Assembly: GCA_903822175.1 (NCBI GenBank)
Contig: CAIJOB010000022.1
Coordinates: 62,001-126,000, forward strand
Reading direction: 5' to 3'
DNA: 64,000 bases
Origin: an uncultured Alphaproteobacteria bacterium
GTDB lineage: Bacteria > Pseudomonadota > Alphaproteobacteria > Caulobacterales > Caulobacteraceae
Every line of letters starts with the position of its first letter. The stretch's first letter is position 1. Positions 1 through 64,000 of the stretch are shown one piece after another. A program made the translations under genes and the position numbers. The notes beneath the pieces were generated by a model. It saw nothing but the letters and a program-made list of their open reading frames with translations. It ran no database searches and was not told where the DNA came from.

Positions 1-264
1 GCCGATTTCGAGGAATACGCCAGGACGTGGCTGACGATCATCCCGCTGATGGGCGGCGAGTTGCTCGGCTATTTCATGCCGCACGAGGGGACCAACAATG
101 TCGCGCTGGCGATGATCGGGTTCGAGTGCCTGGCCTCCTATGAGACTTATCGCGGCCGGTTGCGGCAGGACGCCGCCGCCATGGCCAACTTCAGGTTCGC
201 CCAGGAGAAGACGTTCATCCTGGAGGAGACGCGGACCTTCCTGCGAGCGGTGAAAAAGACATGA
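1..264 (+). CDS. NIPSNAP family protein, 3' part (5' end outside window)
   Basis: The reading frame is open from base 1 ([10 protein letters not shown]...) and stops at 262-264, so the ORF-track start at 49 is internal and the gene begins before the window. About 87 C-terminal residues are visible. The pattern Y..Y...W....PL.GG..LGYF, followed by a Y..YR.......D line, is typical of NIPSNAP proteins, small dimeric alpha/beta-barrel proteins of poorly known function that often sit in catabolic clusters. The stop overlaps the next start (ATGA), so the two genes are probably translationally coupled. The family call is from pattern only; an ABM-like fold is the near alternative. Confidence 0.7.
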
Positions 265-605
265 TCGCGGTGATCTTCGAGGTCGAGCCACGCGAGGGGC
301 GCCGGCAGGCCTATCTGGATATCGCAGCTTCGCTGAAGCCTCGGCTGGAGGCGATCGACGGCTTCATCTCGGTGGAGCGGTTCGAGAGCCTGTCGAAGGC
401 GGGCAGGATGCTGTCGATGTCCTTCTGGCGCGACGAGGCGGCGGTGGCGCAATGGCGCGGCCTGGAGGCGCATCGCGGCGCGCAGGCCGCCGGACGGGGT
501 GAGGTCTTCGCCGACTATCGGCTGCGGGTGGCGAGCGTGTTGCGCGACTACGGCATGACCGATAGGGCGCAGGCGCCGGCGGACTCGCGGGCCGTCAACG
601 GCTAG
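261..605 (+). CDS. Antibiotic biosynthesis monooxygenase (ABM) domain protein
   Basis: A 114-residue protein with the single-domain ABM ferredoxin-like fold pattern: an N-terminal strand ([12 protein letters not shown]), helix, '[11 protein letters not shown]', then '[15 protein letters not shown]' and a final strand/helix. Such proteins act as small monooxygenases, haem-binding proteins or simply dimeric oligomerisation modules, so the substrate cannot be named. It overlaps the NIPSNAP gene by 4 nt (ATGA) and ends convergent with, and overlapping, the MFS transporter gene by 4 nt. The last ~20 residues are low-complexity and probably disordered. Confidence 0.75.
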
Positions 606-2158
606 TCGGCGTGGACTTCGTGGGTCGGCGCTGGTGTCGGGGCCGGGCCGCCCGGAGCGCCTGACGGCTGCTTTGGCGGCGGCTTCAGGATCAGGAGCGC
701 CGGAGCCATCAGCAACGCAAGCGCGCCCATGGCGCCGAAGACGGCGTCGTAGCTGATCATGGTCCCTTGCCGCGTCACCTCGCCGTTGAGAATGCTCAGG
801 CCCGGCCCGGAGAGGCTGAACGCCTGCGGCAGGCTCCAGCGCAGGACCGGATCGGTCACCGTCACGTGCTCGGCGAGCCGGGCGTGGGCGAGCGAGGCGT
901 CGCGGATCAGGATCGCCTGCACCACCGAAATCCCCGCGCTGGAGCCGATGCTGCGGGCCATGGTGGAGACGATGGTGCCCTCTACGCGGTGCGCAGGTGA
1001 GAGCGTCGCATAGGCCAGGGTGTTGAGCGGGGCGAACAGCAGGCCCGTGCCGATGCCCTGGATGAAGCCCGCCACCTCGATGGGCCGCGCCGTCATCGAA
1101 AGGTCGAACTGGCCCATCTGCCACATGGCGTAGGCCGACAGCAGGATGCCGACCAACAGCACCCTGCGCGGCCCAAACCGCCCCACCAGCATCGGCACCG
1201 CCAGGAAGGCCATGAGCGAGCCGAGACCGCGGGTCATCGAGGCGACGCCGGCCTGCAGGGCCGAATAGCCCAGCAGGTTCTGCATCATCGAGGGTAGGAG
1301 CGCGCTGGACGAGAACAACAGCACCATGGTGGTCATCGAGAAGAGGGTGGTGGCGAGGAAGTTCGAGTCCTTCGCGAGGTCCCGGTGGAAGAACGGGTGC
1401 TCGGCGGTCAGGGTCTGGACCATAAAGACGAAGAAGCCCGCCGCGCCGATGGCGCCCTCGATCCAGATCTCCTTGGAATCGAGCCAGTCCAGGGTGGGCC
1501 CGCGATCGAGCATCAGCTGGAAGCCGCCGATGAACAGCACCAGCGCCCCGAACCCCAGGAAGTCGAACGGCCGCTCACGGCCGCCGTCGTCGCGGTCCAT
1601 GAAGGTCCAGATGCCGAGGAACGCCACGATGCCGATCGGCACGTTGATGTAGAACACCCAGCGCCAGGAGAAGTCCTCGGTCAGCCAGCCGCCCAGGGTG
1701 GGTCCCACAATTGGACCCAGGATCACCGCAGCGCTCCAGATGCTCATCACCCGCGGGATCATCTTCTGCGGATAGATGTCCAGCATGGTGGCCTGGGAGA
1801 GCGGCATCAGCGACGCGCCGGCGATCCCCTGCAACAGACGGAAGATGACGATCTCCGGCACGGAGGTGGCGAGGCCGCAGAGGATCGAGGCGGCGGTGAA
1901 GCCGGCGATCGACCACAGGAACATGGTCTTGCGGCCGATCTTCTGGGAGAGCCAGCCGGACAGCGGGGTCATGATGGCGGTTGCGATGATGTAGCTGGTG
2001 AGCACCCAGACGATCTGGTCCGCCGAGGCGGAGATGCTGCCCTGAATGTGCGGCAGGGCGACGTTCGCGACCGTGGAGTCGATGGTGTACATCAGCGTCG
2101 ACAACATCAGCGCGCCGGTGATCGGGATGCGGTTGGCGATGTCCTTGGTCGAAGCCAT
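602..2158 (-). CDS. DHA2-family (EmrB/QacA) MFS multidrug-type efflux transporter
   Basis: A 518-residue inner-membrane protein with the 14-helix layout of the DHA2 drug:H+ antiporters. The first helix carries 'DSTVANVALPHIQ', the usual EmrB signature. A motif-A-like 'GWLSQKIGRKTMF' follows TM2, and the TM5 motif C region reads 'GPIVGPTLGGWL' followed by 'SWRWVFYINVPIG'. The C-terminal tail is Pro/Ala-rich. No EmrA-type membrane fusion partner or TolC gene is adjacent. It is the last gene of the P450, phosphotransferase and small-protein string, 18 nt after the small gene, suggesting export or import of the same compound class. The substrate is unknown. Confidence 0.9.
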   Translation of the reverse strand: MASTKDIANRIPITGALMLSTLMYTIDSTVANVALPHIQGSISASADQIVWVLTSYIIATAIMTPLSGWLSQKIGRKTMFLWSIAGFTAASILCGLATSVPEIVIFRLLQGIAGASLMPLSQATMLDIYPQKMIPRVMSIWSAAVILGPIVGPTLGGWLTEDFSWRWVFYINVPIGIVAFLGIWTFMDRDDGGRERPFDFLGFGALVLFIGGFQLMLDRGPTLDWLDSKEIWIEGAIGAAGFFVFMVQTLTAEHPFFHRDLAKDSNFLATTLFSMTTMVLLFSSSALLPSMMQNLLGYSALQAGVASMTRGLGSLMAFLAVPMLVGRFGPRRVLLVGILLSAYAMWQMGQFDLSMTARPIEVAGFIQGIGTGLLFAPLNTLAYATLSPAHRVEGTIVSTMARSIGSSAGISVVQAILIRDASLAHARLAEHVTVTDPVLRWSLPQAFSLSGPGLSILNGEVTRQGTMISYDAVFGAMGALALLMAPALLILKPPPKQPSGAPGGPAPTPAPTHEVHAD

Positions 2159-2176
2159 GTTCTGTTCGGCCCCTGG

Positions 2177-2560
2177 TCAGATCGACGAGATCGAGAGCTT
2201 GCGCCGCTCGGTCGACGCAATGAGTTCGGCCCAGATGGCGGCGTCGCGGGCGGTATCGCCGGCCTGCTCGGCGGCGATGTGGGCGGCGATCAGCCGGCCG
2301 CGCAGCCGGGCGTTCTCGGCGCGCAGCACCGAGAGCCGCAGGTCCGCCTCGCCGGCCCCGTCGTTCAGCAGGGCGGCGAGCGCGCGGTTCTCGCGGACCA
2401 GATGTTCGGCCGCCGCGTCCCAGACCTCGGCGGCGACCCCCAGCAGCATGGCCGTCAGCGTCAGCTCGTTCTGCCGCTCGCCGTCGGGCACGCCGGGGCC
2501 GGCGTTGCGCATGGCGAGCAGCGCCAGCTCGGAAAGCACGGTGGGAACCTGCGGCGTCAT
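2177..2560 (-). CDS. Small helical partner protein of the phosphotransferase (LvaB/DUF6285-like)
   Basis: The ORF track begins at 2611, but an ATG at 2560 overlaps the stop of the upstream phosphotransferase gene (ATGA), giving a coupled 127-residue product starting MTPQVPTVLSELALLAMRN. It is almost entirely helical, with a central 'NELTLTAMLLGVAAEVWD' and a heptad-like 'LRAENARLRGRL' segment. A short helical protein directly after an ACAD10-like kinase matches the lvaA-lvaB arrangement of Pseudomonas putida levulinate catabolism, where LvaB is a small partner needed by the LvaA kinase (established there). Homology to LvaB/DUF6285 is my inference from position, size and composition. Confidence 0.6.
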   Translation of the reverse strand: MTPQVPTVLSELALLAMRNAGPGVPDGERQNELTLTAMLLGVAAEVWDAAAEHLVRENRALAALLNDGAGEADLRLSVLRAENARLRGRLIAAHIAAEQAGDTARDAAIWAELIASTERRKLSISSI

Positions 2561-3582
2561 AGCTTGCCCATCACCCGCAGGATCGCCCGGTCCTGGGCGT
2601 TCAGCAACCACCAGGCCGCATAGGCCAGGACCGGCTCACGGTTGCCGCCGCCGATATAGGCGTGCGCCGAGCCGACCCAGATGCCCTGGCCCTTCACGCA
2701 GTTGAACAGCATCCACCAGTGGAGCGCGGCGGGGTCGACGACAAGGCCGCTGGCGCGCCGCCAGATGGCGATGGCTTCGTCCTGCGGGACCAGTCCCCCG
2801 GCTAGGCCCCGGCCGAACTCCCAGACCGGGTTGAGGCCCCAGGCCAGGTCCTCCAACGGGTCGCCCAGGTGGGCCATCTCCCAGTCCAGCACCCCGTGGA
2901 TGTCGCCGGTCTCGTCGTAGAGGAAGTTGCCGGTGCGGTAGTCGCCGTGCACGACGGAAAGCTTCTGGGCCGGCGGCGGCGGGTTGGCGCGAAGCCAGCG
3001 GATCGCGGCGCGCGCGATTGGCTGCGGCTCGGCCTCCTGGGCGTCGAAGATCGCTTCCCAGTGGTCGAGCTCGCGGCGCCAGCACGCATCCAACGCTGGC
3101 GCCGGCATCACCGAGGTCAGGTCCAGCGCGTGTGGATCGGCCTTGGCGATCTCGCCCAGGATCGTCCATTTGCGCTCCGCCACCCGCGGCAGGACCGCGT
3201 CATAGCCGCCGGCGAACAAGAGCTGCGGCGCCGCCTGGAAGCCCGCCAGTTCCTCGGCGATGAAGAAGGGATGGTCGAGGGCGTCGTCCTTCTCTTCCAG
3301 CCACAGCATCCGGGGCACCGGCACCGCCGAGCCATGGAAGGCGCCATAGGCCGCGAACTCCACGCGCCGCTCGGTGTCGATCAGGCTGGCCGGAGGATCG
3401 CGCCGCAGGATCAGCCGGCGCGTCTGGGTTTCGCCGCCCTGGCGATAGCTCAGCCGGAACCGATAGGTCTCCCGCGACGCGCCGCCGGAAATGCGCTCCA
3501 GCCCGCTGACCGCCACATCGGAGGCGTCCGCCAGCTTGCCCGCGATATAGGCGGCGACCCGCGGTTCGAGGGGATGGCTCAA
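2557..3582 (-). CDS. Phosphotransferase (APH/ACAD10/LvaA-like acyl-CoA kinase)
   Basis: A 341-residue member of the aminoglycoside-phosphotransferase/choline-kinase fold. The Brenner-type catalytic loop is 'HGDYRTGNF' (residues 212-220) and the metal-binding 'DWEMAHLGDP' follows at about 233. Glycine-loop residues 'ISGGASRETYRF' lie near 31-42. Members next to P450s and acyl-CoA genes are the ACAD10/LvaA type, which phosphorylate hydroxyacyl-CoAs rather than antibiotics. The called start is TTG (MSHPLEP), 8 nt after the P450 stop, with only a weak purine-rich stretch upstream. It is coupled to the next small gene by ATGA. An antibiotic-resistance role is unlikely in this context. Confidence 0.85.
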   Translation of the reverse strand: MSHPLEPRVAAYIAGKLADASDVAVSGLERISGGASRETYRFRLSYRQGGETQTRRLILRRDPPASLIDTERRVEFAAYGAFHGSAVPVPRMLWLEEKDDALDHPFFIAEELAGFQAAPQLLFAGGYDAVLPRVAERKWTILGEIAKADPHALDLTSVMPAPALDACWRRELDHWEAIFDAQEAEPQPIARAAIRWLRANPPPPAQKLSVVHGDYRTGNFLYDETGDIHGVLDWEMAHLGDPLEDLAWGLNPVWEFGRGLAGGLVPQDEAIAIWRRASGLVVDPAALHWWMLFNCVKGQGIWVGSAHAYIGGGNREPVLAYAAWWLLNAQDRAILRVMGKL

Positions 3583-3590
3583 ACTTCGTC

Positions 3591-4877
3591 TCAGCTCATC
3601 TTGAAGCGGATGGGCAGGCGTTTGGGGCCATTGACGAAGACGCTCTCGCTCATGGCCGGCTCACCATCCAGCGCGAGGTCGGAAAGTCTGGGCAGCAGTT
3701 CCTCCCAGAGGATGCGCATTTCCATCTTGGCCAGGTGCTGGCCCAGGCACAGGTGCGCGCCGTAGCCGAAGGCCAGGTGCTTGTTGGGCTTGCGGTCGGC
3801 GCGGAATTCCTGCGGCGCTTCGAACACCTCTTCGTCGCGGTTGCCCGAGGCGTAGCAGAGCATCAGCCAGTCGCCCTTCTTCATGTGGCGTCCGGCGAAC
3901 TCGGTGTCGGCGGTGACCGTGCGCATGAAGGTCTTCACCGGCGTGGTCCAGCGGATGGACTCGTCCACCAGGCCCGGGATCAGCGACGGGTCGGCCTTGA
4001 CCTTGGCGAGCTGGGCGGGGTTTTCGGCCAACGCCCACATGGCGCCGGCGGTGGAGGACGAGGTGGTGTCGTGCCCGGCGGTGGCGACGATGATGTAGTA
4101 GCTCATCGCCTCCAGGTCGCTGATCGGCTGGCCGTCGATCTGCGAGTTGGCGATCAGGCTCGCCAGGTCCTCGGTAGGGTTCGCCCGCTTGCTCTCCGAA
4201 AGCGCGCGGAAGTAATTCGAGAAATCGATGATCACCCCGAAGTCCATCTTGCGCTCTTCCGGCGGAGTGTCGCCGTCACGGGCGAGCTCCGGATCGGCGG
4301 CGCCGAACAGCTCCTGGGTGAGCTTCAGCATCCGGGGTTCATCGTCCTCGGGCACGCCCATGATGCTCATGATCACGTGCAGCGGGAAGTGCAGAGCGAC
4401 CTCTTTCACGAAGTCGCAGCGGCCTCCTGAGGCGGCCATCTTGGCCACCGAGGCCTTGGCGATCACCCGAATCTGATCCTCCAGCCGCTTGAGGTTCTGC
4501 GGCATGAACCAGGCCTGGGTCAGCAGACGGTATTTCAGGTGATCGGGCGCATCCATGTGGATCAGCGTGCGCAGCAGGTGGGGGCTGCCGCCCATCATCT
4601 CGCGGACCTGCTTGTCGGCCTCCTGGCCGATCATGGTGGGAGAGCGGTCGCCGTTGTGGAACAGGTCGTTCTGGCGGCTGATCTCCAGGATGTCCTCGTG
4701 CCGGGTGACCACCCAGAAGGGGTCGACGCCGTCCACATCGGCGATGCCCAGCGGCTCGTTCTTGCGCAGCCAGGCGTAGGCCTTGTGGATGCGGCCATCG
4801 GCATAGGCGCCCGGCGCCACCAGCTGCTCCGCCACGTCCTTGGGGATGCGATGGTCGACCTCGGTCATCACGCTCAT
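3591..4877 (-). CDS. Cytochrome P450
   Basis: The start is set at 4877 (MSVMTEVDHR), preceded by GTGGAGGAT about 7 nt upstream; the track's longer start lacks this. The 428-residue soluble bacterial P450 shows the I-helix oxygen-activation motif 'AGHDTTSS' (residues 268-275), the ExxR pair 'ESIR' (306-309) and the haem loop 'FGYGAHLCLGQ' with the proximal cysteine at 377. The sequence has the feel of terpene/alicyclic hydroxylases (CYP108/CYP111-like) rather than CYP153, but the subfamily is uncertain. No ferredoxin or ferredoxin reductase gene is nearby, so electrons must come from elsewhere. It is the first gene of a four-gene minus-strand operon. Confidence 0.95.
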   Translation of the reverse strand: MSVMTEVDHRIPKDVAEQLVAPGAYADGRIHKAYAWLRKNEPLGIADVDGVDPFWVVTRHEDILEISRQNDLFHNGDRSPTMIGQEADKQVREMMGGSPHLLRTLIHMDAPDHLKYRLLTQAWFMPQNLKRLEDQIRVIAKASVAKMAASGGRCDFVKEVALHFPLHVIMSIMGVPEDDEPRMLKLTQELFGAADPELARDGDTPPEERKMDFGVIIDFSNYFRALSESKRANPTEDLASLIANSQIDGQPISDLEAMSYYIIVATAGHDTTSSSTAGAMWALAENPAQLAKVKADPSLIPGLVDESIRWTTPVKTFMRTVTADTEFAGRHMKKGDWLMLCYASGNRDEEVFEAPQEFRADRKPNKHLAFGYGAHLCLGQHLAKMEMRILWEELLPRLSDLALDGEPAMSESVFVNGPKRLPIRFKMS

Positions 4878-4900
4878 CGGATCCTCCACTTGTTTTCTTG

Positions 4901-4913
4901 GTGTTGCGAACAC
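4901..4913. promoter_or_regulatory. 13-nt perfect palindrome in the P450/DUF7065 divergent promoter
   Basis: GTGTTGCGAACAC reads GTGTT-GCG-AACAC, a perfect inverted repeat. It lies in the 97-nt gap between the divergent P450 start and the DUF7065/7064 start, a position suited to an operator serving both. No regulator gene is adjacent, so the binding protein is unknown. Confidence 0.35.
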
Positions 4914-4974
4914 TTGATACGGCTCAAGAGCGCGTCGCAAGCATGACGACACGTCAAGGGTGAGGGATCCGGCG

Positions 4975-6054
4975 ATGCTGACCAAGGGCGATGACTTCCC
5001 GATCCACCAGACGCCTGAGCCGATCGCCTATTCGGGCTCCGACCGGAATTTCTACGACCGCTATTTCTTCAACGGCTATTCGCCGGACGGGTCGGAGTTC
5101 GTGGCGGTGGCCTTCGGGGTCTATCCGGCGCTGAACGTCGCCGACGCCCACGTCTCGATCATCCGCGACGGGATACAGCGCAACCTGCACGCCTCGCGGA
5201 TTTTGGGCATGGAGCGGATGGACCTGACCGTGGGGCCGATCCGCATCGAGGTGATCGAGCCGTTGCAGAAGCTGCGCGTGACGCTGGCGGCGGCTGAGGG
5301 CCTGGCCTGTGACCTCACCTTCGAGGGCCGCGCCTTCCCGATCGAAGAGCCGCGGTTCACCCGCCGCAACGGGCCGCGGATGTTCATGGACTACACGCGG
5401 CTGACCCAGAACGTACGGGTCTCCGGCTGGACCGAGGTCGACGGCGAGCGGCGAGCTTTGGGCGCCGGCTGGACCGGCACGCGCGACCGCTCCTGGGGTA
5501 TCCGGCCGGTGGGCGCGCCGGACACTCAGATGACGCCGGGCGCCGGCCTGGCGGGGTTTTTCTGGCAGTGGACGCCGCTCAATTTCGCCGACAGGAGCGT
5601 GTTCTTCCACATCAACGCCGACACCGAAGGCAAGCCCTGGAACACCCGCGCGGTGATCCTGCCGGACGGCGCGAGCGCCGAGGGCGGCTGGCACGCGGAC
5701 GCGCCGCGCATGGAGGAGGTGACCCTGCTGCCCGGCACGCGCCACGCGCGCGGCGGGACGCTGAAGATCCCGCTGGAGCAGGGCGAGGCGAGTGTCCGCA
5801 TAACGCCGAAAAGCGTCTTCCTGATGCGCGGCATCGGCTACGGCGGCGACTGGCGCCATGGCGGGTTGAAGGGCGAGCTGGCCGTCGCCCGCGAGGATTT
5901 CGACCTGGCCAAGACCGACATGGGCGCGCCGGAGAACCTGCACATCCAGGCGATCTCGACCGCCGTGCTGGAGGTCCCCGGCGAAGCGCCGCAGGAGGGG
6001 ATCGGCGTCTTCGAACAGCTGATCGCCGGACCGTATCGGCCCTACGGATTGTAG
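4975..6054 (+). CDS. DUF7065/DUF7064 (lipocalin/CrtC-like) protein
   Basis: The ATG at 4975 is preferred over the upstream GTG at 4960 because GAGGGA sits 7 nt upstream of it. The 359-residue protein has no signal peptide. Its N-terminal half (DRYFFNGYSPDGSEFVAVAFG) and C-terminal half with 'GTRDRSWGIRPVG' match the paired DUF7065/DUF7064 domains, related by fold to hydroxyneurosporene synthase CrtC and tocopherol cyclase-like lipocalins. These proteins are common in actinobacterial and alphaproteobacterial lipid, terpene or steroid catabolic loci but lack an assigned reaction. It is transcribed divergently from the P450 gene, so a role in binding or hydrating a hydrophobic substrate is plausible (inference). 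Confidence 0.75.
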   Translation: MLTKGDDFPIHQTPEPIAYSGSDRNFYDRYFFNGYSPDGSEFVAVAFGVYPALNVADAHVSIIRDGIQRNLHASRILGMERMDLTVGPIRIEVIEPLQKLRVTLAAAEGLACDLTFEGRAFPIEEPRFTRRNGPRMFMDYTRLTQNVRVSGWTEVDGERRALGAGWTGTRDRSWGIRPVGAPDTQMTPGAGLAGFFWQWTPLNFADRSVFFHINADTEGKPWNTRAVILPDGASAEGGWHADAPRMEEVTLLPGTRHARGGTLKIPLEQGEASVRITPKSVFLMRGIGYGGDWRHGGLKGELAVAREDFDLAKTDMGAPENLHIQAISTAVLEVPGEAPQEGIGVFEQLIAGPYRPYGL

Positions 6055-6058
6055 CCGC

Positions 6059-7018
6059 CTAGTGGTGGCTGAAGACGTGGACCAGGCGCGCGGCGGCCGG
6101 GAGCATCAGTGAGCCCAGCAGGCACGGGAAGATGAAGATGATCAGCGGGACGGTCAGCTTGGCCGATAGCGCCAGCGCCTTCTCCTCGGCCCGCAGCATG
6201 CGCTTGGAGCGCATGTCCTGCGAGAACACCGTCAGCGTTTCGCCCAGGCTGGTGCCCATCTCTTCGGCCTGGCGCAGCATGGTGGCGAGTTGGCGGGCGT
6301 CGTCGATACCCAGGCGGTCGGCGAAGGCCGACCAGGCCTCCTTGCGCGACTTGCCGGCCCGCAGTTCCAGCACCAGGAAGCGCAGGTGCACGGTCAGGTT
6401 CGGATAGCGCCTGGCCAGTTCCTCGGTCACCCTGCTCACCGCGGCGTCGAGGCTGAGGCCGGCTTCGACGGAGGCCACCAGCAGGTCCAGCAGGTCGGGG
6501 AAGCCGTCGGCGTATTCCCGCTCGCGTTTGGAGCGGCGCATGTTCAGGATCCGGTCCGGCCCCAGGATGGCGATCAGCGCCAACACGCCGGCGATGGCGA
6601 CGCCGCCGAAGCCGCCCTTGCCGCCGACCACCAGCGGCAAGACCAGGATGACGCCGAGCGTCGCCGCCGCCAGGCTGGCGGCGCGGACGCCCAGATAGAT
6701 CACCGGGGCCTCGCGATTGTAGAAGCCCGCCTGCATCAGCCGCGAGCGGAGCACCGACAGCTTGGCCGGATCGCGCACCGCGCTCTGCTGGCCGAGCTTG
6801 CGGATCTGGCCCATGAACTGGCCGCCGATCCCGGCGTTGGGGTCGCGCGGACGGCTCGTCCCGCCCATTTGGCCTGCGCCCGCGGGCGCGAGACGGCCCC
6901 GGCGGATGGCCCGCAGGCGCAGCTCGCCGGCCGCCACAAAGGCCGCGCCGCCGACGCCCGCCAGCATGAACAGCGCGCCGGCGATGGTGATGATGTTCTG
7001 GATCTGCGCGGGGTTCAT
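6059..7018 (-). CDS. tadC: Flp pilus assembly inner-membrane protein TadC (CpaH)
   Basis: The start is set at 7018 (MNPAQIQNIIT), 5 nt after the tadB stop; the track's 7102 start would run back into tadB. The 319-residue polytopic protein has an N-terminal membrane segment, a basic linker and a T2SSF (GspF) domain with 'LLVASVEAGLSLDAAVSRV' and 'LRQAEEMGTSLGETL', ending in two hydrophobic helices. TadC forms the inner-membrane platform with TadB that couples the TadA ATPase to pilus assembly. It is the last gene of the cpa/tad operon and converges on the DUF7065 gene with only 4 nt between stops. Confidence 0.9.
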   Translation of the reverse strand: MNPAQIQNIITIAGALFMLAGVGGAAFVAAGELRLRAIRRGRLAPAGAGQMGGTSRPRDPNAGIGGQFMGQIRKLGQQSAVRDPAKLSVLRSRLMQAGFYNREAPVIYLGVRAASLAAATLGVILVLPLVVGGKGGFGGVAIAGVLALIAILGPDRILNMRRSKREREYADGFPDLLDLLVASVEAGLSLDAAVSRVTEELARRYPNLTVHLRFLVLELRAGKSRKEAWSAFADRLGIDDARQLATMLRQAEEMGTSLGETLTVFSQDMRSKRMLRAEEKALALSAKLTVPLIIFIFPCLLGSLMLPAAARLVHVFSHH

Positions 7019-7023
7019 GGCGA

Positions 7024-7979
7024 CTACAGCCGAAGATCGATCATGCGGCGCATGACCATGTTGCCGAGGAACATCCAGATGCCGAGGCCCATGAGGCCCC
7101 ACTTCACCATCGGCTCATGGATGACATCGCCATAGAAGTGCGGCGAGGAGATCACGATGAAGCCGGTGGAGACGAAGGGCGCCGAGGTCAGGATCAGCGC
7201 CGAGGCGCGGCCTTCGGAAGAGGCGGCCTGGATCTTCAGGCGCATCTTGTGGCGCTCGCGCACCGTGGCGGCGTTGAGCTTCAAGAGGCCGGTCAGGTTG
7301 CCACCGGTGCCGGCCTGCAGGCGCACGGTAGCGGCGAACAGGTCGACGTCGGGATGCTGGCAACGCTCGGCCATGCGCTCGATGGCCTGCTCCATGGTGG
7401 CGCCATAGGCGATCTCGTCGGCGGCCATGCCGAACTCCGAGCCGATCGGATCGACCATTTCGCGGCCCACCAGGTTGATGGCGGTCGGCACGGGGTGGCC
7501 GGCTTCGAGGCTGCGGACGATGATCTCCAGCGCCTGCGGCAGCTGGAAGCCCAGCGCCTTGGCGCGCTTCTTCACCAGGTGCTTCAGGTAGAAGATCGGT
7601 CCGCCGACTCCGATTCCCAGCAGGCCCACGGGAAACAGCAGCGGGTTCTTGGAAAGCACGGCCGCGGCCATGCCGCCCACCAGGCCCGCCAGGATCGCAT
7701 AGACGGTCCACTTCTTCGGCTCGTACTTCAGGCCCGAGGCGACGATCAGGTTGGAGAGCCAGCGCAGCCGCCGGCCGCGCTCCCCCTTGGCGTCGAGCCC
7801 ACGCTGCTTGCGCAGCTCCATGACCAGGGCGGAGACGCCATCGACCCGCTCGGCCACCTTCAGGCGCTTGTTCACCTTGCGCTTCTGGGTGGCCACCGAG
7901 ACCAGGCCGATCAGCGACTGGCCGGCGGTGAACACCGCGGCGAAGACCAGGATCAGGAAGATGACGTTGGGACTGACGG

Positions 7980-7983
<4 letters not shown>
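7024..7983 (-). CDS. tadB: Flp pilus assembly inner-membrane protein TadB (CpaG)
   Basis: A 319-residue protein with an N-terminal TM segment (VIFLILVFAAVFTAG), a basic cytoplasmic stretch, a central membrane pair and a T2SSF domain with 'IIVRSLEAGHPVPTAINLV' and 'RLQAGTGGNLTGLL'. TadB and TadC are the two GspF-like platform proteins of Tad pili. The start overlaps the cpaF stop as ATGA, so translation is coupled. The product should sit in the inner membrane and contact the CpaF hexamer. Confidence 0.92.
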
Positions 7984-9418
<1,435 letters not shown>

Positions 9419-9419
<1 letters not shown>

Positions 9420-10606
9420 CAGGCGGCCTTCGTGGCGACGGAATGGGCGGCCAGGCGGTCGACCAGCTGCTGGACGTCCTTGACGATCTTCGACTTGGGC
9501 CGGTGCGTGGCGATCGGGCCGCCCAGGTTGACGGACGCCGCGGCGGCCTCCCAGTCGGAGCTGACGCCGCCCTCGGCCTTGCGCTGCAGGGCGCGTTCCG
9601 CCTCGGCCATCGAGGGCGCGGGGCCGAACATGCGGCTGGCCAGGCGGTTGAGCACGATCTTCGGCTTCTGGCCCGACCCCAGGTCGCGCTCGATCTCGTC
9701 GGAAAGCGAGCGGGCGGCGAGCAGGGCCGGCACGGTCAGCTCGGAAATCACCAGCATCTCGTCGCAGCCGCCCAGCACCTCCAGGCTCCAGGACCGGCGG
9801 TGGCGCGGCATGTCGAGGATCACCCAGTCGTAGCTCTCGCAGGCGATTTCCAGCATGCGCAGGATCGCCTCACGCGGCGCTGCCTCGAAGGCTTGCGGAT
9901 CGCGCGGCGCGGCCAGCAGGTCGAGCTGCTTGGTCACCGGCGTGACGAAGGCCTGCAGCATCGCCGCGTCCAGCTTATCGGCGGCGGCGGCGAGGTCGGC
10001 CACGCGCAGCGTCGGGCTCGCGCCCAGATAGGGGCCGGCCGAGCCGTCGGCCAGGCAAAGGTCGATCAGGCAGACGCTCTTTTCCTTGGCCTGGCGGCCG
10101 CAGAGCTGGTTGGCGATCTCGATGGCGAGCGTCGTCGCGCCCGAGCCGCCGACCGCGCCGATCACGGCCCAACAGCGCGCGACCGCGGCGGCCTGCGGCA
10201 CGGCGGGCGCCGGGGCGGCGGCGGCAGTCTTGGCGGTCTGGGCGGCCAGCAGACCCTCGATCGCGGCGACCACGGCCTCGGGCGTATAGGGCGCCTCCAG
10301 CACGTCGGAGTGGTCGAGCCGGAACAGATTGCGCACCACCGCGGTCGGCAGGTGCGAGCCGACCAGCAGCACGGGCGGCGGCGGGCTGGGTGAGATGGTC
10401 AGGGCCTGGATGCCGGCCGCCAGCGCCGGGTCGGCCCAGGCGTCGGCGTCGATTATGATCAGGTCCGCCTCGGCCGCGGTCACCCCGATCAGCCTGGCCA
10501 GCGTCGCCTGCTCCAGCTGGGCCCCTGCAAGCGGGCCGTCGGCAAGCCCGGCGAGCGCCGGACCTATAGCCAGGACGCGCCGACCGCTGAGGGACTGGGT
10601 ACTCAT
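9419..10606 (-). CDS. cpaE: Pilus localisation protein CpaE (TadZ), MinD/ParA-like
   Basis: A 395-residue protein with an N-terminal atypical receiver-like region (residues ~1-120, 'ADLIIIDADAW', 'PPVLLVGSHLP'), an Ala/Pro linker and a MinD-like ATPase domain from ~145. The P-loop reads 'AVGGSGATTLAIEIA' (151-165): both lysines of the deviant Walker A motif are replaced, so ATP hydrolysis may be weak or absent, as noted for some TadZ proteins. 'YDWVILDMPRHRRSW' is the switch/Walker B-like region. CpaE/TadZ recruits the Tad machinery to a pole or focal site. It lies between the secretin and the ATPase, where cpaD would normally also occur. Confidence 0.92.
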
Positions 10607-10614
10607 AGGGGAAC

Positions 10615-12069
10615 TTACTTTCCGGAGGCGGGAACGGCGGCGGCGGTGATTTCGCCGCGCAGCGGCAGGGCGGGCGGAGCGGCGGCGGAGACCGCGGTCG
10701 GGGTTGGGGCGGGGGCCGGGGCGGCCGCGAGCGGCTGGGCCGGCGCGATGAGACCGCGCATGTCGCGGCTCATCGGCGGGTCCTTGGTCACGACGCCGTT
10801 GAACATGAAGGCGCCCGCGTTGGGCTCCTTGCCGGCGATGTCAGCGGTCTTGGCGGCCTTCTCGAAGTCGCGGGCCGTGACGATGTGCGGCGTGACGATG
10901 ATGATCAGCTCGGTCTCGTTGCGCGCCCAGCGAGCCGAACGGAACAGAGAGCCCAGGATCGGGATGTCGCCCAGGCCCGGGAACTGGCGCAGGTCGTTGT
11001 TGTAGGTGTGCATGAACATGCCGCCCAGCGCCAAGGAGTCGCCGTCCTTGATCTCGACGGTAGTGTCGGCCTTGCGGGTGATCAGGCCCGGCACCTGGAC
11101 GCCGGAGATCTTGATCGAGTTGGTCTGGTCGAGCTGGCTGACCTCGGGGGCGACGGCCAGGCGGATCAGGCCGTTGTCCTGCACGGTCGGCGTGAAGTCG
11201 AGCTTCACCCCGTACTGGCGGAACTCCAGCGTGATCTGGTTCAGGCCCTGCGGCACCGGATAGGGGAACTCGCCGCCGGCCAGGAAGCTGGCCTTGCCGC
11301 CGGAGACCGCCACGAGGGTCGGCTTGGCCAGCGTGCGTACGATGCCCTTTTCCTCAAGCGCCTGCAGGCTGAGGTTCACGCCGTTGACGCCGGCGTGGGT
11401 GGCGAAGCCCAGGACGCCGTTGGCGGGCGTGTTGCCGATCAGGCCGCTGCCGAAGTTGAACGAGGTGTTGCCGCTAGTGATGGCGCCGGAGAAGCCTGCG
11501 TCCTGCAGGGACGAGCGGGTCGCCTCCATGACGCGGACTTCCAGCACGACTTCCTGCGAGGCGCTGACCAGCAGGGCCGAGGTCGCGCCGTCGGGGGCGA
11601 ACTTGTCGGCCATGGCCTTGGCGCGGGTGGCGACACTGTTCGAGGAGACCGTGCCGGTGAGCAGCAGGCCTTCGCCGAGCGTCTGCACCTTAACGCCCTC
11701 GCCGGGCAGCGCCGTGTCGATGTCGCTCTGCAGAGCGTGGGCGTCATAGCCGACGCGCACGTCGATCATCTGCAGGAGCCGCCCGCCCGGTCCATAGACC
11801 AGGAGGTTGGTCGAGCCGACGTCGAGGCCGCGGACATAGAAGCTGCGGTCGGTGGTGGCGACCACCTCGGCGATGTCCGGCTGGGAGACGACGATCTTGC
11901 TGGCGGGTTCGTCCAGGCGAAACGAGAGCGCCTTGTCCTTCGGCACCGAGATGGTGCGGACGGGTGCGGCCTCGCTGGCGAAGGCGTCGGCGAAGGCCGG
12001 CGTCGCGGCGGCGGTGGCCGCCAGCAGGCTGACGGTGGCGCAGAGCGCGGTGGCCAGGTGGCGTGACAT
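10615..12069 (-). CDS. cpaC: Tad/Flp pilus outer-membrane secretin CpaC (RcpA)
   Basis: Two in-frame ATGs lie at 12075 and 12069. The second is preferred because GGAG is 9 nt upstream of it but only 3 nt from the first. The ~484-residue precursor has a signal peptide (ALCATVSLLAATAAATPAFA), an N0/pilus domain 'KDKALSFRLDEPASKIVVSQPDIAEV', a BON-like segment and a C-terminal secretin domain ending with 'GLGDIPILGSLFRS' and 'NETELIIIVTPHIV'. It should form the outer-membrane gate of the pilus. The last ~60 residues are Pro/Ala-rich. CpaD, the usual partner lipoprotein, is not encoded next to it. Confidence 0.95.
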   Translation of the reverse strand: MSRHLATALCATVSLLAATAAATPAFADAFASEAAPVRTISVPKDKALSFRLDEPASKIVVSQPDIAEVVATTDRSFYVRGLDVGSTNLLVYGPGGRLLQMIDVRVGYDAHALQSDIDTALPGEGVKVQTLGEGLLLTGTVSSNSVATRAKAMADKFAPDGATSALLVSASQEVVLEVRVMEATRSSLQDAGFSGAITSGNTSFNFGSGLIGNTPANGVLGFATHAGVNGVNLSLQALEEKGIVRTLAKPTLVAVSGGKASFLAGGEFPYPVPQGLNQITLEFRQYGVKLDFTPTVQDNGLIRLAVAPEVSQLDQTNSIKISGVQVPGLITRKADTTVEIKDGDSLALGGMFMHTYNNDLRQFPGLGDIPILGSLFRSARWARNETELIIIVTPHIVTARDFEKAAKTADIAGKEPNAGAFMFNGVVTKDPPMSRDMRGLIAPAQPLAAAPAPAPTPTAVSAAAPPALPLRGEITAAAVPASGK

Positions 12070-12089
12070 GGTCATGGGCTCCAGGGTTC

Positions 12090-13073
12090 TTAGGACGTGT
12101 GGACTGCGGGCGCGCCGCCGGTGCCGCCAGCGCCAGGGGCGGCCGGGTTCGGCGTACCGGCCGGAGCGGTCGGAGCCACAGGCGCGGCGGCGGGCGACGG
12201 CTTCGGCGCGCGCGCCTTGCCGGGGCGCCCGTCACTGCCGCCCGCGGCCACGATGGTGATGAGGGGCGCGGCGGCCGGCATGGGATCGGTGACGCGCACG
12301 CGCCGGACGGTGGCGTGGCCGGTGCTGCGTGGGGCGGCGCCGAACAGGGCCTCGGTGCGCATCGGCGCGGTCTGGGCGATCTCCGCCGAGCCGGTCCTGC
12401 GCAGCAGCAGCGACAGCTTGCCGAGGTCGCCGGCCACCGCCAGCTTTTGCGCGTCGGGGACCGAAACCTCGAGGGTCGCGGTGCTCGGCGTCGCCGGCTT
12501 GTTGGAGGCGAGGTCGGCGTTCAGGTCGACGCCCAGGACCCGGATGTCCTGGGTCACCACCTGGGAGATGTAGTTGTGCTTGCTGGCGTCGGTGGAGAGG
12601 TCGCGCATCAGCACCACATCCACCCGGTCGCCCGGCAGGGCGTGGCCGCCGACGCCGGTGACGTCGCTGACCTTGATGGTGTAGGCGCGCATGCCGTCAT
12701 GGATCTCGGCGGCGACCGAAGCGCGGGCGCCCGGACCGGAAAGCTTGGCCGGCAGCAAGGGCTCGCGGGCGGCGATGGGGGTCAGAACCACCGGCGGTCC
12801 GCCGCCGTCCTGGGACAGGACCAGCGCCGTGGTCGCGAAGGCGCCTTCGGGCACGGCGTTGGACGGGATCTTCAGGATCTCGATCTTCGAGGCGTCCAGC
12901 TTGTCGCCGAACTTCAGCGCCGACTTGGCGACCACGATGGGCACGCCGGCCATGACTTGCGGGGCCGCGGCCTTAGCCACGCCCGGGTTCGGCATCATGG
13001 TCTTGGCCACCACCAGGGCGGAAAGACCGAACAGGGCGCAGGCCCCGAGACTGACAATGGTGACGACACGCAT
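12090..13073 (-). CDS. cpaB: Flp pilus assembly protein CpaB (RcpC)
   Basis: A 327-residue periplasmic protein anchored by an N-terminal segment (VVTIVSLGACALFGLSALVVA). It has a SAF/CpaB domain starting 'VPIVVAKSALKFGDKLDASKIE', followed by the RcpC domain 'AYTIKVSDVTGVGGHALPGDRVDVVLM'. The C-terminal 60 residues are Ala/Pro/Gly-rich. CpaB is thought to couple the secretin to the rest of the envelope machinery. It is the first gene of this operon; the 240-nt gap upstream leads to a divergent aldo/keto reductase, with no pilin or prepilin peptidase gene. No strong ribosome binding site is visible. Confidence 0.9.
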   Translation of the reverse strand: MRVVTIVSLGACALFGLSALVVAKTMMPNPGVAKAAAPQVMAGVPIVVAKSALKFGDKLDASKIEILKIPSNAVPEGAFATTALVLSQDGGGPPVVLTPIAAREPLLPAKLSGPGARASVAAEIHDGMRAYTIKVSDVTGVGGHALPGDRVDVVLMRDLSTDASKHNYISQVVTQDIRVLGVDLNADLASNKPATPSTATLEVSVPDAQKLAVAGDLGKLSLLLRRTGSAEIAQTAPMRTEALFGAAPRSTGHATVRRVRVTDPMPAAAPLITIVAAGGSDGRPGKARAPKPSPAAAPVAPTAPAGTPNPAAPGAGGTGGAPAVHTS

Positions 13074-13313
13074 GGCTTGGACCGTTCGGTTGAAAAACCT
13101 GTTTCGGATCGTGAGCTTACGAAGCCGACACTTGCGATATCCCCAACAAACCTAGTGAATACCCCGACAACCATGACGCAGCGTAAACAAGCGTGACCAT
13201 GGCCGGCGGGCGGATCGTGCTTCGCGGTGCCATAGGATGCCGCTAGGCTCTCGGCGGCGGAGCGCCGCGAGCAAGATTTCGCCGCCCGTAAAAGAAATTT
13301 CGGAGAGACGACG

Positions 13314-14243
13314 ATGAAGATGCGCCGGCTGGGAACCTCGGGCCTGAAGGTCAGCGAGGTGGGATTGGGCTGCAACAATTTCGGCATGCGCATCGACGCC
13401 AAGCAGACTCAGGGCGTGGTCGACGCCGCGCTGGCCGCCGGCATCACCTTCTTCGACACCGCCGACATCTATGGCGGGACCAAGTCGGAGGAGTTCCTCG
13501 GCAAGGCGCTGGGCAAGCGGCGCGGCGACATCACGCTGGCCACCAAGTTCGGCATGCGGATCGGCGACGACCCGCGCCGGATGGGCGGCTCGCGCCGTTG
13601 GATCATGCGCGCGGTGGAGGACAGCCTGACCCGGCTCGGCACGGACTACATCGACCTCTACCAGTTCCACGCGCCCGACGCGGACACCCCGATCGACGAG
13701 ACGCTGCGTGCGCTGGACGACCTCGTGACCCAGGGCAAGGTCCGCTACATCGGCAACTCCAACTTCACCGGCTGGCAGATCGCCGACGCCGATTGGACGG
13801 CCGCTGGAAGCGCCCGGTTCGTCTCGGCCCAGAACCTCTATTCCCTGCTGGAGCGGAAGGTAGAGTTCGAGGTGCTGCCGGCCTGCGAGCATTTCGGCCT
13901 GGGCTTCCTGCCGTTCTTCCCGCTGGCGTCGGGCCTGCTCAGCGGCAAGTACCGGCGCGGCGAAAAGCCGGCCGAAGGCACGCGCTTGGCGGCCTGGGGC
14001 GCGCGCGGCGCCGCGGCCATGAGCGACAAGAATTTCGACAAGGTCGAGGCGCTGGAGAGCTGGGCGCGCGAGCGCGGCCACACCATCCTGGAGCTGGCCT
14101 TCGCCTGGCTGCTCGGCCACGAGGTGGTGTCCTCGGTGATCGCCGGCGCCACCACGCCCGAACAGGTGAAGACCAACGCCGCGACCGCCGCCTGGCATCT
14201 GACGCCTGAAGAGGTGAAAGAGGTCGGGGATTTGATCGGCTAG
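13314..14243 (+). CDS. Aldo/keto reductase
   Basis: A 309-residue (alpha/beta)8 NADP-dependent oxidoreductase of the YajO/YhdN-like AKR group. It starts 'MRRLGTSGLKVSEVGLGCNNFG', and the tetrad is visible: Asp/Tyr in 'FFDTADIYG', Lys in 'ITLATKFG' and His in 'YQFHAPD'. The cofactor-binding C-terminal 'SVIAGATTPEQVKTNAAT' is present. GGAGA is 7 nt upstream of the ATG. It opens a plus-strand run of five closely spaced genes, with 6 nt to the CoA-transferase gene. The physiological aldehyde or ketone is unknown. Confidence 0.92.
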   Translation: MKMRRLGTSGLKVSEVGLGCNNFGMRIDAKQTQGVVDAALAAGITFFDTADIYGGTKSEEFLGKALGKRRGDITLATKFGMRIGDDPRRMGGSRRWIMRAVEDSLTRLGTDYIDLYQFHAPDADTPIDETLRALDDLVTQGKVRYIGNSNFTGWQIADADWTAAGSARFVSAQNLYSLLERKVEFEVLPACEHFGLGFLPFFPLASGLLSGKYRRGEKPAEGTRLAAWGARGAAAMSDKNFDKVEALESWARERGHTILELAFAWLLGHEVVSSVIAGATTPEQVKTNAATAAWHLTPEEVKEVGDLIG

Positions 14244-14249
14244 CCGCAC

Positions 14250-15476
14250 ATGTACGATCTGTTGAAAGGCCTGCGCGTGGTGGAGGGTTCGGCCTTCGTG
14301 GCCGCGCCGACCTGTGGGCTCTATCTGGCCCAGATGGGCGCCGAGGTGATCCGCTTCGACGCCATCGGCGGTGGCCCGGACTTCCGCCGCTGGCCGCTCG
14401 CGGAGAATGGGTCGAGCCTCTATTGGGAGGGGCTGAACAAGGGCAAGAAGTCGGTCGCGCTCAACCTCTCGAGCCCGCAGGGCCGGGAGATCGCGCAACG
14501 GCTGGCGACCGCGCCCAGCGGGGCGGACGGCGCCGACGCCGGGCTCTTCGTCACCAACTTCCCGGTAGACGGATTCCTCTCCTACGAGGCGCTGAGCAAG
14601 CTGCGCGCGGACCTGGTCTGCGTGCGGGTCATGGGCTGGGCCGACGGGTCGCAGGGCATGGACTACACGATCAATGCGGCGCTCGGCCTGCCGCAGATGA
14701 CCGGCCCGGCCGACGATCCTCGGCCGGTCAACCACGTGCTGGCGGCCTGGGACCTGCTCACCGGCGCCTACTGCGCCTTTTCCACGGTCTCGGCGCTCTG
14801 GGCCCGGAGCCGGGACGGGCAGGGCCGCGAGCTGCGGGTGCCGCTCTCCGACGTGGGCGCGGCGACCATGGCCAACCTGGGCATGACCGCCGAGACGATG
14901 CTGACCGGCCACCAGCGGCCGCGTATGGGCAACGACATCTTTGGCGCCTTTGGCCGCGACTTTAAGACCAAGGACGGCCAGACCCTGATGCTGTTGGCGA
15001 TCACGCCCAAGCAGTGGTCGAAGGCCCTGGAGGTTCTGGGCCTGGCCGCCGCCGCCGCTGCCCTCGAAGCCGAACTCAGCGTCTCCTTCGCCACCGACGA
15101 AGGCGTGCGGTTCGCCCACCGCGCCCGGCTCTATCCGCTGTTCGAGGCTGCCTTCGCTCAGCGCACGGCCGCCGAGCTGGCGCCAGCCTTCGACGCCGGT
15201 GGCGTGACTTGGGGCGCCTACCAGCCACTGGAAGCCGCGCTGGCCGATCCGCGTCTCTATAAGGACAACCCGGCCTTCCAGACGGTCCGACATCCGAGCG
15301 GCCTCAGCTATCCGGCGCCCGGCGCCATGGCGACGATCCCGCAGGACGCGCGCGGGCCGGTGCAGGCGGCGCCGAAACTCGGGCAGCACACCGACGAAGT
15401 CTTGGCGCAGGTGCTGGGCATGAGCGGAACCGAGATCGGGCGCCTACATGATACAGGTGTTGTCGCGGGGAGCTGA
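14250..15476 (+). CDS. Family III CoA-transferase (CaiB/BaiF)
   Basis: A 408-residue class III CoA-transferase. The N-terminal Rossmann half has 'AAPTCGLYLAQMGAEVIRFD' and 'YWEGLNKGKKSVALNL'. The catalytic aspartate, equivalent to Asp169 of formyl-CoA transferase, is visible at 168 in 'AAWDLLTGAYCAFS'. This family moves CoA between carboxylic acids through an aspartyl-CoA thioester. With the thiolase two genes downstream it suggests activation and thiolytic cleavage of an organic acid. Substrate not predictable; alpha-methylacyl-CoA racemase relatives share the fold. Confidence 0.9.
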   Translation: MYDLLKGLRVVEGSAFVAAPTCGLYLAQMGAEVIRFDAIGGGPDFRRWPLAENGSSLYWEGLNKGKKSVALNLSSPQGREIAQRLATAPSGADGADAGLFVTNFPVDGFLSYEALSKLRADLVCVRVMGWADGSQGMDYTINAALGLPQMTGPADDPRPVNHVLAAWDLLTGAYCAFSTVSALWARSRDGQGRELRVPLSDVGAATMANLGMTAETMLTGHQRPRMGNDIFGAFGRDFKTKDGQTLMLLAITPKQWSKALEVLGLAAAAAALEAELSVSFATDEGVRFAHRARLYPLFEAAFAQRTAAELAPAFDAGGVTWGAYQPLEAALADPRLYKDNPAFQTVRHPSGLSYPAPGAMATIPQDARGPVQAAPKLGQHTDEVLAQVLGMSGTEIGRLHDTGVVAGS

Positions 15477-15482
15477 CAGACC

Positions 15483-16451
15483 ATGAAAGCGCTGAACCTA
15501 GGTCTAGTGGCTGCAGCCCTGCTGATCGGGGCGCCGGCCGCCGCGGCTGACTACCACGCGCCGCGCAACGCCATTGGCCAGCCCGACCTGCAGGGCGTCT
15601 GGAACACCCACTTCTTCATGCCGATGGAGGCGCGGCCGGACATGCCGAGCCTGACGCTCTCAGAGGCGGACGCGCAGGCCTATGCGCGCAAGCTGAACGA
15701 AGAGGCCGGCAAGCTGGCGATCTTCGCCCAGGACCCTGAGGTGGCCGAAATCCGTGGCGACCCCAGCCGCTCGGACCTCGCCATCGTCAAGGGTCAGCGG
15801 CGCACCCGCCAGGTGGTCGAACCCGCCGACGGCATGATGCCGCTGACGCCCGGCATGCGCGGCCAGCTGCGCTTCATCGAGCAACTGCTGCGCACTCAGA
15901 CGGAGCCGCCTTTCCCCAAGGACGACCCCGAGGTGCGGCCGAACTGGGAGCGTTGCGTCGTCGGCTGGGGCCAGCCTCCGGTCACCAGCACCAGCGACAT
16001 CAACCCGCGCCAGATCGTCCAGACCAAGGATGCGGTGGTGATCCTGTCGGAGTACGGCCCCGACCTGCGGATCGTGCCCTTGACCGACAAGCACGGCTCG
16101 CCGGCGATGGCCGGGCCGCTGGGCGACGCGATCGCGCACTGGGAAGGCGACACCCTGGTGATCGAGACTGTCGGTCTGCCGGCCAAGGACGCGATCCGGC
16201 CGTTCCCGACGCTGTTCGTGTCGGCCGCCGCCAAGGTGATCGAGCGCTACACGCGGGTCTCGAAGAGCGAGCTGCTCTACCAGTACACGGTGGTCGATCC
16301 GGCGATCTACACCAAGCCCTGGCTCGCGGAATATTCGCTCTTCGCCGCGCCTAAGCCGATCTTCGAGTTCGCTTGCCACGAGGGGAACTATTCGCTCCCC
16401 AACATCCTGGCCGGCGCCCGGGCCGAGGAAATGGCCCGCGCCAAGAAGTGA
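15483..16451 (+). CDS. Conserved secreted protein of unknown function
   Basis: A 322-residue protein with a Sec signal peptide (LGLVAAALLIGAPAAAADYH), giving a periplasmic or outer-membrane mature form. It has 'IGQPDLQGVWNTHFF' at the mature N-terminus, 'GDAIAHWEGDTLVIET' in the middle and 'YTKPWLAEYSLF' with 'CHEGNYSLPNILAGAR' near the end. I recognise these motifs from a widespread uncharacterised family in proteobacteria and acidobacteria that sits near degradative genes. No catalytic signature can be named. It lies 6 nt after the CoA-transferase and 53 nt before the thiolase in the same operon. Confidence 0.75.
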   Translation: MKALNLGLVAAALLIGAPAAAADYHAPRNAIGQPDLQGVWNTHFFMPMEARPDMPSLTLSEADAQAYARKLNEEAGKLAIFAQDPEVAEIRGDPSRSDLAIVKGQRRTRQVVEPADGMMPLTPGMRGQLRFIEQLLRTQTEPPFPKDDPEVRPNWERCVVGWGQPPVTSTSDINPRQIVQTKDAVVILSEYGPDLRIVPLTDKHGSPAMAGPLGDAIAHWEGDTLVIETVGLPAKDAIRPFPTLFVSAAAKVIERYTRVSKSELLYQYTVVDPAIYTKPWLAEYSLFAAPKPIFEFACHEGNYSLPNILAGARAEEMARAKK

Positions 16452-16504
16452 GGCTTTGCATGGCGCGCCGGCGGGGCCATCTGTAGGGCGCTGAGGAGCA
16501 TCCC

Positions 16505-17809
16505 ATGGCCAGAGCCGTCGCCGCCAAATCCCCCACCGCCGGCAAGCCGGATATCTGGTTCGCGGCCGGCGTGCGGACGCCGTTCGCCAAGGCCGGCGGG
16601 CCCTTGGCGCGGAAGGATGCGCTCGATCTCTCGATCCCAGTGGTCAAAGCGATGCTGGCGAAAGGCGGGCGGCCCGATCTGATGAACTGGGGTGCGGTGA
16701 TCCCCAACCTGACCATCAGCAACCTGGCGCGCGAGGCGCTGATCGCGGCGGGCGGCGACCCGACCATTCCCGCGTCCTCGACGATCATGGCCTGCTCCAC
16801 CTCGATGATGGGCGCTTTCCAGGCCGGGGGCATGCTGGACGATGCGGCTGGCCGCAGCCTGGCGCTGGTTGGCGGCGCGGAGGCGATGAGCCGCATCCAG
16901 ATCGGCCTGTCGCCCGGCCTTTCCGACGACCTGCGGGCGTTCATGGAGGCCCGCGACCTGCCGGGACGCTGGGCGGCGGTGCGCGGGACCAAGGCGCGCG
17001 ACGTCCGCCTGTTCATTCCGCAGATCAAGAATCGCGCGACCGGCAAGTCGATGGGCGAACACACTGAGGAGATGGCCAAGGGCTGGAGCATCAGCCGCGT
17101 CGAACAGGACGAACTGGCGCTGGCCAGCCATCAGAAGGCCGCCGCTGGCTGGGCCGCCGGCTTCTTCGACGACCTGGTTCTGCGGCTGGAAGAGACCGGC
17201 AGCGACACCCTGGTGCGGGCGGACTCGTCGATGGAGGCGCTGGCGCGCCTGAAGCCAGCCTTCGACCGGACCAGCGGCGCCGGTACGCTCACCGCCGGCA
17301 ACTCCAGCCCGCTGACCGACGGCGCGGCGGCCATGTGGGTAGCCACGGGCGAGGGGCTGAAGCGCCTGCCGGCTGAGGTTCCGCGGGTGCGGCTGGTGGA
17401 CTACGTCGCCAACGCCATCGACCTCTTCAACGAGTACCTCTTGATGGCGCCGGCCTATGCGATCCCGCGCCTGCTCGCCCGCAACGGCCTCACCTACGGC
17501 GACGTGGCGCTCTGGGAGCTGCACGAGGCCTTCACCGCCCAGGTGGCGAGCCACATCAAGGCGATCCAGGACCCGGAGTTCCTGAAGACCAAGGCGCAGG
17601 TGACCGCCAAACTCGGCAAGTTCCCGATCGAGCGGCTGAACCCCAACGGCGGCTCGACGGCGCTGGGCCATCCGTTCGGGGCGACCGGCGCGCGGATCCT
17701 CAGCCAGGCGGTGAAGGAGCTTTCGGCCATGCCCAAGGGCGCCTACGCCATCGTCAGCATCTGCGCCGACGGCGGCCAGGGTACGGTCGCCCTGCTGCGG
17801 AACGGCTGA
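16505..17809 (+). CDS. Acetyl-CoA C-acyltransferase (thiolase, FadI-like)
   Basis: A 434-residue thiolase. The nucleophilic cysteine is at 97 in 'TIMACSTSM'. 'WELHEAFTAQ' supplies one His motif, 'NPNGGSTALGHPFGATGAR' the catalytic His, and 'SICADGGQGT' the second cysteine. It is longer than the ~390 aa degradative type and closer to the trifunctional-protein beta subunit (FadI). No FadB/FadJ partner is adjacent. AGGAG precedes the ATG. Its stop shares one base with the flavin reductase start (TGATG). It should cleave 3-ketoacyl-CoA to acetyl-CoA and a shortened acyl-CoA. Confidence 0.94.
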   Translation: MARAVAAKSPTAGKPDIWFAAGVRTPFAKAGGPLARKDALDLSIPVVKAMLAKGGRPDLMNWGAVIPNLTISNLAREALIAAGGDPTIPASSTIMACSTSMMGAFQAGGMLDDAAGRSLALVGGAEAMSRIQIGLSPGLSDDLRAFMEARDLPGRWAAVRGTKARDVRLFIPQIKNRATGKSMGEHTEEMAKGWSISRVEQDELALASHQKAAAGWAAGFFDDLVLRLEETGSDTLVRADSSMEALARLKPAFDRTSGAGTLTAGNSSPLTDGAAAMWVATGEGLKRLPAEVPRVRLVDYVANAIDLFNEYLLMAPAYAIPRLLARNGLTYGDVALWELHEAFTAQVASHIKAIQDPEFLKTKAQVTAKLGKFPIERLNPNGGSTALGHPFGATGARILSQAVKELSAMPKGAYAIVSICADGGQGTVALLRNG

Positions 17810-18432
17810 TGGCCGGCGCCGACGCCCACACCTATGAGCCGGCGCAGGGGCACGGCCTCGCCAACGATCCGTTCAACGCCATCATCGGGCCGCGGCCGAT
17901 CGGCTGGATTTCGTCGGTGAGCGAGACGGGCGTGCGCAACCTCGCGCCCTACAGCTTCTTCAACGCCTTTAACTACCGCCCGCCGCTGATCGGCTTCGCC
18001 AGCACCGGCTGGAAGGACAGCGTCGCCAACATCCAGACCACTGGCGAGTTCGTCTGGAACCTGGCGACCCATGCGCTGAAGGACGCGATGAATGCGACCT
18101 CGGCCACCGTGTCTTCGGAGGTCGACGAGTTCGCGCTGGGCGGCCTGACGCCGGCGCCGAGCCTGAAGGTCGCCCCGGCGCGGGTGATGGAAAGCCCGGT
18201 CAATTTCGAATGCCGTCTGTCGCAGCTGATCCAGCTGACCACGGCGGCGGGTGAGGCCGTCCAGACCTGGCTGGTGATCGGCGAGGTGGTGGCCGTCCAC
18301 ATCGACCGCGCCCTGATCAAGGACGGCCTCTACCAGACGGCGCAGGCGCATCCGATCCTGCGCGCCGGGCGGCTGGGCGACTACGCCGAGATCCGGCCCG
18401 ACGCGATGTTCGAGATGCCTCGGCCTCGATAA
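17809..18432 (+). CDS. Flavin reductase-like FMN-binding split-barrel protein
   Basis: A 207-residue flavin reductase domain protein: 'RPIGWISSVSETGVRNLAPYSFFNAF' is the classic FMN-binding start, followed by 'IGFASTGWKDSVANIQTTGEFVWNL' and 'VIGEVVAVHIDRALI'. Such proteins supply reduced FMN to two-component monooxygenases or act as flavin-dependent reductases. It is coupled to the thiolase gene by a one-base overlap and ends convergent to the carboxylase gene with 5 nt between. A RutF-like role for the distant rutA gene is possible but unsupported. Confidence 0.88.
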   Translation: MAGADAHTYEPAQGHGLANDPFNAIIGPRPIGWISSVSETGVRNLAPYSFFNAFNYRPPLIGFASTGWKDSVANIQTTGEFVWNLATHALKDAMNATSATVSSEVDEFALGGLTPAPSLKVAPARVMESPVNFECRLSQLIQLTTAAGEAVQTWLVIGEVVAVHIDRALIKDGLYQTAQAHPILRAGRLGDYAEIRPDAMFEMPRPR

Positions 18433-18437
18433 GGGGC

Positions 18438-20321
18438 CTAGGTCGCCGCGCTGAGCTTCACCAGCACCGCGCCCTCGGTGACCTGGGCGCCGAGGCTGAC
18501 CGACACCTCGTCCACCGTCCCGTCGAAGGGGGCGGTGAGCGCGTGCTCCATCTTCATGGCTTCGAGGACCAGCAACGGCTGGCCCTTCTTCACGGCCTCG
18601 CCGGCCTTGACCGAGAGCCCGGTGACCTTGCCCGGCATGGGGGAGCGGATGGCGCCGTCGCCGGCCGCGCCGGCTTCGTCGGCGGCGGGGGGAGATTGCG
18701 CGAAAACGAAGGCCTCGCCGGCTTCGAAGACCACGATCTCGTCGTCCTGCGTCAGCAGGACCGAGCGCGGCGCGGCCATGTCGTTGATGGCGCAGACGAT
18801 CGGCTTGCCGCCCAGGAACAGGCGCGTCGTCGTCTCCGGCGCCGCGTTCAGGCGGAAGCCCGCGAGATCGCGCCAGGGCGAGGCGTCGGGCAGGAGCGTC
18901 TCGTCGACGATCATCGCCGCCTCGGCCGCGGCGGAAAGCGCGGCGGGCGAGGGCTCCGGAGGCGCCGCCAGCTCGGCGAGGTTGCGCTCGATGAAGCCGG
19001 TGTCGAGGTCGCCGGCGATGAAGTCGGGGGCCTCCAGGCAGCGGGCCAAGAAGCCGGCGTTGGTCTTCACCGGCCAGACCTCGACGCCGTCGCAGGCCTC
19101 GGCCAGCTCGCTGAGCGCCGCCTCGCGGGTCTCGGCATGGGCGATCAGCTTGGCGATCATCGGATCGTAGAAGGGCGTGACCTCGCCGCCTTCGATGACG
19201 CCGGCGTCGGCGCGCACGGTGGGCGGCAGCTCGAAGTGTTCCAGCACGCCGGTGGACGGCAGGAAGCCGGTGGCCGGGCTCTCGGCATAGAGCCGCGCTT
19301 CCACCGCGTGACCGGCCAGGCCGATTTCCTCCTGCTTCAGCGGCAGGGGCTCACCCGCCGCGACGCGGAACTGCCATTCGACCAGGTCGAGGCCGGTGAC
19401 CATCTCGGTGACCGGGTGCTCCACCTGCAGGCGGGTGTTCATCTCCATGAACCAGATGCGGTCGGGGCGAAGGCCAGCGCTTGCGTCGGCGATGAACTCG
19501 ATGGTGCCGGCGCCGACGTAGTTGACCGCCTTGGCGGCCTTGACCGCAGCGTCGGTGATCGCGGCGCGGGTCTTGGCGTCCATGCCGGGTGCGGGCGCCT
19601 CCTCGATCACCTTCTGGTGGCGGCGCTGCAGGGAGCAGTCGCGTTCGTAGAGGTGGACGACACTGCCGTGAGCGTCGCCGAACACCTGCACCTCGATGTG
19701 GCGCGGGCGCTGGACATAGGTCTCCAGCAGCACGCGGTCGTCGCCGAACGAGGCGGCCGCTTCGCGCTTGCAGGACGCCAGGGCGGCGTCGAAGTCGGCC
19801 GCCGCCTCGACCTTGCGCATGCCCTTGCCGCCGCCGCCGGCCACCGCCTTGATCAGCACCGGAAAGCCGATCCGCGCGGCCTCTTTCGCCAGTGTCGCCG
19901 GGGCCTGGTCCTCGCCCAGATAGCCCGGCGTCACCGGCACCCCGGCCTTGGCCATCAGCGCTTTGGCGGCGTCCTTCAGGCCCATGGCGCGGATCGCCGA
20001 ACTCGGCGGCCCGATCCAGATCAGGCCCGCGGCGATCACCGCGTCGGCGAAGTCGGCGTTCTCGGAGAGGAAGCCGTAGCCCGGGTGGATCGCCTCGGCG
20101 CCGGTGGCCTTGGCCGCGGCGATGATCTTCTCCGGAACCAGATAGCTTTCGCGGGCGGCGGCCGGGCCGATCAGCACGGCCTGCTCGGCGTCGGCCACGT
20201 GGGCCGCGCCGGCGTCGGCTTCGGAATAGACCGCGACGGTGGCGACGCCCAACCGCCGGGCGGTGGCGAACACCCGGCGGGCGATCTCGCCTCGGTTGGC
20301 GACCAGGACGGATTTGAACAT
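18438..20321 (-). CDS. Biotin-dependent acyl-CoA carboxylase alpha subunit (methylcrotonyl/geranyl-CoA carboxylase type)
   Basis: A 627-residue fusion of biotin carboxylase, a short BT-like linker and a biotin carboxyl carrier domain. The N-terminal 'KSVLVANRGEIARRVF', ATP-grasp loop 'AVAGGGGKGMRKV' and 'MEMNTRLQVEHPVTEMV' are intact. The biotinylated lysine lies in 'LEAMKMEHAL' near residue 590. The size and a beta subunit of the MCC type in the same operon point to methylcrotonyl-CoA carboxylase (leucine/isovalerate degradation) or the closely related geranyl-CoA carboxylase; sequence reading cannot separate them. It is the last gene of the minus-strand operon. Confidence 0.93.
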   Translation of the reverse strand: MFKSVLVANRGEIARRVFATARRLGVATVAVYSEADAGAAHVADAEQAVLIGPAAARESYLVPEKIIAAAKATGAEAIHPGYGFLSENADFADAVIAAGLIWIGPPSSAIRAMGLKDAAKALMAKAGVPVTPGYLGEDQAPATLAKEAARIGFPVLIKAVAGGGGKGMRKVEAAADFDAALASCKREAAASFGDDRVLLETYVQRPRHIEVQVFGDAHGSVVHLYERDCSLQRRHQKVIEEAPAPGMDAKTRAAITDAAVKAAKAVNYVGAGTIEFIADASAGLRPDRIWFMEMNTRLQVEHPVTEMVTGLDLVEWQFRVAAGEPLPLKQEEIGLAGHAVEARLYAESPATGFLPSTGVLEHFELPPTVRADAGVIEGGEVTPFYDPMIAKLIAHAETREAALSELAEACDGVEVWPVKTNAGFLARCLEAPDFIAGDLDTGFIERNLAELAAPPEPSPAALSAAAEAAMIVDETLLPDASPWRDLAGFRLNAAPETTTRLFLGGKPIVCAINDMAAPRSVLLTQDDEIVVFEAGEAFVFAQSPPAADEAGAAGDGAIRSPMPGKVTGLSVKAGEAVKKGQPLLVLEAMKMEHALTAPFDGTVDEVSVSLGAQVTEGAVLVKLSAAT

Positions 20322-20334
20322 TGAAACTTCAGTC

Positions 20335-21303
20335 CTAGACGGTGGCCAGGCCGACCAGCAGCAGGCCGACGATCAGGAAGGCGAAGGCGATCGAAGAGCC
20401 GATGAACAGCAGGAACATGCGGATCAGTGTGCCGTACCAGCTGATCTTGTAGGCGCCGCGCATGTGCACGAAGAGGTGCACCGGCGCGAGCCAGAGCAGG
20501 TTGCCCGGACCGTTCAGCCAGATGCCGGCGACGAACATCACCGAGAGCAGCAGCCCCTGGAACGAGAGGGAGTGCATCGAGAAGATCAGGTGGTCGAAGA
20601 CGTAAACGTTCTTCTTGAAGACGAAGAGCACCGCCAACATCATCGCCGCGATCGGCAGCATCAGGACGGCGAACCGCTGGGCCCATTCGGCCAGCGCGGC
20701 CTTGTAGCTCTGCTGGTTGGCCAGCGCCTTGGACAGCTGTCCGCGGAGCCATTTCTCGCCCGCCGTGTCGGTGGCCTTGGGTGTTCCGAACCGCGCCTTC
20801 ATTTCCTGCTGAGCCTGCTGCAACTGGGCACGGTCCTTGGGCGCGAGCTCCTTCTGCAGCTGCGGATCGTCGAGGGTCGCGAAGTTGAGATTGAGACCCT
20901 TGCCTGGGCTGGGGTGGGTCCGGACGACATTCAGCCCGCCGGTGAAGAACACCAGCAGCAGGACCAGCAGGAAGATGCGGAACGGCGGCACCTGGGCGGC
21001 GCGGTGGCCGTCGAGGTATTCGCGGGTGAGCTTGCCGGGCCGGAAGATCAGCCGCGGAAAGGTCTTCCAGAGCCGCCCGTCGAGGTCGGTGAGCCCCTCC
21101 AGCGCCTCCAGCGTCAGCTTCCAGATCGAGCGGTGGAACTTCTCGCCCCGCTGGCCGCAGGCGTAGCACCAGGGCCCGGCCAGCGCGGTGTGGCAGTTGG
21201 GGCAGGGCGCGCCGATCGGCAGGCTGTGCTTCGAGGCGCGCGCGGCCTCGTGCGCCAAGGTGTCGGCGGTGACGGCTTCGAGGAGGTTGTCTCCGGTGGC
21301 CAT
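20335..21303 (-). CDS. DUF3667 membrane protein with N-terminal zinc ribbon
   Basis: A 322-residue protein. Near residue 34 is a CxxC...CxxC ribbon (CPNCHTALAGPWCYACGQRG), then the DUF3667 hallmark 'GLTDLDGRLWKTFPRLIFRPGKLTREYLDG', followed by four to five hydrophobic segments. The middle (residues ~125-200) is a charged, probably soluble, helical insert. Function unknown; family members are inner-membrane proteins. It sits between the two carboxylase subunit genes on the same strand, 7 nt after the beta subunit stop, so it is expected to be co-transcribed. Confidence 0.85.
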   Translation of the reverse strand: MATGDNLLEAVTADTLAHEAARASKHSLPIGAPCPNCHTALAGPWCYACGQRGEKFHRSIWKLTLEALEGLTDLDGRLWKTFPRLIFRPGKLTREYLDGHRAAQVPPFRIFLLVLLLVFFTGGLNVVRTHPSPGKGLNLNFATLDDPQLQKELAPKDRAQLQQAQQEMKARFGTPKATDTAGEKWLRGQLSKALANQQSYKAALAEWAQRFAVLMLPIAAMMLAVLFVFKKNVYVFDHLIFSMHSLSFQGLLLSVMFVAGIWLNGPGNLLWLAPVHLFVHMRGAYKISWYGTLIRMFLLFIGSSIAFAFLIVGLLLVGLATV

Positions 21304-21310
21304 GGTCAGC

Positions 21311-22903
21311 TTACATCCTGAACACGCCGAAGCGCGTCTCGGGGATCGGCGCGTTCAGCGAAGCGGAGATGGAAAGGCCCAGCACGTCGCGGGTCTGCAT
21401 CGGGTCGATGATGCCGTCGTCCCACAGGCGCGCGGTGGCGAAGTAGGGGTTGCCCTCGTCCTCGTAGCGCTGGCGAACCGGGGCCTTGAAGGCCTCCTCT
21501 TCCGCCTTGGTCCACTTGTCGGCGTCGCGGTGGACGGTGGCGAGCACACTGGCCGCCTGCTCGCCGCCCATCACGCTGATCCGGCTGTTGGGCCAGGTCC
21601 ACAGGAAGCGGGGCGAATAGGCGCGGCCACACATGCCGTAGTTGCCGGCCCCGAACGATCCGCCGATCAGGACGGTGAACTTCGGCACCTCGGCCGAAGC
21701 GACCGCGGTCACCAGCTTGGCGCCGTCCTTGGCGATGCCGCCGGCTTCGTACTTGCCGCCGACCATGAAGCCGGAAATGTTCTGCAGGAAGATCAGCGGG
21801 ATCTTCCGCTTGCAGGCCAGCTCGATGAAGTGCGCGCCCTTCAGCGCGCTCTCCGAGAACAGCACCCCGTTGTTGGCCAGGATCGCCACCGGATAGCCCC
21901 AGATGCGCGCAAACCCGCAGACCAGCGTCGTGCCGTAGAGCTGCTTGAACTCGTCGAACTCGGAGTTGTCGACGATGCGCGCGATCACCTCGTGGACGTC
22001 ATAGGGCGCGCGCACGTCGGTCGGTACGATGCCGTAGAGCTCTTCGGGATCGAAGGCCGGCGGGCGCGGCTCGGCGATATCCATGTCGACGGTCTTGGTG
22101 GTGTTCAGCCGGGCCACGATGGAGCGGACGATGGACAGCGCGTCCTCGTCGTCGGCGGCCACGTGGTCTACGACACCGGAGCGGCGGCCGTGGGTGTCGG
22201 CGCCGCCCAGTTCCTCGGCCGAGATCACCTCGCCGGTGGCGGCCTTCACCAGCGGCGGGCCGCCCAGGAAGATCGTGCCCTGGCCGCGCACGATGATGGT
22301 CTCGTCGCTCATCGCCGGGACGTAGGCGCCGCCGGCGGTGCAGGAGCCCATGACGCAGGCGATCTGGGCGATGCCTTCGGCGCTCATCCGCGCCTGGTTG
22401 AAGAAGATGCGCCCAAAGTGGTCGCGGTCGGGGAACACCTCGGCCTGGTGCGGCAGGTTGGCGCCTCCGCTATCGACCAGATAGATGCAGGGCAGGCGGT
22501 TCTGCAGGGCGATCTCCTGGGCGCGGAGATGCTTCTTCACGGTCATCGGATAGTAGGCGCCGCCCTTCACCGTGGCGTCGTTGGCGACGATCATGCACTC
22601 GCGGCCGGAGACCCGGCCCACGCCGACGATGATTCCGGAGCCCGGCGCCTCGTCATTGTAGAGGCCATTAGCGGCGAGCTGGCCCACCTCCAGGAACGGC
22701 GAGCCCGGATCGATCAGCCGCATGACCCGGTCGCGGGGGAGCAGCTTTCCGCGGCTCTCGTGGCGTTTGCGGCTGTCTTCGGACCCGCCGAGCGCGGCCT
22801 TGCCGGCGCGTTCGCGCAGTTCGGCGGCCAGCGCGCGGTTGGCCTTGGCGTTGGCGGCGTAGGTCTTGGACGCCGGATCGACGGCGCTCGTCAGCTTCCT
22901 CAT
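21311..22903 (-). CDS. Acyl-CoA carboxylase carboxyltransferase (beta) subunit, methylcrotonyl-CoA carboxylase type
   Basis: A 530-residue carboxyltransferase with both crotonase-like halves. '[26 protein letters not shown]' opens the N-half and '[30 protein letters not shown]' is highly typical of MCC beta. '[26 protein letters not shown]' and '[21 protein letters not shown]' lie in the C-half. It transfers the carboxyl group from biotin to the gamma-carbon of an unsaturated branched acyl-CoA. The start overlaps the acyl-CoA synthetase stop (ATGA). Geranyl-CoA carboxylase AtuC is the main alternative. Confidence 0.93.
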
Positions 22904-24588
22904 GCGGTCTTTTCCAGCACGAGGCCCAATTCCGCAATCATCGCCTCACGCATGGCGAACTTTTGCACCTTGCCGGTGACGGTGGTGGGAAAGCCTTCCA
23001 CGAACTTGATGTGCCGTGGAATCTTGTAGTGGGCGATCTGGCCCTGGCAGAACCCGCGTACGTCCTCGACGGTGAGTTCGGCGCCGGGCTTCAGCACGAT
23101 CCAGGCGCAGAGTTCCTCGCCGTACTTCGCGTCGGGGATGCCGATCACCTGCACGTCGGCGATGGCCGGATGGCGGTAGAGGTATTCCTCGACCTCGCGC
23201 GGATAGACGTTCTCGCCGCCGCGGATGACCATGTCCTTGATCCGCCCGACGATGTTGCCGCAGCCGTCGGCGTCCAGCGTGGCGAGGTCGCCGGTGTGCA
23301 TCCAGCCGGCGGGGTCAAGCGCCTCTGCGGTCCGCTCCGGATCGTCCCAGTAGCCCAGCATCACCGAATAGCCGCGCGTGCAGAGCTCGCCTGTCGCACC
23401 GCGCGGCACGATGCGTCCGGCCTCGTCGACGATCTTCACCTCCAGGTGCGGCTGCACGTGACCGACGGTGGCGACGCGGACCTCAAGGCTGTCGTCGCAG
23501 CCCGACTGGAAGCTGACGGGCGAGGTCTCGGTCATGCCATAGGCGATGGTCACCTGCGGCATGTGCATGCGGTCGATCACCTGCTTCATCACCTCAATGG
23601 GGCAGGGCGAGCCGGCCATGATGCCGGTGCGCAGGGAGGTCAGGTCGAACTCGCCGAAACGCTCGCAGCCCAGCATGGCGATGAACATGGTCGGCACGCC
23701 GTAGAGCGCCGCGCAGGCCTCGGCCTCAACCGCGTCCAGCACCGCCAGCGGATCGAAGCCCTCCGACGGATAGACCATGGTCGCGGCGTGGGTGACGCAG
23801 CCGAGGTTCCCCATGACCATGCCGAAGCAGTGATAGAGCGGCACTGGGATACAAAGCCGCTCGCCGACCCGCAGGCCGATGGCCTCGGCGACGAAGTAGC
23901 CGTTGTTGAGGATGTTGTGGTGGCTGAGCGTCGCGCCCTTCGGGAAGCCTGTGGTGCCCGAGGTGAACTGGATGTTGATGGCGTCGTCGAACTGCAGGGC
24001 CGCGCCGATCTCGGCGACGCGGGCGGTGTCGGCGGGCGTTCCGGCATCGCAGGCCTGGTGGAAGGCGAGGCAGCCAGCGTGCTCCTGTTCGCCCAGCGTG
24101 ATCACCAGGCGCAGCGCCGGCAGCCGCTTGGCCTGAAGGTCACCGGGCCGGGCTGCGGCCAGCTCCGGCGCAAGCTCGCGCAGCATGTGCAGATACTCGC
24201 TGGTCTTGTGCGCGATGGCCGTGACCAGCGCCTTGCAGCCGACCTTGTTCAGCGCGTACTCGGCCTCGCTGAGCCGATAGGCCGGGTTGATGTTGACCAG
24301 GATCAAGCCGGCCTTGGCGGTGGCGAACTGGGTCACCGCCCATTCCGCGCAATTGGGCGCCCAGACGCCGATCCGGTCGCCCGGCTCCAGGCCCAACGCC
24401 AGCAGGCCGGCGGCGAGCGCGTCGACCCGTTCCTTCATCTGCGCATAGGTCCAGCGGATCTTCTGATGCCGCGAGATCAGCGCCGGAACGTCCGGATGCG
24501 CCGTGCACGCCGCGTCGAACGCCGCCCCGATGGTCTGGCCGAGCAGAGGCTTGGTGCTCGCGCCGCTGACATAGCTGAGGTCGCTCAT
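22900..24588 (-). CDS. AMP-forming acyl-CoA synthetase
   Basis: A 562-residue ANL-superfamily ligase with P-loop-like '[18 protein letters not shown]', A5 '[11 protein letters not shown]', A7/A8 '[12 protein letters not shown]' and '[23 protein letters not shown]', and the C-terminal catalytic lysine in 'TVTGKVQKF'. It activates a carboxylic acid to its CoA thioester through an acyl-AMP. It heads the carboxylase operon. Its start overlaps the divergent acyl-CoA dehydrogenase ORF in the track, but the latter probably starts downstream at 24650. Confidence 0.93.
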
Positions 24589-24649
24589 GGCGCCAGATGA
24601 CCACCTTTGCCGGTCGATCTCCAGCCTTGCGCGTGGCAGAGATGCCGCC

Positions 24650-25813
24650 GTGACCCAGGACGCCGACCAGACCTTCCCTGAAATCCGCGAGGCTGTGCGC
24701 CGGCTGTGCGGGCGGTTCCCCGGCGCCTATTGGCGTGCGCTGGACCGGGAGCGGCAGTATCCGACCGAATTCGTGACCGCGCTGACCGAGGCGGGATTCC
24801 TTTCGGTGCTGATCCCGGAGGAGTACGGCGGCTCGGGCCTGGGGCTGGGCGCTGGCGCCGCGGTGCTGGAGGAAATCCATCGCTCCGGCGGTAACGGCGG
24901 CGCCTGCCACGCGCAGATGTACACCATGGGCGTGGTGCTGCGGCACGGCAGTCCGGCGCAGAAGGAGGCCTATCTGCCCAAGGTCGCGTCAGGTGAACTG
25001 CGCCTGCAGGCCTTCGGCGTCACCGAGCCCGACGCCGGCACCGACACCACCAGGATCACCACCTTCGCGCGGCGGGACGGCGACCATTACGTCGTCAGCG
25101 GCAAGAAGCTGTGGATCAGTCGGGCCGAGCATTCCGACCTGATGGTGCTTCTCTGCCGCACGACCGCGCGGGCCGACGCCGCCAAGCCGTCAGACGGGAT
25201 GAGTGTGCTGCTGGTCGATATGCGCGACGCCGTGGGGAACGGCCTGACCATCCGCCCGGTCCGCACCATGCTCAATCACGCGACGACCGAGCTGTTCTTC
25301 GAAGACCTGCGGGTGCCCGTTGCGAACCTGATCGGCGAAGAGGGCAAAGGCTTCCGCTACATCCTCGACGGCATGAACGCCGAGCGCATCCTGATCGCGG
25401 CGGAATGCATCGGCGACGCCAAGTTCTTCATCGACCGCGCCAGCGCCTACGCCCGCGACCGCAACGTCTTCGGCCGCGCCATCGGCGAGAACCAGGGCGT
25501 TCAGTTCCCCATTGCCCGCGCCTTCGTCCAGATGACCGCCGCCGAGCACATGGTGGCCCACGCCGCCGGCCTGTTTGAAACCGGCCAACCCTGCGGGACC
25601 GAGGCCAACATGGCCAAGCTCGTGGCGTCGGAGGCCAGCTGGTACGCCGCCGACATGTGCGTGCAGACCCACGGCGGCTTCGGTTTCGCCGAGGAGTACG
25701 ACATCGAACGCAAGTTCAGGGAGGCGCGCCTCTATCAGGTCGCCCCGATCTCCACGAACCTCATCCTCAGCCACGTGGCCACCCACGTGCTGGATCTGCC
25801 CAAGAGCTTCTGA
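24650..25813 (+). CDS. Acyl-CoA dehydrogenase
   Basis: The GTG at 24650 is preferred ([18 protein letters not shown]): the track's 24587 start would overlap the divergent synthetase and adds an arginine-rich leader. The 387-residue flavoprotein has '[17 protein letters not shown]' (FAD/substrate loop), '[18 protein letters not shown]', '[13 protein letters not shown]'-like packing in '[16 protein letters not shown]' and '[23 protein letters not shown]' near the C-terminus. A glutamate equivalent in position to the usual catalytic base cannot be confirmed by eye. It should oxidise an acyl-CoA in the pathway that feeds the carboxylase, though it does not look like a canonical isovaleryl-CoA dehydrogenase. 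Confidence 0.92.
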
Positions 25814-25815
25814 CC

Positions 25816-26595
25816 ATGCCCGAAACGATCCTGCTGACCGAGCCCACGCCGGGCGTCGCCGTGGTGGCCTTCAACCGCCCAGACGTCGCCAACGCGCTCT
25901 CGACCCAGATGGGGCTGGAACTGCTGGAGGCGTGGACGGCGCTGCGTGAGCGGGCCGATCTCCGCTGTGTAATCCTGACCGGGGAGGGCCGCCACTTCCA
26001 GGCCGGCGCGGACCTCAAGGAACGCAATGGCATGACCGACGAGGCCTGGGCCGAGCAGCACAAGGTCTTCGAGGCCATGGCGCGCGCCCAGCTGGGCGTA
26101 CCGGTGCCGGTGATCGCCGCGGTGAACGGGGCGGCCATGGGCGGTGGTTGCGAGATGACCCTGCTGTCCGATTTCGCCTACGCCGCCGACACCGCCCGCT
26201 TCGGCCTGCCGGAGGTGACCCTGGGCATCATGCCGGGGTTGGGCGGCACCCAGCTCCTGACCCGCCAGGCCGGTGAGCGCCGGGCGCTGGAGATCCTGGT
26301 CTCGGGCCGGCCGCTCACCGCCCAAGAGGCCCTGGAGGCTGGCATCGTCAACCGCGTGGTCCCGGCCGCGGAGCTGATGAACGCTGTGCTGGAGACCGCC
26401 AAACGCATCGCCGCCAACGCCCCGCTCTCGGTGCGCACCCTCAAGCGTGTGGTCCACGAGGGCCATGGCATGGACCTGGCCGCGGCGATGGAGATGGAGC
26501 TTTCCGGCTACAACCGCCTCTTCAAGACCACCGACCGCCGCGAGGGCGTCGCCAGCTTCAACGAAAAGCGCAGCCCCAGCTTCAAGGGAGAGTAG
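25816..26595 (+). CDS. Enoyl-CoA hydratase/isomerase (crotonase family)
   Basis: The ATG at 25816 lies 2 nt after the dehydrogenase stop; the track's 312-residue version has a spurious N-terminal extension. The 259-residue product has the CoA/oxyanion motif 'AGADLKERNG', 'AAVNGAAMGGGCEMTLLSD' and 'LPEVTLGIMPGLGGTQLL', with two glutamates placed as in active hydratases (GGGCE and LPEV). It hydrates a trans-2-enoyl-CoA, or 3-methylglutaconyl/isohexenylglutaconyl-CoA if the carboxylase is MCC or GCC. It is the last gene before a 91-nt gap holding the tandem palindrome. Confidence 0.93.
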   Translation: MPETILLTEPTPGVAVVAFNRPDVANALSTQMGLELLEAWTALRERADLRCVILTGEGRHFQAGADLKERNGMTDEAWAEQHKVFEAMARAQLGVPVPVIAAVNGAAMGGGCEMTLLSDFAYAADTARFGLPEVTLGIMPGLGGTQLLTRQAGERRALEILVSGRPLTAQEALEAGIVNRVVPAAELMNAVLETAKRIAANAPLSVRTLKRVVHEGHGMDLAAAMEMELSGYNRLFKTTDRREGVASFNEKRSPSFKGE

Positions 26596-26608
26596 CTCCC
26601 CTCATTAC

Positions 26609-26652
26609 CGAAAATACACGTGTATTTTCGATGAAAGTACGTCTGTATTCCG
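26609..26652. promoter_or_regulatory. Tandem palindromic operator candidate upstream of urcA
   Basis: CGAAAATACACGTGTATTTTCG (26609-26630) is a perfect 22-nt palindrome. A second degenerate copy, GAAAGTACGTCTGTATTCCG (26633-26652), keeps most of the same positions. The two centres are 23 bp apart, about two helical turns, as for cooperative dimer binding. The site is AT-rich against a very GC-rich background and lies ~35-80 nt before the urcA start. It looks like a two-site operator, perhaps of TetR type (inference). Confidence 0.6.
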
Positions 26653-26686
26653 TGGCGTGTCCTCCCCCAATGCCACGAGACAGACC

Positions 26687-27034
26687 ATGACCCACAAGCC
26701 CCTGATTCTGATCGCCGCCGCGTTCGCCCTCTTGGGCGCCGCAGCCTCCGCCCAGCCGGCGCGGATCACCTCCGGCTATTCGCCGGATCCGGCGATCGCC
26801 GTCACACAGGCGCACCTCGCCTACAGCCCGGCCGACCTCGCCACCGCGGCAGGCGCCCGGGCGATGCTGGCCCGCATCGAGGCGGCCGCCGAAGCCGTCT
26901 GCGCCGGGCCCCCGACCGCCGCGGAGGCCGCCGATTGCCGCGCCCAGGCGGTTCGCGGCGCGGTGGCGAAGCTGGACCATCCCTTGGTCCGCGAGCTCGT
27001 CTCCCGCCACGTGGCCGAACACGCCGCGTGGTGA
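26687..27034 (+). CDS. UrcA family protein (secreted, function unknown)
   Basis: The ATG at 26687 gives a 115-residue protein with a clear signal peptide (LILIAAAFALLGAAASAQPA). The mature part has 'VTQAHLAYSPADLATAAGARAML', 'ARIEAAAEAVC' and 'CRAQAVRGAVAKL', the UrcA pattern with two conserved cysteines probably forming a disulphide. The family is restricted mostly to sphingomonads and caulobacters and is uncharacterised. The longer 26447 ORF is an out-of-frame extension over the hydratase gene. A good terminator follows, so it is probably monocistronic. Confidence 0.85.
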   Translation: MTHKPLILIAAAFALLGAAASAQPARITSGYSPDPAIAVTQAHLAYSPADLATAAGARAMLARIEAAAEAVCAGPPTAAEAADCRAQAVRGAVAKLDHPLVRELVSRHVAEHAAW

Positions 27035-27046
27035 CCCCGGAGGCGC

Positions 27047-27084
27047 GGGCCGCCGGCGCCCCTCTGCCGGCGGCCCAACTTTTC
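27047..27084 (+). terminator. Rho-independent terminator after urcA
   Basis: GGGCCGCCGGC and GCCGGCGGCCC form a perfect 11-bp stem with an 8-nt loop (gcccctct), followed by AACTTTTCT. It starts 12 nt after the urcA stop. Confidence 0.8.
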
Positions 27085-27183
27085 TCCGCTCATCCTCGTA
27101 GGACGGCTCACATGAGGGTTCCTTAACTTGGCGCGAGCCCGGGCGCGGCCTAGCGTCCAGCTCCCGCTTTTGAGGATGCTCTC

Positions 27184-27435
27184 ATGAAGACCGTCGCCAT
27201 CACCGCCGCCATCGCGCTGTCGCTCGCGTTCTCCGCCGCCGGCGCCGCCGACGCCAAGGGGTGCCTGAAGGGCGCCGTGGTCGGCGGGGTCGCGGGCCAT
27301 GTCGTCGGCCATCACGCCGTGCTCGGCGCCGCCGCCGGCTGCGCCGTCGGCCACCACATGGCGCACAAGAAGGCGGTCGAGGAAAAGCGCGAGGCCCAGG
27401 CGGCCCAGGCGCAGGCTCAGCCGGCCCACCACTAG
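27184..27435 (+). CDS. Small secreted Gly/Ala/His-rich protein (glycine-zipper-like)
   Basis: An 83-residue product with a signal peptide (AITAAIALSLAFSAAGAADA). The mature part, 'KGAVVGGVAGHVVGHHAVLGAAAG', has GxxxG-type spacing like a glycine-zipper segment, two cysteines and repeated GHH motifs, then a charged Ala/Gln-rich tail ending PAHH. Short proteins of this type recur in Caulobacteraceae (from memory) with no known role; envelope association and metal binding through the His pairs are both possible. TGAGGATGC upstream supplies a ribosome binding site for the ATG. Confidence 0.75.
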   Translation: MKTVAITAAIALSLAFSAAGAADAKGCLKGAVVGGVAGHVVGHHAVLGAAAGCAVGHHMAHKKAVEEKREAQAAQAQAQPAHH

Positions 27436-27444
27436 GGACTAGTC

Positions 27445-27476
27445 GGGGCGGCCCGTACTGAACGCTGGGCCGCCCC
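27445..27476 (+). terminator. GC-rich hairpin after the small His/Gly protein gene
   Basis: GGGGCGGCCC (27445-27454) pairs perfectly with GGGCCGCCCC (27467-27476) across a 12-nt loop. There is no following T-run, so it is either a weak or factor-assisted terminator or an mRNA 3'-end stabiliser. Confidence 0.5.
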
Positions 27477-27485
27477 TGGCAAGAC

Positions 27486-27612
27486 ACCGGAGCCCCTGAG
27501 GGGTTCGGCTAAGTGCGTAGCCCCACATACCCGGTCCCCGGCGCAGGGGAACTCCGGTCCATTACGTATGAGACGATCTGACTCAGGCTAAGCTTCTTTG
27601 GGGGTGAAGCTT
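27486..27612 (+). ncRNA. Structured leader or small-RNA candidate upstream of glcD
   Basis: ACCGGAGCCCC (27486-27496) pairs with GGGG-aa-CTCCGGT (27546-27558). Inside is a hairpin GGCTA-agtgcg-TAGCC (27507-27522). GTCCCC (27534-27539) can compete for the same GGGG (27546-27549). A third hairpin, AAGCTTC/GAAGCTT (27590-27612), lies ~36 nt before the glcD start. Three nested or alternative stems in one short gap suggest a leader RNA or sRNA. It matches no riboswitch class I recognise. Confidence 0.35.
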
Positions 27613-27648
27613 GGGGCGCCTCGCGGAACCGGCTACTCAGGTCGGGTC

Positions 27649-29136
27649 ATGAAGATGCCGCTGCCCGACGCCGCCCTGATCGCCCGCAAGGCCGAGATCG
27701 TGCGCGCCCTGCAAAGGCTGGTCCCTGGCGAGGGCGTGATCGGCGACCCGGCGGGCCTCGTCCCCTTCCAGTCGGATGGCCTCTCCGCCTACCGCCAGAC
27801 GCCGCTGGCCGTGGTGCTGCCGGAGACGGTGGAGCAGGTCTCCGCCGTGCTCGCCTGGTGCCAGGCCAACGGGGTCAAGGTGGTGCCGAGGGGCGCAGGC
27901 ACCTCGCTTTCCGGCGGCGCGCTCCCGCTCACCGACGGCATCGTGCTGGGCATGGCCAAGTTCAACCGGGTGCTGGAGATCGACTATCCCAACCGCTGCG
28001 CGGTCGTGCAGCCGGGCGTGACCAATCTCGCCATCACCGCGGCGGTCGAGGCGGACGGCTTCTACTATGCGCCCGATCCATCGAGCCAGATCGCCTGCAC
28101 CATCGGCGGCAATGTGGCGGAGAACTCCGGCGGGGTGCACTGCCTGAAATACGGCCTGACCACCAACAACCTGCTGGGCTGCGAGATCGTGCTGATGAGC
28201 GGCGAGGTGGTGCGGCTCGGCGGCAAGGGCCTGGACGCGGCGGGCTACGACTTGCTGGGCGTGGTGACGGGGTCGGAAGGCCTGCTGGGCGTCGTCACCG
28301 AGGTGACCGTCCGTCTACTGACGAAGCCGCAGACGGCGCGCGCCATGCTGCTGGGCTTTCCCAGTGTCGAGGCGGCGGGCGGCGCGGTGGGCGACATCAT
28401 CGCAGCCGGCGTCATCCCGGCGGGCATGGAGATGATGGACAGGCCGGCCATCGAGGCCGCCGAGGCCTTCGTCCACGCCGGCTATCCGATGGACTGCGAG
28501 GCCCTGCTGATCGTCGAGCTGGACGGACCCGAGGCGGAGTGCGCCGAACTTTCCGCCCACGTGGCCGACCTGGCCCGGGCGCGCGGCGCCACGACCATCC
28601 GCACGTCGGCGAGCGAGGCCGAGCGGCTGACCTTCTGGGCCGGGCGCAAGGCGGCCTTTCCGGCGGTGGGGCGCATCTCGCCGGACTACTACTGCATGGA
28701 CGGCACCATCCCGCGCCGCCAGCTGCCCTATGTGCTGAGCGCCATTACCCAGATGGGCCTGGAGTACGGCCTGGGCGTCGCCAACGTCTTCCACGCCGGC
28801 GACGGCAACCTGCACCCCCTGATCCTCTACGACGCCGACCAGCCGGGGCAACTGGAGGCGGCCGAGGCCTTCGGGGCAGATATCCTGAAGCTCTGCGTCA
28901 AGGTCGGCGGGGTCCTGACCGGCGAGCATGGCGTCGGCGTCGAGAAGCGCGACCTGATGGGCGAGATGTTCAGCGAGACGGACCTCGCGGCCCAGCAGCG
29001 GGTGAAGTGCGCCTTCGACCCCGACCTGCTGCTCAACCCCGGCAAGGTGTTCCCGCGTCTGCACCGCTGCGCCGAGCTTGGCCGGGTGCATGTGCATCGC
29101 GGCGCCGTCGCCTTTCCCGACCTGCCGCGGTTCTGA
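27649..29136 (+). CDS. glcD: Glycolate oxidase subunit GlcD (FAD-linked)
   Basis: The ATG at 27649 (MKMPLPDAALIARK) is chosen; the upstream start in the track runs through a hairpin. The 495-residue flavoprotein has the PCMH FAD-binding fold ('VVPRGAGTSLSGGALPLTDGIVLG', 'DPSSQIACTIGGNVAENSGGVHCLKYG') and a C-terminal 'NVFHAGDGNLHPLILYD' plus 'GVLTGEHGVGVEKRDLM', typical of GlcD. It oxidises glycolate (or D-lactate) to glyoxylate as part of the GlcDEF membrane-associated complex. glcE follows after 2 nt. No glcC regulator or permease gene is adjacent. Confidence 0.95.
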   Translation: MKMPLPDAALIARKAEIVRALQRLVPGEGVIGDPAGLVPFQSDGLSAYRQTPLAVVLPETVEQVSAVLAWCQANGVKVVPRGAGTSLSGGALPLTDGIVLGMAKFNRVLEIDYPNRCAVVQPGVTNLAITAAVEADGFYYAPDPSSQIACTIGGNVAENSGGVHCLKYGLTTNNLLGCEIVLMSGEVVRLGGKGLDAAGYDLLGVVTGSEGLLGVVTEVTVRLLTKPQTARAMLLGFPSVEAAGGAVGDIIAAGVIPAGMEMMDRPAIEAAEAFVHAGYPMDCEALLIVELDGPEAECAELSAHVADLARARGATTIRTSASEAERLTFWAGRKAAFPAVGRISPDYYCMDGTIPRRQLPYVLSAITQMGLEYGLGVANVFHAGDGNLHPLILYDADQPGQLEAAEAFGADILKLCVKVGGVLTGEHGVGVEKRDLMGEMFSETDLAAQQRVKCAFDPDLLLNPGKVFPRLHRCAELGRVHVHRGAVAFPDLPRF

Positions 29137-29138
29137 AG

Positions 29139-30311
29139 ATGCTGGACCTCGCCGCCAAGACCGAGACGCCGAAGACCGCCGACGAGGTGGTGGAGATCGT
29201 CGCCGACGCGGGCGCGACGGGGCGGACGCTGGAGATCGTCGGCGGCGGGACCAAGCGGGGCGTCGGTGATGGCGTGGCGGCGGACGTGGTGCTGAGCCTC
29301 GCGGGTCTGGCCAAGGTCATCGACTATGCGCCGGAGGAACTGGTGCTGACCGCCCAGGCGGGGGTCACCCTGGCGGCGCTGGAAAAGCTGGTGGCCGCGC
29401 AGGGGCAGATGCTGCCCTTCGAGCCGCCGCATTTGGCGAAGCTGCTGGGCGCCAAGGGCAAGCCGACGCTGGGCGGAGCGCTGGCGGCGAACCTCTCGGG
29501 GCCACGCCGCATCCGGGCCGGCGCGGCGCGCGATCACTTCCTGGGACTGGAGGCGGTGACCGGGCGCGGCGAACTGATCAAGGCCGGGGGCAAGGTGGTC
29601 AAGAACGTCACCGGCTATGACCTCAGCAAGCTGATAGCCGGGTCGTGGGGCACGCTGGCGGTGCTGACCGAGGTCACCATCAAGGTGCTGCCGGCGGCCC
29701 GGACCGAGACGACGTTGCTGCTGTTCGGCCTCTCCGACACCCAGGCCAACGCGGCCATGGTCGCGGCGATGAACGCGCCGGTCGAGGTGTCCGGCGCGGC
29801 GCACCTGCCGCAGGCGGCGGCGGCGCGGCCGCCGCTGAAGGGCCAGATGGCGGTGACGGCGCTGCGGCTGGAGGGCTTCGCCGCTTCGGTGGCGGCGCGG
29901 GCCGATCACCTGGCCGAGGCGCTCCTGGGCTTTGGCCGCGCCGAACGCTTGGACGCCGACCATAGCCGCCAGTTCTGGGCCCAGGTCCGCGAGGTCGAGG
30001 CCTTCCACAAGGACCCGCTGCCGCTGTGGCGCATCTCGGTCCCGCCGGCGGCGGGAGCCCGCGTCGGCGAGGCCTTGGCCGGCGATACGCTCTACGACTG
30101 GGGTGGCGGCCTCGTCTGGCTGCTGTCGGAGGGCGATCCGCTGCAGGTCCGCGCCAAGGTAAAGGCGCTGGGCGGCCACGCCACCCTCTATCGCGGCGAC
30201 GCATCCGCCTTCGAACCATTGGAGGGCCCGCTCGCCGACCTGACCGCGCGGGTGAAGGCGGCCTTCGACCCCAAGGGCGTGCTCAATCCTGGCCGAATGG
30301 GCGGCGCCTGA
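29139..30311 (+). CDS. glcE: Glycolate oxidase FAD-binding subunit GlcE
   Basis: The ATG at 29139 lies 2 nt after the glcD stop, in the frame of the long 27858-30311 ORF whose 5' part is only a shadow of glcD. The 390-residue product has a shortened FAD-binding domain: 'LEIVGGGTKRGVG', 'LAAQGQMLPFEPPHL'-like 'VAAQGQMLPFEPPHLAKLLG', 'TLGGALAANLSGPRRIRAGAARDHFLG' and 'VVKNVTGYDLSKL', all hallmarks of GlcE. The C-terminus ends 'AFDPKGVLNPGRMG'. It shares one base with the glcF start (TGATG). Confidence 0.94.
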   Translation: MLDLAAKTETPKTADEVVEIVADAGATGRTLEIVGGGTKRGVGDGVAADVVLSLAGLAKVIDYAPEELVLTAQAGVTLAALEKLVAAQGQMLPFEPPHLAKLLGAKGKPTLGGALAANLSGPRRIRAGAARDHFLGLEAVTGRGELIKAGGKVVKNVTGYDLSKLIAGSWGTLAVLTEVTIKVLPAARTETTLLLFGLSDTQANAAMVAAMNAPVEVSGAAHLPQAAAARPPLKGQMAVTALRLEGFAASVAARADHLAEALLGFGRAERLDADHSRQFWAQVREVEAFHKDPLPLWRISVPPAAGARVGEALAGDTLYDWGGGLVWLLSEGDPLQVRAKVKALGGHATLYRGDASAFEPLEGPLADLTARVKAAFDPKGVLNPGRMGGA

Positions 30312-31576
30312 TGCAGACCGCCTTCACCGCCGAACAGCTCGCCGATCCGGACACCGCCGCCAGCCATGCGGAAATCCGCAAGTGCGTGCACTGCGGCTTC
30401 TGCACGGCCACCTGCCCGACCTACGTCCTGCTGGGCGACGAACGCGACAGCCCGCGCGGCCGCATCGAGCTGATCAAGGCCATGCTGGAAGACGGCGGCC
30501 CGCCCGCCGCCTCGACGGTCACCCACATCGACCGCTGCCTGTCGTGCCTGGCCTGTAAGACCACCTGCCCCTCCGGCGTCGACTACGCTCAGCTGATCGA
30601 CCACGGCCGCGCGCACATCGAGACCCACTATCGCCGCCCGCTCGGCGAGCGGCTGCTGCGCTGGGCGATCCCGCACGTGATGAACCGCCCGCGCCACCTG
30701 CGCTTTGCGCTCGCGCTGGGGCGTCTGGCGCGGCCACTGGAGCCGGTGCTCGAGGCCGTGAAGCTGGGCCCAATGGCGGCCCTGCTGCGCCTGGCGCCAA
30801 AGGCTTCGGCGGCGACGGCCTCACCCAAGCTGAGACCCGCTGAAGGGGCCTCGCGCGGTCGGGTCGCCCTGCTGCAAGGCTGCGTCGAGCCGGCCATGGC
30901 GCCGTCCATCCGCGCCGCCGCGATGCGGCTGATCGCGCGCGCCGGTTATGAGGTCGTGTTGGTCGAAGGCGAGGGCTGCTGCGGCGCCCTTTCCGAACAT
31001 CTGGGCCGCGCGGAGGAGGCCGCCAAGCTCGCCGCCGCCAACGTCGCGGCATGGACCAAGGCCGGACCGTTCGACGCCATCGTCACGACCGCCGCCGGCT
31101 GTGGCACGACGCTGAAGGCCTATGGCCATCGCCTGGTCGGCGACGCGGATGCTGCCGACGTGGCGTCACGGTCACGCGATATCCTGGAGTTCATCGGCGA
31201 GGTCGGCCTGCCGCCGGTGACCCGTCCAGGCAAGCTCAGCGTCGCCTATCACGCGCCTTGCTCGCTGCAGCATGGTCAGGGGATCAAGACCGGTCCGGCG
31301 GAGCTGCTGGCGCAGGCCGGCTTCGAGGTTCGCGCCATCGCCGAGGGCCATCTCTGCTGCGGTTCGGCGGGGGTCTACAACATCCTGCAGCCAGAGCTGG
31401 CCGGACGCCTGCGCAGCCGCAAGGCGGCCAATATCGCGCGCACCGGCGCGGCCGTGGTGGCGGCCGGCAATGTCGGCTGCATCGCCCAGATGGCGCCGGC
31501 GGTCAGTCAGCCCGTCATCCACCCGGTCGAACTTCTGGACTGGGCGACGGGCGGGCCGAAGCCTGAGGGGCTCTAG
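30311..31576 (+). CDS. glcF: Glycolate oxidase iron-sulphur subunit GlcF
   Basis: The ATG at 30311 overlaps the glcE stop by one base; the upstream part of the track ORF is a shadow. The 421-residue protein carries two 4Fe-4S motifs, 'CVHCGFCTATCP' (residue ~25) and 'CLSCLACKTTCPS' (~77), then two CCG domains: 'GEGCCGAL', 'AAGCGTTLK', 'HAPCSLQHG', 'GHLCCGSAG' and 'GNVGCIAQM'. It passes electrons from the GlcD/GlcE flavins toward the quinone pool. All ligand cysteines appear present. Confidence 0.95.
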   Translation: MQTAFTAEQLADPDTAASHAEIRKCVHCGFCTATCPTYVLLGDERDSPRGRIELIKAMLEDGGPPAASTVTHIDRCLSCLACKTTCPSGVDYAQLIDHGRAHIETHYRRPLGERLLRWAIPHVMNRPRHLRFALALGRLARPLEPVLEAVKLGPMAALLRLAPKASAATASPKLRPAEGASRGRVALLQGCVEPAMAPSIRAAAMRLIARAGYEVVLVEGEGCCGALSEHLGRAEEAAKLAAANVAAWTKAGPFDAIVTTAAGCGTTLKAYGHRLVGDADAADVASRSRDILEFIGEVGLPPVTRPGKLSVAYHAPCSLQHGQGIKTGPAELLAQAGFEVRAIAEGHLCCGSAGVYNILQPELAGRLRSRKAANIARTGAAVVAAGNVGCIAQMAPAVSQPVIHPVELLDWATGGPKPEGL

Positions 31577-31696
31577 GCGTCAGCCACCGTTGTCGTCAGA
31601 ACGCCGCCTAGGCGTCCGGGATCAGTCTTTCGCGCGGGCCCGTTGACCCTCCCAGCGGTGGCGCTTAACGGTCGCGCAAAGCAGAGGAAACGCCCC

Positions 31697-32314
31697 ATGA
31701 AGCTCCATACCTCGATCGGTCCGAACCCGCGCGTCGTGAAGATGTTTCTGGCCGAAAAGGGGCTGGATATCCCCTTCGTAGCGGTCGATCTGATGGGCGG
31801 CGAGAACCGCCGAGAGCCCTATAATGCCGAGGTCAACACCGCGGGCCAGACGCCGGCGCTGGAGCTGGACGACGGCTCGACGGTCACCGAAATCACCGCC
31901 ATCTGCGAATATATCGAGGAACGCCATCCGACCCCGGCGCTGATCGGAAGCACCCCGGAAGAGCGGGCGGCGACGCGCATGTGGACGCGCCGCGTCGACC
32001 TAAAGGTCTGCGAGCCCATGGCCAACGGCTTCCGCTACTCTGAAGGCCTACGCCTGTTCGAAAGCCGCATGCGCGTGCTGCCGGAAGCCGCGCCGGGCCT
32101 CAAGGCCGTGGCGCGCGACGGGCTGGAATGGCTGGAAGGCCATATGCAGGGACCGTGGATCGCCGGCGAGCGCTTCACCCTGGCTGACGTGCTGCTGTTC
32201 TCGTTCCTGGAGTTCGGCGGGACGGTCGGCCAGCCGCTCGATCCGGCCTTCACCAAGCTGACAGCCTGGGTCGAACGCGTGAAGGCGCGGCCGAGCGCGG
32301 CCGCCAGCGCCTGA
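31697..32314 (+). CDS. Glutathione S-transferase family protein
   Basis: The ATG at 31697 is preceded by GAGGAAA; the track's 31643 start is unsupported. The 205-residue protein has a thioredoxin-like N-domain ('KLHTSIGPNPRVVKMFLAEKGLDIPFV', 'VNTAGQTPALELDDGSTVTEITAICEYIEE') and an all-helical C-domain with 'WIAGERFTLADVLLFSFLEF'. The residue in the catalytic Ser/Tyr/Cys position appears to be in 'TSIGPNPR', suggesting a serine-type or beta-like bacterial GST. It conjugates glutathione to electrophiles or reduces peroxides; substrate unknown. Confidence 0.9.
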   Translation: MKLHTSIGPNPRVVKMFLAEKGLDIPFVAVDLMGGENRREPYNAEVNTAGQTPALELDDGSTVTEITAICEYIEERHPTPALIGSTPEERAATRMWTRRVDLKVCEPMANGFRYSEGLRLFESRMRVLPEAAPGLKAVARDGLEWLEGHMQGPWIAGERFTLADVLLFSFLEFGGTVGQPLDPAFTKLTAWVERVKARPSAAASA

Positions 32315-32353
32315 TGCGGGCGCCAATCGGCGGCTGAGGGGTTTTAAGGTCTC

Positions 32354-33829
32354 ATGGCCAGGAAACCCCCGACAGCAACGCTCGGCGGCGTCGCCGAGTC
32401 CGATGTCCCGGACGAGGATTCCGACGCGCATGCCTCGGCGAGCATGCCGGACGGCCTGCCGATCCCGCGCCGCTACTGGTCGGTGGCGGCGATCTGGCTG
32501 GCCATGACCATGTCGGTGCTGGATGGCGCGATCGCGAATGTTGCGCTGCCGACGATCGCGCGCGAGCTGCACGCCAGCGCCGCCTCGTCGATCTGGGTGG
32601 TCAACGCCTATCAGCTGGCGATCACCGTGACGCTCCTGCCGCTCGCGGCGCTCGGCGACCGGCTGGGCTATCGGCGGGTCTATATGGTGGGGCTGGCGGT
32701 CTTCACCCTGGGCTCGCTCGGCTGCGCGCTCTCGCACACCCTGCTCACGCTGACCGCCGCCCGCGTGCTGCAGGGCCTGGGCGCCGGCGGGATCATGAGC
32801 ATCAACGCCGCCCTGGTGCGCTTCACCTATCCGAAGAAATTCCTGGGTCGGGGCATGGGCCTGAACGCCCTGGTGATCTCGGTCTCCGCGGCGCTCGGAC
32901 CGACGGTGGCGGCGGCCATCCTATCGCGCTGGTCGTGGGAGTGGCTGTTCGCGATCAATGTGCCGATCGGCATCCTGGCCATCGCCATAGGCGTCAGCGC
33001 GCTGCCGGTGACGGTCGGTTCGAGCCGTAAGTTCGACTGGGTCTCGGCGGTGCTCAACGCGCTCACCTTCGGCTTCCTGATCACCGGCGCCGAAAGCATC
33101 GCGCGGGAAGGCCTGGCGTCGGGCCTGACCAAGCTCGCCGTGGGCGGCGCGGCCGGCGCGCTCTTGGGCTATCGCGAGCTTCGCCGCGAGGCGCCGCTGG
33201 TGCCTTTCGACCTCCTGAAGCTGCCGATCTTCGGCCTGTCGATCGCGACCTCCATCGTCGCCTTTGCCGCCCAGATGATGGCCTACGTCGGCCTGCCTTT
33301 CTATTTCCAGTCGGTGATGGGCCGGACCGCCGTCGAGACCGGGTTGCTGATGACGCCCTGGCCGCTGGCGGTGGGGATTTCCGCGCCGCTCGCCGGGCGC
33401 CTCGCCGACCGGCATCGGGCCGGGACGCTGGGCGGCATCGGGCTCAGCGTCTTCGCCATCGGCCTCTTCGCGCTCTCGATCATGCCGATCCACGCGGGCA
33501 GCTGGGACATCGCCTGGAGGATGGCGCTCTGCGGCCTGGGCTTCGGCTTCTTCCAGTCGCCGAACAACCGCGCCATGATTACGGCCGCGCCCATGCACCG
33601 CTCCGGGGCCGCGGGCGGCGCCTTGGCCACCGCCCGCCTCCTCGGCCAGACCGCAGGCGCGGTGACCACCGCGGTGTTCTTCCACCTGGCCGGGACCTCA
33701 GCCACCAAGACCGCGCTCGCCACCGCCGCGGGCCTTGCCGCGTTTGCCGCGCTGGTGAGCCTGTCGCGTCTGAAGCTCGCGCCGCGCCCGCGGCCCGAGC
33801 CCCTCGATCGCCCCGACCTAGCCTCTTAG
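32354..33829 (+). CDS. DHA2-family MFS transporter
   Basis: A 491-residue 14-TM antiporter. After a ~40-residue acidic N-terminal tail, TM1 contains 'MTMSVLDGAIANVALPTIA', the DHA2 signature. 'LGDRLGYRRVYMVG' is motif A, 'ALGPTVAAAILSRWSWEWLFAINVPIG' covers motif C, and 'NNRAMITAAPMHRSGAAGGALATARLLGQTAG' is the TM13 region. It resembles SmvA-type methyl viologen/quaternary amine exporters, but the substrate cannot be assigned. It follows the GST gene by 39 nt; co-transcription would make a small detoxification pair. Confidence 0.9.
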   Translation: MARKPPTATLGGVAESDVPDEDSDAHASASMPDGLPIPRRYWSVAAIWLAMTMSVLDGAIANVALPTIARELHASAASSIWVVNAYQLAITVTLLPLAALGDRLGYRRVYMVGLAVFTLGSLGCALSHTLLTLTAARVLQGLGAGGIMSINAALVRFTYPKKFLGRGMGLNALVISVSAALGPTVAAAILSRWSWEWLFAINVPIGILAIAIGVSALPVTVGSSRKFDWVSAVLNALTFGFLITGAESIAREGLASGLTKLAVGGAAGALLGYRELRREAPLVPFDLLKLPIFGLSIATSIVAFAAQMMAYVGLPFYFQSVMGRTAVETGLLMTPWPLAVGISAPLAGRLADRHRAGTLGGIGLSVFAIGLFALSIMPIHAGSWDIAWRMALCGLGFGFFQSPNNRAMITAAPMHRSGAAGGALATARLLGQTAGAVTTAVFFHLAGTSATKTALATAAGLAAFAALVSLSRLKLAPRPRPEPLDRPDLAS

Positions 33830-33846
33830 CGGAGCGACCTGGCGTC

Positions 33847-35400
33847 CTAGCCGACCAGCCGTCCGTGCCCGGCCCAATAGGGCTCGCGCAGCACGCGGCG
33901 CAGGACCTTGTTGGTGGCGTTGCGGGGCAGGACCTCGATGAAGTCCACCGACTTGGGCGCCTTGTAGCCGGCGATCCGCTCGCGGGCCCAGGCGATCACC
34001 GCGTCCTCGTCGATTTCCGAGCCCGGCGCCCTGACGACGATGGCCTTCACCGCCTCGCCCCAGCGCGCGTCGGGCACTCCGATCACCGCCGCGTCGGCGA
34101 CGCCCGGACAGCCCAGGATCGCGTTCTCCACCTCGGCCGGATAGACGTTCTCGCCACCCGAGACGATCATGTCCTTCACCCGGTCGTGGACGAAGAAGTA
34201 GCCGTCCTCGTTGCGGTAACCGGCGTCGCCGGTCTTCAGCCAGCCCTCCGGCGTGATGGTCTCAGCCGTGGCCTCTGGGCGGTTCCAGTAGCCGGACATG
34301 ACCGCCGGCCCGCGGACCTGGATCTCGCCCACCTCACCGACCGCGACCTCCTCGCCATCGTCGCCGGCGATCCGCACCTCGTGCGTCGGCCAGGCCCGCC
34401 CGCAGGAGCGCAGCAGGTGCGGCTGGTGGTCATCGCAGTGCAGAACGGTGCCCGCCGCGTTGGTTTCGGTCATGCCGAATACCTGGGTGAAGCGGCAGCC
34501 GAAGCGCTCGCGCGCGGCGGTCAGCACCGACTCGCTGATCGGGGACGCGCCATAGACCAGGGTCTTGAGGCTGGAGAAGTCGGTGGTGGCGCAGTCCGGG
34601 TGCTGCAGCAGCATGTTGATCATCGCCGGCACGAAGCCGGTGCGCGTGGCGCGTTCGGTCTCCAGGATTTTCAGCACCAGCGGAGGATCGAAGGCCGGGA
34701 TCACGATCAGCTTCGCGCCGCCGGCCAGGGCCGTCAGGTCCGGGTTCATGCCGCCCACGTGGAACAGCGGCATGCAGGAGACGAAGACGTCTTCGGGGGT
34801 GTTGTCCATGCCCTCGAAGGTCATGGCGGGGCCCAGGAAGGCTTCCATATTGGCGTTGGTGATCCGCACGCCCTTGGGGAGGCCGGTGGTGCCGGAGGTG
34901 TAGAGCTGCAGCACGTCGTCAGCGGGTTGCGGCTCGCGCAGGGCCCCCTGCGCGGAATCGCGGAGCGTCGGGTAGTGGTCGAAGCCCGGCGCGAGCGCGT
35001 CGACGGTGAAGATGCGGATCGGTCGGCTGATCTGAGCGGTCGCCGCCTGGGTCGCCGCCAGGAAATCGTGGGTGACGAAGATCAGGTCGGCGCTGGAGTC
35101 ATCGAGGATGAAAGCGATCTCGCCGATCGCCAGCCGGCTGTTGATCGGCGTGAAACAGCCCCGCGCCAGGCAGGCGCCGAACAACAGCTCGAAGAAGGTC
35201 TCGTGGCTGCGGCCCAGCCACGCCACCCGCTGGCCGGGCTGGACGCCGGCGGCGATCAGCAGGGCCGCGGCCTTACGGCTGTAGGCGTCGAGCTCGCCAT
35301 AGGTCAGGCGCCCATCGGCGCATTGCACGGCTATGGCGCCGCCGCGCTCGGCGGCGTGCAGGCGGGGAATGTCGGAGAGGACGCGGATCGTTGGGCTCAT
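33847..35400 (-). CDS. AMP-forming acyl-CoA synthetase (FadD3/FadD13-like)
   Basis: A 517-residue ANL ligase with 'LYTSGTTGLPKGVRIT', 'FGMTETNAAG', 'GWLKTGDAGYRNEDGYFFVHDRVKDMIV', 'GGENVYPAEVENAI' and the terminal 'NATNKVLRR' where the catalytic lysine lies. It is an acyl- or aryl-CoA ligase; the 'IPRLHAAERGGAIAVQCADGRLTYGEL' start is like long-chain or steroid side-chain enzymes. It stands alone on the minus strand, converging with the MFS transporter (17 nt apart). Confidence 0.92.
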   Translation of the reverse strand: MSPTIRVLSDIPRLHAAERGGAIAVQCADGRLTYGELDAYSRKAAALLIAAGVQPGQRVAWLGRSHETFFELLFGACLARGCFTPINSRLAIGEIAFILDDSSADLIFVTHDFLAATQAATAQISRPIRIFTVDALAPGFDHYPTLRDSAQGALREPQPADDVLQLYTSGTTGLPKGVRITNANMEAFLGPAMTFEGMDNTPEDVFVSCMPLFHVGGMNPDLTALAGGAKLIVIPAFDPPLVLKILETERATRTGFVPAMINMLLQHPDCATTDFSSLKTLVYGASPISESVLTAARERFGCRFTQVFGMTETNAAGTVLHCDDHQPHLLRSCGRAWPTHEVRIAGDDGEEVAVGEVGEIQVRGPAVMSGYWNRPEATAETITPEGWLKTGDAGYRNEDGYFFVHDRVKDMIVSGGENVYPAEVENAILGCPGVADAAVIGVPDARWGEAVKAIVVRAPGSEIDEDAVIAWARERIAGYKAPKSVDFIEVLPRNATNKVLRRVLREPYWAGHGRLVG

Positions 35401-35465
35401 GGCCCCGATTGCTACCGTATCGCCGTTCGCTCGCCAATTATGGCGTAGCTTGCCGACATAGCCTC

Positions 35466-36794
35466 TTAGCGCAACTTCAGGCGGACGAAGGCCATGGCCC
35501 CGTGCGGCTCGGTGCTCCCATAAGCCGCCTTCAGGGCGCCGGGCACGAAGTCGAGCGCATAGAGCCCGCCCAGGCCGAACAGCAGGTGGTCGCCCAGCGG
35601 CCAGTCGTGGATCGCGCCCAGGCTGACCTTGCCGACGGTGAAGACCGGTCGATGGGCGCCGCCGGCGGGCGGCGCGAGCAGCTCGTCATTGTCCACCCGC
35701 TCGGCGCGGCTGAAGACCGTCCAGGCGGGGTTCGGCTTCACCGCGCTCTCCAGCACCCAGGCGTCGAGGTCCGTCCCCTGGCTGGCGCGCAGGCCCCAGG
35801 CCGCGGTGGTCGACCACCAGCCGTGGTCGCCGAACGGGACGGTGTAGATGGCGCTGGCCGAAACCTTGCGCTGGTCGACGCCGGGCTCGAGCTGTTCGGG
35901 CGCGATCTCGTTGGCCCAGGAGGCCTGCAGCGCCCAATTGGCGGTGGGGTTCCAGGAGAGGCGAACGGCAGTGGAGTCGAGCGCCCCGGTCTCGATGTCA
36001 TAGCGGTGCTGGTCGGGCTCGCGGCCGTTGTAGGCCGACGCCTCGATCTTCCAGTCGCCGTGCACGACGCCGCCGGTGACCACGCCGAAGGAGATGTGCG
36101 TCGAGTCCAGCCAGTGGTGGCTGATCGGCGCCTCGGGGCTGTCCATCACCGACATGCGGTGCATGAAGGCCGGCGGTCCGAACGCCGGCTCGCCTGGCAG
36201 GCCGGCGTAGACGAAGACGCTGTCGGCGGCGGAGAGCTTGATGCTGTAGGAGGCCGAGAGCTCCATGAAGAGGTCGTGCGGGTGCTGGCGGTCGACCAGC
36301 GGGGTCTTGCCGTCCGCCGTCTCGCCGGTGGCCAGCAGCAGGGGATAGCCGCTCGGCCCCATCAGCGGGTCGGGGCTCAGCATGGCGCGCAGCTGCAGGG
36401 TCCCGGCCTCGCCCACCGGCCGCTGGGCCATGCCCATCAGCATGCCGGATGCGAACGATTTCTCGTCGCCCCGCGGCCCGTCCTGCCGGTCGTACACGCC
36501 GTTCAGCAGGCCATGGAACATCACCCGCCACGGCCCCTCGGTGAGATGCAGGCCTTCGTGCGGCGAGGCGTCCGGCTGCCAGGAGGTGCCCGAAGCCTCA
36601 CGGCTCATGCCGTAGGGACCATAGGCGCCGGTCATCGGCTCGCTCATGTCCATGCCGGCCATGTCCATGCCCGCCATATCGTGGGCCATCTTGGAATGAT
36701 CCATGCCGGGCATGTCGGGCATCTCCTGAGCCCAGGCCGGGGCCCCGGCCGCGCCGGCGCAGACGAGCACGGCGGCGGCGAGGATCGACTTCAT
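35466..36794 (-). CDS. Secreted/outer-membrane protein with Met/His-rich N-terminus (putative copper handling)
   Basis: A 442-residue precursor with a signal peptide (LAAAVLVCAGAAGAPAWAQ). The mature N-terminus is dense in Met, His and Asp (MPDMPGMDHSKMAHDMAGMD...), the MxxM/MDH pattern used for Cu(I)/Cu(II) or Ag(I) binding in CopB, PcoB and CusF-type proteins. The remaining ~370 residues alternate in the way of a beta-barrel (WKIEASAYNGREP, VRLSWNPTANWALQASW) and end in 'AMAFVRLKLR'. No other copper gene is nearby. Function inferred only from composition. Confidence 0.7.
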   Translation of the reverse strand: MKSILAAAVLVCAGAAGAPAWAQEMPDMPGMDHSKMAHDMAGMDMAGMDMSEPMTGAYGPYGMSREASGTSWQPDASPHEGLHLTEGPWRVMFHGLLNGVYDRQDGPRGDEKSFASGMLMGMAQRPVGEAGTLQLRAMLSPDPLMGPSGYPLLLATGETADGKTPLVDRQHPHDLFMELSASYSIKLSAADSVFVYAGLPGEPAFGPPAFMHRMSVMDSPEAPISHHWLDSTHISFGVVTGGVVHGDWKIEASAYNGREPDQHRYDIETGALDSTAVRLSWNPTANWALQASWANEIAPEQLEPGVDQRKVSASAIYTVPFGDHGWWSTTAAWGLRASQGTDLDAWVLESAVKPNPAWTVFSRAERVDNDELLAPPAGGAHRPVFTVGKVSLGAIHDWPLGDHLLFGLGGLYALDFVPGALKAAYGSTEPHGAMAFVRLKLR

Positions 36795-36930
36795 CAGGCG
36801 CTGGGCTCCAGAGGGTTCGGCCGGCTCGGCGAAAAGCCATCCTGCCTATAGGCGAAAAGCGCGGCTGCGCCATCGGCCCGATGGCCGAACGCCGGTCTCA
36901 TCCGCGGAGCGGCCAGCGTCGCCGGTTGAC

Positions 36931-36949
36931 GGTTGCGGGGCCCGCAACC
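36931..36949. promoter_or_regulatory. 19-nt perfect palindrome upstream of the MHYT hybrid kinase
   Basis: GGTTGCGGG-G-CCCGCAACC is a perfect inverted repeat with a one-base centre, in the 236-nt gap between the Met-rich protein gene and the divergent kinase. It overlaps a TTGACG hexamer (36926-36931) but no convincing -10 box follows. It could be an operator or a small hairpin. Confidence 0.4.
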
Positions 36950-37030
36950 ATCGGATGTTATTTGGCAATTCCAGTCTGTTAACCCGTCGTGGCCTAGGTT
37001 GCCGCCGTTCCCCAACGGAAAGCCCAACCT

Positions 37031-39322
37031 GTGTTCGCGGTACTGACCTGTATCTTCGTTCAGCATGACCTGCGCCTCGTCGCCGTGGCGGCGTTCATCT
37101 GCATCGTCGCCGCCAGCACCGCCTTCGGTTTCCACGCGCGTGCGGTGAAGGCCTATGGCGCGCTGCGCTGGGCCTGGCTGGGACTGACCGCCATGATCGC
37201 CGGCTCCGGCGTCTGGGCGACCCACTTCATCGCCATGCTGGCCTACCAGCCGACCATGAAGATCGCCTACGACCTGCCGGAGACGGCCTTGTCGCTGCTG
37301 GTGTCTGTGGCCGGCATGGCGCTCGGTTTTGCGCTTCCGACCTGGCGGCGCGGCCTGCAGGCGGGCCTGATCGGCGGCGCGACCGCCGGCGCCAGCATCG
37401 CGGTCATGCACTACGTCGGCATCGACGCCATCCGCACTGAGGCTGACGTCAGCTGGAGCATGGCCTACGTCGCGGCCTCTATTCTGATCGCCGCGGCGGG
37501 TGGCATGGCCGCCTTCTCCGTTCGGGACCGCGTCAAGGGCCACTGGGCCTGGGCGCCGCCCGCCCTGGTCTTCGTGCTCGGCATCGTCGGCCTGCATTTC
37601 ACCGCCATGACCGCGGTGACCCTGACGCCGGACGCCACCCTGGTGACCAGCGGCGAGGTGATGGACCGCGGTGGCCTGGCGATCGCCACCAGCGGGCTCG
37701 CCGCCCTCATCCTGCTGGCCAGCGTCAGCCTCATGTCCATGGAGCGCCTGGGCAAGCGCAGTACCTTCGCCAGCCTGCGGCATGCCCTGAACGCCGTGCC
37801 ATCGGGCCTGGCCTTCTACGACGCCGCCGACCGCCTGGAGGTATGGAACGACGCCTTCGCCCGGCTGATGTCCGAGTGCGGTGTCGAGGCGAGCCTGGGC
37901 CGCCCCCGCGCCGCCTTCATCGAGGCCGCGCAGGCCAAGGGCTGGTTCGCCACCGTAGATGAGGGCCCCGACCGCTGGGTCGCCGAGACCGTGTCGCGCG
38001 AGCGCCAGGGCGTCTCCGAATTCCGCATGCCCGATGGGCGCTGGATCCAGCACGAGGCTTGCCGCAACGAGGACGGCGGCAGTGTCACCGTGCTGACCGA
38101 CGTCACCCTGCAGAAGCGTGGCGCGGAGGCCATGGCCGCCGCCCGTGACGCCGCCGAGGCCGCCAACCGCGCCAAGAGCGAGTTCCTGGCCAATATGAGC
38201 CACGAGATCCGCACCCCGTTGAACGGGGTGCTGGGCATCGCCGAGGTGCTGATCCGCACGGAACTTTCCGGCCAGCAGCGCGAGCTGGTGGGCGTGATCC
38301 AGAGTTCGGGGCAGCTGCTGAACGGCCTCCTGACCGATCTGCTGGACCTGGCCCGTGTCGAGGCCGGGGCGATCGAACTGCGCCCCGAGCCGACCGATCT
38401 GGCCGCCCTGCTGATCTCGGTGAAGGACCTCTTCGCGGGCTCCGCCCAGCAGAAGGGCCTGACCCTGAAGGCCGACCTCCGCCCCGGCGTCACGGGCGTC
38501 GTCGACTGCGACCCGCAGCGGCTGCGCCAGGTGCTGGGCAACCTGCTCAACAACGCCATCAAGTTCACCGACGCTGGCGATGTGACGCTGAGCGCGTCGC
38601 GCCGTGGCGACCAGGTGCATTTCGAGGTGCGCGACACCGGCTCCGGCTTCGACGCCGACCAGAAGGAGGCGCTCTTCCAGCGCTTCCAGCAGGCCGACAA
38701 CTCGGCCACGCGCAAGCATGGCGGCGCCGGCCTGGGCCTGGCGATCTGCGATGAATATGTGCGGCTGATGGGCGGCCAGATCGCCTGTGACAGCAACCCG
38801 GGGCAGGGCTCGGTGTTCGGCTTCGCCCTGGACCTGCCGAGGCTTGCCGACAGCGACACCCCGGCCGTGACCACCCCGGAGCCCGCCGAAGAGCCGCAAA
38901 GCGGCGGCGACTTCATGGTGCTGATCGTCGACGACAATGCGGTCAACCGCCGGGTGATGGAGCTGATCCTCGACAGCGTCGGCATCGGCCACGCCTCGGC
39001 GGAGGACGGCCAGGAAGGCCTCGACGCCATGAAGAGCGGCGCCTACGACGCCGTCCTGATGGATATCCAGATGCCGGTGATGGATGGCTTTGAGGCCACC
39101 CGCCGCATCCGCGAGTGGGAGATCGACACCGCGCGACCACGCGCCCCGATCCTGATCGTCTCGGCCAATTGCCTGCCGCAACACGTCGACGACGGCCGCG
39201 CCGCCGGCGCCGACGCTCACCTCAACAAGCCGATCTCCGCCGCCGAGCTGGTGGGCGCCCTGCAGAGCCAGATGCAGACGGTCGAAACCGCCGGCGAAAC
39301 CAGCGTGGCGAAGGCCGGCTAA
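37031..39322 (+). CDS. MHYT-PAS hybrid sensor histidine kinase
   Basis: A 763-residue protein starting at GTG. The first ~235 residues are a seven-helix MHYT sensor with three metal-type motifs, 'WATHFIAML' (H65), 'AVMHYVG' (H127) and 'VGLHFTAM' (H189), thought to bind copper and sense O2, CO or NO. A PAS domain follows (~250-360). HisKA 'FLANMSHEIRTPLNG' has the phospho-His at 391, HATPase has N-box 'NLLNNAIKF' and G-box 'HGGAGLGLAI', and a C-terminal receiver has Asp 678 in 'DAVLMDIQMPVMDG'. No cognate response regulator gene is adjacent. The stop overlaps that of the convergent PQQ enzyme gene. Confidence 0.95.
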   Translation: MFAVLTCIFVQHDLRLVAVAAFICIVAASTAFGFHARAVKAYGALRWAWLGLTAMIAGSGVWATHFIAMLAYQPTMKIAYDLPETALSLLVSVAGMALGFALPTWRRGLQAGLIGGATAGASIAVMHYVGIDAIRTEADVSWSMAYVAASILIAAAGGMAAFSVRDRVKGHWAWAPPALVFVLGIVGLHFTAMTAVTLTPDATLVTSGEVMDRGGLAIATSGLAALILLASVSLMSMERLGKRSTFASLRHALNAVPSGLAFYDAADRLEVWNDAFARLMSECGVEASLGRPRAAFIEAAQAKGWFATVDEGPDRWVAETVSRERQGVSEFRMPDGRWIQHEACRNEDGGSVTVLTDVTLQKRGAEAMAAARDAAEAANRAKSEFLANMSHEIRTPLNGVLGIAEVLIRTELSGQQRELVGVIQSSGQLLNGLLTDLLDLARVEAGAIELRPEPTDLAALLISVKDLFAGSAQQKGLTLKADLRPGVTGVVDCDPQRLRQVLGNLLNNAIKFTDAGDVTLSASRRGDQVHFEVRDTGSGFDADQKEALFQRFQQADNSATRKHGGAGLGLAICDEYVRLMGGQIACDSNPGQGSVFGFALDLPRLADSDTPAVTTPEPAEEPQSGGDFMVLIVDDNAVNRRVMELILDSVGIGHASAEDGQEGLDAMKSGAYDAVLMDIQMPVMDGFEATRRIREWEIDTARPRAPILIVSANCLPQHVDDGRAAGADAHLNKPISAAELVGALQSQMQTVETAGETSVAKAG

Positions 39323-41232
39323 CGCCCGTCCACGGTGAACGCCATCAGGACGATGCCGGGGGCGCCCGACCGCGCCTGGTAGCCGGAGTTCACATAGACC
39401 GTTCCGCCCGCGATGCTCGGCCCCGTGCCGTCCATGACCCCACCTTGTGCGCTCTTGCCGGAAACGGTCCCCACTGGCGCCGCGGCCGTGTCGTAGTCCC
39501 AGACCACCTTGCCGGTCTTGCTGTCGTAGGCGCGGAAGTGGCCGTTCATCGCGCCGGCGAAGACCACGCCCGGCATGGCGCTGAGCGCCTGGGAAACGGC
39601 CCCGGTGCAGTAGGGGTTCTTCCAGGCGCAGGCGAGCTTGTCGCTGGGCGCCGACCACAGCAGTTCCCCGTCGGCGATGCGGAAGGCGTAGACGCCGGGC
39701 ATCGGCTTCGCGACGAAGATGTCGGAGATCCCGACGTAGTAGTTCGCGCCGTCCGATGCCGGGCCGAACTCGACCCCGCCCAGCGGGCCGCCGACGCTCA
39801 GCCGATGCTCCCAGACGACCTTGCCTTGATGGTCGGGATCCAGCGCATAGACCTGGCTCGACTTCTGGCCGACCAGGATCAGCTGCTTGCCGGTCGAAAG
39901 TGTCGTCAGCACCGGCGCGACGCCGAAGTCATAGTCCGGGCCGGACGGGCTGGGGCAATTGCCAGGCTGCCTGGGGCCATAGCAGCCGATGATGTAGTTA
40001 TCGCCCTTGGTCAGCTGGTTGGCCCAGCGGATCGCGCCGGTCCGCATGTCCAGCGCCACGACCGCCTCGGCCATGGGCACGGCGATGTCGGTGTAGCTGT
40101 CGCCGGTGGTCACGTAGATCAGGCCGCGCCTGGCGTCGACGGTCGGCGCACCCCAGATCGCGGCGCCCGCCGGCCCGTACATCTGCCCGCCCTTGGGGTT
40201 CTTTTTGAACGGCTTGGCGGGCTCGGCCATGAAGGTGCGCCAGGCGATCTTGCCGGTGCCTGCGTCCATCGCCACCACCTCGCCGCGGAACTTGCAGCAT
40301 TGGTGGTTGTCGTCGACGGCGATGGCCTCTTCGGCCGAGGACACGGGCACGTAGAGCCGCCCGGCGTGCAGCACCGGCGAGCCGGTCATCTGCACCTCCT
40401 GCTGATCGGTCACCTGGGTGCGCCAGATCAGCTTGCCGGTCTCAGCGTCCAGAGCGTAGGCGGTCCGCTCGGTCCAGCCGGTGAAGTAGACGGCTGGGCG
40501 GCCGCCGATCTTGCCCACGGTGATGCTGCTCCGCGATCCGCCCGGGATGTCGTAGCGCCAGTAGGCGCAGCCGGTCTTGGCGTTCAGCGCATAGATCGCG
40601 CCCGAGCTGGAGGTGAGGAACAGGCGCCCGCCGACCACGCTCGCCTGGCCGTTGCGGCTGCCGGCGTAGGCGAAGGCCCACTTCAGTTTCAGGCGCGGCA
40701 CGTCCGCCGCCGCGATCCCCGGCTTGGCCTGGAACCGGGCTTGCGTCTCGCCATTGCCCCAGCCGTTCCAGCCGGGACCGGCGAGCGTCATGGGCGCGGG
40801 CTTGTCCGTGCAGGCCGGCGCGTCCGGCGTGGCGGCGGAGAGGCCGCCGTCCTTGCGGACCGACAGATAGGCGGCCACCGAGGCGATATCGTGCGGCCCC
40901 AGCCCCAAGGCCATCGGCCGCATGGCCCCCTCGATCAGCGTCTGGGCAATGGAGGTCGGTGTGTTCTGCGCGATCGCAGCCTTGGCCGGAATGCGGCCGG
41001 TCGGGTTGTCGTGGCAGCTCGCGCAATGCTTCTCGTAGAGCTGCTGGCCGAGCGCCGGATCGCCGCCACCCGCGGTGAACTGACCCATGACGCCGTTGCC
41101 ACCCTCGGCTGCCGCCGCGCCTTGCGCCGGCGTCTGGGCCGCCTCTTGGGCCTGCGCAGGAAGGGCTGCGGGTCCCGCCGCCACGATCAGGCCCAGCACA
41201 GCTGCGGTGGTGACCTTACCCATCTTGCTCAT
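39319..41232 (-). CDS. Cytochrome c/PQQ-type dehydrogenase (polyvinyl-alcohol-dehydrogenase-like)
   Basis: A 637-residue periplasmic precursor with a signal peptide (VTTAAVLGLIVAAGPAALPAQA). A c-type cytochrome domain near 60-130 has haem motif 'CASCHDNPTG' and a distal 'MRPMALGLGPHDIASVAAYL'. A PQQ beta-propeller follows with repeated 'VYALD..TGK..W' blades ('TGCAYWRYD', 'TGKLIWRTQ', 'TGKIAWRTF', 'TGKVVWDYD'). 'NHQCCKF' holds the vicinal cysteines usual in PVA dehydrogenase. The N-terminal haem fused to the propeller is the PVADH arrangement. No PQQ synthesis genes are present here. Exact substrate is unknown. Confidence 0.88.
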   Translation of the reverse strand: MSKMGKVTTAAVLGLIVAAGPAALPAQAQEAAQTPAQGAAAAEGGNGVMGQFTAGGGDPALGQQLYEKHCASCHDNPTGRIPAKAAIAQNTPTSIAQTLIEGAMRPMALGLGPHDIASVAAYLSVRKDGGLSAATPDAPACTDKPAPMTLAGPGWNGWGNGETQARFQAKPGIAAADVPRLKLKWAFAYAGSRNGQASVVGGRLFLTSSSGAIYALNAKTGCAYWRYDIPGGSRSSITVGKIGGRPAVYFTGWTERTAYALDAETGKLIWRTQVTDQQEVQMTGSPVLHAGRLYVPVSSAEEAIAVDDNHQCCKFRGEVVAMDAGTGKIAWRTFMAEPAKPFKKNPKGGQMYGPAGAAIWGAPTVDARRGLIYVTTGDSYTDIAVPMAEAVVALDMRTGAIRWANQLTKGDNYIIGCYGPRQPGNCPSPSGPDYDFGVAPVLTTLSTGKQLILVGQKSSQVYALDPDHQGKVVWEHRLSVGGPLGGVEFGPASDGANYYVGISDIFVAKPMPGVYAFRIADGELLWSAPSDKLACAWKNPYCTGAVSQALSAMPGVVFAGAMNGHFRAYDSKTGKVVWDYDTAAAPVGTVSGKSAQGGVMDGTGPSIAGGTVYVNSGYQARSGAPGIVLMAFTVDGR

Positions 41233-41297
41233 CGGCGGACTCCTTCGCTGGCGGCCGGGCGGGACCGTGCGCGACGCCGGCTCGCTGCGCCAGGGTG

Positions 41298-41331
41298 ATA
41301 GATCATGAAGTCTATGATGTAAACTAGTCTA
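41298..41331. promoter_or_regulatory. AT-rich inverted/direct repeat between divergent PQQ enzyme and glycosyltransferase genes
   Basis: ATAGA-tcatgaag-TCTAT (41298-41315) is an inverted repeat, and AGTCTA recurs at 41309 and 41326 with 17-bp spacing. The A+T-rich patch stands out in a GC-rich gap of 171 nt, consistent with a promoter/operator for one or both divergent genes. Confidence 0.4.
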
Positions 41332-41403
41332 CCAAGAACAGATACCGGCGTCCGCCCGGGTCGACGCCTTCCGGATCGTCAGGCCGCATGGTAAGCGCGC
41401 GGC

Positions 41404-43053
41404 GTGAACCCGGCCCTCTTCTTCGAGCCTGATGGCTACCTGTTGACGGGTCCAAAGCTGATGGGCCGTCAGGTCGCGGGCAACGGGTTCCTGCGGGCTG
41501 CCGTGCTGGGTCGTATGCCCGGTCCGCTGGCCGCCTACACTGCCTCGCGCGCCTCGGCCGACGTGTTCCGCGACACGGTGGCGCAGATCGACCCGGCCGC
41601 CGAGACAAGCTGGATTCCCGGGCCCCGGCTCGACCTGTTGGCCCAGGCGGGAATCGTCTACCGGCCCGATCAGAACCTCGGTCCCATGGCTCGCCAGCGG
41701 CTGCGCGTCGGGCCCGCGGCGTACAGCCTGACCGGGGTAACCCACACACTCGCCACCCCCTGGACGCTGGATGCGCTCGCCAAGACCCTGGTCGATCCGC
41801 TGATGGCCTGGGACGCTCTGGTCTGCACCTCGCAAGCCGCGCGCGCCGTTGTCGAAGCGGTCCTCGACAAGCAGGGCGCCTACCAGCGCTGGCGGACCGG
41901 GCAGGATGTGGCGGTCGAGCGGCCGCTGTTGCCGGTCATTCCGCTGGGCGTCCATTGCGGCGACTTCGCGTTCACCGCCGACGACCGCGCCGCGGCGCGC
42001 GCCCGCCTTGGCCTGGCCGCCGACGAGGTCGCGGCCCTCTTCGCCGGTCGCCTGTCGGTCAGCGGCAAGACACACCCTCACGCCATGTTCCTCGGCTTGC
42101 AGAGGGCGGCCCAAGCCACCGGCCGCAAGGTCGTCCTGGTCGTCGCCGGCCAGGCCGCGACGCCGGGCATGGACGGGTTGTTCCGTTCCGGCCTCACCGC
42201 CTTCTGTCCGGATGTTCGGCCGCTGTTCGTGGATGGCGCCGACGACGCGGCCTACCGCAGCGCCTGGGCCGGCGCCGACCTCTTCATCTCACTCGCCGAC
42301 ACCATTCAGGAAACCTTCGGCATCACCCCGGTCGAGGCCATGGCCGCGGGCCTGCCGGCGGTGGTCAGCGACTGGAACGGCTACCGCGACACGGTGCGAG
42401 ACGGCATCGACGGCTTCCGCATCGCCACCTGGGCGCCGCCGCCCGGCGCCGGAGAGGCCATCGCGCGCGACTTCGAGGCCGGAGCGCTGCGCTACGAGCA
42501 GTATCTGTCGCGGAGCAACACGGCGGTCGCTGTTGACGTCGCCGAGCTCACTGCCCGCCTCAGCGACCTGATCGCCGACGAAGCCCTGCGCCGACGGATG
42601 GGCGCGGCAGGCCGGGCGCGCGCCGCCTCCGACCTCGACTGGTCGGTGGTCTACCGCAGCTACCAGGCGCTTTGGGCCGAGCAGACCGCGATCCGCGAGC
42701 GGGCCCGCGCAGATCCGGCGACCGCGCGCTGGCTTTCTCAGGCGCCGAAGCATGGCGCCGACCACGCGGGCCCGTTCGACACCTTCGCGAGTTACCCGAC
42801 GCATCACATCGGTCCAGAGACGCGCGTCGTGGCCGTCGCGGCCATCACGCCCAACGACTACCGCAGGCTCGTCGCTCACCAGCTGTTGGCCCTTTGGCCG
42901 GTCAACCCGGACCTCGCCGACAAGGTCTTTGTGGCCTTGCAGGACGGCCCATTGTCCGTCGACGAGCTCGGGCGCGCTGCCGGCCTGACCCTCGCCCAGG
43001 CCGCAGAGACCGCGGCGCGCCTGGCGAAAATCGACCTGGTCTTCCTCTCCTAG
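41404..43053 (+). CDS. GT4-like glycosyltransferase with C-terminal winged-helix-like domain
   Basis: A 549-residue protein with a GTG start and no obvious ribosome binding site. The central part is a GT-B glycosyltransferase 1 domain: 'VAALFAGRLSVSGKTHPHAMFLGLQRA', 'GADLFISLADTIQETFGITPVEAMAAGLPAVVSDWNGYRDTV', with the EX7E motif ETFGITPVE. The N-terminal ~170 residues are the acceptor half. The last ~60 residues ('VNPDLADKVFVALQDGPLSVDELGRAAGLTLAQAAETAARLAKIDLVFL') read like a winged-helix segment, unusual for GT4 enzymes. The sugar donor and acceptor are unknown; no polysaccharide genes are adjacent. Confidence 0.8.
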   Translation: MNPALFFEPDGYLLTGPKLMGRQVAGNGFLRAAVLGRMPGPLAAYTASRASADVFRDTVAQIDPAAETSWIPGPRLDLLAQAGIVYRPDQNLGPMARQRLRVGPAAYSLTGVTHTLATPWTLDALAKTLVDPLMAWDALVCTSQAARAVVEAVLDKQGAYQRWRTGQDVAVERPLLPVIPLGVHCGDFAFTADDRAAARARLGLAADEVAALFAGRLSVSGKTHPHAMFLGLQRAAQATGRKVVLVVAGQAATPGMDGLFRSGLTAFCPDVRPLFVDGADDAAYRSAWAGADLFISLADTIQETFGITPVEAMAAGLPAVVSDWNGYRDTVRDGIDGFRIATWAPPPGAGEAIARDFEAGALRYEQYLSRSNTAVAVDVAELTARLSDLIADEALRRRMGAAGRARAASDLDWSVVYRSYQALWAEQTAIRERARADPATARWLSQAPKHGADHAGPFDTFASYPTHHIGPETRVVAVAAITPNDYRRLVAHQLLALWPVNPDLADKVFVALQDGPLSVDELGRAAGLTLAQAAETAARLAKIDLVFLS

Positions 43054-43601
43054 GGCGGCGTCGCCGCCCGGCAGCTCCGGCCGCCGCCGAAGCGCGGGTC
43101 GAGGTTGACGGCTCCGTCCTCGGCGGCCTGACGGCAACGCGGGTCGGTGGGATCGCCGGCGCCGCCGAGGGACAGGCCGAGCGCCAGGCTCTGGTTCGTC
43201 TGGGGCCCAAAGCGGTCGTAGCCCGGACCTCCATAACCGTATCCGCCGTACCGGCCTTTGAACTGGGTCTCGCGGACCGCGATGGTTGCTGTCCCGGTTT
43301 TGCCGATCGGCAGCTCGCTGGCCACCAGCGCGCTGCGGTAGCCGTTGGAGCCGACGGTGACGTCGACCAAGCCGTGGACCTGGCGCGGCTCGTCGCCGGA
43401 GACGACGCCGGCCGCCTTGTCCTTGGGCAGCACCGCGGCGGGCGAAGTGGCGATGTAGCTGTCGATCTGCTCGCCGATGGTGAGCGGCGCCGGCGCAGCC
43501 TCAGGCTCGGCCGCCCGTGCCGGGCTGGCTGGGGCGAGGCCGGCGGAGGCGAACGCCGCGATCATGAGCAGGACGGGGACAAAACGCGGGCGCTGGGACA
43601 T
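43050..43601 (-). CDS. Small secreted protein of unknown function
   Basis: The start is set at 43601 (MSQRPRFVPVLLMIAAFASAGLAPASPARA), which gives a proper signal peptide; the track's 43691 start adds an arginine-rich leader. The ~183-residue product has 'IDSYIATSPAAVLPKD', 'VHGLVDVTVGSNGYRSALVASELPIGKTGTATIAV' (beta-rich) and a Gly/Tyr-rich 'GRYGGYGYGGPGYDRFGP' stretch before a Cys-containing tail. No family recognised. Its stop overlaps the glycosyltransferase stop by 4 nt. Confidence 0.65.
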   Translation of the reverse strand: MSQRPRFVPVLLMIAAFASAGLAPASPARAAEPEAAPAPLTIGEQIDSYIATSPAAVLPKDKAAGVVSGDEPRQVHGLVDVTVGSNGYRSALVASELPIGKTGTATIAVRETQFKGRYGGYGYGGPGYDRFGPQTNQSLALGLSLGGAGDPTDPRCRQAAEDGAVNLDPRFGGGRSCRAATPP

Positions 43602-43763
43602 GGCCACACCCTGCGCCGGCTTTAGCTTTCGAATAAGGCGTCGTCGAAATGTGACCGAAACACTCCGGCGCAAGGTTGCGCCCGCCGGCATGCGGGGTTC
43701 CCCTGCGTGAAGCGACGCGCGGCACTCGGCGCGCCATCAAAATCGCCTTCAAGGGGTAGCTGA

Positions 43764-45413
43764 ATGATCCGCACGACCGTGGCCGCGCTTGTTGCGTTGA
43801 GCCTCACCGCCACCGCGAGCGCCGCGCTCGCCCAGACCTCAGGGCCGAGAGAGCGTCCGGCCGCCGCGCCCGCCGCGCGTCCCGACGAGCCCGGCGCGCC
43901 CGGTCCCGTCGTCGAGCGCAACACCTTCCGCGGCGCCACCGCCGGCGAGCACAAGATCACCGACGCCGACATCGCCACCGCGCCGCTGATGGAGCAGGCC
44001 AAGTCCTCGCATCACACGGTGACGATCAACGGCCAGACCATCGGCTACACCGCCACCGCCGGCACGCTCACCCTGCGCTCCGACGACGGCAAGCCGATCG
44101 CCTCGATGTTCTACGTCGCCTACACCGCCGATGGCGGGGCGAAGAACCGGCCGGTGACCTTCAGCTACAACGGCGGCCCGGGTTCGGCGTCGCTGTTCGT
44201 GCACATGGGCCTAGCCGGTCCGATGCATGTGCAGACCGACAGCCCGAACGCGACCCACGGCCCTCCCTTCACCATCACCGAGAACCACGAGAGCCTGCTG
44301 GATAAGTCGGACCTCGTCTTCCTCGACGCCATCGGCGCCGGCTATTCCCGTCCGCTCGGCGACACCAAGGGCACGGAGTTCTGGGGGGTCGACCAGGACA
44401 TCGACGCCTTCGCCCGCGGCATCCAGCGCTACGTCACCGTCAACCACCGCTGGAACAGCCCCAAGTTCCTGTTCGGCGAAAGCTACGGCACCACCCGCTC
44501 GGCGGGCCTGGTCTATGCGCTCCAGCAGCGTGGCCTGCAGTTCAACGGCGTGCTCCTGCTGTCGTCGGTGCTGAACTACGGCGCCCATGACTCCGGCTTC
44601 GACCACAGCTTCATCAGCTATGTGCCGAGCTTCGCGGCGACCGCCGTCTATTGGAAAAAATCGGCGACCCAGCCCACCGACATCAACGCCTATTTGAAGG
44701 AAGTGCGCGCCTGGGCCGCCGGTCCCTACCTGACCGCGCTCACCAAGGGCGGCGACATCTCGCCGGCGGAATTCGACGCCACCGCCAAGCAGCTCTCGGC
44801 CTACATCGGCATCCCCGTGGAGTTCATCAAGCGCGCCAATCTGCGCGTCGACCTGAACCACTTCCGCACCGAGCTGCTGCGCGACCAGAACCGCATCCTC
44901 GGCCGCTACGACACCCGCTTCACCGGCATCAACACCGACAACGTCGGCGAGAACGCCGAGTACGATCCCTCCGACACCGGCATCAACGGGGCTTACGTCG
45001 CCGCCCTGCACGACTGGGTGGAACAGCTCGGCTACACGACCGAGCTGAACTACTGGCCGTCAGGTCCGAACATCAATCAGAACTGGGACTGGCGTCACCG
45101 TCCGCCGACCGGCGGCTTTGGCGGCGGCGGACGGCGTGAGAACGTCGCCAACACCGCGGCCGACATGGGCGTGGCGATGCGCGAAAACCCGCACCTGCAC
45201 ATCTTCTCGCTGAACGGCCTCTACGACATGGCCACCCCGTTCTTCGGGACCGAGTACGACATCCAGCACCTCTATCTGGACCCCTCGATCAAGAACAACG
45301 TGCGCTACGCCTACTATCCGTCAGGGCACATGGTTTACCTGAACCAGGACGCGCTCAAGCAGCTAAAGTCCGACGTGGCGAAGTTCTACGACGACGCGCT
45401 GGCGGCGAAGTAG
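43764..45413 (+). CDS. Secreted serine carboxypeptidase (peptidase family S10)
   Basis: A 549-residue precursor with a signal peptide (LVALSLTATASAALAQ). The oxyanion motif is 'YNGGPGSAS' (~135-143), the nucleophile Ser240 sits in 'LFGESYGTTRSAG', an Asp lies near 'NGLYDMATPFF' and the His in 'YYPSGHMVYL' (~523), so the S10 triad is complete. It removes C-terminal residues from peptides in the periplasm or outside the cell. A strong terminator starts 27 nt after its stop. Confidence 0.94.
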   Translation: MIRTTVAALVALSLTATASAALAQTSGPRERPAAAPAARPDEPGAPGPVVERNTFRGATAGEHKITDADIATAPLMEQAKSSHHTVTINGQTIGYTATAGTLTLRSDDGKPIASMFYVAYTADGGAKNRPVTFSYNGGPGSASLFVHMGLAGPMHVQTDSPNATHGPPFTITENHESLLDKSDLVFLDAIGAGYSRPLGDTKGTEFWGVDQDIDAFARGIQRYVTVNHRWNSPKFLFGESYGTTRSAGLVYALQQRGLQFNGVLLLSSVLNYGAHDSGFDHSFISYVPSFAATAVYWKKSATQPTDINAYLKEVRAWAAGPYLTALTKGGDISPAEFDATAKQLSAYIGIPVEFIKRANLRVDLNHFRTELLRDQNRILGRYDTRFTGINTDNVGENAEYDPSDTGINGAYVAALHDWVEQLGYTTELNYWPSGPNINQNWDWRHRPPTGGFGGGGRRENVANTAADMGVAMRENPHLHIFSLNGLYDMATPFFGTEYDIQHLYLDPSIKNNVRYAYYPSGHMVYLNQDALKQLKSDVAKFYDDALAAK

Positions 45414-45439
45414 GCGTCACGGTCTGACGGCAATTGATG

Positions 45440-45477
45440 AAGGCGCCGGGCGACATCCGCCCAGCGCCTTTTTCTTT
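45440..45477 (+). terminator. Rho-independent terminator of the S10 peptidase gene
   Basis: AAGGCGC-c-GGGCG ... CGCCC-a-GCGCCTT forms a ~12-bp stem, followed by TTTTTCTTT. This is the clearest intrinsic terminator in the window. Confidence 0.92.
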
Positions 45478-45486
45478 GGTCGCGAA

Positions 45487-45502
45487 GCGCCCTCCAGGGC
45501 GC
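45487..45502. repeat. Short palindrome between S10 peptidase and GH3 genes
   Basis: GCGCCCT-cc-AGGGCGC is a perfect 7-bp inverted repeat, 10 nt after the terminator and just before the long inverted repeat. It may be part of the same mobile palindromic unit. Confidence 0.5.
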
Positions 45503-45532
45503 ACTCCGCCTTAAATCTCACGGCAGATGCGA

Positions 45533-45627
45533 GCCTTCCGGTCTCGGCAAGTCAAGGACGCGCTCTGCGGCGCGCCGCTTCGCGGGCGGCTCTTTGGCCG
45601 CTCCTTGAGTTGCCGAGACCGGAAGGC
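45533..45627. repeat. Long inverted repeat (26-bp arms, one mismatch)
   Basis: The left arm GCCTTCCGGTCTCGGCAA-g-TCAAGGA (45533-45558) is the reverse complement of TCCTTGA-g-TTGCCGAGACCGGAAGGC (45602-45627) with one mismatch. The 43-nt middle is GC-rich and includes the 12-nt palindrome GCGGCGCGCCGC. It sits between convergent genes. There is no T-run, so it is more like a MITE/REP-type palindromic element than a terminator. Confidence 0.75.
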
Positions 45628-45693
45628 AAACTGGCCGCCATGAGATCTATGGCTCAGTCCGTGCCGACGGACGCCTACCGACCAGAGCGCGCG

Positions 45694-47910
45694 CTACGGC
45701 TTCAACTTCGCCGCCACCACCGTCGCGGAACCCTTGAGCGCCGCAGTCGCCGCGTCCGGCCCAACGGCGAGCTTGTAGCTACCCCCATCCACCTTCCAGC
45801 CATGCCCCGCGCTGTCCCAATTCGCCAGCATCCGCGCCGGCGCCGTGACCGTCACCACGCGCGCCTCGCCGGGCTTCAGCGCCAGCTTCGACCAGCCGAT
45901 CAGCCGCTGCTGCGTCCGCTTCGGTCCAGCCGTCAGATAGACCTGCGGCGTGTCGGTCCCAGCGACGTTGCTCACGTTGGTCACGGTGAAGCGCGCCGTC
46001 AGCGTCTTGCCGCCGGTGACCTTCAGCCCGGAGTAGCGGAACACCGTGTAGGAAAGTCCGTAGCCGAACGGATAGAGCGGCTTGTCGCCCGACTTCGCGT
46101 AGCCTCGGTAACCGACATCGGAACCCTCCGTGTACTTCACATCGAAGGGCTTGGAGGCCGATGGTGTCAGCGTCTCGACGATGTTCTGGTCCGAGCCCGG
46201 CAGCACCGGCCGCGCCAGTTGCGCCTCGCTCGCCGGGAAGCTGACCGGCAGACGGCCTTGCGGATCCACCTCGCCGAACAGCACCTTGCCGATCGCGTCC
46301 GCGCCGCGGGCGCCCGGGAACCAGGCCTCGAGGATCGCGCCGGCCTTGTCGCGCCAGGGCATCGTCACCGGGCCCGCGGTCTCCAGCACCACCACGGTTT
46401 TCGGATTGGCGGCGGTGACTGCGGCGATCAGCCGGTCCTGGTCGCCGTCGAGCTTCATGGCGATGTCCATGCCCTCGGTGGACCACTGGGTCGCGAAGAC
46501 CACGACCACGTCGGAGGCCTCGGCGAGCGCGGCGGCGGCGGCCGGATCGGCGCCGTCGTTGAAGCTGACCTGGGCGCCCGGCGCGCGGGCGGCGATCGCC
46601 TTCAGCGGCGCGCCCGGCGTGTAGATTTGGCCGCCGCCCCACTGCGGCGCGCCCTTGGGCTTGGGGAAGCTCGCCGAGCCCGTCGGGATCACCTGCGAGG
46701 AACCGCCGCCCGAGATCACGCCCACGTCGGCATGGCCGCCGATCACCGCGATCTTCCGCGCGGTCTTCATCAGCGGCAGCAGGTTGGCGTCGTTCTTCAG
46801 CAGCACGATGGCCTGCTCCTCGGCCCGCCCCGCGACGAGCGCGTCGGCGGCGGTGTCGAGCCCGCCCGCCGTCACCGGATGGTCGACCACCCCGGCGGCG
46901 AACAGGCTGCGCAGATAGCGGTGCGCCATCTCATGGATGCGCGTCTTGGAGACCTCGCCGCTGGCGACGGCGGCCTTCAGGGGCGCGTCGAAAAACACCT
47001 GCTTGTCGAGCTGCTGGCCGCTCTCCTGGTCGAGGCCCGCCTTGGCGGCGGCGACGCCATGCACCGCGCCCCAGTCGCTCATCACCCAGCCCGGATAATG
47101 CCAGTCCTTGCGCAGTACGTCGGTCAACAGGAATGGGTTTTCGCAGGCATAGGTCCCGCCGACCCGGTTGTAGGCGCACATCACCGAGCCCGGATGGCCG
47201 GTCTCGATGGCGATCTCGAAGGCCAGGAGGTCGCTCTCGCGGAACGCCGCCTCGTCGATCTGGCCGTCCAGCACCATGCGGCCGGTCTCCTGATCGTTGA
47301 GCGCGAAGTGCTTCACGGTGGAGACGATGTGGTTGGACTGAACGCCCTTGATGGTGTGGCCCGCCAGCGTCCCGGCCAACAGCGGATCCTCGCCGAGGTA
47401 CTCAAAATTCCGGCCATTGCGCGGGTCGCGCAGCAGGTTCACCCCGCCGGCCAGCAGGGTGTTGAAGCCCTTCTGCCGCGCCTCCTTGCCGATCATCGCG
47501 CCCGAGGCGAAGGCGGTCTTCGGGTCCCAGGTGGCGGCCAGCGCCAAGCCTGAGGGGAGCGGGGTTGCGTCATCGTCCTTGCGGCCGGCGTTCGCGACGC
47601 CGAGGCTCGCGTCGCTCTCGGTGAGGTCGGGGATGTTCAGCTCTGGGACGCCCGGGAAATAGCCCGCCGAGATCTGCACGCCCGCCGGCTTCTTACCGCC
47701 CATGAACATCGGCATGGACCCGTGCAGCAGGGCGATCTGTTCATCGAGGCTGAGCTTGGCCAGCACCAGGTCGGCGCGGGCGTCGGGGCTGAGTTTCGCG
47801 TTCATCCAGGGCCGTCCCGCCGCCGGCTTGCCCGCCGCCGGCGCCATGCCCGGCGCGGCCAGCAACAGCGCCGCGGCGCACACGCCCATCTTCAGTCCCA
47901 GGATATTCAT
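45694..47910 (-). CDS. Beta-glucosidase, glycoside hydrolase family 3
   Basis: The start is set at 47910 (MNILGLKMGVCAAALLLAAPGMAPAA), with GGAGG upstream and a signal peptide; the track's 48114 start adds 68 unsupported residues. The ~738-residue enzyme has a GH3 N-domain with 'NGRNFEYLGEDPLLAG' and 'KHFALNDQETGR', the nucleophile in 'GWVMSDWGAVHG', a GH3 C-domain ('AIVLLKNDANLLPL', 'GGSSQVIP', 'VVFATQWSTEGMD') and a fibronectin III-like end ('VTNVSNVAGTDTPQVYL'). It hydrolyses beta-glucosides in the periplasm. It converges on the S10 gene across the repeat region. Confidence 0.94.
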   Translation of the reverse strand: MNILGLKMGVCAAALLLAAPGMAPAAGKPAAGRPWMNAKLSPDARADLVLAKLSLDEQIALLHGSMPMFMGGKKPAGVQISAGYFPGVPELNIPDLTESDASLGVANAGRKDDDATPLPSGLALAATWDPKTAFASGAMIGKEARQKGFNTLLAGGVNLLRDPRNGRNFEYLGEDPLLAGTLAGHTIKGVQSNHIVSTVKHFALNDQETGRMVLDGQIDEAAFRESDLLAFEIAIETGHPGSVMCAYNRVGGTYACENPFLLTDVLRKDWHYPGWVMSDWGAVHGVAAAKAGLDQESGQQLDKQVFFDAPLKAAVASGEVSKTRIHEMAHRYLRSLFAAGVVDHPVTAGGLDTAADALVAGRAEEQAIVLLKNDANLLPLMKTARKIAVIGGHADVGVISGGGSSQVIPTGSASFPKPKGAPQWGGGQIYTPGAPLKAIAARAPGAQVSFNDGADPAAAAALAEASDVVVVFATQWSTEGMDIAMKLDGDQDRLIAAVTAANPKTVVVLETAGPVTMPWRDKAGAILEAWFPGARGADAIGKVLFGEVDPQGRLPVSFPASEAQLARPVLPGSDQNIVETLTPSASKPFDVKYTEGSDVGYRGYAKSGDKPLYPFGYGLSYTVFRYSGLKVTGGKTLTARFTVTNVSNVAGTDTPQVYLTAGPKRTQQRLIGWSKLALKPGEARVVTVTAPARMLANWDSAGHGWKVDGGSYKLAVGPDAATAALKGSATVVAAKLKP

Positions 47911-48047
47911 AGCCGCCTCCCGAACCCTTGTTGCCGCCAGTCCTAACCCATGCCCGCGCCGCCTCACAGCCTGTCCCAAGGTGAGGCTTGCGGCGCAGGC
48001 CCGACCGGGCGCACGCTGACCGCAATCAAAGAACGGGGAGGATATCC

Positions 48048-48503
48048 ATGCGTAGCGTGATCCTGGCCGCCGGCGTCTTTGCCGCCGCTCTCGGCCTTTC
48101 AGCCTGTGACTCATCGAAACCCGAAACCGCCGCGGCGCCCGCCGCGCCGAAATACGTCGGCCGATCCCAACAGATGTACCAAGGCCAGGACATGGTCACC
48201 AAGGTCGACTCCGGCGCGATCAAGGTCGGCAAGGACGGGACCCTGGACATGCAGGCTAGCGGCAGCGTGCCGGGCCCCGGCTACAAAAACGCAGGGTTCC
48301 TGAAGCGCATCTACGCCGGACCGCCGAAGGACGGCATCTACGAGATGGACGTCGTCGCCGATGCGCCCGCCGCAGCCGGCGCCGCCGCGCCGACCGCGAT
48401 CGAGGTGAAGGGCGGCTGGGACAAATATCCGGCCGACCATCTGAAGGGGGTGAAGTTCATCTCCAAGACCAACTCCGTCACCGCCATGCTGCCGGCCGGC
48501 TGA
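48048..48503 (+). CDS. Putative lipoprotein of unknown function
   Basis: The ATG at 48048 follows GGGGAGGA, a strong ribosome binding site. The 151-residue product begins 'RSVILAAGVFAAALGLSACDSS', with lipobox LSAC, so it should be lipidated. After an Ala/Pro linker it has 'RSQQMYQGQDMVTKVDSGAIKVGKDGTLDMQASGSV' and a beta-rich C-terminus. No family recognised. It is divergent from the GH3 gene by 137 nt and precedes the CDF gene by 76 nt. Confidence 0.75.
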   Translation: MRSVILAAGVFAAALGLSACDSSKPETAAAPAAPKYVGRSQQMYQGQDMVTKVDSGAIKVGKDGTLDMQASGSVPGPGYKNAGFLKRIYAGPPKDGIYEMDVVADAPAAAGAAAPTAIEVKGGWDKYPADHLKGVKFISKTNSVTAMLPAG

Positions 48504-48579
48504 CGGCCGAAAGAAGGGCGCCGTTGACGCCTGCTCCGCGTTTGCCTTCTGATCGAGGCGGACGCGGAGAGCACGGCGG

Positions 48580-49521
48580 ATGGCGCAAGGTTCGAGACGG
48601 GTGGTGCTGGCCGCGCTCGCCGGCAACGGCGCCATCGCGCTCGCCAAGTTCGGGGCCGCCTGGCTCTCGGGCTCCACGGCCATGCTCACCGAGGCCGTGC
48701 ACTCCCTGGTCGACACGGGCGATCAGCTCCTGCTGCTGGCCGGACAGGCGCGCGGCCGCAAGCCGCCGGATGAGAGTCATCCGCTGGGCTACGGCATGGA
48801 GACCTATTTCTGGTCGTTCATCGTCGCCCTGATGGTCTTCCTGCTGGGCGGGGTGTTCTCCGTCTGGCAGGGCGTGCGCCACATCCTGCACCCGGAGCCG
48901 GTGGTCTCGCCCTGGATCAGCCTGGGCGTGCTGGCGGTGGCCGCGGTGTTCGAGGGCGCCTCCTTCCGGATCGGCTACCGCGAGTACAAGGCGGTGATGC
49001 GTGGGCGCACGGTGAAGGGCCGGCAGGTCAACCTCTGGACCTTCATCAAGATCTCCAAGGACCCCAGCCTGGTTTCAGTGCTGCTGGAGGATTCCGCCGC
49101 CCTGATCGGCATCGTGCTCGCCGCGCTCGGTGTCGTCGGCGCGACCTGGCTGAACATGCCGTGGGCGGATGGCGCGGCCTCGGTGGCGATCGGCCTGCTA
49201 CTCGCCGCGGTCGCCTTCGTGCTCGGCAACGAGACCCGCAGCCTGATCGCCGGCGAGGCGGTGGCCGAGCCGGTGCTGGTGCAGTTGAAGGCGACGCTGG
49301 CGGCCATCGACTGCATCACCGAACTGCAGCAGATCGCCACCCTGCACCTGGGGCCGAGCGAAATCCTGGTGGCGCTGACCTTGAGCTTTCGCCCGAAGTC
49401 CTCGACCGAGACCCTGAACGCCGCTGTGCGGGAATTGACCGCCTGCCTGAAGGCCGCCGACGGGCGCGTGGCCTATGTCTATGTCCGCCCCTCAGTCGAA
49501 CCCGAGACCCCCGTCTCTTAA
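48580..49521 (+). CDS. Cation diffusion facilitator (CDF) family metal transporter
   Basis: A 313-residue inner-membrane protein with six predicted helices. The TM2 metal site is in 'TEAVHSLVDTGDQLLLL' (HxxxD) and the TM5 site near 'EDSAALIGIVLA' (DxxxxD-like). 'ESHPLGYGMETYFWSF' is the loop after TM2. A cytoplasmic ferredoxin-like domain follows from ~205. It exports a divalent cation such as Zn2+, Fe2+ or Co2+ by proton antiport. The HxxxD site, rather than DxxxD, is compatible with Zn. Confidence 0.92.
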   Translation: MAQGSRRVVLAALAGNGAIALAKFGAAWLSGSTAMLTEAVHSLVDTGDQLLLLAGQARGRKPPDESHPLGYGMETYFWSFIVALMVFLLGGVFSVWQGVRHILHPEPVVSPWISLGVLAVAAVFEGASFRIGYREYKAVMRGRTVKGRQVNLWTFIKISKDPSLVSVLLEDSAALIGIVLAALGVVGATWLNMPWADGAASVAIGLLLAAVAFVLGNETRSLIAGEAVAEPVLVQLKATLAAIDCITELQQIATLHLGPSEILVALTLSFRPKSSTETLNAAVRELTACLKAADGRVAYVYVRPSVEPETPVS

Positions 49522-49610
49522 GTTGCATTCCAGCCCTTCGCGACCTAGCGCGCCGCTGCTAGGTTCGAGGCGTTCCGCGCCGCCCGGCGGCGCGGACAAG
49601 GGGGCTTTGA

Positions 49611-50225
49611 GTGGCGTCGGACGCCTATACCGCGTCGGAACAGAAGCTGGCGGCGGCGCATCAGGCGCTGCTGCACACGCGCGGCCTGCAGTTGGATTTC
49701 ACCGCCGCCCCGCCGCCGCCACAGGTCCCGGCCTGGCTTGAGAGTCTGCTTCGCGGCTTGGTCGCGCTCGGACCGATCCTGCAGTTCGTGTTCTGGGGCG
49801 GCCTGGCGCTGGGCGCGGCGCTGATCGTCTGGTTCGTGACGCGCGAGATCATGGCCAGCCGCTGGCGCGAGACCAAGGCCGCCGCGGCCGTCGACTGGCG
49901 TCCGGAACCCGCGGCGGCGCGCGCGCTGCTGGAAGACGCCGACCGGCTGGCCGCGGCCGGACGTTTCGGCGAGGCGATCCACCTGCTGTTGTTCCGCAGC
50001 ATCGACGACCTGGCCGGCCGCCGCCCGGGCCTGATCCGTCCGGCGCTGACCAGCCGCGACATCGCGGGCCTGGATCAGATGCCGGCTCCGGCGCGCGGCG
50101 CCTTCGGTCGCATCGCCGAGCAGGTCGAGCACAGCTTCTTCGGTGGCCGGCCGGTCAGCGCCGACGACTTCGCCCACGCCCGCGGCGACTACGAGACCTT
50201 CGCCTTTTCCGAGGGCTGGTCGTGA
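49611..50225 (+). CDS. DUF4129 domain protein
   Basis: A 204-residue protein with a GTG start. One TM segment lies at ~55-80 (LGPILQFVFWGGLALGAALIVWFV), followed by a cytoplasmic DUF4129 domain: 'DADRLAAAGRFGEAIHLLLFRSIDDLAGRRPGLIRPALTSRDI'. DUF4129 is often fused to transglutaminase or, as here, placed at the head of a MoxR/DUF58 operon. Its role is unknown; it may be a membrane adaptor. The stop overlaps the DUF4350 start (GTGA). Confidence 0.85.
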   Translation: MASDAYTASEQKLAAAHQALLHTRGLQLDFTAAPPPPQVPAWLESLLRGLVALGPILQFVFWGGLALGAALIVWFVTREIMASRWRETKAAAAVDWRPEPAAARALLEDADRLAAAGRFGEAIHLLLFRSIDDLAGRRPGLIRPALTSRDIAGLDQMPAPARGAFGRIAEQVEHSFFGGRPVSADDFAHARGDYETFAFSEGWS

Positions 50226-51458
50226 CCGCCGCCGCCGCTCCGTCGCCCGGGCACGGCGACGCCCAGACCTTCTCGGTCAAGACCATTCTGGCCCTGGTGA
50301 TCGTCGGCGTCGTGTCGTTCTCCGGCCTGGCCGTGCTCGCGACCTTCGCGCCGGAACTGCGTGGGGGCGCCGATGGAGGGGGCCACGCGCTCTCCGCCTC
50401 GGCCGTGGGCTTCAAGGGGGCCCAGGTCATGCTGAGGGCCGAGGGCGCGCCGGTGGTGGTCAGCCGCATCGCACCCAAGCCCGGCCGCGCGAATCCCGGG
50501 CTCACCGTGGTCACGCCCAACCCTTCGGTACCGCAGAAGGACCTCGACGCCTTCTTCAGTCAGAACCTGCTGATCGTGCTCCCCAAGTGGCGGGTCGCTC
50601 CGCAGCCGACCCACATTGGCTGGGTGCTGAAGGCCGGGCCGGAGCCGCAGGCGCTGGGCCCGCTGCTCGCGGGCCTTTCCAAGGTCACCCACGTGACCAT
50701 GGGCGACGGTGTGAGCCGGCCCAAGCTCTACGGCGCCGGCGGCCCGTTCCAGGCGGGGACCTATCTGCCGCTCGATCCCATCGACCAGCTCCAGACGCTC
50801 TCCGGCGACGACTGGACGCCGGCCCTGGTGGACGAGCGGGGCCGCACGGTGTTGGCCCAATCGAAGACGCACCGCAACGTGCTGGTGCTGGCCGACCCGG
50901 ATATCCTCAACAACCAGGGCCTGGCGAAGCTCGACAACGCCCGCGCCGGGATGGCCATCCTCAATACCCTGAGCGGCGGCCGGGGCGTGACCTTCGATGT
51001 GACCCTGAACGGCTTCAGCCGGGGGCGCGGCGTCGGCCAGCTGATGCTCGAACCGCCGTTTCTGGCCGCGACGCTCTGTGGCGTCGCCGCAGCTCTTTTG
51101 CTGGGGCTGCATGCGCTCGCCCGCTTCGGCCCGACGCTGACACGGGGTCGCGCCATTGCGCTGGGCAAGGGGGCGCTGGTCGACAATTCCGCTGGCCTGG
51201 TGCGCATGGCGCGCCGCGAGGCCGAGCTCGCGCCGGCCTATGCGGCCCTGACCAAGACCCTGGTGGCCCGCTTCGTTGGCGGCTCCCGCTCTGGAATTGG
51301 GGGCGCGCGCGACAACGACACCTGGCTCGCTGAGCTGGCGCGCCGCGCCGGCGCGGCGGATCCAGCGGAGCTGACCGCCCAGGCCGAGCGGGCGCAGACG
51401 CGCGACGAGCTGCTGGCCGTCGGGCGCAACCTCTATCAATGGCGACGGGAGATCACGC

Positions 51459-51472
<14 letters not shown>
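50222..51472 (+). CDS. DUF4350 domain protein
   Basis: A 416-residue protein (GTG start) with an N-terminal TM ([22 protein letters not shown]), a periplasmic domain of GATase1-like pattern ('[24 protein letters not shown]', '[28 protein letters not shown]') and a second TM near 285 ([20 protein letters not shown]), then a helical cytoplasmic tail. The layout fits DUF4350, an uncharacterised family genetically linked with MoxR/DUF58. It overlaps DUF4129 by 4 nt and MoxR by 14 nt. Confidence 0.83.
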
Positions 51473-52415
<943 letters not shown>

Positions 52416-52434
52416 GGCGCCCGCTGGAACCGTC

Positions 52435-53748
52435 ATGAGGCTCTATCCCACCCGTCTGGCGATCGGCCTGGCAGCGCTCGGCGCGCCGCTGGCGCTGGCC
52501 GTCGGCTTGGCGGCGCCGGGGATGTGGAGCGCCGCGGCGGCGTGGGTGCTGATGTGCGCGGGCCTGATGCTGGCCGACGCCCTGCTGGCGCCGCGGCTGT
52601 CCGGCCTGGCGCTGACCCTGGACGCGCCGCGCGTCATGGGCCTTGGCCGGGCGCAGGACGCCACCCTGGAGGCGAGCTTCACGGGCGCGGCGCCGCGCGA
52701 GGTCGAGCTGGCGATGGGCGTCAACGCGCGGCTGACCGCCAGCCCGGACCGCCAGACCCTGGCGCTCGCCGGCGGCTGGGGCCGGGCGATCATCTCGCTC
52801 ACCCCGCAGCGGCGCGGTGAGGGCCAGGTCGAGCAGCTCTGGGCGCGCTGGCGCGGGCCGCTCGGCCTCATCTGGCTGCAGCGCACCGAGACGCCCGACC
52901 GCCGCATCGCCATCACCCCCGACGTCGAGCGGGTGAAGGAACAGGCCCTGCAGCTGTTCTCCCGGGACGCCCTCTTCGGCCTCAAGGCCCAGATGGAGAG
53001 CGGCGAGGGCGGCGACTTCCATGCGCTCAAGGACTTCCAGACCGGCATGGATCTACGCGCCATCGACTGGAAGCAGAGCGGGCGGCACGGCAAGCTGGTG
53101 GCCCGCGAATTCCGCACCGAGCGCAACCACCACGTCATCCTGGCCATCGACACCGGTCGGCTGATGTGCGGCCCGACGCCGAGCGGACCCCGGGTCGATC
53201 AGGCGATCAATGCGGCGCTGCTGCTGGCCTTCGCCGGCCTGAAGCTCGGCGACCGGGTGGGGCTCTTCGCCTTTGACGCCAAGCCGCGGGTGTCCTCAGG
53301 CGTGGTCTCCGGCGCCGCCGCCTTCCCGCTGATCCAGCGCCTGGCCGCTCAGATCGACTATTCGACGGAGGAAACCAACTTCACGCTCGGCCTCACCACG
53401 CTCGCCGGGCGCCTCGACCGCCGCGCGCTCGTCGTGATCTTCACCGACTTCGCCGACGCCACCAGCGCCGAGCTGATGGTCGAGAACGTCGGGCGGCTGA
53501 TGCGCACTCACCTGGTGCTGTTCGTGGTGTTCCGCGACGACGAGCTGGAAGCGCTGGCCCAGGCCGAGCCGCGCGAGCCCGACGACGTCTCGCGCGCGGT
53601 GATCGCGGCCGGCCTGCTGCGTCAGCGCGAGGTGGTGATCGGGCGCCTCGAGCGGCTGGGCGCGCGGCTGGTGGACGCGCGAGCCGAGGACCTCGGCCTC
53701 TCGCTGCTCAACGCTTATCTCGACGCCAAGCGCCGGGAGCTCATCTGA
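52435..53748 (+). CDS. DUF58 domain protein (VWA-like MoxR partner)
   Basis: A 437-residue protein. Two N-terminal TM segments (residues ~8-50) precede a beta-rich extracytoplasmic region. The DUF58 core is '[35 protein letters not shown]' (193-225), followed by a vWA-like fold. The MIDAS-type position reads 'DTGRLM' (239-244) instead of DxSxS, so metal binding may be weak or lost. It follows moxR by 19 nt and ends sharing one base with the next gene. Confidence 0.92.
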
Positions 53749-54746
53749 TGGCGGAACTGCAGCTCAAGAGCCGCCGCTTCCGCGCCGAACGCGAGGCCGA
53801 CTGGCGCCGCCTGGAGACCCTGCTCAACCGCGTCGAAAAGGGCGGCGCGCGGCGGCTCAACCGCGACGAGCTGGTCGAGATGCCGGTGCTCTACCGCCAG
53901 GCCCTGTCGTCGCTCTCCATGGCCCGCGCCATCTCCCTCGACCAGGGCCTGATCGGCTATCTGGAGAGCCTCTGCACGCGGGCCTATTTCTTCGTCTATG
54001 GCACCCGCGCCCGGCCGCTGGAGCGGCTGGCCGGCTTCTTTACCGACGAATGGCCGCGCGCGGTGCAGGCGCTCTGGCGCGAGACCGTAGTCTCGGCGGC
54101 GCTGATGGCGCTGGGCGCGGTCGGCGCCTATGTCCTGGTGGCCCGCGATCCCGACTGGTTCTACGGCTTCATTCCGCAGGCCCTGGCCGGAGGGCGCGAT
54201 CCGATGGCGACCACGGCCTTCCTGCACGACACGCTGTACCAGAAGCTCACCGGCCACGAGGCCCTGGGCGCGCTCGCCGCCTTCCTCTTCACTCACAACT
54301 CACAGATCGCGCTCTTCGCCTTCGCGCTCGGCTTCGCGCTCTGCCTGCCGACCGCCGGCCTGATGATCTTCAACGGCTGCATGCTGGGAGCTTTCCTGGC
54401 GCTCTTCGCCGCGCACGGCCTGGCGTTCCAAGCCACCGGCTGGCTGATGATCCACGGCGTGACCGAGCTCTTCGCGGTGACGCTGGCCGGCGCGGCGGGC
54501 TTTTCCATCGGCTGGGCGGTGGCCTTTCCGGGTCAGCGGACCCGCGTCGACGCCGCCGCCGACGCCGGGCGGCGAGGCGCCCTGGTGATGGGCGGCGTGG
54601 TGGTGATGCTGTTCGTTGCGGGCCTGTTGGAAGGCTTCGCCCGCCAGCTGATCCAGAACGACCTGGCGCGGCTCTCGATCGCGGCGGCCAGCGCGCTCGT
54701 CTGGGGTCTCTATTTCTACCTGCCGCGCCGCGCGAGGCCCACATGA
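53748..54746 (+). CDS. SpoIIM family membrane protein (stage II sporulation protein M homologue)
   Basis: A 332-residue protein with a helical cytoplasmic N-terminus ('RLETLLNRVEKGGARRLNRDELVEMPVLYRQALSSLS') and five to six TM helices, including 'LFTHNSQIALFAFALGFALCLPTAGLMIFNGCMLGAFLALF' and 'WLMIHGVTELFAVTLAGAAGFSIGWAV'. In Bacillus SpoIIM works with SpoIID/SpoIIP in peptidoglycan remodelling at engulfment. In this non-sporulating lineage its role is unknown. It overlaps DUF58 by one base and RDD by ATGA. Confidence 0.9.
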   Translation: MAELQLKSRRFRAEREADWRRLETLLNRVEKGGARRLNRDELVEMPVLYRQALSSLSMARAISLDQGLIGYLESLCTRAYFFVYGTRARPLERLAGFFTDEWPRAVQALWRETVVSAALMALGAVGAYVLVARDPDWFYGFIPQALAGGRDPMATTAFLHDTLYQKLTGHEALGALAAFLFTHNSQIALFAFALGFALCLPTAGLMIFNGCMLGAFLALFAAHGLAFQATGWLMIHGVTELFAVTLAGAAGFSIGWAVAFPGQRTRVDAAADAGRRGALVMGGVVVMLFVAGLLEGFARQLIQNDLARLSIAAASALVWGLYFYLPRRARPT

Positions 54747-55651
54747 CCGCGGCTGCGACCACCAACCGAAAGCCGAAAAGGACGAGCCGGCCGCGCCGCC
54801 CGGTCGACGACGGCTGGCGCGAATTCGTCACCCCGGAAGGCGTCGATCTGCGCCTGAAGATCGGGGCGTTTGGCGAGCGGTGCGCCGCCTTTCTGATCGA
54901 CGTCGGGATCATCGCTGCGACCCTGCTGGCGCTGACCCTGCTGCTGGCCGCGATCGGGGCCGGGACCGGGTGGAAGGGGACCGGCGAGGCGGCCACGATC
55001 ATCTGGCTGCTGGGCTTCTTCCTGGCGCGGGAGGCCTATTTCATCGGCTTCGAACTGCGGCCCAACGGCGCGACGCCGGGCAAGCGGGCGTTGGGCTTAC
55101 GGGTCGCGGCGCGCGACGGCGGCCGCCTTACCGCCAACGCGGTCTTCGCGCGCAACGCCATGCGCGAGCTGGAGGTGTTTCTGCCGGCGAGCTTCCTGTT
55201 CGCCCAGGGCCAGGGCGTCGACGCCGGCCTGATGGTCCTGGGCGCGATCTGGAGCGGGATCTTCGTGCTCTTCCCGCTGTTCAACCGCGACCGCCTGCGG
55301 CTGGGCGATCTCGCCGCCGGGACCATGGTGGTCAAGGCGCCGCGGCGCGTGCTGCGGCCTGATCTCGCCCAGGACGGCCCGGTTCTGATCGGCGCCATCG
55401 CCTTCACCGAAGCTCAGCTCGACGCCTACGGCATTAAGGAACTGCAGGTGCTGGAGGAGGTGCTGCGCCGCGCCGACCGCAGGGCGATCGCCGAGGTCTC
55501 AACGCGCATCCGCGCCAAGATCGGCTGGGAGACTCCGCTGGAGGTCTCCGACAAGACGTTCCTCAACGCCTACTACACCGGCCTGCGCGCCCGCCTGGAG
55601 ACGCGAATGCTGTTCGGCCATCGTCGCGCCGACAAGTTCGACCGGTCCTGA
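54743..55651 (+). CDS. RDD family membrane protein
   Basis: The ATG at 54743 overlaps the SpoIIM stop; the longer track ORF is a shadow. The 302-residue product has the RDD start 'GAFGERCAAFLIDVGIIAATLLALTLL', then 'FELRPNGATPGKRALGLRVAARDGGRLTANAVFARNAMRELEVFLP', three to four TM helices and a ~90-residue soluble C-terminal helical tail ('ELQVLEEVLRRADRRAIAEVSTRIRAKIG'). RDD proteins are of unknown or ion-transport-related function. It ends the six-gene operon and converges with the next gene 15 nt away. Confidence 0.9.
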   Translation: MTAAATTNRKPKRTSRPRRPVDDGWREFVTPEGVDLRLKIGAFGERCAAFLIDVGIIAATLLALTLLLAAIGAGTGWKGTGEAATIIWLLGFFLAREAYFIGFELRPNGATPGKRALGLRVAARDGGRLTANAVFARNAMRELEVFLPASFLFAQGQGVDAGLMVLGAIWSGIFVLFPLFNRDRLRLGDLAAGTMVVKAPRRVLRPDLAQDGPVLIGAIAFTEAQLDAYGIKELQVLEEVLRRADRRAIAEVSTRIRAKIGWETPLEVSDKTFLNAYYTGLRARLETRMLFGHRRADKFDRS

Positions 55652-55666
55652 GACCGGCCGCCCGCC

Positions 55667-56446
55667 TCAGTCGAAGATCGCCGCCAGCCCCTGCGGTCCG
55701 ACGCCGTCGCGCAGCCGGCGCAGCTCGACGTAGAGCACCGCGGCCCCGGTCGACCCGATGAGGGTGCTGGCCATCTGGATCAGCGGTGCGAAGATCAGCA
55801 AGGTCAGCACCGGGAGTCGCCCGATGGTCGCAAAGCCCGTCGCCCGGCTGAACACGCCCAGCACCAGCTCGATGACGATCACGGCGATGAAATAGATGAC
55901 GAACAGGCCGAAGATCCGCCAACGGCTGCCACGGGTCAGCTCGGCGCTTCGCCCGAAGGCGGCCATGACGCCGGTTTGCTCGACCACATAGGCGGGGATC
56001 GCGACGCACCAGGCGATCGCCAGCATGATCCCGGGAACCAGCAGCAGCATCGAGGCGAGAGCGACCCCAAGGCCAAGCAGGATCGCCAGGCCGATTACCG
56101 GCAGGAAGGCGCGCAGGCCCGCGGTCAAGCTCTCGGCCACCGAGACGGGGCGGTTGTTGAGGTCGCTCACGGTGCCGTAGATGATCGTCGCCTGCAGGAT
56201 CACCCCGAAGAGGCCGCTGACGAGGCCAAGCAGGACCGACCAGCCGAAACGAGGGCCAAGCACCTGGGTCGGATCGCCCGAGACCAGCACCGATCCCTGG
56301 ATCGCGTAAATCACCGCCGCGGGTATGCCGGTCAGGATCAAGGCCAGGAGGCCGAAGGCGACGAAATTGCGGCCCAGCACCGCGAAGAGTTCCTGGATGA
56401 CCCGCCCGATATCGAGCACGCCGCTTGAAGCGCCGTCGCTGCTCAT
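55667..56446 (-). CDS. Polytopic membrane protein (glycerophosphodiesterase-type membrane domain/YciC-like)
   Basis: The ATG at 56446 (MSSDGASSGVLDIG) is chosen; the track's 56491 start is possible. The 259-residue product has about six TM helices. 'LDIGRVIQELFAVLGRNFVAFGLLALIL' and 'VAIPAYVVEQTGVMAAFGRSAELTRGSRWRIFGLFVIY' follow the pattern of the glycerophosphoryl diester phosphodiesterase membrane domain family. Function unknown. It is divergent from rutA. Confidence 0.7.
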   Translation of the reverse strand: MSSDGASSGVLDIGRVIQELFAVLGRNFVAFGLLALILTGIPAAVIYAIQGSVLVSGDPTQVLGPRFGWSVLLGLVSGLFGVILQATIIYGTVSDLNNRPVSVAESLTAGLRAFLPVIGLAILLGLGVALASMLLLVPGIMLAIAWCVAIPAYVVEQTGVMAAFGRSAELTRGSRWRIFGLFVIYFIAVIVIELVLGVFSRATGFATIGRLPVLTLLIFAPLIQMASTLIGSTGAAVLYVELRRLRDGVGPQGLAAIFD

Positions 56447-56585
56447 GGAAATTGCCCGCCTGTTCCGTTTCCCTTCGGTCAGGCTAGACACGGCGATTGC
56501 CGATTGCCAAGCGGCGAACGCCTGGGTCAGATGTTCGGCCGTGCGCGGCCCTTGACGCCGCGCCCCGCAAAGCTTGGACAGTCAG

Positions 56586-57656
56586 ATGGACATCGGCGTC
56601 TTCATTCCCATCGGCAATAACGGCTGGCTCATCTCGGAAACCGCGCCGCAATACATGCCGTCGTTCGAGCTGAACAAGACCGTCGTTCAGTCGGCGGAGA
56701 AGTACGGCTTCGACTTCGCGCTCTCGATGATCAAGCTGCGCGGCTTCGGCGGGAAGACGCAGTTCTGGGAGCACAATCTCGAGAGCTTCACCCTGATGGC
56801 CGGCCTGGCCGCCGTCACCAGTAAGATCAAGATCTTCGCCACCGCCGCGACGCTGACCATGCCCGCCCCGATCGTCGCCCGCATGGCGTCGACCATCGAC
56901 TCTATCGCCGGGCCCGGCCGCTTCGGCATCAACCTGATCACCGGCTGGCAGAAGGCCGAGTACGACCAGATGGGCCTGTGGCCCGGCGAGAGCCACTACA
57001 AGGATCGCTACAACTACCTGGCCGAATACGCGACCGTGCTGAAGGAGCTGATGGAGACCGGCGTCAGCGACTTCAAAGGCCAGTACCTGCAGATGGAGGA
57101 CTGCCGCGTCAGCCCCAAGCCCACCGACGTGAAGATCATCTGCGCAGGCTCCAGCGACGAGGGGTTGGCCTTCACCGCTCAGTATGCGGACTATTCCTTC
57201 GCGCTGGGCAAGGGGACCAACACGCCGACCGCGTTCGCGCCGGTCAACACGCGCCTCGCCGCCGCCAAGGCCAAGACCGGCCGCGACGTCGGCTCCTACA
57301 TCCTGTTCATGATCATCGCCGATGCGACCGACGAGAAGGCCATGGCCAAGTGGCAGCTCTACCGCGACGGCGCCGACCAGGGCGCGCTGCAGTGGCTGAC
57401 GAACCAGGCCGCGCCGAACGCGCAAGGCGGCACCAGCAACACCAACACCACCCAGCTCGCCGCCCCGGAATCGGCGGTGAACCTCAACATGGGCACGCTG
57501 GTCGGCTCCTACGAGAGCGTGGCCCGCATGCTCGACGAGGTCGCCGGCGTGCCCGACACCGCCGGCGTCCTGCTGGTCTTCGACGACTTCGTGAAAGGGG
57601 TCGACGACTTCGGGACCAAGATCCAGCCCAAGATGAAGAGCCGCGCCAATGTTTAA
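56586..57656 (+). CDS. rutA: Pyrimidine monooxygenase RutA
   Basis: The ATG at 56586 gives '[31 protein letters not shown]', nearly identical to the RutA N-terminus; the track's earlier start adds four residues. The 356-residue LLM-type flavoenzyme has '[38 protein letters not shown]', '[18 protein letters not shown]' and '[20 protein letters not shown]'. It opens the uracil ring with FMNH2 and O2 to ureidoacrylate peracid. Its stop is immediately followed by a palindromic repeat rather than by rutB. The RutF flavin reductase is not encoded nearby. Confidence 0.97.
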
Positions 57657-57657
57657 T

Positions 57658-57801
57658 ACCTCACCCGCAAAGCGGGGGAGGGGGACCACGAAGTGGTGGA
57701 GGGGGCGCTGCGACCGCACGGCGCCGCCTCGCCCATCCCAGCGCCCCCTCCGTCCCGGTGCTTCCCGAGGGCGGGACACCTCCCCCGCAGGCGGGGGAGG
57801 T
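57658..57801. repeat. Palindromic MITE-like intergenic element inside the rut operon
   Basis: This ~144-nt GC-rich unit starts 2 nt after the rutA stop. It has an outer left arm ACCTCACCCGC-aaa-GCGGGGGAGG, an inner exact 13-nt inverted pair GGAGGGGGCGCTG (57698-57710)/CAGCGCCCCCTCC (57739-57751), and a right arm with the perfect palindrome CCTCCCCCGC-ag-GCGGGGGAGG. The whole unit is an imperfect large hairpin. Similar 'GCGGGGGAGGGGGACCACGAAGTGGTGGAGGGGGCGC' type repeats are common in Caulobacter relatives (recall, not searched). It carries no gene; the small ORFs over it are artefacts. Confidence 0.8.
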
Positions 57802-57833
57802 TGCTCAGCGCCAGCCATCTTCCGGAGCGCCCA

Positions 57834-58553
57834 ATGACCGATCACCCCACCATCCCGCGCGAAGGCGCTGTGACCCTGCCGGCCCGTCCGGAGAGTCTGC
57901 CGATCAACCCGCGCGAGACCGCGCTGATCGTGGTCGACATGCAGAACGCCTATGCCTCGCCCGGCGGCTATCTCGACCTGGCCGGGTTCGACATCGAGGG
58001 CTCGGCGGCGGTCATCGACCGCATCGCGCTGCTGGTCGAGGCCTCACGCAAGGCCGGCGTCCAGGTGGTGTTCTTCCAGAACGGCTGGGACCCGGACTAC
58101 GTCGAGGCCGGCGGCCCGGGCTCCCCCAACTGGTGGAAATCCAATGCGCTGAAGACCATGCGCGACCGCCCCGAACTGGAAGGAACCCTGCTCGCCAAGG
58201 GGACCTGGGACTACGCGCTGGTCGACAAGCTGACGCCGCAGAAGGGCGACATTGTCATTCCGAAGCCGCGCTACTCGGCCTTCTTCAACTCGTCGCTGGA
58301 TTCGATGTTGCGGGCGCGCGGCATCAAGAACCTCGCGTTCTGCGGCATCGCCACCAACGTCTGCGTCGAGAGCACGCTGCGCGACGGCTACCACCTGGAA
58401 TATTTCGGCATCCTCCTGGAGGACGCGACGCACCAGGCGGGGCCGGCCTTCCTGCAGGAAGCCACCGTCTTCAACGTCGAGAAGTTCTTCGGCTGGGTCT
58501 CAAACACCGCCGACTTCTGCGGCACGATCAGCCAGGCCCCGCCTGGGTCCTAG
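57834..58553 (+). CDS. rutB: Ureidoacrylate amidohydrolase RutB (isochorismatase family)
   Basis: The ATG at 57834 follows CGGAG and lies 33 nt after the palindromic element; the track's 57693 start is within the repeat. The 239-residue enzyme has the cysteine-hydrolase triad: Asp35 in '[15 protein letters not shown]', Lys144 in '[10 protein letters not shown]' and Cys177 in '[14 protein letters not shown]'. It releases carbamate and the aminoacrylate peracid from ureidoacrylate peracid. rutC follows after 14 nt. Confidence 0.95.
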
Positions 58554-58567
58554 ATACGGAGCGAACC

Positions 58568-58957
58568 ATGCCCAAGACCATCGTCCTGCCGCCCGGCACG
58601 CAGAAGCCGATCGCCCCGTTCTCGCCCGGCACGCTCGCCGACGGCGTGGTCTATGTCTCGGGCACGCTCGCCTTCGACAAGGACAACAACGTCAACCACG
58701 TGGGCGATTGCGAGGCTCAGACGCGCCAGGTGCTGGAGACCATCAAGTCGGTGATCGAGACCGCCGGCGGGACCATGGACGACGTCACCATGAACCACAT
58801 CTTCGTCAAGGACTGGGCCGACTACGGCGCGGTGAACAAGGTCTATGCGGAGTACTTCCCGGGCGACAAGCCGGCCCGCTTCTGCATCCAGTGCGGCCTG
58901 GTGAAGCCCGACTTCCTGGTCGAGATCGCCACCATCGCCCACATCGGGAAACGCTGA
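58568..58957 (+). CDS. rutC: Aminoacrylate peracid reductase RutC (RidA family)
   Basis: A 129-residue RidA-like protein: '[37 protein letters not shown]', '[54 protein letters not shown]' and '[25 protein letters not shown]', matching RutC in length and motifs. It is thought to handle 3-aminoacrylate peracid or its imine. It directly follows rutB and is followed 5 nt later by a nitroreductase gene where rutD/rutE would be expected. Confidence 0.95.
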
Positions 58958-58962
58958 GCCCC

Positions 58963-59583
58963 GTGTCTTCAAGAAAAGGAGGGCCACTCTCCGCGAACGG
59001 AAGAACAGCTGATCACGACATCGATCCGATCTTCCTGACCCGCTGGTCGCCGCGCGCCTTCACCGGCGAGGCCATGCCGCACGACGCCCTGATGAGCCTA
59101 TTCGAGGCGGCCCGCTGGGCCCCCTCGGCGTTCAACGGCCAGCCGTGGCGCTTCGTCTACGCCCATCGCGGCACGCCGGAATGGGAGCCGCTGTTCGACG
59201 CCCTGATGGAATACAATCAGGCCTGGGTCGCGACCGGTGTCTCGGTCCTGGGGTACATCATCTCCGACCGCTTCCGCCGCAAACCCGGCGCCGAGCCGGC
59301 TGAGAACCGCAGTCACTCCTTCGACGCCGGCGCCGCCTGGGCCTACCTGGCGCTCCAGGCCCACCAGATCGGCTGGGCCGCCCACGGCATGGGCGGCTTC
59401 CACATCGACAAGGCCCACGCCGCCACCGGCGCTGCGGACGCCGACTACCACATCGAGGCGGCGTTCGCGGTCGGGCGGCCGACGGACGCGAGCGTGCTGC
59501 CGGAGAGCTTCCGGGCGCGGGAGGTACCGAGCGGGCGGGAGCCCGCCCGGACCTTCGTGTTCGAGGGTCGGCTGAAGCCCTAA
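58963..59583 (+). CDS. Nitroreductase family protein (in rut operon position)
   Basis: The start is set at GTG 58963 in the correct frame, 5 nt after the rutC stop, giving 206 residues. It has the FMN-dependent nitroreductase pattern 'FLTRWSPRAFTGEAMPHDALMSLFEAARWAPSAFNGQPWRFVYA', 'AWAYLALQAHQIGWAAHGMGGF' and a C-terminal 'AFAVGRPTDASVLPESFRAREVPSGREPARTFVFEGRL'. The sequence does not look like E. coli RutE but holds its position, so it may do the malonic semialdehyde reduction (inference). It ends overlapping the convergent DUF1993 gene by 4 nt. Confidence 0.85.
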   Translation: MSSRKGGPLSANGRTADHDIDPIFLTRWSPRAFTGEAMPHDALMSLFEAARWAPSAFNGQPWRFVYAHRGTPEWEPLFDALMEYNQAWVATGVSVLGYIISDRFRRKPGAEPAENRSHSFDAGAAWAYLALQAHQIGWAAHGMGGFHIDKAHAATGAADADYHIEAAFAVGRPTDASVLPESFRAREVPSGREPARTFVFEGRLKP

Positions 59584-60104
59584 GCCGCCGCCGCCGTCTG
59601 CGCGCCGGCCAGGAAGTCCATCTTGCCGATCGGCACGCCCTGGCTGCGCAGGATCGCGTAGGCCGTGGTCACGTGGAACAGGAAGTTCGGCAGCGAGAAG
59701 GTCAGCAGGAAGGTCTGGCCGGTGAACTCCATGGTCCGGCCGGGGAAGGTCAGCACGATCTCGCGGCCTTCCTGGCCTTCGACCTGGTCGCGCTTCAGGG
59801 TTTCCAGGAAGGCGATGGTCTTGGCGATGCGTTCCTTCAGTTCCGGGAAGGTGGTCTCGGTGTCGGGCATGGCCGGCGCCTCGACGCCGGCGAGGCGGGC
59901 GCCGCCGCCCTTGGCCGCGTCGCTGGCCAGCTGGATCTGCCGCGCGAGGGGGAACATGCCGTGGCCGAGACTGGCTTCGGTGAAGCTGGTCAGCGGCACC
60001 TTCTGCTCGACGGCATAGGTCTCGGCCTTGTCGAGGAAGTGGCTGAGGTTGCCGAGCATGCGGATGTAGGTGGCGATCGAGGTGTCATAGAGCGAGAGCG
60101 ACAA
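59580..60104 (-). CDS. DUF1993 domain protein
   Basis: A 174-residue protein of helical DinB-like type: 'SLYDTSIATYIRMLGNLSHFLDKAETYAVEQKV', 'MFPLARQIQLASDAAKGGGARLAGVEAP', 'FPELKERIAKTIAFLETL' and the DUF1993 end 'FHVTTAYAILRSQGVPIGKMDFLAG'. The function is unknown; the fold suggests a metal or thiol-binding helical bundle. It is convergent with the nitroreductase gene and divergent from the cyclodeaminase homologue (92-nt gap). Confidence 0.88.
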   Translation of the reverse strand: MSLSLYDTSIATYIRMLGNLSHFLDKAETYAVEQKVPLTSFTEASLGHGMFPLARQIQLASDAAKGGGARLAGVEAPAMPDTETTFPELKERIAKTIAFLETLKRDQVEGQEGREIVLTFPGRTMEFTGQTFLLTFSLPNFLFHVTTAYAILRSQGVPIGKMDFLAGAQTAAAA

Positions 60105-60196
60105 GGGCGTTTCTCCAAACTGCGAAGGCTGTCAGATAGTGCGTCTGGGGCCCGCCAGCCACCGCAGTCGCAACAACTTCATGAGGATGCTCGCCC

Positions 60197-61147
60197 ATGC
60201 GCCTGATCGACGCCGCCGAGGTCCGCGCCAACCTGACCTATGAGGTCTGCATCGCCGCGGTGCGGGGCGCGATGATCGCGCTTTCGGCGGGTGAGACGCG
60301 CCAGCTCCTGCGCTCGATCATGCATTTCGAGGACGGGCGGATGTTCGGGGTGATGCCGGGCGCCATGGGCGACACCGCAGCCTTCGGCGCCAAGGTGCTG
60401 AGCGTGTTTCCGCAGAACTTCGAGGTCGGCCGCCCCTCGCACCAGGGCGTGGTCCTGATGTTCGATCCGGTCAGCGGCGAGCTGGCCTGCGTCGCCGAGG
60501 CCAGCAGCATCACCGCCATCCGCACGGCGGCGGCGAGCGCGGTGGCCACCGATGCGCTGGCGCGGCCGGACGCGCGGCGCCTGGCGATCCTCGGCTACGG
60601 CGACCAAGCCGAGGCCCATGCCGAAGCGATCGGCAAGGTCCGCGATCTGGAAAGCATCACCGTCTGGGGACGTTCGCAGGATCGGGCGCAGGCCTTCGCC
60701 GCCAAGGTCGCCGCCCACGCCGGCGCGCCCATCAAGGTCGCGGCGAGCGCGCAGGCCGCCGTCGCCGACGCCGACATCGTCTGCACCGTGACCGCCTCGC
60801 GCGAGCCGGTGCTGAAGGGCGCCTGGCTCGCGCCGGGGACCCACGTGAACCTGGTGGGGTCGAGCTTCCCGGGGCCGTCCGAGGTCGACCATGACCTGGT
60901 CGTCCGCGCGCGGTTCATCGCCGACTACCGCTAGGGCATCCTGAAGCAAGGGGCCGAATTCCTGCTGGCGAAAGAGGCCGGTCTGATCGGTGACGACCAT
61001 ATCGTGGGCGAGATCGGGCAGGTGTTGTCCGGCGATCTGCCCGGCCGCCAGTCGGCCGATCAGCTCACCGTCTACAAGTCGATCGGCCACATCGTGCAGG
61101 ACCTGGCGAGCGTCCAGGCTCTGCTGGCGCTACCGCCGCGCGCTTAG
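60197..61147 (+). pseudogene. Ornithine cyclodeaminase/mu-crystallin family protein, disrupted by an in-frame TAG
   Basis: The first 245 codons encode an ornithine cyclodeaminase family protein ('RLIDAAEVRANLTYEVCIAAVRGAMIALSAGETRQLLRS', 'TAIRTAAASAVATDALARPDARRLAILGYGDQAEAHAEAI'). A TAG stop at 60932-60934 follows 'ARFIADYR'. The same frame stays open for 70 more codons ('GILKQGAEFLLAKEAGLIGDDHIVGEIGQVL', 'SADQLTVYKSIGHIVQDLASVQALL') to a TAG at 61145-61147, and these residues are the normal C-terminus of the family. A glutamate codon GAG changed to TAG is the simplest cause. It could be a recent pseudogene, a sequencing error, or leaky readthrough. Confidence 0.85.
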
Positions 61148-62472
61148 GCGATCTCCATCAGGACGCCACGCACGATCCCAAACAGCTCTTCGATCTGCGC
61201 CGCGGTGATGATCAGCGGCGGCGAGAACGCCAGCGTGTCGCCGGTGTAGCGGACCATGGCGCCGGTCTTCAGCGCCCCCAGCATGGCCTCGTAGCCGCGT
61301 TTGCCGGGCGCGTCCGGCCGGGGCGCCAGCTCGATCGCCGCCATCATGCCGAGGTTGCGGATATCGATGACGTGCGGACAGTCGGCGAGGCTGTGGACCG
61401 CCGCCTCCCACACCGGCGCGAGCTCGGCGGCCCGGGTCAGCAGGCTCTCGCGGCGATAGATGTCCAGCGTCGCCAGCGCGGCGGCGCAGGCCGCCGGGTG
61501 GCCGGAGTAGGTGTAGCCGTGGAACAGCTCGATGGCGTTCTCCGGCGCCTGCATCAGGGCGTCGTGGATGTCGCGGTGGGCGAACACCGCGCCCATCGGG
61601 AAGGCCCCGTTGGTCAGGCCCTTGGCGGTGGTCATGATGTCCGGCGTTACTCCGAAATACTGGGCCGCAAAGGGCGCGCCAAGCCGTCCGAAACCGGTGA
61701 TCACCTCGTCGAAGATCAACAGGATGCCGTGCTTGGTGCAGAGCTCGCGCAGGCGTTCGAGATAGCCGACCGGCGGCGGCAGGACGCCCGCCGACCCGGC
61801 CACCGGCTCGACGATCACCGCGGCGATGGTCTCGGCGCCATGCAGCGCGATCAGCCGCTCCAGATCGTCGGCCCGCTCGGCGCCATGCTTCGGCTGGCCC
61901 TTGGCGAAGGCGTTCTTCTCCAGGTCGTGGGTGTGGCGCAGATGGTCGGCGCCCGGCAGCGTCAGGAAGGCCCGACGGTTGTTCACCAGCCCGCCCACCG
62001 AGATGCCGCCGAAGCCGACCCCGTGATAGCCCTTCTCGCGGCCGATCAGCCGGGTGCGCTGGCCCTGGCCCTTGGCGCGGTGATAGGCCAGCGCGATCTT
62101 CAGCGCCGTGTCCACCGACTCCGAGCCGGAGTTGGTGAAGAAGATGCGGTCAAGGCCGGCCGGCGCCAGCTTGGCCAGCTCCGTCGCCAGGTCGAAGACC
62201 AGCGGATGGCTCATCTGGAACGAGGGCGCATAGTCCAGCGCCAGCAGTTGCTGGCTGACCGCGGCGGCGATCTCCGGGCGGCCATGGCCGGCGTTGACGC
62301 ACCACAGGCCCGCCGAGCCATCGATCACCTCGCGCCCGTCCTCGGTGCGGTAGTGGACGCCCTTGGCGGAGACCAACAGGCGCGGATCGGCCTTGAACTG
62401 CCGGTTGGCGGTGAACGGCATCCAGAAGGCGTCGAGGTCCGGGCGGTTCAGGCGATCAGACAGGTCATTCAT
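61144..62472 (-). CDS. Omega-aminotransferase (beta-alanine:pyruvate type)
   Basis: A 442-residue class III PLP aminotransferase. 'FWMPFTANRQFKADPRLLVSAKGVHYR' is typical of beta-alanine:pyruvate transaminases. 'ALDYAPSFQMSHPLVFDLATELAKLAPAGLDRIFFTNSGSESVDTALKIA' holds the PLP phosphate site, 'ILLIFDEVITGFGRLG' the PLP Asp and 'TTAKGLTNGAFPMGAVF' the Schiff-base lysine (~285). It converts beta-alanine and pyruvate to malonic semialdehyde and alanine, though omega-amines are possible. It converges on the disrupted cyclodeaminase gene with a 4-nt overlap. Confidence 0.92.
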   Translation of the reverse strand: MNDLSDRLNRPDLDAFWMPFTANRQFKADPRLLVSAKGVHYRTEDGREVIDGSAGLWCVNAGHGRPEIAAAVSQQLLALDYAPSFQMSHPLVFDLATELAKLAPAGLDRIFFTNSGSESVDTALKIALAYHRAKGQGQRTRLIGREKGYHGVGFGGISVGGLVNNRRAFLTLPGADHLRHTHDLEKNAFAKGQPKHGAERADDLERLIALHGAETIAAVIVEPVAGSAGVLPPPVGYLERLRELCTKHGILLIFDEVITGFGRLGAPFAAQYFGVTPDIMTTAKGLTNGAFPMGAVFAHRDIHDALMQAPENAIELFHGYTYSGHPAACAAALATLDIYRRESLLTRAAELAPVWEAAVHSLADCPHVIDIRNLGMMAAIELAPRPDAPGKRGYEAMLGALKTGAMVRYTGDTLAFSPPLIITAAQIEELFGIVRGVLMEIA

Positions 62473-62508
62473 GGTGTCGGTCCCGCGGGCGTGTTCGGCC
62501 CTACGAAA

Positions 62509-63819
62509 TCAGGTTCGCGGCAGGCCCGCCACCTGATTGAGCCGCGCCCAGCTGCGACCATGCGCTCCATGGCCGGCCGCGCCGCCTCTGTCGAGGGCGG
62601 CCAACCAGCGGGCCTCGGCGGCGTCGGCCTCCCGCCAGCACTCGGCGACGGCCCGTTTCAGGACCTCGGCCCCCGCGTCCAGGGCCCCATCGATCCGCGC
62701 CTGGAACTCGGCCTCCAGCGCGTCCCGCTCGCCTTCGATCGAAGCGAGACCTGCCGAGAAATCGCGCAGCAGGGCACGATGCAACCGCTCGTGGCGCCAC
62801 CACAGCGTCTCGTCGTCGAAGCGGTCGGTGGGCGCCGGCCCCTGGGGTGGGAGGCCGGTCTCGAACAGCATCGGCTTGAACAGGCTGATGCAAGGCGCTG
62901 AGGTTCCGGTCAGCCAGTGGACGGCGCGGCCAGGCCTAAGCTCGCTGACCATCGAGGCCACCGACTGGCTGCGGCGCGGCCCTTGCGCGGCGTGCATGCA
63001 GATCGTCCGCCCGTGCGTGTTGGCCGGGCTCCAGTCGGGGTCCTCGCCGTGGTCGCGCAGCGCGGCCATCATGGAGCCCGGCGTCACCCTGGGCGCAGCG
63101 CGGTCGAGCAGCGCATTGCCCCGCGCGCAGCGGCCGCGCCCGAAGCTCGCGGCATCGCGCACCGGATCGAGCAGTTCGGCCGCCACGTCGAACCGGCCAT
63201 CGGCGCCGGTCCAGCCCTCGCGCCGCGCGTGGGCGGCCAGGTCGACGCTGACCGCGTCATAGGTGCGGCCGATCGAGTAGGCGTTGGAGAGCGCCCGATG
63301 GTTCGCCACCCGCTCCACCGCCCACCAACGCCCGGCGGTCTCTAGCACATAGGCCTCCGTGGCGTCGGCGACGATGAAGCCGTTGTTGTAGTAGAACCGG
63401 CCCAGGTGCCCGCAGTCGCCGCCTTGGCCATAACGTTCCAGCAGGCCAGTCATCACCTCGACCGCCTGCGCCGCCGTCGCCGCCCGCTCCAGGCCCAGCC
63501 GGACCAGGTCCATGCCGGTGAGCGCGCGCTTGCGCTCGGCCGGCGTCTTGGCGTGCTGGGCCTCATTGCCTATGGCCACCCCATGCTCATTGGCGCCCAT
63601 CTCCGCGCCCCACATCCAGAACGGCCGGCTGAGCAGGCAGGCATGCGTCGCCGGTGCGTCGGGGATGGTTAGGTAGGTGAGCTTCAGGTCCCCGCCGCCG
63701 CTGCGCCTTGGCGACAGCTCCAGGCCCTGCGCCTCGTTGCGCTCCCGATCACTGTTCTTGGCGAACAGCGCCGCGCCCCGCGCCGTCGAGCCCGCCAGAG
63801 CGACCAGGGTGTCACACAT
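62509..63819 (-). CDS. C69-family dipeptidase/secernin-like protein
   Basis: A 436-residue Ntn-hydrolase of peptidase family C69 (secernin subgroup). The start 'MCDTLVALAGSTARGAALFAKNSDRERNEAQGLE' gives Cys2 as the expected N-terminal nucleophile once Met1 is removed. 'GAEMGANEHGVAIGNEA' and 'VADATEAYVLETAGRWWAVERV' are typical. No signal peptide is seen, so it is cytoplasmic. Substrate unknown; dipeptidase or amidase activity is the family default. It follows the partial gene at the window end by 15 nt on the same strand. Confidence 0.9.
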   Translation of the reverse strand: MCDTLVALAGSTARGAALFAKNSDRERNEAQGLELSPRRSGGGDLKLTYLTIPDAPATHACLLSRPFWMWGAEMGANEHGVAIGNEAQHAKTPAERKRALTGMDLVRLGLERAATAAQAVEVMTGLLERYGQGGDCGHLGRFYYNNGFIVADATEAYVLETAGRWWAVERVANHRALSNAYSIGRTYDAVSVDLAAHARREGWTGADGRFDVAAELLDPVRDAASFGRGRCARGNALLDRAAPRVTPGSMMAALRDHGEDPDWSPANTHGRTICMHAAQGPRRSQSVASMVSELRPGRAVHWLTGTSAPCISLFKPMLFETGLPPQGPAPTDRFDDETLWWRHERLHRALLRDFSAGLASIEGERDALEAEFQARIDGALDAGAEVLKRAVAECWREADAAEARWLAALDRGGAAGHGAHGRSWARLNQVAGLPRT

Positions 63820-63834
63820 GCCGGCGGGGCCCAG

Positions 63835-64000
63835 TCAGTGTTGGTTCGGGACGGTGATGCATTGATGCTTGGCGAAGTCGGTGGGCGGCTTCTTCTCGTT
63901 CGCAGACACGTGGCGCTGGAACACCCATGTCACCAGCAGAGGCGATTCGGTGTCGTCGAAGACGCTTTTCGGCGTTTCGTGGATTTCGGCGACGATATCG
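63835..64000 (-). CDS. 3' end of an unidentified gene (5' end outside window)
   Basis: On the minus strand the frame is open from the window edge to a TGA at 63835-63837, giving 54 complete residues: 'DIVAEIHETPKSVFDDTESPLLVTWVFQRHV...' ending 'FAKHQCITVPNQH'. The stop is 15 nt before the C69 gene start, so it is likely the upstream member of the same operon. It is too short to assign to a family; codon use and third-position GC fit a real gene. Confidence 0.65.
   Translation of the reverse strand, partial: DIVAEIHETPKSVFDDTESPLLVTWVFQRHVSANEKKPPTDFAKHQCITVPNQH

Follow-up and report, generated by a model that had tools for sequence, protein, structure and literature searches.

A probable ATP-driven, P450-fed alcohol dehydration module in a Caulobacteraceae genome

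Introduction

What chemistry could join a cytochrome P450, a small-molecule kinase and a small helical protein that are encoded next to one another? The question is raised by a locus near the left end of the 64,000-nucleotide stretch of Caulobacteraceae DNA analyzed here (the window), for which an initial annotation proposed a hydroxylate-then-phosphorylate module. The small protein LvaB is the partner of the kinase LvaA in the levulinate catabolism of Pseudomonas putida (PMC6692424). In Sterolibacterium denitrificans, the kinase 25-HSK phosphorylates a tertiary steroid alcohol, which is produced by a molybdenum enzyme with water, and 25-phosphosteroid lyase (25-PSL) then eliminates the phosphate to leave an alkene; 25-HSK is monomeric, with no small partner reported, and the neighbourhood of its gene yielded no lyase candidate (PMC8449060). 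The kinase Rv3168 of Mycobacterium tuberculosis shares one operon, regulated by Rv3167c, with Rv3169 (PMC5340868). Among the papers searched, none dealt with DUF6285, DUF7064 or the “Rv3169 family”.

Results

The genes run on the minus strand in the order P450, phosphotransferase, 127-residue helical protein, EmrB-type exporter. The cytochrome P450 (positions 3591-4877, −, 428 residues; Pfam p450, E 1.6e-25) is CYP108-like and has intact heme-Cys and AGHDTT motifs. Its stop codon is separated by 8 bp from the TTG start codon of an APH-superfamily small-molecule kinase (2557-3582, −, 341 residues; Pfam APH, 114 bits), and the TGA of the kinase overlaps, as ATGA, with the ATG of a four-helix protein (2177-2560, −; AGCTATGACG), a remote DUF6285 (LvaB-type) relative. 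Next comes an EmrB/DHA2 family MFS exporter (602-2158, −; 371 bits, cut-off 230), which just 4 of the 40 related loci contain and which is thus accessory. The coordinates, the HGDYRTGNF motif of the kinase and the overlap were all given correctly in the initial annotation, but its gene set stopped one gene short. It left out 4975-6054 (+), which is divergent from the P450, encodes a protein of the Rv3169 family and is the functional key of the locus.

To the left of the exporter lie an ABM-domain monooxygenase-like ORF (261-605, +; by Pfam) and a NIPSNAP-like ORF (+; family assigned by reading) that starts 54 bases before the window and ends at 264. Beyond the left end of the window, the same genome encodes an ArsR-like regulator (by reading), a ChsH2/DUF35-type protein and a thiolase, the latter two 0.9-2.5 kb past the end. 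This pair recurs in 26-27 of the 40 relatives (DUF35 and thiolase by Pfam), which points to a later C-C cleavage. On the other side, the module adjoins tad pilus genes (TadC, TadB, CpaF, CpaE and CpaC-like, by reading; 6059-12075), partly retained in related loci L036 and L037.

The product of 4975-6054 scores 393 bits with the NCBIfam model NF053593 (curated cut-off 150), and phmmer aligns it to 25-PSL (PDB ids 9fzn and 9g2i) with an E-value of 8.9e-45 and 35% identity. Its AF2 model (pLDDT 91) has 25-PSL as the top Foldseek match (TM 0.83 over 362 columns, covering the full length, E 5e-29). Of the 25 alignment-covered residues that are invariant in 26 family members, 25-PSL retains 22. Sequence and model alike make it very likely that the protein is a phosphate-eliminating lyase of the 25-PSL family, although at only 35% identity its substrate, and even its reaction, could differ. 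One of the residues invariant in the 26 sequences is Asp171 (GTRDRSWG). It aligns with a 25-PSL residue that, in the aligned stretch, changes from Asp in the native entry to Asn in 9g4c, the 25-PSL entry holding phosphate and desmost-1,4-diene-3-one. The replacement in a product-bound entry suggests, but does not prove, that Asp171 is a candidate catalytic residue.

All motifs of the kinase, LILRRDP (LR+xP), VHGDYRTGN (HGDxxxxN) and LDWE, are intact. With a profile built from 20 module kinases, 3dxp, Rv3168, 9o56, ACAD11 and 9fsg score 81-102 bits and antibiotic kinases at most 31, and the window kinase scores at most 27 bits with the NCBIfam models of antibiotic phosphotransferases, whose cut-offs are 205-650. 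By sequence, the kinase belongs with the LvaA/ACAD10-11/Rv3168 kind, as originally suggested, and the grouping with aminoglycoside phosphotransferases that would have spoken against this assignment is not seen. The 379-residue protein of entry 9fsg is not its nearest relative; from its size and the neighbouring entry numbers, we presume that it may be 25-HSK (43.3 kDa). None of the papers searched names entries 9fsg or 9o56. The kinase is likely to act on the same substrate as the lyase. In locus L131, the module kinase (8039-9100, +), whose neighbours include a small protein and a gene of the Rv3169 family, carries a degenerate HGDxxxxN motif (VKGNNGVGE) and is possibly a pseudokinase.

The small protein was initially described as LvaB/DUF6285-like, of which a remote relationship stands and membership does not. 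None of 24 small-protein members matches Pfam PF19802 (DUF6285), even at an E-value of 10. An hhalign comparison of the family with 28 DUF6285 proteins gives a probability of 93% and a score of 45.6, against maxima of 19.1 in 100 column shuffles and 24.4 in 100 block shuffles, and the small-protein profile matches two DUF6285 proteins directly (E ~1e-4, in a small ORF set). At the level of profiles, the protein is a remote relative of DUF6285 and not a member of it. We take LvaB to be a DUF6285 protein, and the label LvaB-type refers here to the comparison with DUF6285. Foldseek gave no match to the model of the small protein (best E 2.2), and a PDB search with the family profile returned coiled-coil noise only. 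Across the order, almost every orthologous pair keeps the ATGA overlap with the kinase, including pairs whose kinases are ~41-50% identical; such recurrence is not due to chance.

Canonical DUF6285 proteins either directly follow their own kinase or are fused to it; a fused chain of kinase and window-type small protein was not found. Natural kinase-DUF6285 fusions occur in L137, L139, L140, L152 and L144, the last in a 760-residue frame that appears to add an SDR domain. Of 22 DUF6285 loci, 10 have an acyl-CoA-dehydrogenase-like gene nearby (by reading, not Pfam), and in two a DUF7064/7065 protein, a distant relative of Rv3169, lies beside DUF6285. Both arrangements occur in the genome from which the window comes: the module described here and, on another contig, a second pair, of a kinase and a DUF6285 protein, that adjoins an acyl-CoA-dehydrogenase-like gene. 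L195 and L196 each hold a kinase-small pair and a kinase-DUF6285 pair in one locus with an Rv3169 gene.

Relatives of the locus are found in Phenylobacterium and other Caulobacteraceae, where the order P450-kinase-small protein is kept. In a class-level sample, Rv3169 exceeds the cut-off in 20 of 240 genomes. The 19 Rv3169 loci outside the window have the kinase and the small protein in the same operon (11 loci), an EcKL-family (ecdysteroid-kinase-like) kinase instead (three) or neither (five). The small-protein profile matches eight of the 190 genomes in an even class sample, the window's own included, and all eight matches are near Rv3169; in the other seven genomes the distance is ~1.1 kb, i.e. 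one kinase gene. The probability that all eight would be Rv3169 genomes by chance is ~5e-10. The complete set of three genes also occurs in several families of the order. The kinase, the small protein and the Rv3169-family lyase are one module in Alphaproteobacteria. In sphingomonads and Hyphomonadaceae, an EcKL kinase adjoins Rv3169 in 36 of 36 loci (e.g. L206, 5916-6995, +). Together with the kinase-small and Rv3168 pairings, this shows that a single lyase family is paired with kinases of different types.

The P450 has a different distribution. Among the 40 Caulobacteraceae loci with enough flanking sequence for the count, it is present in 37 and absent from L174, L176 and L196, which are otherwise complete. 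None of 28 loci of other groups has it, and 19 of these carry the kinase-small-Rv3169 module. The adjacency of P450 and kinase pair that was to be surveyed is thus a Caulobacteraceae trait: the P450 was added in this lineage to a core that is more widespread, and it lies outside the conserved part. Its closest solved relative is P450terp (CYP108A1), with 48.9% identity over 415 residues, followed by P450tol (45.8%) and 3tkt (45.7%). By the CYP naming convention, members of one family share more than 40% identity, and 46-49% full-length identity to these three proteins makes the P450 CYP108-like. The gene context differs from theirs, and redox-partner genes as described for P450terp were not recognised here. 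P450terp hydroxylates a tertiary alcohol, alpha-terpineol, at C7.

Discussion

With a gene related to that of 25-PSL adjoining a P450 and a kinase, the cluster looks like an ATP-driven phosphorylate-then-eliminate system. We consider it probable, by a fair margin over an even chance, that the locus is an alcohol dehydration module, presumably P450-fed, in which hydroxylation is followed by phosphorylation and by elimination of phosphate by a dedicated lyase. What the analysis establishes is the gene content, the conserved synteny and the homologies. The CYP108-type P450 would hydroxylate a hydrophobic, probably isoprenoid, substrate, if its place at the start of the pathway is correct. The kinase and its LvaB-like partner would phosphorylate a secondary or tertiary hydroxyl, as family-level evidence suggests. 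The Rv3169-family protein would then eliminate inorganic phosphate to yield an alkene, for which homology and fold match to 25-PSL and the conserved Asp candidate argue. The alkene would be oxidised further, with the thiolase/ChsH2-like pair outside the window as a likely later step. Our confidence in the parts of this scheme is a judgement and not a computed value; it is greatest for the lyase, lower for the kinase and lowest for the P450, for which the odds that it makes the hydroxyl that gets phosphorylated are slightly short of even. A steroid substrate was weighed and is now regarded as doubtful, since a search of the genome, which had no strong positive control, did not find KshA; this argues weakly against sterol mineralisation.

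The closest parallel is 25-HSK/25-PSL (PMC8449060; PDB ids 9fzn, 9g2i, 9g4c), where a kinase also acts ahead of a lyase, and this lyase has its family, its fold and the conserved Asp candidate in common with the one here; unlike in that system, the genes in the window are neighbours and are adjoined by a P450 and an LvaB-like protein. The Rv3168-Rv3169 operon likewise combines a kinase with an Rv3169-family protein, but its kinase is only distantly related (51 bits), and neither a P450 nor a small partner is described there in PMC5340868. LvaA-LvaB(-LvaC) and ACAD10/11 share the kind of kinase, a remotely related small partner and the use of phosphorylation for hydroxyl removal, whereas their substrates are acyl-CoAs and elimination is carried out by an acyl-CoA dehydrogenase, none of which was recognised in the cluster. 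Tentatively, the locus could do aerobically, starting from an oxygenase, what 25-HSK and 25-PSL do anaerobically: a P450 would make the tertiary alcohol, which would be phosphorylated by a two-subunit kinase (a catalytic and an LvaB-like chain) and turned into the alkene by a dedicated lyase. The conserved pairing of kinase and Rv3169 suggests the same chemistry for the mycobacterial operon.

The order of steps is where another reading comes nearest. The substrate may already be a tertiary alcohol, like alpha-terpineol, and the P450 may oxidise another position, or the alkene, beside a core dehydration module. That P450terp is the closest solved P450 (48.9%) fits this idea, as does the fact that L174, L176 and L196, and loci beyond the Phenylobacterium group, have the module but no P450: absence from 3 of 40 and 28 of 28 loci means that the P450 may act at another point of the pathway. 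Conversely, 8 bp separate the P450 from the kinase on the same strand, and within the genus one is rarely found without the other; this arrangement suggests a common substrate, if not an order. We regard this alternative as rather unlikely, and the hydroxylate-then-phosphorylate order first proposed as sensible, with the reservation that the P450 is outside the conserved core. An Lva-type route is considerably less probable. There, the kinase pair would phosphorylate a hydroxyacyl-CoA, with the hydroxyl supplied by the P450 and the phosphate removed by acyl-CoA-dehydrogenase chemistry. The kinase and the small protein are related to LvaA and LvaB-type proteins, and thiolase and ChsH2-like genes are close by. 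However, the cluster has no recognisable gene for a CoA ligase, an SDR or an acyl-CoA dehydrogenase. The pair linked to an acyl-CoA-dehydrogenase-like gene, a link seen in many DUF6285 loci, lies elsewhere in this genome, and the partner that is conserved in the module is a dedicated lyase-family gene of the 25-PSL type. Neither the CoA activation of the initial annotation nor its Lva chemistry finds support at this locus.

Two further readings turn on the nature of individual proteins. The Rv3169-family protein might be a hydratase or a cyclase and the phosphoester an end product or a tag for transport, given that the fold of 25-PSL also includes hydratases and Diels-Alderases and that the lyase model has weaker Foldseek matches (TM ~0.5) to kievitone hydratase and lipocalin-like Diels-Alderases. 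Since 25-PSL is a much better match (TM 0.83; E 9e-45 by sequence) and kinases of three kinds are paired with the Rv3169 family, we think this improbable. The APH fold and the adjoining EmrB exporter could also speak for resistance or detoxification, with the kinase inactivating a drug-like compound that the pump exports. This reading is highly improbable and was rejected: the kinase scores favour lipid-type over antibiotic kinases, the NCBIfam antibiotic models stay far below their cut-offs and the exporter is rare in related loci.

As an ATP-driven dehydration module, the locus would offer aerobic bacteria a way to remove unreactive tertiary alcohols at a cost of one ATP. It extends the role of LvaB-type small partners from acyl-CoA substrates to a second kinase-lyase chemistry, and makes Rv3168-Rv3169 of M. 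tuberculosis directly testable as a kinase and a phospholyase. It also provides a testable reaction for a widespread, unnamed gene family (Rv3169 and its DUF7064/7065 relatives). In L136 (4256-5323) and L132 (5182-6321), DUF7064/DUF7065 proteins, distant relatives of Rv3169 and perhaps phospholyases too, are encoded directly upstream of kinase-DUF6285 pairs.
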